From Saururus chinensis (lineage: Eukaryota > Streptophyta > Magnoliopsida > Piperales > Saururaceae): DNA of 64,000 nt. Shown piece by piece: positions 1 to 64,000 of this stretch. The first letter of the stretch is position 1. Each line of letters starts with the position of its first letter. Made by a program: the position numbers and the translations under genes. Where the stretch lies: the NCBI GenBank assembly GCA_035235625.1, contig CP141150.1, positions 26,614,756-26,678,755 on the forward strand, written 5' to 3'. The notes below the pieces were generated by a model, which was given only the letters and a program-made list of their open reading frames with translations, had not been told where the DNA came from and searched no databases.

Positions 1-15
1 AGGGCCCCCCAAGAC

Positions 16-76
16 GGCCCACAGAGGGCATCAGGCAACATCAAGGTTGGCCCATAGAGGGCATCAGGCAACATCA
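16..76. repeat. Two-copy direct repeat, 33-bp period
   Basis: A 28-base unit beginning GGCCCA and ending AACATCA occurs at 16-43 and again at 49-76 with one difference. It sits at the window edge, so more copies may lie to the left. No function is apparent. Confidence 0.8.
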
Positions 77-1639
77 TGGTCAGATAAATACTGAGGATAG
101 CAATCGGCATAGGCCACAGCGACGCAACAACTTTGAACATTGGTGAAGTAATGGACCCATGTGGCCACCCCAATGATAGAGCCAATGGAAGGCCCATCCC
201 ATGTACGAAGTTGCTGCTAATAGATCTGAGTAGGGTAAACACGTAAGGCCCACCCATAAGGACTGCCAAGTTATGGAAAAGCTCTAGACACACATGTACC
301 CCATGAAGTGCAACACTGACACATGTTGGGTAAGTGTCCAGCAGACTAAAGAAGGCATGAATGACTTGCTTAACTCCCTTTTGTGGAAACCTGGTGAAAA
401 CAGGGATGCTGGCTAAGATTTTCGCCATGGGAAAAGGGAAAGCAGATCTCAATTTGGGCGTTACTAGATCGGAATCCAGCAAATCCTGGCCATGTACCGG
501 AATTCCAGCAACACCGGAATCTCCTTCACTGGTGATTCGCCAGGGATTTTGAGGGCGATCGGTGTAAATTCTCCAACTGCTTCCTGTGGAAATCAGACCC
601 ACACAGGAAAGCAAATCCCGATTTACCAGGCCATCTCCCGGAAGATCCGGTTCAAGCTTCGTCTTGCAGTTCTCAGCTTGCAACGCATCTGATCTCCTTC
701 CATGCCGCCTCTGTCGTGGGCAGATCCTCGGACCAGCAGTAGGGCCAAATCCCTTCTTCCACAGCGAACTAGTACGGCGAAATCCCCTACCTTGAGCCGG
801 TCACGGAGGCGAACGTGTCTATGAAGGAGTGGTCTGGCTCGAGCCCGGACGCCCCCAAGCCCCGCTGCCACCAAGCCTGCATCATCAGCCGCTGTGCGGA
901 GGTCCAAGATTATCGCAAAGCTGAAGACAGTGACAAAGCCGAAACTGCAGCGGGAGTAGATGGCCGGATGCCATGAGGTTGAGCAGCTATCGGAGGAGGA
1001 CCCAAATACGGTGTCTGGCGTGCTCCCCACGCTAGGGCAGCCGACCCTCTCCGCAGGAAGAAAGCCGACGGCTTGAGGCCAAGATTTGGCGGCACAGCGA
1101 CCCGGCCAAGAGTGAGAACACATGCAGACTGGCGCGACTGATGCCTGGGCCAGTAGTGGCAGGCGGCGCTGGGGAGTGCTCATCGGTGCTGGGAGGCATG
1201 AGTTCCGGTAGGATTTGTGGCACATGCAATTGGTGGGAGTCGCTGAGGCCTAGAGCGGGGAAGGGTCGCCTCCCTTGTTCACGCCGATGGAACAAGGGCT
1301 GTGCTCTGGCTGGACGAGCAGAGATCGAAGGTGGCGAAGGAGGGACGCATAGGCTGGAATGGAAGTGATCTGGCTACGGCGGAGGAGGCCAGAGTTCAGG
1401 CGGTGGGGCGGTTGCGGGAAAGGCCCAAACTTTGGAAGCTTTGCCACTGTTGTAGCTTTGATCAGGCGATCGGACATACATCTCCCCAAACTTTGGAATG
1501 TTGAAGGAATTGCCTGGTTGCCGCGGCTTCCATCTTCCTGGCAGTAGCAACGGCTGCCGAAACTGAGGAAGATGACCGAGGCAAGATGATTGCAAAACTT
1601 GTGGAGACGTCAAGCGGACAGGGAGGAGAAGCAGAGAGG
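77..1639. other. Unassigned GC-rich stretch, probably retrotransposon interior
   Basis: This stretch is clearly richer in G and C than the rest of the window from about 640 to 1460. Reading frames of 60-200 codons exist on both strands but overlap one another and show no domain I recognise. The LTR-like sequences that follow at 1640-2270 suggest it is the interior of a decayed LTR element, but I saw no gag, protease or reverse transcriptase motif. Confidence 0.35.
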
Positions 1640-1875
1640 AAAGGGGAGAAGATAAGACAATTAATAATTCATTTCATAATCAAATCAGGGTGTAGCCCTT
1701 ACATTTAAATAGATAATCCTAATGGATTCACTAACAGGCACTTAAAGTCTAATAACATAATTAAAAGAAAACACTAATACTCTAATTAACTTAATTACCT
1801 AAATGCCTTTATTACATAATTACCTAATTACCCTAGCATGTGGCCCCAGTGGCAGCCCTTAGGATGTTCACAACA
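1640..1875 (-). mobile_element. LTR-like sequence, minus orientation
   Basis: Read on the minus strand it opens with TGTTGTGAACATCC and contains a block TCTATTTAAATGTAAGG that resembles an LTR promoter/transcript-start region. The same block recurs on the plus strand at about 2042-2060, so the two form an imperfect inverted pair. No target duplication was found. The family is uncertain. Confidence 0.45.
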
Positions 1876-1899
1876 TCTTGCCCTAGTAGGTGTACCCTT

Positions 1900-2270
1900 G
1901 GAAATCACTATTATTTGGATTCCTTAAATAAATAATAGGGGTAGTTTAATAATTTGGTTAATAGTTTAGAAGTTAATTGTCATTTCCTTATAACAATTAT
2001 TTAAGTGTGCTTTAGGGATTTGTTAGTAGGCCTATTAACTCGTCTATTTAAATGTAAGGCTCTAGCCCTAGATTCATTATTCAGTCAATGAAAGGATTAT
2101 TGAGTTAAGAATTTGTGAGCACTAAGTTTTCCCTACTCCGCTTTCCTCCCTTTGTCTAGTCCACTCTGATTACCACTGTCTCTCTTTATTTCCCCTTTCA
2201 TCCAACTTTCACCCCTAAATAATCCCTAATTATCGTCGTAGATCCTACGATCTACATCAAAATCACCTAC
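1900..2270 (+). mobile_element. LTR-like sequence, plus orientation
   Basis: This stretch shares the TCTATTTAAATGTAAGG block and the following GCTCTAGCCCT-like segment with the minus-strand LTR-like piece at 1640-1875. The order (TATTTAAA-like box, then a CT-rich leader at 2130-2210) is what an LTR U3-R-U5 would show. No partner LTR or target duplication was identified. Confidence 0.4.
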
Positions 2271-2745
2271 TTAGTGCTTACTCCCAACCAATGAAGCTAC
2301 CCAAAAAAAATGTTTCTAGGAAAAAAAGAATGGAATATCTACAACTGAATACAATAAATGAAGTAAATGCATTTGTATACTCTACATTACTTATTCATGC
2401 ATGATGAGTTAGTATCCTATACATTACATAATCATGCATGACTACCTAGATCATTTTCCATTCTCGATCCTAGATCTATTGTCTTTGCCAACTAAGACGA
2501 GGTCGAGATCCGAGATGGCAAACTTTGGTGCAGATCACATCTGTACCAAAAAATAGACTAATTTTTTGGGAGGAACAAACTATCGGAATGTTACAGACCA
2601 TTGGATCACCCAAACAGAATATACAGAGAGTCAATGCTTAGTATAAACGCTCATCCCAAAACATAGACCATCATTAGAGCCACCAAAGTGCACAGAAATC
2701 ATGAACTGAACAAAAACTACAGAGGTCTAATGCAAACTGCTTGGT

Positions 2746-3065
2746 GCTCTGATATCATGTAAACCATGTATTGGTTAGCCATAAAAGTGTAAACTAGAGA
2801 TGTTTATGGTTTGATATGGATAGAATAAGAGTGAAGTTTCATTAGGCTTTGGAAAGTGATTTAGCAATCTATTATAGAAAAGGGTTGATCCTGCTGATCA
2901 ACCAAGTACCAACTAAAGAGATTACCTAGGATAAGATGGAAGTGTGCCTCACGGAAGTCGTGTGGGCTGGAAAATACACTATTTACCAAAATTAAAGGTA
3001 ATTTTTACCAAAATAAACTATAGTCATATGGGATGCCTATGATAAAATTAAAGGTAATTTACCAA
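2746..3065 (-). mobile_element. LTR retrotransposon remnant with initiator-Met primer site
   Basis: On the minus strand the 12 bases at 2757-2746 read TGATATCAGAGC, one base from the standard plant initiator-Met primer binding site TGGTATCAGAGC. They directly follow an LTR-type end (minus strand ...TTTACA, plus 2758). So an LTR extends right from 2758 and the decayed element body lies to the left. The right LTR edge is a guess, and the body is not recognisable. Confidence 0.55.
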
Positions 3066-3427
3066 AATGCCCTCTATTTAGTTGGTACAATTACTTGAAT
3101 CCTATCATGAATGTTTGAAGGAAATAAATCTTTCCTGTTCTTTACCAAATTTTTTTCGCAGGTAAAAAAAAAATGAAAAGGTTAATACCATCCCTTGGAA
3201 ATAATTAAAGGACAAATAGTGTATGTGAGCATGAAATGCATACAAATGTGTAGTAACGAGGAAAATTACTAGGATAACATAGAGCAATATTACATAATTT
3301 TCATATTAATTTTTTCAAAATTTGACTAGTTATTTGCTCTTCATTGTAGAACTTGTGTTGTTTATGTACTTTCCTTACTTTTTAACAAGAGCCTGGTTGA
3401 TATATAAGATTTAACAATATGTGGCAG

Positions 3428-3539
3428 GAGCCGAAGTCCTGGAGATGTTGGTAATCCTGGGAATAATTTATATGTGACTGGCTTATCTACACGTGTTACA
3501 TCTAGCGAGCTAGAGAAGTATTTCAATGGTGAAGGAAAG
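3428..3539 (+). CDS. SR45a: SR45a-like exon: end of N-terminal RS region and first half of RRM
   Basis: The exon is preceded by GGCAG and followed by the donor GTATGC. It opens with one base of a split codon and reads SRSPGDVGNPGNNLYVTGLS and on to FNGEGK, including RNP2. It is the most upstream coding exon I can support. Confidence 0.88.
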
Positions 3540-6500
3540 GTATGCTTGCAATTTTAGTTTCTTCTATTTGTACTATGTGCCATTAGGTTCTTTTCAAGCA
3601 AATGAGAGAATTATGAAGGAAAAAAAAGGACAACAGAAGCTTTGGGAGGGAAGTGATGTGGCCTTTTCAGCGAGATTCACACTTCTAATTATAGTATTCT
3701 GCAAGGTATAAAACCTTGGAAGGCTCCTTTATGTAGTGTTCTGCACAAGTAAACATCTTAAAGAAGTGGAATCCTAATCAGATATGAAGGTAAATGGGTC
3801 TGTTGAAGCAATACCCAAAATTACTTATATTGGTTACAAACTCACGTGTCAACCCGTAGATCTTGGCTAGCTTAAATATGAAATTCTGTTAGTCTCAGGA
3901 TATGAATAAAGATCATGAACACACAACTTGGAACATAGAAATTCATGCTAAACACGATCATGAGACATGGTATAAGTACTTCAAAATATTGAGTTTGGTT
4001 AATTTTCGTTTTCTTAAATGGTTGCTTTTCCTGAGGGGAAGTTTTTTCTTTACAACAAATGCTGAACACCCTTGTTACTCAAATTCTTATCATTGAACCC
4101 TTCTTGTTTAAATAAGTTGACTACCCTTCCTGACCCAACCCTCCCTCCAAGGAGGGACTTATTTAAAATTTGAATGTTTAAGGTTGACTCTTAATTCGGA
4201 CTGCTTCCTAACTATCCAATCTGAAGTGGTGCATGTGTGTTTATATGTTTCTTTTCGTGCATCTGATTTGTTAGGATAGGTTTATGCATATATATACAAC
4301 ATATTTGAGGCAAAATTGTCTTTGTAGGTTGTTGAATGCCACCTTGTGATGGATCCTCGCACTCGAGAATCTCGTGGTTTTGGATTTGTAACGATGGATT
4401 CTGTAGAGGATGCCGACCGTTGTGTGAAATATCTTAACCGGTCGGTGTTGGAGGGTCGAGTTATCACTGTAGAGAAGGTGATGGAACTTATGTTGTTAGT
4501 CTCTGTCTGTGATCTATAAGTAGTAAATGATATTCTTATTTTCAGAAAAATATGGCCTTATAATTTTTGGCAGCAGGTCTGGTGTGTGTGTGTGGACTGC
4601 ACCGAACTTACATCCTAAGCTTCTTAACAGTCTGTACCTCGTTACGATTCAAGACATGAGCTCTGCATCGACACTCAAAATCATCAATTCATCAACTTCT
4701 CAAATTCAATCAGATCATACGACTGAGGGTTGTATGCCCAATGACCTCTTTTGAAGTGTCTGTTCTTGATATATTGCTACTCCATTTGTTACAACTACAG
4801 GATTCTCGACCTTTTCCTTTTTGTCTTTGGATGGTGAAATTATTAATTGATTAAATAGAAATCATCGGTGCCAACTTGAATGAGAACACTTGTCCCATAC
4901 TTGTACTAGACAATCCAAAGAGATGGCATTATTCATGTATGCTTCCTTTTAAAAGTGCATTAAAAACTAATATACCAAATCGTTTCAATTGTTTTTTAAA
5001 ATTTTCTTTTTGAATGTTTTGAACAACTTCTTTCAAAAGCATTATTTTACCATGTTAATCTTTGTATTTAGGCAAAAAGGAAACGTGGAAGAACACCTAC
5101 TCCTGGAAAGTATCATGGCGTGCGAAATACCAGAGGTATTATGTGTTGCATTTCTTCCTTCCATAGTTTTCCTTAACGTGCCACAAAAGAACCCATATAT
5201 GGGATATATTTACATCTCTCCATAAATTAAAGAAAACATCATTGGAACCTATTCTTATGTGTGTCTAATGATGCTGACTATTCATTTATACTTGCTTCAT
5301 GATTTTGTTTTGTATGAATGAAGTTTTGCCGTTTAATTTGTAGTTATTTTATTTCTGCATGAATGTTTATGAAGGGCTGGGTGCATGGCGAACATCATAT
5401 GCATAGGGAAATTTGACATTGTGTTGTATGTATGTCATGTCTGTTGTGGGGTGAGAGGTTATTCTGAGTACAACAATAATGAATTTCAAACTTTAAATAT
5501 GGGGCAATTGAACCAAATTGTGACCACTGAAGTTCTGTGTTAGAGTATTTTCTTGTATTTTGTCTAAGCATTTAGTATTGTATCTTTCTATTCATAGAGT
5601 GTAGTTTAGTAGAAGAATTCTTAAATAAATCGTGAGTAGAATATACACTATGATTCTTTTGGACGTTGAGTTTGTAATACAATACAAAATTATAATCATA
5701 CACAAAGTAGTAGTTATTTGATCATGGTACCAAATCAAGAAATTATGATACATAAATTTCAACAATAAAATTATGATTAGTTCTCTTGAAAACTTATTAA
5801 CAACATTACAGAAATTGAATCATACACTAAGTATTTGTTATTTAATCATTGTACCAAATGGAAAAACTATGATATATGAATTTCAAAACTAAAATACAAT
5901 GAATACTGGAAAACTCCTAAATGATTCACGAGTAGCATAAGCTGTGGTTCTTTTGAATTCTAGTCCATGGGTTGAGTTTTAAGGAATGTAAAATTGACTA
6001 CATATAATTTGATTGCCAAATTGAAGTTTGAGAATGTCTGAAAGAAAATAAACAAATGACTTATTTGTTGTGAGTTGACGTGAGTTTTCCCCTTGGGAAT
6101 TTTTGTATAGTGAATGAGAAATATTGAAGTGAAAGAATTAGTTAAAAATGAAAATCTAAAATATCCATTTCGAGTATGATGCTATAGTGATAAAGTGAAA
6201 CTTGATGTGTACTTGCATGGCCTATTTATCAACTGAAAATTTGATGGGCTATGGATTTAGCTGCCTTTTGTGAGATGCTCAATACTAAAATTGGAGTTGA
6301 TTTTTTACACATTTGGCCTGTAGATGCTGCAAGAACTGGATATGATATAATGGATGAAATCATTTTTGAAATCAGCATACATCTATTTTCCGGACTTGAC
6401 AGTATCTGCTTTAAAATGAATATATGCTCAATTGTTGATGGACATCAAATGCCACGATGGAGTTTTTGAAGTATAGATAAAATTATGAATCACTTTCATA

Positions 6501-9500
6501 AAAAAAAGTATCACTAAAAGGAGTCAGTTATAAGTATTGTATGGTTGATGGATTATTTACAACATTATTTCCTCCAGAACTTCACATTTTCCTTGCACAA
6601 GTTAGAGCTGCTGGTCATATTTCTGGGAGTATTTCCTGCATCATTGTTCTATATTAGAAATTAGCAATTGCTAGTTTTCACTCTCATCCTATTAATATAT
6701 CTAGTAAATTACTATTTCTATATCTTTTTTAGCAATAACTATTTTTATGTCACTAACATTCTTTAAGGGTCTATATCTGATGCCTGGCAACTATGCTGTA
6801 TGCCTATGGAAGTCTATGGCTTCTCATTAACTCATTCTTTTGGCTGTTTCTTGTCTTTCCATTTTTTAAGGAGGAAAATGTCATAGCTGAATTTTCAATA
6901 ACGTACTGCTTAGATAGAATGAACTTAAAGCCAAAAAGTTGTTATGTTACTGACATTACCATACATTCAAGTCAATAGGATTATGTTGTAGCCTGTTAGC
7001 TATAGAGTGTATATGTTGGAAAAAGGAGGGAGAGAGAGAGAGAAAGATAACTAATTGATCTTATTTTTGAATTCCATAAGCATAACTAATCAGTACATAG
7101 TAGCACAACTTATAGGCTTCAAAGCCTTTCTCTATTAGAAGTAAATCTAAACTAGGAAAGCAATAAATACTAGGAATCCTACCTTTAATAAAATATAAAC
7201 ATTACTTGAATTCTACCTAAATTAGGAAGACTATAAAAGGTAATTTCTAATTAGATAGCAGTCATTACATTCCATCACTGCGTTAGCTGGGCCTTGCCTC
7301 GCCAACTGGACTCATGCATACTTTAGTTGAGGTCTATGCGTGATGTGCAGTATATATGGAGGTTGGGCATTAAGGCGGCACTTGACCCATTAATGTCAAA
7401 GCTCATTTGCATAAGGTCAAAGTGCCATTGTACTTTGCGCAATGTATGCATCCAGTCTATGCCAAGAATAACATCTGCTCCCTTGATGAGTTAGATGTAG
7501 AAACTAGCCTGGATAGGAAGGCCTTGAGCAAGAAGACATTCATTGCGACAAATCTCCATATTGCGAAGCTTAGCACCATCTCCTATTGTAATATGAAAGG
7601 CAATACACTTGGAAATCGGCAAGCCTAACTCTTTGGCAATGACATCATTAATGAAACTATGGGTACTACCTCTTTCAATAAGAACTAGGATGTAATGTTT
7701 ATCCATCTAGCCATTGATGCGCATGGTGTTGGGAGTAGTACCTCCTTCATAGGCATGAAAGGACAAGTACACTCCACATCATTCACCAAGGCGGCTAGGT
7801 TAGGGTTAAATTTAGTCACAGGGCATGTAGAATCCATGGGATGCGCATCTTCAACCACAAAAGCATGGAGGATCTTGTATCGGTGTCTAGGGGCATACTT
7901 TTCATCACAGTTATAACATAATCTATTTGAGCAGTGAACATCCATTTCAGCTTGGGATAATCGCTTGATAGGAATCATAGTGAGTAAAGCACTAGGAGTT
8001 GAAGTCTATCCCACAATGGCGGGCTGACCAGTAGAGGAAGACTGTAGGGCCCGTTGGACACATTGCTCATGTTGAACTATTCTTGACACATGCGAGCCGT
8101 ACGGATTTCTCAGTCAAGGTATGTGGCTTGAAAATACGCACCGCAGATTATAAGTCGGGCCTTAAACTGCCAAAGAATGTTCCAATCAAAGTGGCTTCTG
8201 GCCAGTTGTAAAGCCTATTAGACAAATTTTCAAACTCATCTTGATAAGCTTCGACGGTGGTGGTTTGAGAGACACGGGAAAAATAGAGATTGTATTATTG
8301 GTAAGCCTGAAGCAAATGAGGGCGCGCTCCATATTATACCACATAGCATATGGTGTGTGAGCGTGAAAGTGCTTGAGCTATTGCAATATATGGCCTTCCA
8401 TGTAGAAGGAAGTAAGATCAATACGCTTATGGGTTGGAGTACGATGGAAGTGAAAAAGCCTCTTGGCTTGGGATACCCATACCTCTGGTTCGTCACCCTT
8501 GAAGATAGGGAAGGTGAGACGAATTGGACGGGCTTGGACAATGCCATCATGCTCGCGGGGTGTAGCATCATACCCATGTGGACAGCCTTTGGGTTAGTGA
8601 CGGCCATGCCCATGGCCTGGCATTAGAGGTGGCAATGACCAATGATAGAAATTGGGTCTACCATGATCATAGCCAGCGGTGAAAGCATCAGCATGCAGAA
8701 AAGAGTCCTCAGCAACATCAAGTCCTTGGGCAGCAAGCTGAGGAAGCGAACCAAGTGATTGTCTGTGTAAGTGCACACGCGTAGATGACCATGAGCTGGA
8801 GGCTGAGGGTGTGGACCAGGAAGAAATGCATGAGAATGAACCGGAGGTGGCAAACCAGGCTTGGTTCGGCTAAGAGACAGGCCCTGACCCGTGCTAAGCT
8901 GTGTCCAGTTAGACCTGCGTGAGACCTGTCTGAATAAGATCCTTCTCCTTCGACTGGTTGCCCTAAGCCATATTGCGAAAGTCACAGGACCAGAAGGGGG
9001 AGGCAGCGGAAGGAACCAGCTACACCACTTCAGGGGAGTGATGGCTAACCAAAGAAGGTGGAGGTGAAGCCGTTGGCAGAAGCACCTATGGGATGGAGTG
9101 CGGAAGAGGATGGACTGTGATGACCAGGAAGGCAAAAGCAGCTGGATTCTGTCATGCTGTAGCATGCAAGGTACTAGAAGAGAGGGAAAAAGAGCCCACG
9201 ATGGAGGAATCAAATGTCTCGGCCACCGAGTCCTGGCTACGTGCAGAGATGGCTGGCTGGGATCGCAAGGGAAGATCCGGCAATGGTAGAAGGGGGGCAG
9301 GTGAACTAGATGTGGGCGGGAGGCCGACAACATCAACAGGGATCAAACTAGAGGCTAATGAGGTGGACAAAGCAGTTGATGACAGGTTAAGCGGTTGCGC
9401 AGAGGGTTCCTAATGCGGCAGTTCAGCCTGTGGTGCATATAGGGCGGTCGGCGAGTTGCTGGATTGAGGTGGATAGGGATGCGCAATGGCTGACAATTGC

Positions 9501-10527
9501 AGCCAGAGACTCCTGGTGGAGCTTCACGGCACCAGTGACCTACGTTGACTGTGCGATGGGGGCGAAGGTGTCAGTTCTTGCTGAAACTATTTTGCCCAGC
9601 CATTGTGTTCGGCTTTTTGCTCAACTACTTGGGCATCAATTTTTCGAGTAAGCTCTGATACATCCATCTGAAGGTGGGAGATGTCCTCCGGCAGGCTTTC
9701 TTTTGGTGTTGTCCTATCATGGCAACATTGAAGCAATGTTTTGGGAAAGGTACGACTCTGACACCAATGTTGTAGGTCGTTAGCTACAGGGTGTAGGAGG
9801 TAGAGAGAGAGACAAGAGAGAGAGATAACTAGTTGATCTAATTTCTGAATTTCATAAGCATAACTAATCAGTACATAGTATCACAACTTAAAGGCTTCAA
9901 AGCCTTTCTCTAATTGGAAGTAAATCTAAACTAAGAAAGCAATAAATGTTAGGAATCCTACCTTTAACGAAATATAATTCTACCTAAACTATAAATGGCA
10001 ATTTCTAATTAGCTAGCGGTCGTAACAGATTACTTACCAAATGTATTAAATATGCTTTCTCCACTTCACAATCTCCTGATCCTAATGTTATTGAGATATG
10101 AAATTGAAAGTTGTGATGGTCTACGAGTTCCATGTTGTGGAGGAGATTCCAAGGAGGTTGTTTTACAATAAAGAGAACACCATATTCATTGACACGTGTT
10201 TTTAAAATGGTCTATCAATGTAAATTTTTTGAAGTTTTTGAGAATTTTCCTTCCACCGTAGCTTGTGTCTTTTGCTTTTGCTGCTCAACTTCCTTTCATT
10301 TGTTGGTACTGGGTATCTTTCTTTCCATTTATTTCTTGTTTCTTTTATGATGTACAGGTCGTCGCTTACGGTCCCATAGTTATTCGCCACCCCGAAGACA
10401 TGCAAGAGGCCGCTCTCCTCATTCAAGAAGGTACCATCGATCTCCTTCACCAATTAAACGCAGGGACGACAATAGGAGGCGTAAGGAGCGATCTTTATCG
10501 GGTGAAAGCCACGAGAGGCGGAGATAG
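3428..10527 (+). CDS. SR45a: SR45a/transformer-2-like Ser/Arg-rich splicing factor, 3' four exons
   Basis: Four exons at 3428-3539, 4328-4477, 5072-5135 and 10358-10527 (stop TAG 10525-10527) join in frame at GT-AG introns. They encode an SR tail (RSRSPGD), then a complete RRM with RNP2 LYVTGL and RNP1 RGFGFVTM, the linker GRTPTPGKYHG that marks plant SR45a/Tra2-like proteins, and a C-terminal Arg/Ser-rich domain of about 55 residues. The family binds RNA in the nucleus and controls splice-site choice; plant SR45a is known for stress-dependent alternative splicing. The start codon and first RS exon were not found between 1 and 3427, so the gene is 5'-incomplete here: either the first exon lies left of the window or it was lost. 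The last intron is 5.2 kb because a Ty3 element sits in it. The coding parts are intact. Confidence 0.92.
4328..4477 (+). CDS. SR45a: SR45a-like exon: second half of RRM
   Basis: Exactly 50 codons lie between acceptor TTTGTAG and donor GTGATG. The peptide runs VVECHLVMDP, then RNP1 RGFGFVTM, and ends GRVITVEK, matching the family in length and order. Confidence 0.9.
5072..5135 (+). CDS. SR45a: SR45a-like exon: conserved linker
   Basis: A 64-base exon between TATTTAG and GTATTA encodes AKRKRGRTPTPGKYHGVRNT. The TPTPGKY linker is diagnostic for SR45a/Tra2-like proteins. Confidence 0.9.
6984..7269 (-). repeat. 3' LTR of the intronic Ty3 element
   Basis: A direct repeat of 9768-10027. It is 286 bp, has TG...CA ends, and includes a (GA)n stretch near 7030 that is shared with the other LTR. 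Confidence 0.92.
7491..7978 (-). mobile_element. Zinc-knuckle and retropepsin part of the Ty3 element
   Basis: On the minus strand a knuckle-type segment LCYNCDEKY is followed by a linker and then a retropepsin-type segment with GSTHSFI and the downstream block GDGAKLRN. This is the gag-to-protease order of Ty3 chromovirus-type elements. It is a broken fossil. Confidence 0.75.
7979..8620 (-). mobile_element. Gag-like part of the Ty3 element
   Basis: Minus-strand translation near 8530-8380 gives RLTFPIFKGDEPEVWVSQAK and LFHFHRTPTHKRIDLTSF, matching the conserved core of plant Ty3 gag (FDGSDPEGW...RYHRTPE...LASF). The 8.62-9.77 kb remainder is less conserved leader/gag N-terminus. The frame is broken. 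Confidence 0.7.
9768..10027 (-). repeat. 5' LTR of the intronic Ty3 element
   Basis: A 260-bp copy next to the primer site. On the minus strand it is the upstream LTR. Confidence 0.92.
10358..10527 (+). CDS. SR45a: SR45a-like last exon: C-terminal RS domain
   Basis: The exon follows acceptor TGTACAG and encodes many RS, SP and RR pairs (for example RRHARGRSPHSRRYHRSPSP), ending at TAG. The split glycine codon (G + GT) matches the donor at 5136 across a 5.2-kb intron. Confidence 0.88.
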
Positions 10528-10714
10528 CTGTTTCAAATTCTAAAATCAGTTGGAATATCTGACATCTGGATATGTGTACACTAGTGCCACCTTCGTTTGG
10601 CTGGCTTATATGTTTGTATGTGTTATAAGGTCTTTTATGACAATTTTTTTCGAGCACCATTGTTTGTAATGCTGAGTGGATAAATACCGTTGCTTGTAAC
10701 TTTTTATGTCATGC

Positions 10715-10720
10715 AATAAA
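10715..10720 (+). terminator. Poly(A) signal of the SR45a-like gene
   Basis: AATAAA lies 188 bases after the stop codon, in a T-rich 3' region with repeated TTGTAA-type elements. The position is normal for a plant 3' UTR. Confidence 0.55.
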
Positions 10721-12096
10721 CTCATTTGGATGTCCGTCAGAATTTTCTTTGTCGTTTATCATTAGAAAAATTATAATCTTATCTTGAAAACAACAGAAAT
10801 TTCGTTTCATCCTCTGCAATGGACACCCTTTCTACATTTGTAGAATGAACAGACGCACTACTTTTGAACTTTAAAGATAGGTATTTACTAGTTATTGCGG
10901 CCATTTAAGCTGTTTGGGTTTCATCTTTTTATAATTTCTTTCTCAGAAAGTGCTTCAAAGGTCTCGTCCTTCAAAAAATTATGATGCAAATTTCACAAGG
11001 TACGTAGTGAATTTCGGCATTTGATTACTATGCAAAGGTCGCTGCAGCTTCTAGTGGAACAACTGCATCTCTTCAGGAAAAAAATAAGTATCCCTCGTAG
11101 GTTCTAAGTAACACTTAACTTTGCACATGGTTGGTGGAGGTTTAAATAGAACCGTTTCATTTGTTGATCTATGGGCTTTCATCGTAATCTGTGTTATGAG
11201 GTTCCACTTTTTAAGATTATCTAATTTTTCATTTAAGAGAATAAATAAGTGATTTGAATATTAAGTTAAAATATCCATAATACCTCAGTAGGTCACCATT
11301 GTTGATTTACTATTTACAACTAAATAAAATTACCGAGTGATCTCTGTCATCTATCTATTTTTAGCATACATTGACCATTCAGCCAATAGATATCATTGGA
11401 GTCAATATACTTCCTCCCTTCTACATTAATAGCCCCATTTGGCGAATAAGTTTGTTCATATCAGTAGCTTCATTTTGTTTAATTTAACTGATTAGGTACT
11501 TAAAAAAGAGTATCATATGTTTTTCCCTTCTCTTAGATGTAAGTTTCACCATTAAATAAAAATTACTATTTTTCTAAATGTAACTGTTAATATAGGGTGG
11601 AAGATGGAAGAAGTATAAAATAACTAAATTGTATAATCATTTCCAATAATTTATCAAGTTGTATGGTAGTAAAAAAAAGTCCTTTGGTGACCTGTGGTAC
11701 CCTTTCTTTTGGTTAAAGCACGAAAGCAGTTTGATCACAAACTTCACTGTTTACCTCCACTAAGCTGCGGTCTGCTTCTCAAGCTCCTTGCTGCAGGTTT
11801 TTTTATTTTTCTTTCCAAGGGTTGGTATAGCGTTGTCGGTCAGATGACTTGTTTTGTATATTGTGTTGCGCAGCCCACAAGCATATGACCCACATCATGA
11901 AATTGGGATGCTCAGATGGTTTTGATAGAGATAGATTAGGAAGTAAAATTTTAAGCACTTATAGTATAGGATGTTTTGAGGCCAAAACACACAAGTAATT
12001 GGATCAAATTGAGATGCGTACATATTTACTGGGCCCACTTGTTTGCCCTTTCGTTTGAAACAGGCCCAAACTTTGATTTGAGTAATGGATAAAATA
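10721..12096. other. Intergenic AT-rich sequence
   Basis: I see no gene or identifiable element between the SR45a-like 3' end and the MULE target duplication at 12097. A few open frames of about 60 codons (for example 11694-11888) have no recognisable content. Confidence 0.6.
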
Positions 12097-12252
12097 ATTA
12101 AATAAGGGAAAATTATTTAAATAATAATTAAAAAATAATAATTACCGTTTTGGACCACTTTGGGAAATATTTCTCAAAGTAGTGTTCCTTTTTGCCACGT
12201 GAGCGCACCAGCGGTTAGCGCTGCGTGACTTTTTTTTTTAATTTTTTTAGTT

Positions 12253-12353
12253 GATTTCATCCTTTAGAAGGACGAAATCAGGTTTAAGTTGATTTCGTCC
12301 TTCTAAAGGACAAAATCACGTAATATTGATTTTGTCCTTTTAAAGAACGAAAT
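12253..12353. repeat. Palindrome cluster, left arm
   Basis: Three near-perfect 26-28-bp palindromes with half-site GATTTCGTCCTT lie at 12253-12279, 12291-12317 and 12328-12353. The same module recurs in all three MULEs of the window. It may be a transposase-binding or cruciform-forming site. Confidence 0.85.
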
Positions 12354-12679
12354 TAAATTAAATTTATTTAAAAAAATTTATTTTAAACTAATTTTAACAC
12401 ATGTCCCTCTTCATTCATTTCATACATACCAAATATAACATTAAAGTATTAACACCATCGAATAAAAACAAACATAAAATAGAAATATTTATCAAATATA
12501 TTACATCACAAGTCGAAAAAATATTTAGTTTTAAAATAAACATACAACAAAGCTAATATCACAATCTTCTACGTCCTCGACCTCGGCCTCGACGGTGTTG
12601 TACGAGCTCCTCCTCATGATCTGCCTGTTTCAGCTATAGTTGTGGCTCCGGCTCGGGATGTGGCTTTAGCTCTGGCTCC

Positions 12680-12940
12680 TCATGTACCTTTGCAACTCGA
12701 GAAGAGTATCTCGACGATGCCGATGCCCCCTCTGGGGGCGCCAGAGATGTAGTTGAAATCCCGACAGAAGATCTCACGGAAAGGATCACAGTTATAGATG
12801 CAGAAGTCGCGGTTGGTGCCGGTGGCAAAGCAGCCGTGCTTTTGGTTAAAGGAGAGGTAGATGAAGGTGGGAAGGGAAGCTGGGTCGGGGTTAGTAGGAT
12901 CGGGGTTGGGGTTGGAGAGAGGCGTGGGGGAGGTGGACAT
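12680..12940 (-). pseudogene. Captured 5' fragment of an ATG18-like autophagy gene (left arm)
   Basis: The minus-strand frame starts [20 protein letters not shown], then [18 protein letters not shown], then [13 protein letters not shown] and [10 protein letters not shown]. This is the start of the first WD40 blade of plant ATG18a-type PROPPINs (family pattern [24 protein letters not shown]...GGIGIVEMLF). The match stops there; after EILF the sequence switches to element tail sequence. About 70 codons are present out of roughly 400 in the family, with no FRRG lipid-binding motif, so no PROPPIN function is possible. It is an unusually clear transduplicated host fragment. Confidence 0.82.
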
Positions 12941-13140
12941 GAAGAGGTGGGGTTAGCTAAAATATTAAAACCGTGGTGTAAAAAACCAGAATTAGTGTCA
13001 CGAGTCTTTAAACTGTACCCAATATGTGGTAGACAGTTGGCTTAGTCATGCATTGAGTTTCCCTGAATTGATTACATGTGGGAGGACTGATTACACTCGA
13101 TGCCAATATGATAATGAAATCGTTCATTTGTATTGCCTCT

Positions 13141-13310
13141 CTAAATATTAAGTACAAATTATAGATTATTGACCTCCTTTTTTGTCTTTTTGTATGGTGC
13201 AGGTGGTACCTTTGCCTTGTATTCATTACTCTGTAGGCATGCAAAATTAAGTGTAGTGCCTAATCAACAGGCTTATGATGAGAAATTATCCACATCTGGG
13301 TTAGAAATTG
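13141..13310 (+). pseudogene. Captured intron/exon fragment of a HAK/KUP potassium transporter
   Basis: After a T-rich tract and acceptor ATGGTGCAG (13194-13202) the frame reads [20 protein letters not shown] then [11 protein letters not shown]. This is the highly conserved plant HAK/KUP/KT segment ([31 protein letters not shown]). The upstream 150-200 bases look like its intron, so the capture was from genomic DNA rather than from cDNA. Only about 34 transporter residues remain. It occupies the loop between the two arms, and one element palindrome lies beside it at 13360-13386. Confidence 0.85.
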
Positions 13311-13497
13311 CAAACCGAACATGGCAAAGTTCTACACCACGGTTTCTTACATATTCTATGATTTCGTCATTTAAAACGACGAAATCAGCACCCTTAGTTT
13401 TTTTTAACTGCTACAGTTTGACTAAGCTTTTATTGCTCTAACTAGCCCTCTGTTTTTTACACCACGGTTTTAATATTTTAGCTAACCCCGCCTCTTC

Positions 13498-13752
13498 ATG
13501 TCCACCTCCCCCTCGCCTCTCTCTAGCCCCAACCCCGATCCTACCAACCCCGACCCAACTTCCCTTCTCACCTTCATTTACCTCTCCATTAACCAAGAGC
13601 ATGACTGCTTTGCCACTGACACCGACCGCGGCTTTTGCATCTATAACTGCGATCATTTCCGTGAGATCTTCTGTCAGGATTTCAACTACATCTCTGGCGC
13701 CCCCGGAGGGGGGGCATCGGCATCGTCGAGATACTCTTCCCGAGTTGCAAAG
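13498..13752 (+). pseudogene. Captured 5' fragment of an ATG18-like autophagy gene (right arm)
   Basis: This is the mirror copy of the ATG18 piece in the left arm: [49 protein letters not shown]. Reading continues through a glycine-rich junction into the element tail SSRVAK...PHPEPEPQL in one open frame (13498-13815), because one base differs from the left arm at the junction. The protein would be a short chimera if made. Sense and antisense copies in one element make a double-stranded RNA source plausible. Confidence 0.82.
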
Positions 13753-13881
13753 GTATGTGAGGAGCTAGAGCTAGAGCCACATCCCGAGCCGGAGCCACAA
13801 CTAGAGCCGAAATAGGCAGATCATGAGGAGGAGCTTGTACAGCACCGTCAAGGCCGAGGTCGAGGACGTAGAAGATTGTGA
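13735..13881 (+). pseudogene. C-terminal tail of a MULE reading frame
   Basis: A tail rich in Glu-Pro repeats ([10 protein letters not shown]) and ending HRQGRGRGRRRL before TGA 13879-13881. The same tail is present inverted in the left arm (about 12560-12720). Basic GRGRGR ends are common on plant transposon and plant-mobile-domain proteins, so I infer it is the element's own ORF end to which the ATG18 piece was joined. An in-frame TAG at about 13813 interrupts it. Confidence 0.5.
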
Positions 13882-14085
13882 TATTAGCTTTGTTGTATGT
13901 TTATTTTAAAACTAAACATTTTTTCGACTTGTGATGTAATATATTTGATAAATATTTCTATTTTATGTTTGTTTTTATTCGATGATGTTAATACTTTAAT
14001 GTTATATTTGGTATGTATGGAATAAATGAACAGGAACATATGTTAAAATTAGTTTAAAATAAATTTTTTTTAAAAAATTTAATTT

Positions 14086-14240
14086 GATTTCGTCCTTTAA
14101 AATGACGAAATTAGTATTACCTGATTTTGTCCTTTAAAAGGACGAAATCGGGTCAAATCTTTTAAAACTTGACCCGATTTTGTCCTTTAGAAGGACGAAA
14201 TCAACTTAAACCTGATTTCATCCTTCTAAAGGACGAAATT
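14086..14240. repeat. Palindrome cluster, right arm
   Basis: Four modules at 14086-14111, 14123-14149, 14176-14202 and 14214-14240, each with AAGGACGAAATC-type right halves. The array is one unit longer than in the left arm. Confidence 0.85.
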
Positions 14241-15898
14241 AACTAAACAAATTAAAAAAAAAAGCCACGCAGGTGCCAGCTGCTTGGCTGGAGCCTGCGT
14301 GGCAAAAAGGAACACCACTTTGGGAAATATTTCCCAAAGTGGTCCAAAATGGTAATTATTATTTTTAATTATTATTTAAATAATTTTCCCATTAAATAAT
14401 TTACAAGAAAATTATATAAATAATATTAAAAATAATAATAGTAATAACGAAGAGATAAAAATAATGACCAAAGTAATGTTATTTTTTGCCACGCAGGCGC
14501 TTGCCATGCGCGGACATCTACATGGCTTTTTTTCTAGTGTTTTTGTCTATGTGAAAGATAAAATCAACTTAAATGATAATTTCGTCCTTTTGAAAGACGA
14601 AATCAACTTTAAATGGTGATTTCATCCTTTTGAACGACGAAATAAAGTCTATACACATAAACCCGGCCGTCTCTTATGCCTTGTGCGTTTTGCCCATCTT
14701 TTCTTTCGCCGCTCTTTCTACCTTGTGCATTCCGCCCCTCGTCTTCGGCATCCTGATCGTCTTTCTACTCCGACTCTTGCTCTCGGTCACTTTCTTGATC
14801 TTTCCCTCCCCTTATGGTAGAAAATATATGCACTTTCTCTGCCCTTCTCTTCTATATTGTTTTCTGTAGGGTTTGGTTTGTGAGTCAATTTCTTGGACAA
14901 CACTAGTGACGACGATAGCCATGTAGATCAGTCCATTCATCTTCTTTTTCACATGATTTAATGTTCACATAGCTGATTATGTGGTTGCTTTTATGTAGTT
15001 TTTAAATCCACTATGGAATTTATGAATGTATTAAGAACTTTCCGTAGTTTTTTACATGGTTTATAGTATTTTTTGTGCATTCTTGTAAGCAAAGATGAAT
15101 TTTGGAAATGAATTCAAATTGGGTACGAGATTAGGGGCACTAATCTTGTTGTGTTTATTATATCAGTCTTTGTTCTTAGGCAATTTCTTTTCGTGATGTT
15201 CAAGCATGTTTTGTTCGCTACTTCATTTAGCACATATATATTTATCACATGAGAGTCAAAATAAGAATGAAGGATTTAATCTAGTTATCTATGTTATATA
15301 TGGTAAATTTTATTTTAGAGATCCTTAATCTTTAGACTAAGTAGGGCTTTTTTTTTGTCTTTTTGGTTTGTACCTCCTATCAAATCTTTGAATAAAAATT
15401 TTGAGTGTGCTTCTGTAATTGTGTTTTTTTCCCTCTTCCAAGTTGTAGAATAAATTTGTGTGTATTGTTTAACTTCGATTAAGGTATATAAACCTTTTTA
15501 TAAAATAGATTCTGTAGAGTAAGGCTTTTTTTTTAATTGATCAAGGAGGCTACAATTTGCCCTTTTTTGTGCGTTTAATATGAACTGAAGAGTATTTTGT
15601 TATAAGTTGACTCTCTTAGGTATGTCTCTAGATACATATGCAGCTGATTAGAACTAAAAGCCACCAAATTCTATAATATATTTTACTATGATGAAACTTG
15701 GTAGTATGAGGCCAAGCATATCTTTGCTTTCCAGTTAGGTTTAGAAATATGAAAGTAATAAAACATCGGAATTGGAGCAGATTTGTCCTTTATGTTATCT
15801 ATCATATAAAAATGGTTATGAATTAAGTGAATACTTCTTGATGGTATATTGTGATGTATCTAAGATTTATATATTTGTTATGAATTAGGTGAATAGAC

Positions 15899-16209
15899 AT
15901 GGCAGGAGAAATAGTTAGTTTTATTCTTCACCATGAAGGGGTACCAGAAGGATTATTCATCAAGAAGCCTTCTAAATATGATGAGCTTGAGATGCAAGTA
16001 GCTAGTGAAGTTGGGTGGGATCGAAGGAGATAGAAACTTATAATAAAGTATCACCTCCCGATATTTGGAATGAGATTGACTCAACTACGTGTCGAGGATG
16101 AGGCTTCATTTAGTCAAATATTTTATCATTCGTCTCAAGTATGGATGTTCGAGCTATTTCTCCAAAAGATACCCGAGTGCCTAGTTTTGAAAGTGAAGAG
16201 AGGGGTGTA
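15899..16209 (+). pseudogene. MuDR-type transposase N-terminal region, broken
   Basis: The frame starts MAGEIVSFILHHEGVPEG, continues KYDELEMQVASEVGWD, and after one stop codon resumes KLIIKYHLPIFGMRL, VEDEASFSQIF and VWMFELFL. This matches the N-terminal domain of plant MuDR-like transposases (y.eL...v...lg.d...i..kY.lP......i.dD..v..f......v.l.l). Acidic linker-type segments follow at 16273-16370 and 16719-16823 (NEGNEGEEYGMNDEG), as in those proteins. The catalytic DDE domain and zinc knuckle are absent from the window. Confidence 0.55.
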
Positions 16210-16571
16210 AGTAGGAGATCCCCAAGGAGCTCTCACAAAAATGTGTGTAGTGAAAGGAAAATGCAAATATAAATGTCAGTGGATGACAATGCAGATGATA
16301 ATTTGTCCATAAATGTAGAGTCAAACGAACTCTATAGGTCATCTGCACCTATGGACAATGGAAGCAGAGGTAAGGTTTCATATGATTTTTTGTGTGTGAA
16401 TATTTTAATTGTTGATGAAAATAATGAGATTGAATTTTGTGTGTATTACATAAGGTACACATCGTATCTACATGAGACAGTTAGCCATGGCATGCCACAA
16501 GGTGGTGCATGGTTTGGAACACAAACCTCGATGGGCATTTATTACTCGTACACAGGTGTTGGCTTTACATA

Positions 16572-16574
<3 letters not shown>

Positions 16575-16639
<65 letters not shown>
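16575..16639. repeat. (AT)n microsatellite
   Basis: About 32 uninterrupted AT units lie inside the decayed second MULE. Open frames running through it are artefacts of the repeat. Confidence 0.98.
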
Positions 16640-16642
<3 letters not shown>

Positions 16643-16899
16643 GAATCTAGCAATTTTAGTTATTGAACAAGTTTTTAGGGAATATGAAATCAATACATGT
16701 GTGTTATTCATGTGTAGGGGAGCCCACACTCATGATGATGATATTAATATGAATGAGGGCAATGAAGGTGAAGAGTATGGTATGAATGATGAAGGTGTTA
16801 GAGGTGAGGAAAGTGCTCATTAGATGGTTGATGACAAGGGGGGTGATGTGGTAGACAATGCAATTGCCGCAAATGACATGAATAACAAAGATGATGAAC

Positions 16900-17577
16900 T
16901 GTTGTACAATGATAATCACCAAATTGAAAAAAGAAAAACCTAGAGGAGATTAGAGAGAAAACGTTTATACCTTTTGCACATTATTTTCCAAGGAGGATTC
17001 GATGAAGCTTTGAGTTGAAGATCAATACTGAATTCATGAGGTTAATCCACAACTAAAGGAGATTTTACATAGAGATTTCAAAGGAGGTGCAACATATCTT
17101 CAATAGGAGATTGAAGATTTCACAAGGCTAAGTTAATACAACAAGAGGTGCTTATAAAAAGACAAAGACAAAGAAAATGCAAGGAGGAAGAAGAAGCTTC
17201 ATGTGCTGAAGGAGAAATTTTGAAGGCCAACAACAATGATCTAAACAAGAAGAGCTTGTGTTAGAGTCTCAACAAGGTTGGAAGTTTGCTTGTGTCAATG
17301 TAATGTCTTGCTTACAAGTACATTGATTTGGTTCCTTTGGAACTGCCATAGTTTTTTACCTCTGTTAGGGTTTTCTACGTAAAATTATTATGTTAATGTA
17401 TGGATTGAATGATTGATATAACGTGAGTGAGGTTTGAGAGAATATTTATTTGATTCCGCTACATATAAAAATTATGTGTAAAGAGGCCATATCTCGTAGT
17501 CTTTATCTTTGATATGTAATCAGACTAAGGGCAATGCAGTGATTTGCTAGGTTAAGTAGACGGATATTGAACTCACA
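16900..17577 (+). repeat. 5' LTR of the SIRE-like element (left edge approximate)
   Basis: The last 366 bases match 32012-32387. The left edge is set by the TGTTGTACAATG motif and is uncertain by tens of bases. Confidence 0.55.
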
Positions 17578-17859
17578 AGTGGTAACTAAGGTTTAACTAT
17601 TGCAAATTAAAATTTTCCCTATTATATCAATCTATTTTCCATGTTAGTGCTTCCTAACTTTACTCAAACTTCCATAAGTTTGATTTCTTGTACTAGGGTT
17701 TGAATTCAGTATTGTGCTAAGTTTACTTATTTTTCTTTTAGAAATACTTGATTAAACTTGCTGATTTGTATGCCCTAGTTTGTTACTTGCTTCTCTTATA
17801 ATTTTCCTTGATTTAAGTGCTTAAATTGTGGTGCTTGGGTTATTCTCGTTAGAATAAAA

Positions 17860-19400
17860 TCAATGGATGATTTAAATAACTTGATGAATGAACATGGGGA
17901 ATTTGGAAATTCTATGAATATACCTCCCTTGTTTGATGAACATAATTTCTCATATTGAAAAAATAGGATGAGAGCATTTATACAAGCGTTGTATGGTAAT
18001 GCTAGGAAAACAGTTATTAAAGGCTACAGTCCTCCAATGGCCAAAGATGAAAAAAAAATATTCTAAAAGATGAAATTGAATGTGATGAGAATGAGACCAA
18101 ACTTAAAAATCAAAACAGTAAAGCCCTTAGTTTATTATTCAATGTCGTAAGAAGATCACAACATAGGTCGATACTCTAAATAAATCTAAGAAAATTGACA
18201 CCTTAGACATTGAAGAGTTGGTTGGGAACCTTAGAACCTTTGAGATGTAAGAAGAGTCCTATGAGAACAAAAAAGAGTTGATGAAAAATCCAAAGGAAAA
18301 TAGAATACCCTAAAAGCATTTAGAAGCAATTCCAAGAAAAATAAAGTCTTAAACACCTTAGATGAATCTGAAATGCCTAAAAGTGATGAAGAGCTAATGC
18401 TTTTATTGGCTAAGAACTTCAAGAAATTAATAAAAACTCATAACTTTAGATTTGGCAATAAGGAAAAAAATTTTGATAAGAAACAAGGAGAGAAAAGAGA
18501 TGAGATTCAAACTAAATAAGACAAGAAGAATTTGAAATGGTTTGAATGTTGTAAGATAGGTCATTTTGTTGCTGATTGTCCTAACATTAATTCTGACAAT
18601 TCTTCTGATGATAAACCTAGCAAATCGAATAGGTTTGATTTTAAGAAAAAAGGAAAGGTATTTCAAAAAACTTACTCTGATGAGAGCTCTTCTAAAGAAT
18701 TGTAGAACTATACTACCTTCCATGTAAGTGTAAAAGATGATAGTTCAAAAGAAGATTCTCATGAGTCCACTTCTCTTTATGAGAACTCAAAGTTTGAGGT
18801 TGATTCTGCTGAGTTTATAGGATTTCTCCAATAATTCTTAGTCTTGACTAAGAAAACCAAAAACCTTGATAGAGAGTTGAAGAAAAAAGATGAACTAGTG
18901 TTGTCTTCTCAAGAGGCAAATAGGTTAGTGAAGTTGAACAACAAACTTGAAAGAGAGGTGCATGACCTTAAGAAGGACCCAAAGAGTGAGAAAGAGAAGT
19001 CTAGTGCTCTCAATGTAGAACTTATGTCCTCTAAAGAGAAATTAGATGGATTCAAGAGTGGGAAAAAGAAGTTAGATACTATGCTTAACATTGGTCAAAC
19101 TAATAAAATGGGTTTAGGTTTTAGGAATTGTCTGTCTACCCCCTTAGCAAAACTTACTATCTTTGTGAAGGCAAAAGAGAGTATTAAAGATATTAAGATA
19201 GTGCCCAACACATCTATGTTAAGAGTAAAAGGAGGAATGATAGGTTTTAGTATTGTGGGTGTGTGTGATATTTATCATAGTGAGACCCATACTAGAAGAG
19301 AATGTCCTAAGAATTATCTTTTCAAACTTAGGTCAAATAAGAATGAGACTACCCCCACTATCCTAAGTTGCCACAACAAGTGTATGAAAAGAAGATAAAG
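17860..19400 (+). mobile_element. SIRE-like gag region, broken
   Basis: Plus-strand translation gives FDEHNFSY...NRMRAFIQAL, then LLLAKNFKKLIKTH, a knuckle-type segment near 18538-18585 (WFECCKIGHFVADCPN), a long coiled-coil stretch (18844-19080, LDRELKKKDELVLSSQE) and LDTMLNIGQ. This is the gag order of SIRE/Maximus copia elements. A second His/Cys segment follows near 19265-19310. Several breaks are present. Confidence 0.7.
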
Positions 19401-20569
19401 AGAGTGTAGGTGAAGATGATTGATCTTCAAGCTTTGAAGTTTCAATTAGGAAAAACAAGGAAGTCTACCTTAGGTTGCCTTAGGATTGGATAGCTAGGCA
19501 AGGCTAAGGAGTCTTACATGTCTAAGTATGAGATTCTGATTTGTGTCTATGATTTAATTCATGTTTTTTTTAGTTTAATCTCATTTTACTTTGTTTGTAC
19601 ATGTCTTTAATTCATAGGTTTTGAATTGAAAAAAACAAAAAAAAAATATAATAAAAAACACAAAAATATTTAGAGCTTTTGCTTGTTTTTCCAATTGGCT
19701 TTGTTTTTGTTTTTGATAAGTTCAACTCTTGAGATATATTGAAACTAATTTTCTTTTAAGCTGAAGAGCAACATAATTAATGGTCAAACATATCTTAACT
19801 AAGATAAGGTTACACCAAGGAGAGTGAAGATCAATCTGATTTTCTTTTACTTGATGTTGCAATTCTCTGATTTTAAAAAAGTTGCACACATCATGTTGAG
19901 ACTCAAATCACTTGTATGCATGAACCTCAAGAGAGAATTCTTAAATATAAGTTGACCTAGGTATTTGGTTTTTAGTGGAATCTAAGTGATCAAATTAGAA
20001 GATCTTTGGCTAGATTTCTATTTAAAATTCAAAGAAAGGAAAATTTTATGTAATATACTTTAATACTTATGAGTCTTATGTACTTTAATATTTCTTTAGA
20101 TTATAGAATTGTCCTTGTAAAGATAATGCTGAAGGGCAACCTAGTTAGGTCAGCCTAGGCTAGTATGAAGCTTCCATCTACTTGTCATCAAGAAAAATGA
20201 ATGGAAAAGAAAGAAGAGATTGAAAAGAAAAAAAATGATACAAGTAGAGAGGATTCAAAAAATTCAAGCCCTAAATAAATGAATTGATGAAATATATTAT
20301 TACTCAGAAAAAGGCATGCACATGTTGATTATGAGCTCTTTTATTGTTTTCATTTTTTTAGGAAAATCATGTACATAAGTTCTAGCTAAAGAAAGTTGAA
20401 AAATGTGAACTTAGTCTTTACTAAGGTCTAAACAATTTTCTCTTAGTTTGGTTAAGAGTGATCTTCCGAGATTCAAGATTAAAAGAAACAAGAGTTGACT
20501 ACACTAGTATTTTTTCTTCAAAAACCGATACACATAAACTATTGATTCATTAAATTGAACCAAGGCTTA
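19401..20569 (+). other. Non-coding spacer of the SIRE-like element
   Basis: This AT-rich stretch has no open frame worth reporting. T-rich and A-rich runs at 19560-19680 and scattered short imperfect repeats are all that can be seen. Confidence 0.5.
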
Positions 20570-20907
20570 GGCGTCATTTGGATGATGCTTTGTGTCATAT
20601 GGAAAGCTGTTTTTAGTTGAAATCGTTTTTTGAAAAATAAAGCAAAAGCGGGTTATGTTTATATATATATTATGAAAAATCAACTTTTCAAACAAAGTTT
20701 TATAAATAAGCTTTTAGCCTAACCCTCCTCAGGAGGAGAGTTAAGCAGAAAGCTATTGAAAAGTAAAAATGAGTCAAAAATAGAAATAAATACGTTTTTG
20801 AAACAAAGTGAGGCTTTTAGTCTAAATTACCTAACCAAACAAGATTTATATGAAAAACAATAAAAAGCAGACAGAAAGCTGTTGCAAAGCGTCATCTAAA
20901 TGATGCC
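20570..20907. mobile_element. Tourist-like MITE (PIF/Harbinger type)
   Basis: The element is 338 bp with terminal inverted repeats, GGCGTCATTTGGATGATGC on the left and the complement of GGCATCATTTAGATGACGC on the right, flanked by the 3-bp duplication TTA (20567-20569 and 20908-20910). TTA/TWA duplication with a GG.....TTTGG-type end is the PIF/Harbinger hallmark. It is non-coding. Confidence 0.85.
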
Positions 20908-21339
20908 TTAGTCTTGAAAGGTTGAATCTACAAGGATTGCTTTTGTGTGACTATCACAATGATTATAAAATAAAAGAAGTAAAGAAAAATTAAGAGAGAA
21001 AGAGTATTGAGGCAATAAAGAGTTAAAAAATTAATTAGATAAAACACTAAGGCATTGAGGGTCATTGAAACATCCAGTGATGTTCTTCATGTATCATGTT
21101 ATCTTAGTTAGAATCGAATGAAGATTTTATCTAACCAGAAGATATGAACATTAAAAGTAAAAAGAAAGATAGGAAATACTTTGGATATATGAAGGATAAA
21201 AATAATTGTTTCTTCAAGAGTTCTATTAATCAAAACAACAAAAGATAAAAAAGAAGAGCCTTCAAGCATCTTATGTATTAAGATAAAAAAGAAACAAGAA
21301 GAAAAATAATATTAAATAAACATCACTTTAAATAACCAA

Positions 21340-22210
21340 TACATGCTTAAAACTAATGATGAAACATGAATATAACTTCATTAAATTGTTACAAATTACA
21401 TCTAGCCTTAGCTAGAGAGCTTAGAAAGTCATTACAATAAAACTAAAAATTAAAACTACAAAAGAAGATAAAAATAGGAGAAGAGAGCTCCAAAGAGGAG
21501 GATATGATGCCTCACCCACATCCACCCCTCTATTTATAAGAGTAGAAGGGGTTGCATCAAAGGGGAAGGTCTAATCATATCCCTTAATGGCTTCCTGAAT
21601 GATTGCTTTATTGGTTGCTTCTTTGGCAATGATTAGATTCTAAATCAATCAAATAGATCAGTGCTTTATTTATCAAATAAGTATCATTTAGTATTCCTTT
21701 AGTTATCCAATCAACATCATTATCTTTTCTTATGTGTATCAATTACAACCAGTGAAAATATCCTCTATGTGTTGGCCTCGGGTTAATTAACTAGTTGTCT
21801 CTTTCCATATCATATTTTACCCATATATCTTTAGAATTATGAATTTCATCCTAAAATTGTGCTTGTAACCACATAAGTCTTCTTTCTAATGCCACAAGAA
21901 TCATATTAAGAATAATTATACAGAGAACGATATGACCAAAATACTAAGGCTATGTCTATCTGTCCAAATAAGCTTCTTGTCGAATTTGGTGCTCTTGACG
22001 CAAATATGAAATCCAATGGATTCAGAAGGCTGTGTTTGACCATTCCATTCATGTTTAGACTATTAAGAGCTCATTTTTTACCCTTTAATAATGTTACGTA
22101 GTTGGGCTTCACTTCTTCTTCCACTTGGATCCTATCAAAGACCATTTAGATATGTAAACACAATGAAGATCCAACTCACCCATTCAAAATATAAATGGCC
22201 CAACTAAGTG
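21340..22210 (-). mobile_element. LTR-like sequence, minus orientation
   Basis: On the minus strand a TATA box (CTTATAAATAGAGGGG, about 21544-21529) is followed by a CT-rich leader, CTCCTCTTTGGAGCTCTCTT, and then a T-rich stretch with TTTGTAACAATTTAATGAAG. This is the layout of a plant LTR promoter and transcript end. Edges are approximate, and no duplication or partner LTR was found. Confidence 0.45.
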
Positions 22211-22974
22211 TTAGAAACTTTTTATTTTGATGGGAAATGTCTTGAAATATTCTTAGGAGTTTATTGGAATTTGTTTCAGAATTGTTTAAATTTTTGTGAT
22301 TTTAATTATTTTTAAAAAATAAAAAATCGCATTCAACCCTAGCGATTGATTACTAGTTAATTTTTTCACGCCGAAGCTTGATTTTAAATTTGATCTCATT
22401 TATTTCAAGTCTATTTCACTTCAAACTCTCCTAAAGAGTACTTGGAGGTGAATAGAGGCGATTTGAGATGTTTTTGAACGATCAAAGACAATTTTTCTAC
22501 ATCAAAACTAAGAATTTCTCCACAACCAAGGTGAGTTCCAAAACTAAAAAAATTAATTTTGAGTTGTTTTTAATGGATTTTTATGAGATTTGAACCAATA
22601 GGAATGTTAGAAATAATTTGATCTAGCTTTAACTAAAATTTAATGCAATTTGATCGGTTAGAACTAGATATTTCACAAAAAATTAATGGTGGTTTCAAGT
22701 TTTTTCACTAAATTATGGATTTTTCAAAATCAGGTGTTTTTTTATCACAATTTATAGTTGGTCAAGTTAGAAGTTTGATACACTCACTGAGATCTACTTT
22801 AGGTTCAAATTTGGAGTTATTCTGACATCAAATGTTTTTATGGTTATTTAAAATTCAAAATTGGAATTTTTGGTGCGCTTTTCAAGCAGTTTTTAAAAAT
22901 CTAGGATGTTTATTATGATCATTTATTTATTTATAGTTTTCTATTATCCCTAGGCTACTTTATGGTCATTTAAT

Positions 22975-23960
22975 TTAGATGGAGAGAGCTAAGAAGCAAA
23001 AGACTGTCAAGTCTGACTCGGGGACCCAGGGACATCTAGTAGTGGGTCAGATTGGTTTAGACCGATTAGATGTGAGAGAAGTTTAGTTAACATACCTTGG
23101 AGATAGCTATAGGGTGGATTGAGTCTCATCCATATTGGATGCAATACTTTTGCACTATATCTACATCGGGTCAGAGTGTGTACCTTAGGTTAGTCAGGCA
23201 GCTATATGCATCACTCTATTTGGAGGATGATGGTACACTTGTTGCTGTTGCAGGAGTTTAGGTGAGAGTGACACCTTACATCATTGTTGATGTTATTGGT
23301 TGCGAGAGGAGAACGCTCACATTTCCACAGTTTGATGGATACATTTTTCCACCTGATAGTGAGCTGATTGGTAGCTTACTTGGTTTGCAGAGAGGACCAT
23401 AGGTGGAGGTGTCATTAGTTGCTCATTCTATGACACGAGATTTCAGGCTGCTTCATGTCATTGCTAAGTATGACATATAGAGTGCTACGAAGGAGAGAGT
23501 AGATAGAATGATGACATAGCTTCTACACCTCCTGGCATAGCCACAACTTGAGTTGGATATGCCCTCTATCATTTTTTGCAGGATTATGACATTTATGAAT
23601 GGCCACACACATGAGATGTTACCTTATCCATACATATTGTGTCGGATTCTCACTATGGTACATGTGTAGATACCTAGAGCAAAGCCCACTATGATTGGCA
23701 TGAGACTGATTGAACTTGGAGTGGTTCAGAGGATGTTATCTCACCATCACGGTGATGATCATGAGCCATAGAGAGCAGTACATGCAGCAGCAGAGGCACT
23801 AGCACCAATGGATGATCCTGATCAACCAGTATCTATTGCTAAGTTTAAAGCATTTCAGGATGCTGTGTTTCAGAGGCTTACAGACTTTGATCACTTGCTT
23901 CGTGCCGACTTCTACGTGTAGATAGTGAGGGGAGCATAGTGATGATGATGAGGAGGATGT
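22975..23960 (+). mobile_element. Retroelement-associated ORF fossil (plant 'putative transposon protein' type)
   Basis: Starting MERAKKQKTVKSDSGTQG near 22980, plus-strand frames show VRQLYASLYLEDDGTLVAVA, FDGYIFPPDSELIGSLLG, HSMTRDFRLLHVIAKYD and LPYPYILCRILTMVHV. The pattern (short variable head, then a domain with ...DGTL..V.GV...P..I...) resembles the N-terminal domain found in many plant Ty3 (Athila-like) gag or associated ORFs. It is broken in several places. The upstream 22215-22975 has a leader-like sequence. Family assignment is tentative. Confidence 0.45.
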
Positions 23961-26289
23961 TGACTGATTTTTATAATATTTTTTTACTTTTCATGTATTC
24001 CTTTGGTTTAAAACTTGTTTAGCTCATTTATAGTTTCATTTTGATGATAAGATGTACCTTTAAACTAATTTTTGTTAGGATATGTGATGGACATATGATA
24101 CACTACAACACAACGTACTATTAGCAATGCTTTTATTAACGACACATTGCAAAGCGTTGCTAAAAACTACTATATGCGACATATAAAAGTGTCACAAAAT
24201 TTACTTTTTGTGACGCTTTCTAAAAAGCGCTAATAGTACAACTAGTAACGACGCTTTTATAAAAGTGTTGCTAATATTACTACTATTTAAGAAGCTTTTT
24301 AAAAACCACCGCTAATAGTTATAAATTTTAAAAAATAATTAGAACTATTTGTGATGTTTTTATAAAAGTGTCGCAAATAGTATTAATAATAGTGACGCAT
24401 TTATCAAAGCATCGCTGATATTTGTACTATTAGTGACACTTAAAAAATACATCGCGAATAAAATAAAGTTATTTTTAAAAAAAGAATAAAGACTATTATC
24501 GATGTTTTTTTTAAAAGCGTCGCAAATATTACTACTATTAGCAACACTTTTAAAAAAGCATCGCTAATATTTTTATTTATTTATTTAATATTTAAATATA
24601 TAATAAATAAATATTAATTTTTTTTAAAAAATGCAAATATAATATATTTTATATAATATTTATTATTTTTATACATAATAAATAAATAAAATTCCTTTAC
24701 TTTATCCCCACTCTTCCTCAGAGCTGGGGTTCACGTTCACGTGCATAAAAGAGAGAGAGAGGAGTGAAGAGAGAAGAGAAAGAGAAGAGAGAAAGAGGAG
24801 AGAGAGAGCATGCACTAAAGAGAGAAAGACAAGAAAGAGAGTGAAGAGAGAGATCTAGAGAAGACAAAGGAGAGAGAGAGTGGAGAGAAGAGAGAAAAAG
24901 TTGATAGAGAGAGAGACGAGAGGAGAATGGGACGAGAGAGAGAAATAGGGTAGAGAGAGAGGAGAGAAGAGAGAAAGATGAGAAAAAGAGAGAGGAGAGA
25001 TAGAGGGGGAAGAAATTAATTTAGATTTTTTAGGAATTTTTATTATATATTATATTTTAAAATTAATAAAATAAATAAATTAAAATATATTAATGACGCT
25101 TAAGAAATGACGTCGCTAGTACTCTAGGTAGTAGCGACACATATCCATCGCTACTATCTAGTGTACTAACAATGCATTTTCCTATGCATCGCTAATACAT
25201 TTTATTTTATTTTTTATTAATTTAAAAATATAATATATAATAAAAGAGAGATATGAGAGAGAGAAAGAGGGTAGAGAGAGAAAGAAAGAAGAGAGAGAGA
25301 AGATAGAGTGATAGGAGAGTTAAAGATAGAGAGAGAGAGGAGAGGAAAAAGAGAGGATGAGAGAGGAGAGAGGGGGGAAGAAATTAATTTAAATTTTTTG
25401 AGATTTTTATTAGTATTATTATTATATTTTAAAATTAATAAAAAAATTAAAATAAAATATATTAGCGACACATAAGAAATTATGTCGTTAGTACCCTACA
25501 TAGTAGCGACACATATATGCATATGTGTCACTACTACGTAGGGTACTGGCGACACATTTTCCTATGCGTTGATAGTATATTTTATTTTAATTTTTTTATT
25601 AGTTTTAAAATATAATATATAATAAAAGAGAGATAGATGAGAGAGAAAAATAGAGAGAGAGAGGGTAGAGAGAGAGGATAAAGAGAAAGAAAGAAGAGTT
25701 AGAGAGAGGACAAAGAGGATGAGAGGAGATAGAGAGCGGGGGAGAGAGAGAAGAGAGAGAGGACGGAGGTGCTACAGAGAGGGAGAGAGAGGAGGGAGGA
25801 GAGGGTAGAGAAAGAGCACAGAGAGAGGAGAGAGAGTGGAGAGAGGATAGAGAGAGGAGAAGAGAGAAAGAGGGAGTTTATTAAATATTATATTTTTAAA
25901 ATACAAAAAAAGAAATAAAATTAAAAGTTATTAGCAATGCATAGGAATTTCTATTGCTAATACCTTAGGTATTAGCTTCGCATATGCCTATATGTTTTTA
26001 ATGCCTAGTGTATTAGAGACTCTTTTTCCTATGCATCACTAATATATTTATTATTTTAAAATATAATATAAAGGGAAATTTATTTAAATAATAATTTTTT
26101 AAAAAATATTTACCAAATTAGACCACTTTGGGAAGTGTTCCTTTTTGCCACGCAGGCGCCTGCGTGGTTTTTTTTTTAAATTTTTTTATTTCATCTTTTA
26201 AAAGGATGAAATGAGTACTGTGTACTGATTTCGTCCTTTAAAAGGACGAAATCAATACTGTGTAATGATTTCGTAAATGACAAAATCAT

Positions 26290-26761
<472 letters not shown>

Positions 26762-28643
26762 TGTAATGTCCCTGATTTTTTTACGATTTTCTGTGATTTT
26801 CCTGCTATTTTTTTGGTTATTTTCGGTGGGAAAATACAACGCTTTGGCGTATTCATATTTATGTATTTTTCCCCATATTTATACCCGTAGAGTTGGGTGT
26901 GGGGCTTAGTCGCAGGCCGTGGGCCTCGCTGCGTGCTTACGGCGCGAATTTTGGAGGTACAACGCGTAACCGGAAGGTGAACGCGTGTTAGGGACGTGGA
27001 TGTAAAAATTAAAAAGATTAACTATATATACCATTCATCAGATTCCAGAACCGACATTTCGGTTCCAGTAAGAATTCACGTCCAGTAGTTTTTTTAAGAA
27101 CCCGAGCCAGATTTCGGTTGCTCTGTTATCCCTTCTCCGACATCGGATTCCGGTGGTTCTTGTCAGGATCTGCTTTGCCTCACCGCCACAAGTCCGTAGA
27201 CACCGGCTATGACCACCGCCATGGCCTCTTCGCTCCTCTATGAGGTACCGAACCTTTTTCGGTTTTTTTTTTCTCTCCTTCAATCCCGTTTTTGAGCTGT
27301 GGGTGTACGATTTTGACGTTGTTTGTGGCTGCTCTCAACTAGACTTATGTTTAGTTGGCCGCTAGGAACCCATAGGCGCTGGCTAGAGCTGCCGCCGTGC
27401 TTTCTGCGCTCCACTGTGAGCTGCCAGTCTTTTGGTCAGGTTTTTATCACTATTCCCTCTTCACTGTCCGTGGCATTATTTTGTCGCCAGTGTGTTTCCG
27501 GTCGTTGTCCGGCCACCGGTAGGACTCCGTCCAGCCTACCTCGACCCGGTGTCGGTAGGGGGTTGCCGTTCCCGACCCTGCTTCGCCCCTATTGCCTTGC
27601 TCCGCCCAATTAGACGCATTGGGTGTGTCTCGGGTTGTTGCCATCGACGAGTCGTGGGCCATTTGGCCATCATGGGCTCCACCCCGGCTCAGCGACAGTG
27701 AGGGCCAGCCTCACTTGGCCCGATTATACACTCCGCTCGGAATAGGCCGCTTGCCCTGCCTATACCATACGAGATGCACAGCCGCCCGCACCATGGTGTT
27801 GGTTGTGGGTGGCTATCGGCGATGTCGCCGCTTCAATCGGCCACCATGTCTTGGCCTTAGCTCAGCCGTCCTTATGTGGGCCTTGGGTCACCACCGTCCG
27901 ACCCATCTCCCCCTATAGTGGCACTGTTTGGCCGCATGTGCATGTGGCCATGCGTGCATTTTTGGGTTTAGGCGCCGTATTTGTGCCGCCTGACCATCGG
28001 TTGGCTTTGCCACCGAGTGGAGTTGACACATAGCCCTCCTCCACCTCTCCTCTATCCTCGAGCGTTGCCCCACGCTCTCCGCCCTTATGTGGGCCTTTGT
28101 TGACCGAAATCGTCGCCGTTGGGTGCTGTCCACGGCCGATTTCAACGTTTTGTGGTCGGCCGAGTACGTCTTAGCCATCGGCCAATCTTCAATGAGTACA
28201 CCCTCGACATCTAGTTGCATCGCCATTCTTGTTGGCTTGATTTTTCTCCCGGCCGCCTTAGTGTGCCACCGTCGATCGCGGGTTTTACTGCATTGATTTT
28301 TGACACCTTGTTTGGCCGTGATTGTTTCCAGCACTTCTTAAAATCCTCGGGACAACAGCTCTCTCAGCTAGGCAACGGTTTTGACCGCCAGCTCCGTCGT
28401 CGACGCCGCCACCGTCATGTGCTTGCCATAGAACGTCATGATTACAAGGTAGGGGAGCTTTGAACTCATAAATTCATGATAGCATGCTTTGAATGAGTAG
28501 CAGCATGCTAGGATTGTATGATTCCATGCTTTGGATGTTAAGTAACGATCTGATTGCATGATGTGCATGTAAGCATGATGATATGGTATGTTGAAATGCA
28601 TATGACATGCATGTTGGCTGTAAGTATGTTGGATGTAAGTATG

Positions 28644-28965
28644 TGCTAGTGATGACTAGCGTGTTTGTTGGTAAGTTTCATATGTTGTTTGAGTATGTGC
28701 TAGTGATGGATAGCGTGTATGTTGACGTATGTATGCATATGCTAGTGATGGCTAGCGTGCATGTTTGGAGTATGTATGGATTATGCATGTGCTAGTGATG
28801 GCTAGCGTGTATGTTGAAGTATGTGTATATATGTGCTAGTGATGGCTAGCGTGTATGTTTGAAGCATGTATGGATGCGTATGTATGTGCTAGTGATGGCT
28901 AGCGTGTATGTTAAACGTATGTGTATGTATGTGCGCTAGTGATGGCTAGCGAGTATGATAGTAAG
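28644..28965. repeat. Minisatellite in the solo LTR, unit GCTAGTGATGGCTAGCG
   Basis: Seven units of GCTAGTGATGGCTAGCGTGT, spaced about 44-56 bases apart by TATG/TGTA-rich filler. The core is partly self-complementary (GCTAG...CTAGC). Confidence 0.9.
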
Positions 28966-29689
28966 CTATGTATAAAAGTACGTGTATGTTATACGTATGT
29001 GTGATAGACATACGTATGTATGATGGCTAATGGCCTATGCTATGGACATGTGTAAGTGTATGCGGGCAGAGGTATGGGCGATGGATAGTAAGAGGTGACA
29101 GAGGCTTCATCTGGATTGGATGTGGGATGCGTAAGCATATGAAAGATGACAGAGAATATGAGTATGATGGGCAAGGATTTGGAGCGGTTTGTTTGGTTTG
29201 TATCAGAGTGTATGTTGGGGGACTGTCAGATAGTAAGAGTGTGCATAATTGTACAAGCATAATGTACAAATTATGAAGTGAAAAGTAAGCTCAACAAGTG
29301 AGGTATAAGTAAGAGGGTGATAACTGAGTTTGGCTCTGAGGAGCTTCAGTTGATGATGTCAGTGTAAGATGTTTTGGCCATAAGGTGGATGGCAGAGTAT
29401 GTAAGACTATAAGATTTTGGTGTACGGTGAGTTTTGATCCTGATATGGACGAGTTAAGGAAGTCTGCTGCCTTGACGAACTAGGGTTTCGGATCGGGCTC
29501 AGCTTCAGTTTGATCAGTCGAGCACTGTGAGTTTGTGTGGCATAATTGTACCACATAATTTACTTAATTCAAACTTGAATTATAAAAAAGCTAATGATAG
29601 CGTTGTGAGTTTGAGACCTGAGGGTTCGACGGATTAAGTTCCGTGTTTGAGCTAGCCGATAATGAGTCAGCTGAGCATTTATCATGTCT

Positions 29690-30095
29690 TGCCATGGTGT
29701 TTATCCTGCGGGATATTGTCTGTGTGCTGTGTAGAGCACCAGACATCTTTTGCTCTATTGAGAGCGACATATGTTTTCGATTTGGTCTGCGGCTGTATAA
29801 GCCCAGACATTTGATGTTCTGTTGAGAGCGATGTACGTTTCCGACTTTATCTGTGTGCTGTATGAAGCCCAGACGTTTGATGCTTTGTTGAGAGCGATAT
29901 ATGCTTTCGATTTGGTCTGTGTGCTATATAAGCCTAGATGTTTGATGCTCTATTGAGAGCGTTGTATGTTTCTGCCCAAGAGTGGCACTGGCACTATAAG
30001 ACCCATTATGGTGGGCAATTCTATAGCACTATAAGACCCATTATGGTGGGCAATTCTCTGGCACTATAAGACCCATTATGGTGGGCAACTGTATG
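29690..30095. repeat. Two adjacent tandem arrays in the solo LTR
   Basis: About four copies of an ~84-bp unit (TTGAGAGCG.....TTTCGATTTGGTCTG...AGCCCAGA) span 29690-29970. They are followed by three copies of a ~38-bp unit containing GCACTATAAGACCCATTATG at 29990-30095. Confidence 0.88.
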
Positions 30096-30309
30096 ACCCC
30101 TTATGTGTGGGTGTTTATGTTTGCGCGCTCAGGTAAGTAGTATCATGGATCTACTCTTACCTGTTTGATCCAGTGCCCCATGAGCATTGGTGTGCCTTAC
30201 CTTCGGAAAAGTCCATGGCGTCTAGTCACTCCCCGGAGGTTAAGGTGTTTCCCCAGTGGCATTCTTTTCCATTTCGACGCTGGAGCTTATTAGTTGTAAT
30301 GAGCTTCAG

Positions 30310-30760
30310 TGGTCGTTGATATGTGTATGATTATGAGTTTGAGCACGACTGTAAGCGTCTGTGTATGAGAACGACTGTAAGTGTATGAGTATGAGTATGA
30401 CTGTAAACGTATGAATATGAGCACGACTGTAAGAGTATGTGTATGAATACGATTGTGAGAGTATGTTTCAGAGTAAGACAGTAAGTGTGATTTTTTGTAA
30501 GCTGTACAAGTAAGGTCGTACAGGTATGTGTAAGCTGTATGAGTGAGCATATGATTGTACGAGTAAGGTCGTACAAGTATGCGTATGTTGTATGAGTATG
30601 CGTACAATGGTACGAGTAAGTTTGTAAGGCCCTGGTTAGGGGTGTTTGTGTAAGTTTAATTTGATGGTATGATTTTGGCACGATGGTGCCTTTGGTATGA
30701 TTTTGGCACGATTGTGCATTTGGTATGACTTTGGCACGATAGTGCATTTGGTATGTTTGT
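30310..30760. repeat. Further short tandem repeats in the solo LTR
   Basis: Units of GAGTATGAGCACGACTGTAA-type sequence run to about 30620. They are followed by three copies of a ~31-bp unit with TTTGGTATGATTTTGGCACG. Confidence 0.85.
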
Positions 30761-32011
30761 ATGTGCATGGGCATGATATTGATATGCCTATCTGCTTCAT
30801 GTTTGAGTTGCATGAACGCATGTATTTATGAACTTTTGAGTTCACCGTTTGGGATTTCCCCTACTGGGTATTTTCCTACTGAGTATGAAAATACTCACCC
30901 TACCATTTTTTTAGCCCCGTGGTTCGGGAGGCTTTTGCAGGTTTGTGATGGAGAGCTCCTGGAGATGGATGCTCATTTTAGCGGTGGATTGATTCCCGTT
31001 GACTCAGGTATATGCTTGACTCACTACGAGTTTATTTGTGCCACGATCTAATGTATTGGATGAGACAAACGTTAAGATGTTTATTCATTCTGGACTTTCA
31101 TTTGGATTAGTCTGTGGACTGTTATGGGACTTGCACTCAGGGATGCTTGGGAGTGATTTGTATTTAAAGTCTATGATCATAGCAATTTAGTCGTACGTGT
31201 GTTTTCGAGTAGCGCTTGAGGATATTTGCTTTAGCCGTACGATGGTTAATCGAGTGATTAAAACTTTGGATGAGAAAAGTGATGTGTTATGTTTTAAGTT
31301 ATAAAACTGTTTTATCAGGTTTTGTATTCGTCAATTTCTCTGATTTATAGCAGTTATATTGCAAAAAATTTCCATGAATTTTGAGGAAAATGTGTGAAAA
31401 ATCTTGGGCGTTACACTCTCTCTCTCTCTCTCTTTTATCTCTCCACTCTCTCTCTTCTCTCCTCTTTCTCTCTCTTCACTCTCTCCTCGCTTATTCCACT
31501 CTCTCTCTCTCTCTTCATTCTCTTAAAGAGGAGAGAGAAATAGGAGAGAGAGAAGGGAAAGAGGAGAGAGAGTGGAGAGAGAGAAGAGAGAGTGAATAGA
31601 GAGAGAAAGAGGAGAGAAGAGAGAGAAAGTGGAGAGAGGAGAGAGAGTGAAGAGAGAGAGAGGAGAGAGAGGGAAGGGAGGGAGTATTGATTTCGTCCTT
31701 TTAACTGACAAAATAAAATTTTTTTTTTAAAAAAGCCACGCAGGTGCCAGCCATGCAGCTGGCGCCTGCGTGGCAAAAAGGAACACCACTTTGGGAAATA
31801 TTTCCCAAAGTGGTCTAATTTGGTAAATATTTTTTAAAAAATTATTAATTAAATAAATTTCCCTAATATAAAAGTAAAAAATTCTAAAAAAATTAAAATT
31901 AAATTCCCATGTCTTTGTTGAAGCTGGAGTCACGTTGATGCGCATGAGAGAAGGAGGAGGAGAGAGGAGAGAGAGTGAAGAGAGACGTGAGAGAGCGGGA
32001 GAGAGTGAAGA

Positions 32012-32387
32012 GAAGACTTAAAGGCCATCAACAACGATCTAAAAAAGATGAGCTTGTGTTAGAGTCTAAAAAAGGTTGGTGGCTTGCTTATGTCAATGTA
32101 ATGTTTTGCTTACTAGTGCATTGATTTGGTTCCTTTGGAATTGTCGTAATTTTTTACCCATGTTAGGGTTATCAATGTTAAACTGTTGTGTTCATGTGTG
32201 GATTGAATTATTGTGGTTGAATGATTGATACAATGTGAGTGAGGCTTGAGAGAATGTTTATTTGATGCCACTACGTATAAAATTATGTATAAAATGGTCA
32301 TATCTCGTAGTCTTTATATTCACTAGATAATCGGATTAAGGGCAATGTAGTAATTTACTCGGTTAAGAGACGAATATTAAACTCATA
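32012..32387 (+). repeat. 3' LTR remnant of the SIRE-like element
   Basis: Direct repeat of about 17212-17577. The upstream part of this LTR is missing, replaced by GA-rich CACTA sequence, so the CACTA element or a linked deletion removed it. Confidence 0.65.
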
Positions 32388-32639
32388 AATAGCTCCATTT
32401 AATTTTTTGAAATGAACTAATTTATTTTATTTTATAAAATTAAATGGTGCTATTGATATAGGATAGATGGAGTAGAAAAGGTTGACAAAAGGTATTTTAA
32501 GAAAAATATATATAAAGACTGTATAAAAATTAAGAAAGTGACTGACAATTGAGTAACATAACTATTTTTATATTAGGTAAAAGGGGAGAATACTCCTTTC
32601 AATTTAGAACTATAGGGAACAATGTCAAGAAAGCAAGAA
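32388..32639. other. AT-rich sequence with a short inverted repeat
   Basis: CCATTTAATTTTTT...(about 32393) and TAAATTTTATAAAATAAAAT..AAATGG-type sequence to 32452 form a small AT-rich inverted repeat. Nothing else is recognisable. Confidence 0.4.
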
Positions 32640-33841
32640 AAAATATTGCACACACCACCTGTTAGCTATGAAAGGGAATTCAGGAATAATCTTTCAAAGA
32701 TGAGGATGAGCATAGACATAGACTCTAATTTCACTCTCACACAACAAATAAAGATTTTCTTATGAATGAATTCATTCTTAAAAATTCTTAAATATCTCTC
32801 CCTCCAAATATAGTAGACTTCATAGTTCAAAAAGAGTTTCATGAGCTTCCCCAAGTCGGGAATAGAGCGGCTGAAGAACTAAATGTGTTGAAGGGCTTGT
32901 TGAACTTGATTAGGAGAAATATCCACTCTAAAGAATATGAAAACATTAGCCATCATCTAGTTTTTATAGCTGTAAGAGAAGAAAATATGTTGAGTTGATT
33001 CTATTTCTATCTTGCAGAGTATGCACCTGTTGACAAGATGGACACCATGAGCTTTAATCTTGTCTAGCATGAGCAAGCAATTATGCAACATCAACCATCT
33101 AATAAAAGAATGTCTCAGAATGCGATGTTTAAACCAAACAAGAAGAGAAGTGCATCTCAAATTAAGTAAATGCTTAATGAGAGAGTTATATGTCAATTTA
33201 ATTGAGAACTTCCCAAATGAACTAGGCTTCCATTTAATTTCATCTTGCTCTTGATTAAGAGTAGGGACATAATCATTAATTGTCTGCAAAAGATGTTCTC
33301 ATCTCAGATTAGTGGGCTGACTCCATCTCCACTAACTACCAAACAATCTGAGACTTCTAGAGTGTGACTCCCCAGGATAATATGGCCATGCCCATAATTA
33401 TGAAGGAGAGTGAAGTTACCTAGCTGGAAAAGTGTGCTTGTGCCATCATTAATCTTATGAGAAATAAAATCTAGCATGATAGCCCTCATAAAAAGAATAT
33501 ACTTCTTGGAATAAGAAGCAAAGGAGGGGATGTCACAATGCCATATAGAAGAATAATGAATATAATATCCAGGAACCCATTTAATCCGCGATGAATTTAT
33601 CCTCCAAAATAATTTATCAAAACTAATATAGCACCAATCTTTAACTGTTCTAATTCCCAATCCTCCCTCTTTTTTAGGAAGACAAACTTTCTTCCGAATC
33701 TAATAGGATGGAAATGACGACCCTCTTCAAATGACTAAAAGAGCAACTAGAAAAAGCCTTCAGCGAGTTGTAGGCTTCTTAGATAAAATGCCCCATCCTG
33801 GAAAAAGGCCATTAAAACCATTTTTCTTTCCCATCGAAAGA
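32640..33841 (-). mobile_element. LINE (non-LTR retrotransposon), 5'-truncated, C-terminal part
   Basis: Minus-strand translation, in order: a segment downstream of the reverse transcriptase (about 33700-33660), GIRTVKDWCYISFDKLFWRI (33660-33600), a ...ISHKINDGTSTLFQLGNF block, then the zf-RVT zinc-binding domain at 33289-32957 (IKWKPSSFGKFSIK...RWLMLHNCLLMLDKIKAHGV...CILCKIEIEST), then VYYIWRERYLRIF at about 32830-32790. This is the C-terminal order of plant L1-type LINE ORF2. At least three frame changes or stops separate the pieces, and the reverse transcriptase core is missing, as expected of a 5'-truncated dead copy. Confidence 0.85.
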
Positions 33842-34181
33842 GGACAATGCTTCATATAAAAGAAGTGGTGGGACAGATAACTGTATTACCATTCATCATC
33901 AGAATTCATTTGCGTGGGTTGAGGACACATTTCCTGGAACAGCATAATCATAGATCCCAAGACCCCAGGGCCCGTGAGGCATTATACAACTATGATGTGT
34001 TAAGAAAAGAGTTAATTATTGAAGGGTGCATGCATCTATGTCGACCCAGATATTGTTTACTCATGACTTATTTTTGGAAAATTAAGATTGCACAAGATGC
34101 CTATCTACAGAAGGGAGCACATTGAACCTCAGTTCTGTCTTTCACTCCTGACTTATTTTCTCTTACCAATATCAAATTAAA
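33842..34181 (+). other. Unassigned open frame of 92 codons
   Basis: The plus frame 33847-34125 includes LRTHFLEQHNHRSQDPRARE, ALYNYDVLRKELIIEGCMHL and LLMTYFWKIKIAQDAYLQKG. It is more protein-like than most frames in the window but I do not recognise it. It may belong with the release-factor fragment just downstream, or be an unrelated host exon. Confidence 0.3.
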
Positions 34182-34310
34182 GATTCTAACCTTCAAATGG
34201 AGCGGTTTCGTGTGGGGGGAGCTGGTGGCCAGCATGTTAATAAAACAGAAGAGTGCAATAAGAATAGTCCATATCCCAACAGATGTAGCTGCAACCTGTC
34301 AAAATAAAAG
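34182..34310 (+). pseudogene. Class I peptide-chain release factor fragment with GGQ motif
   Basis: The frame reads DSNLQMERFRVGGAGGQHVN then KTE, and in the neighbouring frame SAIRIVHIPTDVAATCQN. Together these match the catalytic loop of bacterial-type release factors (RF2 pattern: R.SGAGGQHVN.T.SAVRITHIPT....CQN.RSQ). GGQ codons are at 34224-34232; this loop triggers peptidyl-tRNA hydrolysis in plastid or mitochondrial ribosomes. A one-base frame change lies just after KTE and the motif stops at CQNKR, where the fragment may end at an exon edge. It is too short to be a gene by itself: an isolated, broken exon or relic. The nearest neighbour to the left is a LINE. Confidence 0.8.
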
Positions 34311-34319
34311 ATAATGCAG

Positions 34320-35340
34320 TTGATGCAATGCCACTCAGTAATATTTTCGAAGTGACAGTCCATATCTGATCTCGTGAAGTATAATATTGTTGCTTGCTTT
34401 GTCTTATATTATATTAGATCGCAACATCTAAACAAAGCAATGGATATGGCAGTGGTCCAGTCTCATTAGACCTGCTTGAGATGGCTCGTAAGGCGCAATT
34501 GACTTTTCAGCATACACACTCGACCGATATCAGCTGGGGCAACTAGATACGAACTTACTGTCGGACACTTGACCTTTCCAGCTGGGGCAGCTCTCCATGT
34601 GAGCCAAGTTGCCATATTTCCAGAGCTAATTGAATGTTCTTTCACTATTGGAACTCACTGTCGGACTTAATACCATCTACTTACGCTGTAGCCATACCGC
34701 ATGTTCATGGATATCTCAGGACGAACTATGACGTTTCATACACTAATTCAGTTCTGGAAAGTGATCTTGATGACGATCATTTTTGAGTTTTTTATCCGAG
34801 TTCATGGATAATGATGACAGTGGCTGCAGCCATGTTTTATGGTATGCTATTACCATCTCTAGTTAAATTTTCCCACTCAACCCAATATAGTAATTGAGTT
34901 CCATAGACCCGACTTGGCCCAACCCAAGATAATGACAAAATTTCTTAGAATTAAACCAAAAAACCTGAAAATCAAAATAAGAATTGAGATTATAACTTGG
35001 GTCAGGTTAGTTCTAATAATTCAAACCAAACTTACACTATATTGGGTCGGTCTTATTTATAAAAAATTACAAATATTTATATAAACTTAGTTAAATTTAA
35101 TTTTATAAGTTAATTAAAACATGGGTCGGGATGAGCCGATTCTTGGGTATTTCACGTACTAAACTGACTTGACTTGAGTTTACATAATTTTTTTTTTTTT
35201 TTTGACAGACCGATCAAGACCCAGCCCCGTCTGAGTCAATTCCATCCAATGAGGTTTGGGTTTTAAGCACAATGTGTCAAAAGAAGTGTTGTAAATCTTT
35301 TCTTTCATAGTCTTTTTTTATTTATTTAAAAATATAACCA
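34320..35340. other. Intergenic sequence without recognised genes
   Basis: A plus frame at 34430-34545 contains QSNGYGSGPVSLDLLEMARK but I cannot assign it. CAGCTGGGGCA appears twice (34528 and 34580), the only visible short duplication. A T16 run lies at about 35189-35204. Confidence 0.4.
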
Positions 35341-35545
35341 AAAGCCCAACTCTCTTCTGTAAACACCAACGAAAGTGTGGATTGTTAGGAGAGCTCAACT
35401 CTTTCTTGCAAACACCAATATGCGAATCTGGCAATTATATGTTGCTTCTTTAATATTCCTCCTCAAATGACTAAAAGAGCAACTAAAAAATGCCTTTAAG
35501 GAGTTGTAGGCTTCATGGATAATATGGCCCATCCTGGAGCACTCT
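35341..35545 (-). repeat. Dispersed duplicate containing a LINE piece
   Basis: 35455-35540 repeats the LINE segment at 33715-33800 (CAAATGACTAAAAGAGCAAC). The preceding 35345-35450 repeats 50590-50690 (ACTCTTTCTTGCAAACACC). It corresponds to the unoccupied form of the site into which the CACTA element at 50697 inserted. Confidence 0.7.
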
Positions 35546-35559
35546 AATTGCCTTTTTTA

Positions 35560-36300
35560 AGTCCAATGATGGCACAGGGGACTATCCTTCTTATTGGACC
35601 AGGGTATGGGCTTGAGCTTATTTTGGTCCATGTTATTTGCTGTCCGGGTGAGTCGGTATGGGCAACGGGGTCCAAGATTAGTGGGGGCGGTTGCACTAAC
35701 CCTGTATGAGCCATCGTGACACTAATTCTAATGGGACCCGCATTTGTCACACACGCACACTAGGCATGTGACTAGGATGTGCATTAATACGTTGTGGGGC
35801 CCGACTCACGAATTAAGTATTAATGGTCGGATCCGTGGTGAGCGAGGGGTCGACCATGTCGCAGGCTTGGCCGTGTACAAGGGGTCCAGGCCCCCTCGAG
35901 CTCTGAGAAACAGAGCCCGCTCCCATTGTGTCAGACCCTCTATAATAAACCCAAAAATTTCAGCAGGAAAATCCAACTTATGAAGCCTAATTAGAAGTCC
36001 AATTAAAGAGAGAATAGGGAGGGTATAAAAGGGAAAGAAGAGGGAGAGAAGTTCCCTAGGAAGTCCCCCCCCCCCCCCCCCCCCGTCTCTCCCTTGGTGC
36101 GGCCGCCTCTTTTCGTTTTGGGAAAAATCTGCTGGCCGCCCCCTCTCCTCTCCTCTCTTTAACTCCTTAACGTGGTGATTGAAGGAAATCTTCCTCCTTG
36201 CTGATTGGGGTTTCAAAGACAGGGTGGAGGATGTCTTCCTTGCTGAGATTTCAAGCCAAAAACAAGGGTTAAGATGGATCTCCACCTAAGAGGTAAAAAC
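35560..36300 (+). mobile_element. LTR-like promoter region, plus orientation
   Basis: A TATA box (GGGTATAAAAGGG, 36022-36034) is followed by a purine-rich leader, a 20-C run (36065-36084) and a donor-like AAGAGGTAAAAACC at 36290. The composition and TATA/leader layout resemble the LTRs at 40814 and 48050. Alternatively it is a host promoter with a short first exon (ATG at 36231). No edges or target duplication were found. Confidence 0.35.
36065..36084. repeat. C20 homopolymer
   Basis: Twenty uninterrupted C follow AGT. A second run of exactly 20 C is at 59066-59085. Confidence 0.97.
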
Positions 36301-36884
36301 CCCATCCCTTGCTTATTCAATTGTGCTCAATTGTAATTGGACAATTATGTGAAGGCTTGAGGATGTGCAAGGGGCTGATTAGCCCAAGGTCAGTGAGTTA
36401 TTATGTTCCTTAATTTCAATTTGAATATATGCATGCTCTTGATTGGATTGATTATTGCTTATATAATTTGATTTGCATGCCTCTTGTGTAGTTAATCATT
36501 ATAAAGAAGTCATTTTTATGCTCAACGCCTCCCCCTTGCCCAAGGACCGTCACGTTTCCACTGGTCAGCTACTCTACACTTCTATCATGTTTGAAGATTT
36601 TGTAGTGGTTTTTCAGTTGTTCAGTAGCTAAAGTGAGCTGATCAAGAACTATTTCAAGTGTTGGAAGCGAGTTTGTTGAAATTCATAATGTTGGGTTTAT
36701 TTTAAAGTTTCATCTGCTGAATTGGGAAAGTGCTTTTAAACAGGATGAAGCTTGCCACTAGAAATCAAGCATCGGTGGAACACTTATTTTTGTAACAAAT
36801 AAACAAGTACAAGAAGAGCCCCTAAAAAAGATAGGACTATGGAAAGTTAAAGTACAAAACAAACACATAACAACATAGCAAATA
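36301..36884. other. Intergenic or intronic sequence
   Basis: I see no coding signal. It may continue the host region that resumes after the solo LTR at 40582. Confidence 0.4.
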
Positions 36885-39800
36885 TGCAAGATCCTTGATC
36901 TTGAACCGGTTTATTTTAATGATGATTTATCGGTTATCATGTGGTTTAAGCGTTTTCTGATTAATTCGGTAATTTTTAAAAATAAATGGGGTTTCTTATA
37001 GTTTTAATCAAAAACTTTACAATTATTAATTTTAAGTGGCTTTGGATAAAACCTGAATTTTTGGGATTTTTCTGATTTTCACTAAAATTTTCAAAAATTA
37101 GGGTTTGGCGAGACCCTTTGTGGGCCCCACAGATGAAATTGAAGTTTTCAGACCAAAATGCCCCAAACATCAATATAAGGCACCATAAAAAATTTTAGAA
37201 TTTGTTCAGATTTAATTAGTGCTTAAATGATCAAAATACCTATATTTAGCTCAAATTCCTATTTATACCCCACTAGTTAATTATGTACACCCCAAGCCCT
37301 ACTATAAATAGAAAGGGCTGAGCCATTTCCATTTTGGGAATAGGCTGGGAGAAGGTGATTAAGGCCTAGTTCCCCAATTAGGCCAGAATTAGAAAGGGAT
37401 TAAGGTATGTTCCTCTTTAATCAAGCCTAAACCCTAGGTTTTCTTCTAATCCATTCTTAATCCATCTTTTCCCTTTGATTTGATTTCAAGCATCAAAGTC
37501 ACTGATTTACTTCCTTACTTCAAACCCTACTTCTCAAAATTTATTTTTTTATGCTTAACAAACCCTAGATCTAAGATTTCTTTAAGGTTTTCAAGGTTAA
37601 ACCGATTTTTAATGGAGTTTAACTTAGACACTATGTTTTTGGAACGTTTGTAAGAAGAGTGAATTCAAATCCAAACCTAAACAAGTGACAAGGTAATGGG
37701 TCTTCAAAATCTCAGTTTTCTTATGGTAAAATCTCAATTTTTCATGGTTTATTTGGAATGGTTTGCTTGATTTAAAGCTCTAATGATGGGATTAGTATAT
37801 GTTAATTTCTTGTTCCGATTTCTTATGGTTTTGTCTTAAGATGGTGTAGATTAGTATTCTGGAAAGTTTGATGGAGTTATAATGCTGTTTGGGACTATAG
37901 ATGAAGGTTTTAAGTCGCTTTAATGGAGTCTCGGTTTTTAAATTCGAAATGAAGAAGAAGGTCAAAACTGCTTTGTTGGCGATCAAGTGGCCCTGCAGGG
38001 TGATCGATTGGCAACACTACAGTTTTGACATATTTTCTGTTTAGTTGATCGAACGGACCTGCAGGGCGATCAAATGGCTATACTACAGAATTTGACCATT
38101 TTATACATGTTGCTTATTTTGATATCTCTACTCCCAAATATCATTTTTATGTTTATGTGGAGTGATTTGAGCTAGAATAAGCTACTGGAAGTGCATGTTA
38201 TTGATGTTTAGAATTTATGATGTATATTTAAAGTCTATGTGGAATGGCATGTAGTTGGATACACATGTTAGAATTGCTATCTTGAAGATATGATTGAATG
38301 ATTCCCTATGGTTTAAGCATATTTTTAGTAGAATTACAACATGCAAATGAACTGATATGTCATTATATGATGTGGTTAAAGTATGGGTGAATGATAGTGC
38401 TATGCATAGATTCAAGTGTGAGGTGGATGTGCTTACATATGTTTAGCATGTGGTTACGTTTGACTTGATTGTTGGTATTTGATGGTTTTCACCCATGATT
38501 TCTACTGGAATCCATAATTAGATATTAATGTGCATGTGTAGTGTGATGATGAGTTAATTACAAGGCATGTTGATATGCATCGAATGAGATGTTTCTACCA
38601 TGTACACACACACATGTGGGGGAAATGATTATGACGATGTGTAGTATTATGATTATAAATGATGCATGAGGGGTCAATGAGAGTACTTATCATGAATTAG
38701 GATTCATGTATGCCTTGCCCAAGTATGTACCATGTTGCATGCATCATGAAACAGATTTCCGATTGAGATTTATCGAGATTAGCCGAGTTTGATCAATTGG
38801 ATGCAATGTTGTGAAATTGTGTGCTGGATTAATCGGTCATTGGCTTAATCAGATCTTGATTGGTCCGAAAGGACATGTTTTCAATTTGAGTTCCTATGTG
38901 GAACATGGATACTCCCTGGGTTGAGTCGAGTCAAATTGACTTGGTCTGAATTGTTAATGTGGTTGAGATTTATTTATTGAGACAGTCAAATGTGGACCTT
39001 GAGAATCCAGTGTGGTATGCCTTTGTGCACCGGCTACCACATGTTCTAGGTTTCCCTAAGGAAACTAGACTCTCCTTGCCACTGAGATGTCTAGAGTGAA
39101 CACAATGCTCTAGTTAATTCGGACTTCCCGTGTGGATTGTCCAGAGTGAGAAGAAGGGTTGACTACCCCTACACCCTAGTTTTCTGTATGGAATTTGGAC
39201 CTTATCCAGAGCGGGTAATCCCTAGGTTTCTGATAGGAAATCAGACTACGTCCAGAGCGGGTGATATGATATGATTGCATTCCTCTCATGGATGGAGACA
39301 TTTACCCTTTGATGATAATGCATGTGTATGTGATAATATTATGCCTAGATTGCACAGGTTGTGTAGGGAAATTTGAGATTATGTGGCACATGTAGATGCG
39401 GGTTATTATGCATGATCTTGATGTGGTGTGGTTTAGACATTTGTCATGCAGGTGAATGAGCTATGGAATGTATGAGATTTATATGAATGCATGATCTGAA
39501 TTATGTGTTAGATACACTTCTCATGTAGGTTGATATGATGTGAATGCATGATTTAGAATAGTGTGATTGAGACACTTATCGTGTAGGGTGAATGATTTAT
39601 GAATGAATTATATGAAATTGCATTATGTGATTATGTGTGATTGAGACACTACTATGCAAATTTATGTGATATGGTTTCATGATCAGAATGGTGTAATTGA
39701 GACCCTATTATGCAGGTTTATGCTATATGAATGCATAATCAGAAAGTGTGTGAATGAGACAATATTATGCCGGTTTATGTGATATGGTTGCATGATCAGA

Positions 39801-40581
39801 AAGGGTGTGAAAGACACCTCTTATGTGATGTATGAGATTACCATGCTTGATTTGAATAGATATAAATAAATACCTATGTAAGATGCATGTTAGGTTATAA
39901 CTTGAATATTTATGACTTGACTTGATAGGTATGTCTTATGCAAGCTAGTTCTTATGGATATGGTTAAATAGGGGTTTTAGCTAATAAATTATTAGAAAGT
40001 GGTATAGCATGTTAATTTTGGATATGAATTACTACATTGCCATGCTGTCATGTTTTCTTATTATTATAGTTGTATTCAAACCATTATTGAGTTTTTATAC
40101 TCACCCCACTTTCCTTGTTTTGTTTTAGGGCTGCGTGGCGTGACACGCAGATGGACAGGATCCTCTATATGAGGAAAGGTCGGGGAGAACTTAGGAGTAG
40201 ACGTGGAGATCTCTAGATGTTGCATGTTTCTATGATTTTTGTTATGATGTTAGAACCCTTGTGGAGTAGTTCTTGTTCTGGATTTGTGCGACATTATATC
40301 TTTAGATTTGTTTGAAACTTTGTTTTGAGCCTAGTGTGGGCTATGGATTAATTAGTATGTGGGTTTGAGATTTGTGGTTTAATTTAGAGTTAAAGTAACT
40401 CTTTTGGTTCTACCTATTTACTCTTGCTCAAAGTAGTGCGTTTACTCCGTTAATTTTAGATCGCCCGTGATTAGGGCATAAGTCTTCCGCTAATCGTTTT
40501 TAATCTCCTTGTCGCCCCCGTGCGCTTGACCGGTGCGCTGGACTAGGTTCGGCTCGGGTCGGGCAGTGCCAGGGCATGACA
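36885..40581 (+). mobile_element. 3.7-kb solo LTR
   Basis: It starts TGCAAGATCCTTGATC and ends GGGCATGACA. The flanks are AAATA on the left and AAATC on the right, a near-perfect duplication. A TATA box, ACTATAAATAG, lies at 37311-37321 and the transcript-like part follows. TTTTTATACTCACCCC near 40093 matches blocks in the other long solo LTRs. Diverged repeats of a ~60-base unit (TTATGTGATATGGTT...ATGATCAGAA...TGAGAC) fill 39410-39830. No internal coding region, primer site or second copy is present. A Tekay/Del-like chromovirus origin is inferred. Confidence 0.75.
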
Positions 40582-40808
40582 AAATCTACTAAATCTATAG
40601 CAAAATAGTAACAGACACCCAAGTAGGCAAGGATATTCATAATAAGAACAGCAACACTGAGAATGAAAGCTAACACCTGAACTAACAACATTACGTTGGA
40701 ATTGCTAGTGTGATGCATGAGGGTTGTCTCTAAGGGTTGGCCAGTTGTCGATAGGTAGTCGAAAAATTTCCCCCAAGTGGGATAGGAGGACCACGATCAC
40801 CAAACATG
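40582..40808 (-). CDS. Host exon fragment, left of the Ty3 insertion
   Basis: On the minus strand the frame entering from the insertion site reads MFGDRGPPIPLGGNFSTTYR then QLANP and a stop at 40732-40730. It is in phase with the frame leaving 48731-48836 on the other side of the element. Further on, a hydrophobic frame (NVMLLVQVLAFILSVAVLIM...) runs at about 40695-40585. I do not recognise the protein. It could be the end of a host coding exon disrupted by the Ty3 element, with the hydrophobic part in another frame or exon. Confidence 0.45.
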
Positions 40809-40813
40809 TACGC

Positions 40814-41489
40814 TATAACAGCCTTGGTTCATGGTATACGGGAGCTCATGCGCGGATGACGAAAGTAGCCTAGCACACATGTAAAGATATGGAGGGCGCA
40901 TGGAGGGCATGCTAGGGGCACGGCCATGTCTTCTCTTTCTTATTGGCACATGAGAAACATGCCAAGGCTGGCGGTTGCATAACCGACCAACACGATTCCC
41001 ACTAAGACCCGAGTGCATCATGGCGAAGAACATGGGAGTAGTGGTTGAAGGTTGCTGCCAACTACCCGAGTGGTTACTACACACACTTGTGTATAATCGC
41101 AAGACAGTTACATGTGGTTACGGACGGTTACGTATGAACTAGTAGGCTGAGTTATGGGGGTCATGTTGTAACCGTTTGGCTATGGCCAGCGGGTATAAAA
41201 GGGTGGGGAAAATCATTGTAATAAAGGGGGGATGAAGAGAGGACGAGAAGAGAGCAATTGGGTTTGGGTTTTGGCACTAAGATTCAAACCAAGTGCTTGT
41301 GTAACATCAAGTGCGAAAGGGTTATTTCGGGCTGGGCCTTTTCCCCTTTACTTCTGTTGTTCTTCATAACGTGTGTGTGTTTCCTTGTGAACGTGTGTGC
41401 GCTAAGTGAGTGAGAAGGCTGCTGATTTCCGAGGGCATTTAGGCCGCACAAGGCGTGTGAAATCATAGTGAATTTTGGGCCTTGTGACA
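40814..41489 (+). repeat. 5' LTR of the gag-only Ty3 element
   Basis: 676 bp with a TATA box GGGTATAAAAGGG at 41191. It is followed by TTGGTAGCTGAGGAG, a possible but weak primer site. Confidence 0.92.
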
Positions 41490-41641
41490 GTTGGTAGCTG
41501 AGGAGAAGCACTGGTGGGTACTAGTCTTGGACAGGCTACATTCAAGAAAGCTTAAGGATTTTACCGAGGTCCTAAAGACTTGGCAGGTTGCTGAAGGCGG
41601 AGAGTTTGTTTGTCGATGGTAAACTCAATGCAATCTCGTAT

Positions 41642-41913
41642 GTCAGAACTTGAGGTGAAGGTGGATGCGATGTCTACGGGGAATGGCATGCTGGCTAAAG
41701 TTCAAACCTCCTTGCGTGAAATTTAGGAGCGTTTGGGGGCGTTTGACCAGCGTGTGTCCATTCTAGAGGTCGCTCCCCATCTGGTCAAGTCTCCGAAAGG
41801 TAGTTCGGTTGAAGAGGCAGTTTGGATCATGACGTTGTCTGCTGAGATGGCTGAAATGATGGATTTCCTTAGGCAGCTAATGAAGCAAGTTGCGGATGAT
41901 GCGGTGACAAAAT
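41642..41913 (+). mobile_element. Gag N-terminal part of the Ty3 element
   Basis: Translation shows SRMSELEVKVDAMSTGNGML and RVSILEVAPHLVK, a coiled-coil head typical of plant Ty3 gag. It is interrupted at 41914 by a solo LTR and is otherwise broken. Confidence 0.6.
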
Positions 41914-44208
41914 TGTAACGATCGCGAATTTTCGGTATGATTTCTTGCCTCTAATAAAACTATTTTATGAGTTTTTAATAATTTTAAATTATCTAGAGGT
42001 AGACTTTTGGTGTGTTAGAGCTCGGAGAGACGAGCGTAATGAGCCCAAGAATGCCGGTATTGGGCACCGAGGTCAAAAGTTAGGCCTCGGGAAGTGTGCC
42101 ACATGGGCGGGACCCACATGAAAAGTGTAGGATAACCCACCCATGTGTGGTCATGTTTTGAAGGCCTCGTCAACATAAGTCCATCGGTAACAAGAACGTG
42201 CAATTCCAACGTCGAGGTTGGAGGTTATCACATTTTAAGGTTAGGTATTATTTGAATAAAATAATATAATTCTGGATAGGATCGACGATACAGTGGATAG
42301 GATTGACAACGAATCAGATAGTATCAACGAAACAACAGATAAGATCGGTGCTGTTCGGATAAGATTGACATGTGTCAATCCTATCTTCCATGTGTCAGCC
42401 TCACGTCTATCCACTTTTTCTATAAATAGTGTCCAGAACGTCCAGTTTTCAAGTTCTTGCTCTCCCATGTTTCTTCATTTTCTCCTACATTCTTGAAACT
42501 TCATTTCTTCGTTTCTCACTCAGTTTAAGTCCGATTCGAGTCGTTCTTCACAACCCCAGAAGTATACTTTCAACCTAAAGTAGACGTCCAAAAGTAGACG
42601 TCCAATTTTGTGGTGTTTGGTGTATCGGCTTTGAACTCATGCGGAGAGCGAGGTAGGGGCTTTTATCCTTTCTTAAGGCATGATTATAAATTTTGGTTGT
42701 GTTTTTAACTTATTATTTATATGACTCTCGCATGTTATGCGTTAGAGATTACTTTCAAGTTATGATTTATGATTTCTGCACATATATTTGATCTGTCGAT
42801 TGGTTAATCATTGAGATAGAATATGATTTATATATCATATGTTTATAATGCTATTATGTATATTCGATTAGTCAAATGATTTGTCGCTGAAGGCGGATAT
42901 GTTTTATATACTTAATGCTTTACTATTGCTTCATATATGATAGTTTAATTGAATGTTTATCCGTGGATTTTGATATAAATTATACACGTTGGAGCGTGTG
43001 AGATAGAGACAAACTAGCTTCACCATTGTTTTCATTCTGAATGAATACAATATATTTGAAAGACGGTTTTAGAGGACTTGTCCTTGTTGAAAGGAAGATT
43101 CTCAAGATTATTTTTGAAAAGACGTATAAGCATGGTGATTGAGTCACTGAAGCGGGACAAAGAAGGGGTAAATGTCTTATTGGAATGAGCGACCAACCTT
43201 GCCCTTGTAGTTGTTGATAGTGATGCTCCCATGGCTTGTAGAGGCGGAGTTAGGGTTTTCAAAAGGATAAACAATGGGATAGAATGTTTTAAAAGAAAAC
43301 AACCCTTTTTGGAGTCTAGGAATTCTAGGATATTTTGATTGAGAATGGGACTCAAGATTATGAGTCTGGGACTCAAAATTATTTTGGTTGTCCGGAGCTA
43401 TTGTTGGGCGCCCCAATAGAGCTTTGTTTACTAGTTAAGAGCACAATTAATCCGGTTCAGAATCGGATGCATGGTACCTATTTTAGCCTAGTGAGCCCCT
43501 AACGAAGGGCAAGACTCCTAATTAACCCCTAATGAAAGGCACCTATCAAGGCTACATGTGCTATGGTAGAGAGTATCATGGGAAGACTCTCTACTCTCTA
43601 GATCCCAATGCCCCATGAGCACGGGTGACTCTTTTATCCATAAGCACAAATATTTTGAGATGATATGTGGAAGAGTAAGAGATTGCTGCTTTGTACCCGC
43701 AACAAATTCCTATTAATAATATATGTCTAGGACATTAGTAGTAAGCCGCGAGAGCTTACAAACCCTAGAAGCATCTTCGATACATATGAAGAAGTAGTAG
43801 GGGTGGTTTTGGGTGAGAAGCACACCCTATTTTCAAGAAAAATATTATATACGATGTGTTGTGAAACTGCCATGTTTATTCATGCCTGATAGTATAAACT
43901 CCCCTATTGAGTGTTTTAAAATACTCACCACCCCCTAGACTTTGCAGGACTCAATGAAGCTTAGTGTGCAGATAGAAGGGCCTACTCCGAGTTTTATCGA
44001 TGTGATTTCATGGATTTCAACCACACTAAAACAAGTAAGAACTCTCCTTTTTATTTTTCTCTTGTGTGTTTGTACACGGACGATGGTTCATGGGGATACT
44101 ACTATTTTAATATCGCATAAGGCGAGCAACTCCCGTCATTGTCCCGAGTTAACTCCAATATTTTATGAAAAGAAATTTTATATGCTTCCGAAATTCCGGG
44201 GCGCAACA
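41914..44208 (+). mobile_element. 2.3-kb solo LTR in the Ty3 gag
   Basis: Starts TGTAACGATCGCGAATTTTC and ends CCGGGGCGCAACA, with the exact 5-bp duplication AAAAT at 41909-41913 and 44209-44213. A TATA box TATAAATA lies at 42421-42428. TTTTAAAATACTCACC near 43914 matches the other long LTRs. The segment 42030-42210 is also found, inverted, in the solo LTR at 54126-55955, so both come from one family. Confidence 0.93.
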
Positions 44209-44256
44209 AAAATTCAAGGAGCTGATGGACTAAGTGTTGATGTTGAAGAGGCCAAT

Positions 44257-45337
44257 TAATCGTTTATAATTAAACCATTTACAAGTGTACAAGGTAATTG
44301 TACTAGGATAAGTATTTAAGAGTTGTCAAACCTTAAGGACGGATGAATTATCACTAAATCTAAAGAGGAATTTGTTGATTAAAAACTAAAAAAAACTTAA
44401 AACTAAAATTAAGTAAAGGAAAATAATCAATTAATTTAAAACATAGAAATAAATATGATGGAATTTACTTAGGAAATTGAATCCACGATAGAACCATAAC
44501 AATTCCTTAACTTTTAATCTAAATTTAGTGTGAATATGAACAAGTATTCTCAGCTACAAGCTAGAATTACTTCAAAAAGAATCATTAATTAAATTCATAG
44601 CATGAACTATCTTTGACAATAGCATGAATCATCTACACTAAATCATAGAAATTAGAATCGATGTAAATATCAAAACCACATCAATATATCATCTACAAGA
44701 CAATAAATCAACATAGAATTAAATAAACATGAAAAGCTTTTTCATTAAAAAGAAATCCTTATCATACAATTGTCATAATTCACAACTGAGATCTAAATTA
44801 AAAATTAAAGAAACTAAAACTTATCTATAGTTTCATCAACTCCTAAATAAAAGAAAAATCTATCCTTCCATGGTAGAAGAAAGTTCTTGAATCTCCATTG
44901 AAAGCTTTGAGTTCTCTTCCATCTTCTTCTTCCTTTTTCTCTTCAGAAAATCTACTGGAAACCTTCAATTTTGAGCCCAATATCTCTTTATAAAGCCATA
45001 AGAATCGTATAAAGAAGTTTAATATGAAAAGGATTCAAAATTGGTACGCATTATCCCAATTGATCTCCCTGCATGCCCATTCGATCGCCCGTATTGTAGT
45101 TTTCTCTAAATGCACGTTTAGCCGTTTGCTACTAAAAGTGCCCCGTTCGAACGCCTATGAAGAATCTACACAAAATTAATATAAGTAAGCCAATTTACTT
45201 CAAAACATCATACAAGCTTTTTCTAACCTAATTAAATTTAATTTCTAATTATTTAAACTATATTAACTTTTAAATAAGACTAGACAATAGAATAATTAAG
45301 GGTAAAATAACGTACAAATTATACTTATTAGTCATCA
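44257..45337 (-). mobile_element. Solo LTR, minus orientation
   Basis: This is an inverted, diverged relative of the solo LTR at 46499-47935: 44262-44960 is matched there in reverse. The edges are inferred from that match; the target duplication is not clear. It lies within the Ty3 interior just before the gag core. Confidence 0.75.
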
Positions 45338-46155
45338 ACACTGCTTTATAAGAGGGGGGCGAAGGGACATCTCAACAAATGTCGAAGAACACAAAAGTGC
45401 CTGAGCCGAAGGCATACTCGAGAATGTGAGGTGCCAAAGAGTTTGGCAACTATCTTTGGGATATGGAAAGATATTTCAGGCTGATCCATATCCCAGAGGA
45501 GGAGAAAGTCTCGGTTGGATGATGACATAGCAGCAGCTTGGCCAAGGATTAAAGCATGACACACGATCAAGAAGGAGTTGCAGGAGCAGTTCCTTCCCAA
45601 AAATGTGGCTTGGCTTGCATGAGAGGCATTGCAAAAGCTCAAACATATAGGGGTATAGTTCGGGATTATGTGAAAGAATTTTAGTCACTTATGCTGGGAG
45701 CAACTAACATGTCAGAGGATGACAAGTTGTTCTACTTCATGTCGGGGTTGCAAACATGGGCGCAAAATGAGTTGTGTAGAAGGGAAGTAGAGGACCTTCC
45801 CACAGCCATTGCAGCGGCGGACAGTTTGGCAGATTTCAAGGAGAATTCTATCCAGCATGGGAAGAAGAGCAACAAGTCAGCAAACACAAATGGTATCAAG
45901 GGTGGTAACAGTGACAAGGACAAGGGCAGTGAACAACCAGGCAGGCTAAACAGAGGTGGTGGTTGTTTCCTATGCGATGGGCCGCACCATGCCAAGGAAT
46001 GTCCAAAGAGAGAAAGGTTGAATGCATTAGTTGTTGTGGAAGAGGACCAAGCTGAGTCAGACCATGAGGACTTAGTTCGGTTGGTGCCTTTGCAATGTCT
46101 AGGGTGCATTCAAGTGTTGGAGTCCTCGGAGAAGGGGGCTGATGCAGATCATTGA
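45338..46155 (+). mobile_element. Gag core and zinc knuckle of the Ty3 element
   Basis: The longest clean stretch (45691-46155) has MLGATNMSEDDKLFYFMSGL, QTWAQNELCRREVEDLPTAI and the CCHC knuckle CFLCDGPHHAKEC (45964-46002) followed by PKRERLNAL. This is a standard plant Ty3 gag ending. Upstream frames carry the ELQEQFLPKNVAW block and are broken. Confidence 0.85.
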
Positions 46156-46247
46156 GGAGACTCACACTTCGGGGATCGGTTCTCCCTTGGACTTGGATGA
46201 TTGGAGCAATCAAGTGGGGCAAAGAGGAGTCTTTGGATAAAGTGTTA

Positions 46248-46498
46248 CTTAGCCATGGTGTGATAGGAAGAGTTGGCTACGGAAGGTCAAGCTTTTCAAT
46301 CAGGGCACCTGGGAAGTACAAGGTTATCACTTAGTCATGGTGTGATGGGAGGAGTTGGCTACGGGAGGTCAAGCTTTTCAATCGGGGTACTTGGGAAGTA
46401 CAAGGTTTTCACTTAGCCGTGGTGTGATGGGAGGAGTTCGCGATGGGAGGTTAAGCTTTTCAATCGGGGCACTTGGGAAGTACAAGGTTTTCACTTAG
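46248..46498 (+). repeat. 82-bp tandem array, interrupted by a solo LTR
   Basis: Units start CTTAGCCATGGTGTGAT at 46248, 46330, 46412 and 46494. The fourth unit is split after CTTAG by the solo LTR and resumes at 47936. It lies between gag and the polypurine tract, where a full element would have the end of pol and the 3' leader. Confidence 0.92.
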
Positions 46499-47935
46499 TG
46501 ATAAGTATGAAATATATATCTATTTGATATGTCTTTTTACCTTATTTACTAACATAGATTACGTTAATTTAGAGTTAGTTATGGTTTATTTAGATTAAGA
46601 TAGATATTAGTATTTTAGTTTAATTATTAATTAATTTTGAGAGTTATTAGTAGTTTTAGAATGTATTTGAATCAAGTTGAAATTTTAATTATATTTTACA
46701 TGTCTAAAATGTGATGTTTTTATATTTTGTAGGTAAAATACGCTTATCAAAGTACTTGGACGATGTTTGGAATAATTCAAAATAGTCTTGACATGGTTTA
46801 AAGTGATTTGGACAACTTTTTGGAGTTACAAACATGTTGGAAATTAATATGGACATGAAAAAAAGAGCTTAATGAACAAAAAATAGATTGTCTAGAAAAA
46901 CTATCCAGATTGCAGAAACAGTGTAGCCGATCGAACGGGGCATTTTAAGGATCAAACAGGTAAATGTGATTGTGGAGAAATATGCAATATAGGCATTTGA
47001 AAGGGCCTGCAGGGCTTTCAAATGGGATAACACGCAGTTTCCTTGTTTAAGCCAATTTCTATTCCTTTTTATATTAGACTCCTTCCTACGGTTCTTATGC
47101 CTATATAAAGACATATTTGGCTCGAAATTGGAGGATTCTAGCAAATTTTATGTTGAGAAAAACGAAGAAGAAGATGGAAGAGAACTCAAAGCTTTCAATG
47201 GAGATTCAAGTGCTTTCTTCTATAATGGAAGACTAGACTTTTCTTTTACTTAGGAGTTGATGAAGCTATAGATAAGTTTTAGTTTCTTTTCTTTTTAATT
47301 TAGATCTCAGTTATGAATTATGACATTTGTATGATATAAATTTTCTTTTTAATAGAAGAGCTTTTCATGTTTATTCAAATCTATGTTGATTTATTGTCTT
47401 GTAGATGATAGATTGATGTGGTTTTGATATTTGCATCAATTATAATTTATGTAATTTTGATAAGATGGTCATGCAATAGTTTTAATGTTCAGATAATTAA
47501 CGAATTGGATGAGTTATATTAAGATTAGACGAGTCATGCCTATAGCTAGTTTAGTACAGATGATTTGTGCTATTGTCGAAGATAATTCATGCCATGAATT
47601 TAATTAATGATTCTTTCTGAAGTAATTCTAGCTTGTAGCTGAGAATACTTGTTCATATTCACACTAAATTTAGATTAAAAATTAAGGAATTATTATAGTT
47701 GTATAGTGGATTCGATTTCCTAAGTAAATTCCATCATATTTATTTCTATGTTTTAAATTAATTGATTACTTTTCTTTACTTAATTTTAGTTTTAAGTTCT
47801 TTTTAGTTTTTAATCAACAAATTCCTCTTTAGATTTAGTGATAATTCATCCATCTCTAAGGTTCGACAACCCTTAAATACTTACCTTAGTACAATTACCT
47901 TATACACTTGCAAATGGTTTAATTATAAACGATCA
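46499..47935 (+). mobile_element. 1.44-kb solo LTR in the 82-bp array
   Basis: Starts TGATAAGTATGAAATATA and ends ATAAACGATCA, with exact duplication CTTAG at 46494-46498 and 47936-47940. TATATAAAG at 47102 is a likely TATA box. It carries GATCGAACGG and CCTGCAGGG blocks also seen in the 36885 LTR. No coding region. Confidence 0.93.
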
Positions 47936-48049
47936 CTTAGCCGTGGTGTAATAGGAGGAGTTGGCTACAAGAGGTCAAACTTTTCAATTGGGGCACCTGG
48001 GAAATACGGGATTCGACGAGGACGTCGACAGTTTTAGCTGGGGAGGGTT

Positions 48050-48726
48050 TGTAACACCCTTGGTTCATGGTATATGGGAAGAGCTCATGCGCGAACGACG
48101 AAAGCAGCCTAGTGCACATGCAAAGGTATGGATGGCACGCGGAGGGCATGGTAGGGTGTGGCCATGTCTTCTCTTTCTCATTGGCACATGGACGATGTGC
48201 CAAGGTTGGCGGTTGCATAACCGACTAGCACGATCCCCACTAAGACACAAGTGCATCATAGCGAAGAACATGGGAGTAGTGGCTGACAGTTGCTGCCCAC
48301 TACCCGAGTGGTTGCTGCACACTCTTGTCCATAACAGCAAGACGGTTACATGCAGTTACAGACGGTTACGTACGAACTAGTGGGCTGAGTCATGGGGGTC
48401 ATGTTGTAACCGCTTGGCTACAGCTAGCGGGTATAAAAGGGTGGGAAAATTATTGTAATAAAAGGGGGATGAAGAGAGGGACGAGAAGAGAGCAATTGGG
48501 TTTGGGTTTTGGCACAAAGATTCAAACCAAGTGCTTATGTGACATCAAGTGCGAAAGGTTATTTTGGGATGAACCTTTTTCCCTTTATTTCCGTTGTTCT
48601 TCATAGCCTGCGTGTGTTTCTTTGTAATTGTGTGTGTGCTAAAAGAGTGAAAAGGTTGCTGATTGCTGAAGGCATTCAGGCCGCACAAGGCATGTGAAAT
48701 CATAGTGAATTCCAAGCCTTGTGACG
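48050..48726 (+). repeat. 3' LTR of the gag-only Ty3 element
   Basis: Starts TGTAACACCCTTGG. It is 677 bp and clearly diverged from the 5' copy, so the insertion is not recent. Confidence 0.92.
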
Positions 48727-48730
48727 TACG

Positions 48731-48860
48731 CCAAGGCAGAGGGGAGAGATGACCATCCCCGTGGACCTCTACCCACATACTTCCAAAAGTAAGATGGGGC
48801 ATACTGAAGATGGTGGTCTGCAATCAAAGACAGCAAAGGCCTCTACTCAGGGATAATGGT
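48731..48860 (-). CDS. Host exon fragment, right of the Ty3 insertion
   Basis: On the minus strand from about 48836 the frame reads LIADHHLQYAPSYFWKYVGR then GPRGWSSLPSALAY, reaching the TACGC duplication in phase with the frame at 40808-40733 beyond the element. A possible acceptor, TTTGATTGCAG, lies just upstream. The protein is not recognised. The open frame across the original site suggests that the Ty3 element landed in a host coding exon and broke it. Confidence 0.45.
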
Positions 48861-49600
48861 TAGGCAAACCTTGGCATGCTCATGTCGGTTAAAGACGCCC
48901 ATGCAAGAAAGCCATCAACTTTGTTACCAGCTGTTTAGGGTAGAAAGATTGGTGGGGCTATATCGAATAAACGTAAGCAATTACACATAAAATAGAGTTA
49001 TTATAGTATGTATTTGAAGGGGACGAAGAAGGGGTTTTAGCCATGGAGTGGTTAGTCAGTGGAACAGAAACTAGGAATGATTGTAGAAAAATAGATAAAC
49101 AGGATGTGAATCGAAACTGGAGGGAAAACGAACCCATGCAGAAAGTCCAATGAAAGGGAGGCGAAACAGGGCGTGAGATTGGAAGAGGGAAGAGGACAAA
49201 GAGGAAAGACGGTCCATCCAATCCGGCCTGCAGGCCGGTGGACGGCCACTGCCAAGTTATTGTCTTTGTCTGCCTAAAGCGCGATGCTCTTCCATGGCGA
49301 TTCCCAGAAATCGCCGCGATCGCCTCGTGTCTTTTGGACACCATTGTCACTATCATTCGCCCTTCTTTTAGTGACTTAAAAGGTACGAAAAATGCTTACA
49401 CACGAGTTCTCCGCAATAATGCCAAGTGCATGCCTCAGTCTTGATACTCCATTCCACGCGCTATTATTTCACATCAGTTGTTTTCCACGCCAATTAGGTC
49501 TGGCCTGATTCAAAAGGTATAAGACTTTGGGTCAACATCTAATATTCACCCAAAAATAGCCGTTCTAGCATTTTATCAAGATCAAGCCTGTCACATATGA
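48861..49600 (-). other. Host region with a possible minus-strand first exon
   Basis: On the minus strand a CT-rich leader (49260-49060) precedes ATG at 49042 with a 29-codon frame, MAKTPSSSPSNTYYNNS and on to a stop. CCGGCCTGCAGGCCGG (about 49222-49237) is a perfect 16-bp palindrome. This could be the 5' end of the gene whose exon lies at 48731-48836; the link is not shown by the sequence. Confidence 0.3.
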
Positions 49601-50580
49601 AAACTGAAAACTGGGACCATACCTGTATCAAGACTTTTATGCAGAGGGAAAAGAATGGATGTAACGGAGATGTGGGTCCCTCTTATGATTGAATTTTTTT
49701 CTATATTTAGAGGTTGTTTGGGTGTTAGATTTTTAAAAAATATAAGTAAATTTTTTAGAATTAATTTGAAAATTTTACCCATAAATTATGGTTGGTAATA
49801 AAAAAATTTAAAATAAATTTAGATGTCGCGTCTAAATCAATTTTAAAACTTTAAACTAATATAATTCTCTCTTTCGAACTTGGACATGCACATTTTTAGT
49901 ACTATTACGCTCATAAATTCGAGTCTTATCAAACAAGATCTCATAAGGGTAAATAATTTTGAACTTTTGAAGTAGACCCCACTTATATAGTACTCTTCTT
50001 AAGGCTTAAATCGATATGGGAGGTAACCGTTGGAAAATAACAGAATTTGTAATTTTAAAATAGGGCTAGGAGCAGGAATCACTTATTGGAATCACCTCAT
50101 GAAGTGATTTAGTGATTCCAACCAATTATGGCTCAAAACGGCTAGCAATTAACTTTCAGGTGAAATTATTATTTTCGCCCATTTTCTACAAAGAAGAATG
50201 ATTATGATAATTTGGACCAAAATTGTGGAGGACTTGATTGAATCTTAGAGAAATTCAACATCCAAACAAACCCCTTAGAAGTTCATGTAGATGGTGATGG
50301 CTTTTGTGGTGTGGAAAATTGCCTAGAAGGTTCAAGCTAACGTAAATGCAATGAATTCCCCACCAATGAATTAATAATAGTGGTTGAGGCCATGTTTTAT
50401 CGTCCCTTGTTAAACTTAAATTTATGGAAATTAAAGTTTATTGCAATGAGGAAGAACACAATTTTTTAACTGCCATGCAACTGATTTTCTATGCACTACT
50501 TGCAGGTGTAAGAAAAGTGTAGATCTTTTTTTTGCACTATTATTTTTCTATTTGAAGATCTAATGCAAATAAACAAACAC
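49601..50580. other. Intergenic AT-rich sequence
   Basis: I see no gene or identifiable element. The short frame at 49591-49782 on minus is lysine- and phenylalanine-rich and looks like chance. Confidence 0.5.
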
Positions 50581-51204
50581 AACCACACAAGAGCCTAACT
50601 CTTTCTTGCAAACACCATTGCAAGTCTAGAATACCAGGAGAGCCCAACTATTTATGCCAATGCACAAATCTGGCAGGTCTATGCTGCTCCATCCTCAACT
50701 ACAAAAAAATGTACTATTAGCGACGCAAAGAAAAGCGTCGCTAAAAACTACTACTTGTGATGTTTAAAAAAGCATTGCAAAAAAAAGAAACGCGACGTTT
50801 TTTGTATAGCATCACTAATAGTCATCTAAGTGTCGCTAATATTACAAATATTAGTGACGCTTTATAATAAACGTCACTAATAGTTGTGCTATTAGCGATG
50901 CTTTATAAAAGTGCCACTAAAAGTTATATGTTTTAAATAAAAAAGAAAAAAATCATAGTTATTAGCGATACATTTTTTCTAAATGTCAGTAATAGTTACG
51001 CTATTAGCGACACTTAACAAAAAGTGTCACTAATTATTATAAATTTAAAATAAAAAATAAAAAAATTAGAATTATTAGCGACACTTTTTACAAGCATCAA
51101 TAGTGTTAATAATAGCAACGCTTTCTTACAAGTATCGCTAATAGTTATATTATTAGCGCCGCTTTAATAAAGAGTCGCTAACTTATAATTTATTTCTATT
51201 AATT

Positions 51205-52795
51205 TAAAAATATAGAGAGAGAGAAAATGAGAGAGAGGATTACAGAGAGAGAGAGTGGAGGAGAGAGAGAAAGAGATAGAAGGGGAAGAGAGAGGGAGAG
51301 GGTAGAGAGAAAAAGAGAGAGGGGAGAGAGGAAGATAGGGAGAGAGAGAGTGAGAGAGGAGTGATACTGAGGAGAGAGAGGGAGAGTGTGAGGAGAGAGG
51401 GGAGGGAGAGAGAGAAGAGAGAGCAGTGAGGAGAGAGAGGATGAAAGAGAGATGGTAGATAGAGAGAGGAGAGAGTAGTGAGAGAGAGGGAGAAATTTAA
51501 TTTTGATTTTTTTAAATATTTTTGTATTATATCTTTTATTTAAAAATTAATAAAAAATGTATAAAATGATACATATTAGTGACTCATATGGATATGCGTC
51601 ACTAAATGACTATGCATTACTAATACACTTGGTATTTGCGACATATATTTTTATGTGTCACTAATATATAGTGTATTAGTGACGCATATTCCTATGCGTT
51701 GCAAATACACTTGATATTTGCGACGTATATTTTTATGTGTTGCTAATACATTAGCAACACATATTCTTATGCGTCTCTATTACCTTATATGTTATTTCTA
51801 TTAATTTTAAATTATTTAGAAAGAGAAAAAGGAGAGAGAGGATAAAGAGAGCTAGAGTGAGTGGAGGAGAGAGAGAGAGAGAAAAAGAAGGGGATGAGAG
51901 AGAGGGGAGAGAGTGTGTAGAGAGAGAGAGTAGTGAGGAGAGAGGGAGAAGTGAGAAAGAGATAGTGAGGAGAGAGAGTGAGGGGAGAGAGAGGCTAGAT
52001 AGAAAGAGGAGAGAGTAGAGAGAGAGGGAGAAATTTAATTTTGATTTTTAAAGATTTTTTTATTATATCTTTTATTTAAAATTTAATAAATAAATAAATA
52101 AAATAAAACATATTAGTGACATATATGAATATACGTCACTAATACTCTGGGTATTAGTGATGCATACGAGTATGGGTCACTAATACACTTGGTATTTGCA
52201 ATGCATATTTTTATGCATCGCTATCACCATATAATTTATTTCGATTAATGTTAAAATATATAGAGAGAAAAAGTAGAAAAAGGATATAGAGAGAGAGGAG
52301 AGAGAAAGAAGATTAAAGAGAGAATGGAGGAGAGAGAAATAAAAGGGGAAGAGAGAGGGAGAGGGGAGAGAAAAAGAGAGAGGGGAGAAATAGAGAGTTA
52401 GACAGAAGAGAGAGAGAGAGTGAGGAGAGAGAGGAAGGAGCGAGAGTGAGGAGAGTAGTGTGGAGAGAGAGTGAGGAGATAGAGAAGACAGAGTGTAGAG
52501 AGAGAGGAGAGAGAGAGGAGAGGAGAGAGAGAGTGGAGTGAGAAAAAGAGAAAAGGGGGAGAGAGGGGAGAGAAAGAGAGAGATGAGAGAGAGAGAGGTT
52601 AGAGTGTAGAAAGAGTGAGGAGAGAGAGAAGAAAGCGTGTAGAGAGTGAGTGAGAGAGTGAGGAGAGGGTAGAGAGAGCAGTTAGAGTGTAGAGAGAGAG
52701 AGGAGAGGATGAGAGAGAGGAGAGTGTAGAGGAGAGGATGAGAGAGAGAAGAGAGTGTAGATAGAGAGAAGAGAGGGGTAGATGAGGAGAGAGAG
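51205..52795. repeat. GA-rich tracts of the CACTA element
   Basis: Three long imperfect GA/GGA blocks are separated by sub-terminal repeat blocks at 51560-51790 and 52100-52240. Confidence 0.95.
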
Positions 52796-53204
52796 TGTAT
52801 TTTCTAAAAGAAATTATGTTATTAGTTTTTTTAGAAAAAAATTGACCTTCCTCGTCACTAATAACATAAGTAATTGCAACGCTGATGCTTATGCGTCACA
52901 AATACATATACGAGCATCGCTAATAGCAATAGTTTTTTTGAAAAAAACTAAACCTATTAGCGTCGCTAATAGTATAAGTAATTTTGTCGCTAATTGTTTA
53001 GCGTCGCAAATACATATACTATTAGAAACACTAATTCCAAGCGTCGTTAATAGTCTTATTTTTTTAAAAAAAATCCTAAAGCTATTAACGATGCTCCAAG
53101 AGCGTCACTAATAGTATATGTAATTGCGACGTTAATTCTTAAGCATTGCAAATACATTGCTATTAGCGACGCTCGCTAATAGCCTTATTTTTATCAAAAT
53201 AAAA

Positions 53205-53870
53205 AATTCTCTTCCCTCTCTCTCTCTCTTCTCTTTTCTCTCTCTTCCCTTCTCTCTCTCCTCTCTCTACTCTATCTCTATCCTCCCTCTCTCCCTCCCT
53301 CTCGCTACCCTCTCTCCTCTCTCTCCATCACTCTCTCCTCCCTCTCTCTCTCTTCTTTCTCTTTCTCTTCTTTCTTTCTCTCTCTGCCCCCTCTATTCCT
53401 CTCTCCCTCCCTCTCCTCTCTCTATTTCTCTCTCCTCCTTTTCTCTCTCTTCCCTTCTCTCTCTCCCATCTTTTCTCTCTCCTCCATCCCTCTCTCTCTA
53501 TCCTCTTTTCTCTCTCTTCTTTTCCATCTCCTCTCTTTCTCTCTCTCTTTTCCCCTTTTTGTGACACTTCCACTTAATTTCACCCACCTTCTCTCTCCTC
53601 CCTCTCTCTACCCTCTCTCTCTCTTCTCTTTTCTCTCTATTCCCTTCTCTCTCCTCTCTCTACTCTATCTCTATCCTCCCTCTCTCTCCATCACTCTCTC
53701 CTCCCTCTCTCTCTCTTCTTTTTCTCTCTCCTCCCTTTTCTCTCTCTTCCCTTCTATCTCTCCGCTCTTTTCTATCTCCTCCCTCCTCTCTCTCTATCCT
53801 CTTTTCTCTCTCTTCCCTTCTTCTCTCTCTTCTTTTCCATCTCCTCTCTTTCTCTCTCTCTTTTCCCGTT
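53205..53870. repeat. CT-rich tracts of the CACTA element
   Basis: Two CT blocks are joined by TTTTTGTGACACTTCCACTT, which recurs at 53871-53888. They are the strand-inverted counterpart of the GA blocks. Long serine/leucine frames here are artefacts. Confidence 0.95.
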
Positions 53871-54125
53871 TTTGTGACACTTCCACTCGAAGCTTCGCAA
53901 ACTTGCTTGTGAAGGGGAAATTTCACCGTAGGCGAAAATACCACGCATGGGCTAATTTCACCCACCTTCTCCTTTATATCCCTCCCCCCAGCCTCCTCGC
54001 CCGGCAACCACCCCCATGCCATCGCCCCTAGGCGACTACCCCTAGAGGCCAACCCCCCGGCAAGCTGCTCCCCCTCTCTCGCCAGTTCCCCCCTCCTCGC
54101 CCGCTGACCACCCCCCAACGATAGC

Positions 54126-55955
54126 TGTAAGACGCCAACCTGAAAAACCAACCTGGACCGGGGATTATTAGGAAAACAAAATTGAAACTTATTAAATGAA
54201 ACAGAAAAATTAAAACGAGACCAACCAGGAGCGCTAAACTCTATGTGCGAGAATCATAATGTTCTTCTACACACTATAGAGCTTTAGTGTTTCGTTGCGC
54301 GTAGTTCAGAACAAACTAATTTTATAGCTAATTTGGATCGCACCAATGTCGCCTTCTCGTTGGTTGCCTACATATGTATTGGATAACATCTACGATGTTA
54401 TTCCAGTATAATCGGATCTGAACGTAGTTCTGCCTAACAACTAATATATGCATCACACATCACAAAATTATATACGTTAAAATACATATATCCTTATATC
54501 CGAATAAATCATTCGGAGTCAAACAGGAATCTCATAAATCATCGAAGCAAAACAGAAGCTAATAAATCAGCAGAATCACACATCCCACTCTATCACTAAG
54601 CAGAGTAGAACACCCAACAAAGTAAATTGGATCACATCAGATCCCATCAGATCATATCAGATTTCATCCGACCATAACTGATCATATTAGATCAGATCAG
54701 AGCATATCAGATCACAACATAGCATTTCAGAATAGATTGAATCACAATAGAGTATATCAATGCAAATCGAATAGGAACATATCAGCAAATATAATATCAT
54801 AGCAAATCATATATCTTAATTAGTATATTAATAACACTAAGTAAGATGTGCATGCATATAAATAATTTTAAATTCGACGGTCAGAAATGCTTACTCCTCT
54901 GTAGTTCTAGAAGTAATGACATTTGGAATTGCTCATTTCCTCATAGTGTTCTGCCTTTTAGGTCCAGAGATAGCGGCCAAAACCTCCTCAAGCTCTAAAA
55001 CATCTTTCTATCTACGCGTCCGTAGACGACGGACAAACCTTCCCCTTATCCGGAGACATTTTTTCTCTCTACACGTCCGTAGATGACGGACATACATTCT
55101 TCTTACTCGGAGACTATTTTCTCTTTCTGTGTCCATAAGCTACGAACAAAACCATGTGGCCCTTCGGTCAAGGACGGAGTCTCCCCTTTTCGGGGTCACT
55201 TCCCTCATTGTGGCTCAACGACGGAGGACAGAGTCTCCTCTTACTCTAGGCTACTTCTCTTTATGTGGGGCTCGAGGGTGACAAGCATAGTCTCCTCTTT
55301 CATGGGGGTGTTTCCCCCTTATAGAGTCACTAACTCGAGAAATGGACACTTCCATTACATAGAACACCCTCGAATTAGCTATGAACGCCTTTTGAACGAA
55401 AGAAAATGGACTTAGAACGACTCCGAAAGTTTGAACGGAAGTCAAAATTGAAAGGATAAAGACGTGTGAGCATACGGTGGAAATGGAATACGTGCGCACT
55501 GAGCACACCATGTGGCATGTTCTGATTCAACCAAAATTCATGGTTGGTGCAGCTAACACGCGCATTACATGCTGTGTGCGGCGAACACGGTGATGCCGAG
55601 CATTCATCGTGCAAGGCAAGCGTCCAACGTTCGTCCCGCACGCGTCACGCATTTGACTGTCTGAAATCAGAATTGCACGTTCTTGGTACCAATAGACTCT
55701 TATTGACTAGCCTTTCAAAATTAGACCCTACATGGGTAGGTTATTCTGCACTTTTTAAGTGGTCCCGCCCATGTGGAATGCTTCCCGAGGTAGAAACTTT
55801 CACTCTTGACCTCCATTTCGCTTGTTTGTCGGTTTGCTACACTCATTATTTTGAGCTCTACTCATATACTATGATTTCATCTTTTAAAATACCTAAAATT
55901 ACATAATTACCCCTAACACTCTTAGTTAAGCGTAATCAAAACACAGGGTGTCACA
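54126..55955 (-). mobile_element. 1.8-kb solo LTR, minus orientation, inside the CACTA element
   Basis: Read on minus it starts TGTGACACCCTGTG and ends GGCGTCTTACA. Its 55670-55810 part matches the solo LTR at 41914 (42030-42210) in reverse. Short tandem repeats of an ATCAGATCAT-type unit (54630-54780) and a ~70-bp unit with CGTCCGTAGACGACGGACA (55010-55330) lie inside. No clear target duplication was found, so the edges are less certain. Confidence 0.7.
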
Positions 55956-56836
55956 TCACCCCCCGGCGACGGCTCCCCCCTCTCTCCCCAGTTCCCCCCC
56001 ACTCCTTCCCCTGGATCCCTCTCCCACCCCCCCCCATCGCTCTCTCTACCTGGGCCCCCTTCTCTCTCTCTCCCCGGGTCCCAAGCCGGAATCTAGCCCC
56101 TCTCCCCGGTCCACCCCCCTCCCCCATTCACCCCCAACAGTGGAGGGGAAGGAGGGGCGATGCTTTCTAATACACAAATTTTTTTAAATACATTTTTTCA
56201 TTAGCAACACTTTTCATAAACATCACTAAAAACTATTTTTTATTATTTTTCACATTTTTTATTAGCAACGCTTACCTAATCATCGCTAATAAGCTTTTTT
56301 CTGTTTTGTATATTAGTGATGCATAATAAAGCGTCACTAATAATAAATTAATAGTGACACATAATAAAGCGTCGCTAATAATTTATTATTAGCGACACTT
56401 TATTATGCGTAGCTAATAAGCTATTTTTTTAATATTTTTTATATTAGAGGCGCATAATATAGTGTTGCTAATAATCAATTATTAGTGACGCTTATAATTA
56501 TATTTTGCTAATAAGCTATTTTTTATATTATAGATGTTTAATTATCTATAATAAAGTGTTGCTAATAACCAATTATTAGTGGCACTTATGTTTATGTGTC
56601 GCTAATAATTTACTATTAGCAACACTTTTTTAAGCGTCACAAAAGTAAAATAATTAGTAACACATTAGTAAATGTCGCTAATGTCACGCTATTAGCAACG
56701 CTTTGTGTTAAACGTCACGAATTAGCAATAGTGACTGCAATTTTATCGACGTATTTAGCGATGCTTTTTAAGCATCACTAATAATCATTAGCAATGAGTA
56801 AAAGTGTAGCTAATAGTACTATTTGTTGTATTGCTC

Positions 56837-57887
56837 CAATGAGTAAGAGAGAAATTAGAAAAGCCTTCACGGCACTTTGTGGATATCTTTAATGCTACTA
56901 TATTTTCAAATATGTCTGCTGCCCCCTTGCTTTAGCCAACTACCTCGCCTAAATGTCTACCGCTTGGATATATATGTGTGTGTGTGTGTGTAGAGAGAGA
57001 GAGGATAGTATCAAGTCAACTTGACAAACTCTATACCATGTTAATTTTTTAGAGGGTCCATAGTAGTGGAGCCACCATCAAATGGGGGTATAGGACCAAG
57101 GGGGTGAGTGACAAGTCATAAAAGAATGTGATTGGTATATTTAAGGCCAATTTTGATGAGTAAAACATGCTCTTTATAGCGGGTCAAAGTTTCAACTCTA
57201 AATCAATAACTTAAATTTGACGTGATTAGAAAGATAAGTCTCATATATTTGAATGACCCTAAATTTGGTAGACCTCAATATTCAAAGGAAATATTTAAAT
57301 CATAATTAGTTTCACACTTATCTTATAACTCTAAGGACCTAAATTAGAAAATGTAATCTCAATTATTGATTTATTGGTGTGATAAAAGTGTCATGATGAA
57401 TGACGCCCATTCTTCGAAATAGGCCTAAAATTAATGGCTTTTCATTTGTTATGATGCTCTTTCTATTTTTCTTGGTACTATCCTCAACAAATATTGGTAA
57501 GATCTATATTTTAAAAATCAACCAAAATCAACCTAATATACTCTTTTATCAAGTTGACTTAAGCTTAGTGTCTCTCTCTCTCTCTATATATATATATGGC
57601 TAACTAAAGCAAGTGTTATACATGTTATACACTTACATCAGCTGGAATCAGCTTAGCCCTACTTTACCATAAAACAGATTGACAGCAGAAATATGACAAA
57701 AATAGCACCTTTAGGTAGATGTTGAAATCAGCCATGAACAATTTCTGGAAGATGATTTGAATTTAAATATAAACAAAATAAAAAAGATAAAAACACCAAA
57801 AACAAGTTAACATTCTCTTTAACTTGTTTAAAAGAGAAGTTGGTTTAGGCTGCCTAGACTGTCTCATTGTCATACAGGGCCTTCTTT
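56837..57887. other. LINE scrap and intergenic sequence
   Basis: 56837-56900 continues the LINE-related duplicate interrupted by the CACTA element. Microsatellites (TG)n/(GA)n at 56970-57005 and (CT)n(AT)n at 57570-57597 follow. No gene is visible in the rest. Confidence 0.5.
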
Positions 57888-58636
57888 CCTCCGCAAGAAT
57901 GAGGAGAACAGGCTTGGCTGCTAGTCTTTTTACACTGTTACATTTTTCCTTCTGCAATATTTACTTGCAAATATGCCTCTGCATGCATTTCTTTAGAGCG
58001 GCAAGCTCTCATTAAATTCAGGTGAGGTCTCAAGGATCCCTTCCAGCCCCTAGCATCATGGGATGATGGCCCAAACTGCTGTACATGGGGAGGAATCACC
58101 TGTGACAACAAGATCGGGCATGTCACCAAGCTGGATCTTCATAGCCCTTGCTCTGTTTGCAGTGCGCGTACTATAGCTGCTCTGAAAATGGTCTGGATGC
58201 CAGAGACTATGGCTGCTGGAACCTGAGTGGTCAGCTCGACCCAGCTCTGGTCCAGCTAAAGCACCTCCATCTTGGATCTGAGCTTGAATACTTTCCACGG
58301 AATTCCGATCCCGGGCTTGTTAGGCTCCATGGAGGACTTATCCTATGCTGGATTCAGTGGGATGGCTCCAAAAGAACTTGGCAATCTCTCCACCCTTCAA
58401 GTATTGGACATCTCTTCAATCTACCAAGGCCTTCTCAGTGCTGTTGACCTGTGGTGGCTCTCAACCACGTTGTCTCTCAAGCACAAGCACCTGGAGATGA
58501 TCCTCTCTGCAGTAAGTTCTGACTGGATACACTCTATTAATGCCATGCCTAGTCTTGAGAATTTTCTGATTCTAACCTTGAAAACAAAGACCAACTCCAC
58601 CTGTCGTAATTTCTACAATTCTACGGGTGGTTGATC
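57888..58636 (+). pseudogene. LRR receptor-like protein pseudogene (N-terminal part)
   Basis: ATG at 57890 opens a signal-peptide-like MRRTGLAASLFTLLHFSF. Downstream frames give ERQALIKFR then GLKDPFQPLASWDDGPNCCT, WGGITCDNKIGHVTKLDLHS (the LRRNT_2 cap), LSLNTFHGIPIPGLLGSMED, LSYAGFSG, APKELGNLSTLQVLDISSIY and WLSTTLSLKHKHLEM. This is the N-terminal cap and first leucine-rich repeats of plant receptor-like proteins of the EIX2/Cf type, which sense microbial molecules at the cell surface. At least one in-frame stop (TGA at about 58021) and two or more frame changes break it, and it ends after about 200 codons, against about 900 in the family. No LRR repeats beyond the fifth, membrane segment or kinase are present. 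Confidence 0.85.
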
Positions 58637-58844
58637 TAAGCTCTAACAGTAACCTCCAGCATACCGCATTGGCTCTTTGGAATTTTTTTTAGAAATAGAA
58701 CAAATTAGGCTGAAATATAATTTTAGGCCAGGAAAGATGAATTTGCATAATTAGACTTGGGCACGTTCGAGTTACCCACACATGTGCTAAAAATACTGAA
58801 ATTGCCCTTAGGGTATACAAAACGAATGTCAAAACCTCCCGCAG

Positions 58845-59510
58845 AGAAAGTTCCCTCCTTCACTTTCGACCCTTCCCAAGATTTCACTCCCCTCAAGCGA
58901 TCTCTCATCTAACAGTATTTCCCCTCCGGTGACATATATACTGGCAACCTTCTCCTCCTCCAGTCGCACCTTTTCCAGTTTTGAAAGTTCTCATTTTTTC
59001 ATCCTACTCTCTCGACCCTTCCCGGCTTTTCGCTCCCCTACAGAGATCTCTCATCCAGCCGTATTCCCCCCCCCCCCCCCCCCCCGCGACAACCATATCG
59101 GCCACCTTCTCCTCCTCCGGCATCGGTCCTCCAGTAGCACTCTTCCCACAGAGAAAGTTCTCATTTTTTCCATCCTTTGCTCTCAACCCTTCCCGGATTT
59201 TTCCTCCATTCCGGTGATCTCTAATCCGCCAGTCTTTTCCCAACCATCGACATCTATTCTAGCCACCTTCTCCTCCTCTGGCAACGCTACTCTAGGCGGC
59301 CTCTTCCCTCCTTCCCTTTTCCCCTGCCGGCCTCTTCCCTCCTTCCCTCTTCTCCGGCCAGCCTCTTCCCTCCTTCCCTCTTCTCTCACTGACCTCTTCA
59401 TGATTTTTGGCGTTGGTCCTTCTTCTCCAGTCTGCTTCTTCCCTCGCCCCTCTGACCTCTCTCCCCAACAGTTGATCAACAGTATATATAAATGGCAAGG
59501 TAAGGTCCTA
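58845..59510 (+). repeat. CT-rich leader-like region with tandem duplications
   Basis: Three diverged copies of a 140-165-bp unit (CAGAGAAAGTTCTCATTTTT...CGACCCTTCCCGG...GATCTCTCATCC...CCACCTTCTCCTCCTC) cover 58845-59300. They are followed by three ~31-bp units with CCTCTTCCCTCCTTCCCTCT (59300-59390). The 200-codon frame 58929-59531 is Ser/Pro/Phe-rich with no domain. It looks like a duplicated 5' UTR/promoter: TATATATAAATGGCAAGGTAAGG near 59490 could hold an ATG and a splice donor. Confidence 0.65.
59066..59085. repeat. C20 homopolymer
   Basis: Twenty uninterrupted C follow GTATT. It has the same length as the run at 36065-36084. Confidence 0.97.
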
Positions 59511-59839
59511 CATCGCTGGTTGGTTAATTGAATATTCGAAAATTTTGTTTCGGTATTTTATATGATTTGGTTTGAAAATTTATGATATGGTGTGATGAAA
59601 TACGTAATTGATTTAATGGAATATAAATGAGCAATTTCATAGTATGTTTGTAAATTGGAAGCATGAACTACTATAATTGGTTAATTTGAGGTCGTAAGCT
59701 AAGTTTGATTTAAATATTGATTAGTTGAAGTAAGGTTGGGTATGTATATCTTAAGATGAAATGTAAATATGCAACTTTATGTGAGTTCCCTAAATTATTT
59801 TTTCCCATGTATTGTAGGATGTGATCTGATTTATATCAA

Positions 59840-61262
59840 GGAGGAGACAATATACCCTAGTGTAATAGATAAAACGAAGTTAACTGATAGGGCCTAACTG
59901 ATGACTAGTAGATGCTGAGAGGCTTTTTTTTTTTTGCAAAATACATTGTCTGGTCATTAGATTTGATCAAGTTAGGTATATATTTAGGAAGATAAAGATG
60001 CATGTATATAAGTTGTTTTATGAAACATATCTTGTGTGTTTGGTGATTAATGTGAATGCATGCCTTTGCTAGATAATAAAAGGTGAAAAGTAATTTACTG
60101 ATTATATAATTTTTGTTGCTACGCTAAGTAAGAATAATATAGCTCATTAGTTTATTTTTATCCATGCTTTGAAAGATTTTATATGATTAATAACAAGGGG
60201 GAGACCTTATAACCAAGTTTCTAAGGATTAGACGAAGTTAACTGATAGGGCCTAACTGTTTACTAGTAGATGTTAGAAGGCTTTTTATTTTACAAACTAC
60301 ATTGTCTGGTCATTAGATTTGATCAAGTTAGGTATATATTTAGGAAGATAAATATGTGTGTATGCAATTTCTTTTATGAAACATATCTTGTGTGTTTGGT
60401 GATTAATGTGAATGCATGCCTTTGCTAGATAATAAAAGATGAAAAATAATTCACTGATTATGTAATTTTTGTTGGTAGGCTAAGTAAGAATAATATAGCT
60501 CATTAGTTTAGTTTTACCCATGCTTTGAAAGATGTTATATGACTAATAACAAAGGGGAGACCATATAACAAAGTTTCTAAGGATTAGACGAAGTTAACTG
60601 AGAAGGCCTAACTGTTGACTGGTAGATGTTAGGTGGCTTTTTTTGGAAAAGTATATTGTCTAGTCATTAGATTTGATCAAGTTAGGTATATATTTAAGAA
60701 GATAAAGTTGCATGTATGTAAGTTCTTTTATGAAACATATCTTGTGTGTTTAGTGATTAGTGTGAATGCATGCTTTTGCTAGATAATAAAAGAGAAAAGT
60801 AATTCACTAATTATGTAATTTTTGTTAGTACGCTAAGTAAGAATAATATAGCTCATTAGTTTAGTTTTACCCATGCTTTGAAAAATGTTATATGATTAAT
60901 AACAAGGGGGAGACCATATAACTAAGTTTTTAAGTATTAGACGAAGTTAATTGATAGGGCTTAACTGTTGACTAGCACATATTAGGAGGTTTTTTTCTTA
61001 CAAAAAGTACATTGTGTGATCATTAGATTTGATCAAGGTAGGTTTACATATGGGTAGATAAATAAGAGATTATGTAAGTTATATTTTTAAACTAATCTTG
61101 TGTGTTTGGTGCTTAGTGTGCATGCTTGTAATAGATAATAATAGATGGAAAATAATTAAATGATTATATATGTTTTGTTGGTAGGCTTAGTCAGAAGAAT
61201 ATAGCTCATTAGTTTTACTCTTGATTTGAAGGATGTGACCTGTGTGAGGTCCACAAGTTGAG
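59840..61262. repeat. Four-copy ~355-bp tandem repeat
   Basis: Copies are anchored by CGAAGTTAACTGATAGGGCC at about 59875, 60233, 60589 and 60942 (spacings 358, 356 and 353). Each unit also holds AGGTATATATTTAGGAAGAT and TTTGCTAGATAATAAAAG. The first and last copies are the most diverged, as in an ageing array. The units are non-coding. Confidence 0.93.
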
Positions 61263-61298
61263 GGGGATCATTTGCTGCCTTAGTGATTCTATGATTTT

Positions 61299-61550
61299 GT
61301 GAGTGACTTGTTGCAAACATTCAGTGGCTTCTTCACTTCACTGCAGTACACTTCTTTTGCCACCTTCCTGAGTCATGTGATGGGTAGCGGAGGAGTAGAC
61401 AGAGCAGTGAACAGGTTGTTGGAGGCTAACATCAAGGTGATGGAGGTCTTCTCGCCAAGAAGACCTGGCCGGCTCCACAGGGTATTTGCTGCCTTGGAAG
61501 ATCTCTATTGTTATGGTTTGTTCTCTATTGCTATGATTCGATGTTGGTGA
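61299..61550 (+). other. Open frame of 83 codons, unidentified
   Basis: The peptide contains LSHVMGSGGVDRAVNRLLEA and NIKVMEVFSPRRPGRLHRVF, with less skewed composition than the surroundings. It could be an exon of the gene whose leader lies near 59500 (possible acceptor AACATTCAG at 61316-61324), with the tandem array in the intron. No family is recognised. Confidence 0.3.
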
Positions 61551-62005
61551 CATTTGGCAATATGAACTGACGTTGTTCTAATTTGCGTACAGGGTGATTA
61601 TTTTTTATCAGAGGATGTGATTGATTTGGAGAGCAATAATTTTGCACATTACATAGTTTTTGTGTTAGGGGGTGGTGGTGGAAAGTGGAACAACAAAACG
61701 ATCATTAATATTGACTCAGCCGATAAGATGGTAAATCTCAGGTGAGAATGAGTGATAGTGATACTATCACTGACTAATACTGCTTGCCACCTGAGATTTA
61801 CTATCTTCATTGTCGAGTCAATATTAAAGATTATTTTATTCTTTCACTTGCCACTACCACCTCCTAACGAAAAAACTTTTTAATGTGCAAATTAATTGCT
61901 CTTCAAATCAATCACATCCTCTGACCCAGAATAATTAGTATGTACATTCACTGGAACAATACCAGTTCATATTGCCAAATGTTGCCAAGATCAAATCATA
62001 TGCTA
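61525..62005. repeat. Inverted repeat with ~220-bp arms
   Basis: The left arm (about 61525-61743) and right arm (about 61788-62005) are diverged complements: ACATTTGGCAATATGAACT pairs with AGTTCATATTGCCAAATGT, and AGAGGATGTGATTGATTTG pairs with CAAATCAATCACATCCTCT. The ~45-base spacer contains the palindrome TGATAGTGATACTATCA. The left arm overlaps the end of the unidentified frame. Confidence 0.88.
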
Positions 62006-62009
62006 GATG

Positions 62010-63045
62010 ATAGAATTAAGGATATTTTGTATCTTCAGAATGTGTGGGTTAGGTGGATAATGTACATGGGATTGTTTGTAATGGTTAAAAATGCCTTCGT
62101 ATACAATTTTGTTGATAATGTATATGAGATTGTTTGTAATGGTTACAAATGCCTTTGTATATAGTTTTGTTTATAATGTACATGGGATTGGTGGAAATAG
62201 AAGTTTTTAATGCCTTCGTATACAATTTGTTATTAGGTTGAAAATGGTTGTTATAAACTTGAAGATATATATTATTTCAAAAATAATATTTACTGTTGTC
62301 AAGACACGATGGTTTTTGGGCTTGCTAGACTAGTTTAATCGGAGCTCGCAGTCATGAATGGCACATTTATCTAGTTACAAAATTCATCACACACATTATC
62401 TTTGCCATACATGTTCTACAAATTATTTTCACTAGAGAGACCCCTTTGGCAATAAACTTCTTGATCCCCCTTACTACAAGTCATTTTAATCCCTTCCCCT
62501 ATGTTCATACGTGTGGTACAAATGAATAAAATTACAAAAGAAGGTAAAGCATGTGCTTATGCATTGCATGAGATCATTTTCCAAAATGTGTAGAATATTA
62601 GCCATGAAAATTCTTTCATTGCTCAGCTTGCTTAAATGGTGCACAAGCAAAATTTGACAAAGAAAAACAAAGAAGAATAATAAGATAAATAACGCTGGAA
62701 TAAGAACAAGAGGTCAAATCTATCATACTATCAAATACCACAAGCCAATATCATCAAACATTTTGCTCATAATCATACCAACACCATTCAAAACTACCAC
62801 TACATTCGTATTAAATTTCTGATCATTCGCCCACATGGAAAATGCTAACATTCACCATTCAAATTAAAAATCTGCTCAACACCAACAATCACACACACAT
62901 TCACGTCAAATAGTCAAGGACCAACACCATATACACCCACATTCATAGCACAATGTTCGTATCTATTACATTCACATTTGGTTCATGTCTACATAACAAA
63001 AGCTAATGTTTTATAAAAGTAAGCCACATATAATCACAATATCTC
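62010..63045. other. AT-rich sequence without recognised genes
   Basis: A diverged duplication is visible (GGATTGTTTGTAATGGTTA at 62068 and GAGATTGTTTGTAATGGTTA at 62127, within ~85-bp units). Otherwise nothing is recognised; it may be intron or 3' sequence of the minus-strand protease. Confidence 0.45.
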
Positions 63046-63049
63046 ATAT

Positions 63050-63600
63050 TCATATGGAATGTTGCATAATTTGGTATGTAACCCTATGCCTCATGGTGCA
63101 CATGTCCTCCCTGGTAAAGTTAAATTGGTACCCATGTGGCAAGTACCACATATAAATGCATACGCACACACTACAATCATTGTTATTAATTTGTTGTGGG
63201 TGTCCAGTTATCTCTCTCACTGAGAGACGCAAGGTAGCAGTTGCTTCATATCCCAATTTCAACAGAACTATGGGCAAAACATGTCTTGGTATGGCTAAAT
63301 TTTTGTAGTATTGCTCTATCATAGCTCCAGAGTAATAAGGGTCCATTATGTATATGACATCCTTCTTCAAGTTAAGTAAAATGAGAGTCCAATGGTTACA
63401 GTTTACATGAAGCAGGAAGTGGTGGATGTCATATCCTAGAAGTCTTTTTCATTCACCTTCATCAACTTCACAATGCTTGTGGGAACCTCTTGCCATGCTT
63501 TTGCAATAGCAGCCCTGAAGACTGGCTTCCTTTTCCTTCATTAATACGTACAAGCTGAGGAGCAGAGATGCATCCATCCTCATGAGCTCCTGTCGAATAC
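63050..63600 (-). pseudogene. Ulp1-type (C48) cysteine protease domain, broken
   Basis: The minus frame ending at 63050 reads, from upstream, HVNCNHWTLILLNL, KKDVIYIMDPYYSG, then GHPQQINNNDCSVCVCIYMW and QFNFTREDMCTMRHRVTYQI. These are the catalytic blocks of SUMO/Ulp1-like proteases: His in NHW, Asp in MDP, Gln in PQQ and Cys in NDC are all present. Upstream the frame breaks near 63450, with FRAAIAKAWQEVPTSI in another frame, and a possible acceptor TTCGACAG lies near 63592. In plants such domains occur both in host genes and in MULE or CACTA transposons; the setting here favours a transposon origin, but no terminal repeats were seen before the window ends. Confidence 0.72.
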
Positions 63601-63604
63601 AAAT

Positions 63605-64000
63605 AAGACATCAGTCAACTGGTTGCTAGTTGTCAGTTAAGTTTAAATAAAAAAAATTAAGCCTTACCATAAAATGGACAAGATGGAAGGCTTGCTTTGT
63701 AGTTGGGGTAGCAAGTACCTTCTTCCGCAATGTCAGCACATACGCATCAATATGTTAGACCATGGTAATCAAACACTGAAAGAGTAGAGTATTCAATATC
63801 AATAACAATTGAATTGCTATAATGTTGTACAACACAATCAACTAATAATACAACTCAAAGTAACACATCTCAATTGAAAAGGGGTTTCCAGATGTTTCCT
63901 TCCCTTGAACATCTCTTGGGCCCCTCACAATTCTCGTTTTGTTTCTCCTTGGAGCCGTATAAGGGGTCATTATATATTTGCTAGTGGTCCTCTTCCTATC
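63605..64000 (-). other. Probable upstream part of the protease gene
   Basis: I see no clear coding block. Minus-strand frames near 63960-63870 (SKEKQNENCEGPK) are short and unassigned. The gene, if one, continues beyond the window. Confidence 0.3.

Follow-up and report, generated by a model that had tools for sequence, protein, structure and literature searches.

A Mutator-like hairpin with captured ATG18 and HAK/KUP fragments in Saururus chinensis and a sister locus that is most likely its birthplace

Introduction

The question addressed here is how plant Mutator-like elements (MULEs) pick up host genes. In the sections available, a study of MULEs with duplicated or extended terminal inverted repeats (TIRs) describes the mechanism of gene acquisition as yet to be understood (Ferguson and Jiang 2012, PMC3310237), and the accessible text of a study on animal Pack-TIRs leaves open whether its gap-filling model applies to plant Pack-MULEs (PMC8277862). 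In maize, Mu killer is described in the available portions of PMC3440606 as an inverted duplication in which both TIRs come from the same end, and its silencing is argued there to be tied to antisense transcripts and not to flanking read-through. The available parts of two further papers discuss TIR fold-back into siRNA precursors (PMC4858842) and review siRNAs from captured genes in maize (PMC13317346).

Here, we analyzed a 64,000-nucleotide stretch of the Saururus chinensis genome (C11:26614756-26678755, hereafter the window), which contains a MULE that resembles these systems and differs from each of them. In common with Pack-MULEs, it has MULE TIRs, a 9-bp target site duplication (TSD), the captured 5' end of a host gene and many copies at distinct sites, and a second captured fragment retains its intron. 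In contrast to Pack-MULEs, it is a foldback from end to end, its gene piece being part of each arm, and its birth event is apparently readable at a sister locus on C8. Judging from the available sections of PMC3440606, it shares with Mu killer the two TIRs from one end and the inverted duplication of adjacent sequence, and a long hairpin RNA is proposed there as well; it differs in carrying host-gene pieces instead of mudrA, in having transposed with its own TSD and in having no known silencing activity. The elements of Ferguson and Jiang have tandem TIRs (PMC3310237), whereas an inverted arm, a flank and filler are found here. Animal Pack-TIRs, attributed in the accessible text of PMC8277862 to gap filling and template switching, similarly have filler inside TIR elements and microhomology at breakpoints (median 2 bp), but the window element is a plant MULE. 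In the open literature searched, we found no description of a hairpin Pack-MULE whose place of origin had been traced and no paper in which ATG18 is named together with a Pack-MULE.

Results and discussion

Structure of the window element

The 2,285-bp element at 12106-14390 starts with GGGAAAATTATTT... at 12106, has the complement of this sequence at 14390, and is flanked on both sides by the 9-bp TSD ATTAAATAA (9/9 match), as claimed in an earlier sequence-only reading of the window. The mirrored arms of about 0.9 kb described in that reading were also recovered, at 12106-12986 and 13452-14390. They show 66 differences per 880 aligned bases (7.5%) in addition to indels, and enclose a loop of 465 bp. 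Folding of the plus-strand RNA predicted 848 cross-arm pairs; with G-U pairs counted, 15 helices run without interruption for 21 bp or more. The element and its TSDs are composed as follows.

12097..12105, no strand: left TSD ATTAAATAA
12106..12380, minus strand: left TIR with subterminal palindromic GATTTCGTCCTTT-AAAGGACGAAATC repeats
12381..12673, minus strand: P module, left copy, 95% identical to the right copy
12676..12947, minus strand: ATG18 5' coding fragment, left copy, with its ATG at 12940
12948..12986, minus strand: 39 bp of the upstream module U at the inner end of the left arm; CC at 12986-12987 is common with the HAK donor
12987..13335, plus strand: HAK/KUP fragment, intron to 13202 and exon from 13203; donor C1:64872761-64873109, 93%
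13333..13345, plus strand: TACACCACGGTTT patch at the right HAK junction, which repeats a short piece of inner sequence from the arm itself
13347..13490, plus strand: upstream module U, complete in the right arm only
13491..13764, plus strand: ATG18 5' coding fragment, right copy, with its ATG at 13498 and a 2-bp frameshift near 13705
13765..14059, plus strand: P module, right copy
14060..14390, plus strand: right subterminal repeats and TIR
14391..14399, no strand: right TSD ATTAAATAA

The TIR is shared with a MULE family, all 40 scored matches (from 2728 first-look candidates) being at least 91% identical, and the P module, about 300 bp in each arm and not mentioned in the earlier reading, is frequent elsewhere in the genome (40 of 1007 first-look candidates scored). 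An inverted duplication of one element end is present in both the window element and the C8 copy.

The ATG18 fragments, read from 13498 on the plus strand and from 12940 on the minus strand, both begin MSTSP..., in agreement with the proposed ATG18-like starts of opposite orientation in the two arms. Consistent with this identity, the right-arm fragment matched WIPI3/ATG18 chains (best E 2.2e-4); a Pfam search with the two short fragments gave no match up to E 1. The HAK/KUP exon start at 13203 matched potassium transporter 5 (E 9e-8). The left-arm ATG18 frame is open for 86 codons, with a stop six codons past a 10-residue stretch, and a 2-bp insertion shifts the right-arm frame. The longest stop-to-stop frames listed within 12106-14390 are 141 and 135 codons, and neither Rfam at gathering scores nor ARAGORN returned a match. 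The MULE TIRs, the TSD and the pieces of ATG18 and HAK/KUP thus uphold the reading as a Pack-MULE foldback with two unrelated host genes, and the element is probably a decayed, non-coding Pack-MULE hairpin. Hairpins are hard to assemble, and we considered an assembly artefact or a chance palindrome; this was rejected as highly improbable because the arms differ at 7.5% of sites, a perfect TSD flanks the element and other loci carry hairpins with other loops.

Origin of the captured gene pieces

The donor of the HAK/KUP piece is clear. The loop aligns with C1:64872761-64873109 at 93% over 349 bp, intron included, and this locus is surrounded by K_trans and K_trans_C exons (Pfam). Full-length matches to the HAK loop were found at only three places, namely the window, the C8 copy and the HAK gene on C1 (5/5 candidates scored). 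The loop carries the intron end and exon start of a HAK/KUP transporter as had been read from the sequence, but the captured stretch is wider (12987-13335) than the 13203-13304 named at that time.

For ATG18, a related gene was found in the same genome. Five PROPPIN matches were found, one with internal stops (all 11 first-look candidates scored). The gene closest to the arms, C2:56693192, was assigned to PROPPIN by Pfam (93.8 bits). Its identity to the arms is 76-79% in a block of about 190 bp and 83-86% in one of 66 bp; about 150 bp of this gene, between the two aligned blocks, are missing from the element. The simple copy L041 is nearer to the same gene (82% over 176 bp). We take the capture of ATG18 by the MULE family to be old, and its donor may be the C2 gene or a lost relative.

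Hairpins and other copies in the MULE family

The ATG18-bearing foldback had been regarded as unusual, but capture of ATG18 is a trait of the family. In the genome (516 Mb, 11 contigs), the fragment occurs in 40 stretches (41 rows) at no fewer than 33 loci, a lower bound as 40 of 157 first-look candidates were scored, and both arms were seen at 7 of these loci. Family copies were collected at 28 loci including the window, and the 25 with two recognizable ends were mapped, L011, L022 and L039 being omitted as one end is lacking. Nor is the foldback special to the window element, as seven of the mapped copies form full hairpins whose arms each carry ATG18 and P (window, L009, L012, L015, L023, L034 and L037); the arms of L037 lack the ATG18 start and have practically no loop between them. 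The other mapped copies comprise four hairpins with a shortened left arm (L026, L035, L036 and L038), seven mixed copies in which one arm is full and the other holds a different ATG18 piece (L010, L013, L014, L016, L017, L018 and L025), five single-arm copies (L019, L020, L021, L024 and L027) and two simpler elements without the P module (L040 and L041). A 9/9 TSD was found for 16 of the 25, a rate that is not blind as the ends were chosen partly by TSD search.

The different ATG18 piece in the mixed copies is 72-75% identical to that of the window, and in the two of the seven that were compared (L014 and L016) it has another start and end within the gene, which points to a second capture. The sequences thereby suggest that ATG18 was captured twice by one MULE family.

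The hairpins fall into five loop classes: HAK (window and L009), L012/L023/L034, L026/L035/L036/L038, L015 and L037. L015 and the L026 group have about the first 120 loop bases in common and may therefore be related, and 154-180 loop bases of the L012 group are common with the mixed elements. In a tree of 40 arms, the shortened arms, L039 included, formed one clade (100/100), and the two arms of the same copy were paired in L015 (97/91), L037 (90/85) and L023 (99/96); the window arms paired weakly (49/76) and the C8 arms did not pair. The differing loops suggest that hairpins formed repeatedly in this family. Since gene conversion between arms could yield the same pairing in the tree, the number of independent hairpin events is something that we infer.

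The sister copy on C8

The sister copy (L009, C8:6267102) shares the HAK piece and both junction positions with the window copy. The junctions are alike in the two copies, with CC on the left and, on the right, TAC followed by the 13-nt patch and then the family's TACATATTC; the U module is complete in the right arm and reduced to just 39 bp in the left. The C8 palindrome (2173-3448 / 3975-5235 of L009) extends 430 bp past the TIR into the flank, and the two sides of this inverted flank are 94% identical. Among the candidates scored (40/171), the flank was matched over its full length nowhere but on either side of this hairpin, the next-best match in the genome being 70% over 336 bp. Moreover, an inverted flank was seen in none of the other 10 hairpin-type copies checked, including the window (about 200 bp of flank were covered for L034-L038).

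The nine bases adjoining the C8 unit are exact inverted copies of each other (9/9), and as a TSD they match at only 4/9. A further TIR, the outer right one, has its end 546 bp to the right of the unit. The sequence outside it, TTTAAATAA, matches the left flank TTTAAACAA at 8/9, so that a near-perfect TSD encloses the unit, and AAAAAA stands where the inverted flank joins the outer TIR. This outer right TIR is the odd one of the five compared, with 83-89% identity to the rest versus 89-96% among the other four. Insertion of an element amid a palindromic site was considered for C8 and rejected, as direct repeats would be expected and exact inverted copies are seen; it is further opposed by the failure to find a third full-length copy of the flank (40/171 candidates scored). 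Another MULE copy (L009 19-1525) has an 8/9 TSD and is found some 1.1 kb to the left of this hairpin.

Birth and movement of the HAK hairpin

We consider it probable that an older ATG18-bearing MULE was converted by one repair at C8 into the HAK hairpin, which then jumped to the window, and C8 is most likely the birthplace of this hairpin. The HAK loop and its junctions are common to both copies, the window copy has its TSD and the C8 copy has its inverted flank; the order of events and the repair pathway are what we infer. In the proposed history, an older MULE family would already have carried a captured ATG18 5' end when one member, now at C8:6267102, lost internal sequence. The break would have been repaired by inverted copying of the element's own left side (flank, TIR, P, ATG18 and U), with a detour through the HAK gene on C1 as filler. 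The template switches would have run from the outer TIR to the inverted flank and arm, the 13-nt patch, HAK and finally the left arm, and matching sequence of 2, 3 and 6 bp is found at three of the four switch points. The product would be a new unit whose outward TIRs are both copies of a single end, and this unit would have jumped to the C11 site of the window and left the 9-bp TSD there. A whole U module in the right arm and 39 bp of it in the left are expected if the left is the broken end and the right its copy, and the outer right TIR is expected to be the most divergent if it is the other end of the original element.

We also favor, somewhat less firmly, the view that C8 is a readable fossil in which a single repair both captured the HAK piece and made a mobile hairpin of the Mu killer type. 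If so, plant MULEs would acquire genes and give rise to hairpins through a single process, microhomology-guided template switching, which this family would have undergone several times (five loop classes, not all of them necessarily independent). The C8 locus appears to have retained the junctions of the break along with the copied flank and the filler, after the product moved on with a clean TSD, which suggests how Mu-killer-like hairpins can arise and spread.

The divergence of the C8 arms and flank bears on a different history, in which the HAK hairpin arose elsewhere and reached C8 by insertion with a TSD; a later break in the right arm would then have been repaired from the left arm and flank, which would have produced the inverted flank. 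Overall, the flank is less diverged than the arms (18/418 versus 88/816 at all sites, p 9e-5), and this persists outside CG/CHG sites (16/408, 3.9%, versus 49/677, 7.2%, p 0.025), so that the flank may postdate the arms and may have been copied later. In contrast, transversions are equal (11/418, 2.6%, in the flank and 22/816, 2.7%, in the arms), and the window arms outside CG/CHG (33/739) agree with the C8 flank. The excess in the C8 arms may come from CHH decay, as the arms are GC-richer (40% versus 21% GC).

Signs of exchange between arms are also in keeping with a later repair. In the arm tree, the window and C8 arms were not grouped left with left, and a shared-site test of arm descent between the two copies gave flat counts (8, 6 and 8) with no clear signal. 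Several sites link the window left TIR with the inner right TIR of the C8 copy, and the same bases at 14100-14111 are missing from both C8 arms and kept in both window arms. These crosswise shared sites and shared losses need either exchange between arms or parallel change, and hint at gene conversion between the arms of one hairpin. A later repair would, however, require two separate repair events and a lost birthplace, and the equal transversion rates and the outer right TIR, which fits the other end of the original element, argue against it. We therefore regard this history as unlikely, and prefer birth of the hairpin at C8.

Decay and silencing potential

Changes in the arms are mostly of the C-to-T type and fall at CG and CHG sites, the pattern of decay in methylated transposons. 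Full hairpins (14 arms) showed CG and CHG decay of 14.5% and 10.5%, compared with 16.5% and 12.2% for six single-arm copies and 11.2% and 12.0% for seven mixed copies; these groups leave out 11 of the 38 aligned arms, namely shortened hairpins, L011 and the two simple copies. Accordingly, the hairpins in these groups show no consistent excess of decay, being no more decayed than the single-arm copies and above the mixed copies at CG and not at CHG or CHH.

By a crude reading, with approximate starts set by motif, frames are open up to an IVEI motif in 9 of 38 arms. A new protein gene translated from the captured ATG18 start, for which the 86 open codons of the left arm could be cited, was rejected on these few open arms, the frameshift in the window right arm and the dominance of C-to-T type decay, and we give it hardly any credence.

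It had also been proposed that a read-through transcript would fold into a long double-stranded RNA directed against ATG18 and perhaps HAK transcripts. Indeed, folding predicts a long, near-perfect duplex, but its sequence lends the proposal little support. An inverted-repeat silencer needs near-identity between duplex and target, which the duplex does not have with ATG18: neither window arm has a perfect 21-mer match to the closest ATG18 gene (0/242 each), the longest exact run is 16, and none of 642 duplex 21-mers occurs in the five ATG18 loci. With up to two mismatches to the C2 ATG18 gene, 35/242 21-mers of the right arm and 10/242 of the left arm were recovered, and elsewhere in the family exact ATG18 21-mers are present in one C8 arm (2) and in L041 (5). 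The HAK exon retains 48/111 21-mers exact to the C1 gene, but the HAK piece sits in the unpaired loop, outside the duplex. A natural silencing locus for ATG18 (and HAK), which would draw on the long duplex, the 35 near matches and the exact 21-mers of the two other copies, is thus quite improbable given the missing perfect matches from the window arms, the unpaired HAK piece and the lack of a consistent CG/CHG decay excess in hairpins, and on sequence grounds silencing of ATG18 by the window element is weakly supported. In contrast, 517 of the 642 duplex 21-mers have an exact match in one or more of the 27 other family loci collected. If the element is transcribed, self-silencing of the MULE family, as proposed for Mu killer, would therefore be most likely its effect, rather than control of autophagy or potassium. 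These data suggest that a gene is not necessarily at risk from a hairpin that carries a piece of it.

Other features of the window

Immediately to the right of the element, at 14405-14646, the same MULE family is represented by a further, diverged TIR (about 66-68%). A second member of this family lies at 26073-31863 with a perfect 9-bp TSD (TAATATAAA), and contains a stretch of about 4.6 kb between CT-rich arrays that starts with TGTAATG and ends with TTACA, like a long solo LTR. A tandem array at 59795-61236 has long units about 357 bp apart that are 77-85% alike. At 63053-63448 on the minus strand, a Ulp1/C48 protease fragment was identified (Pfam, 42 bits), a type of gene known from MULEs too.
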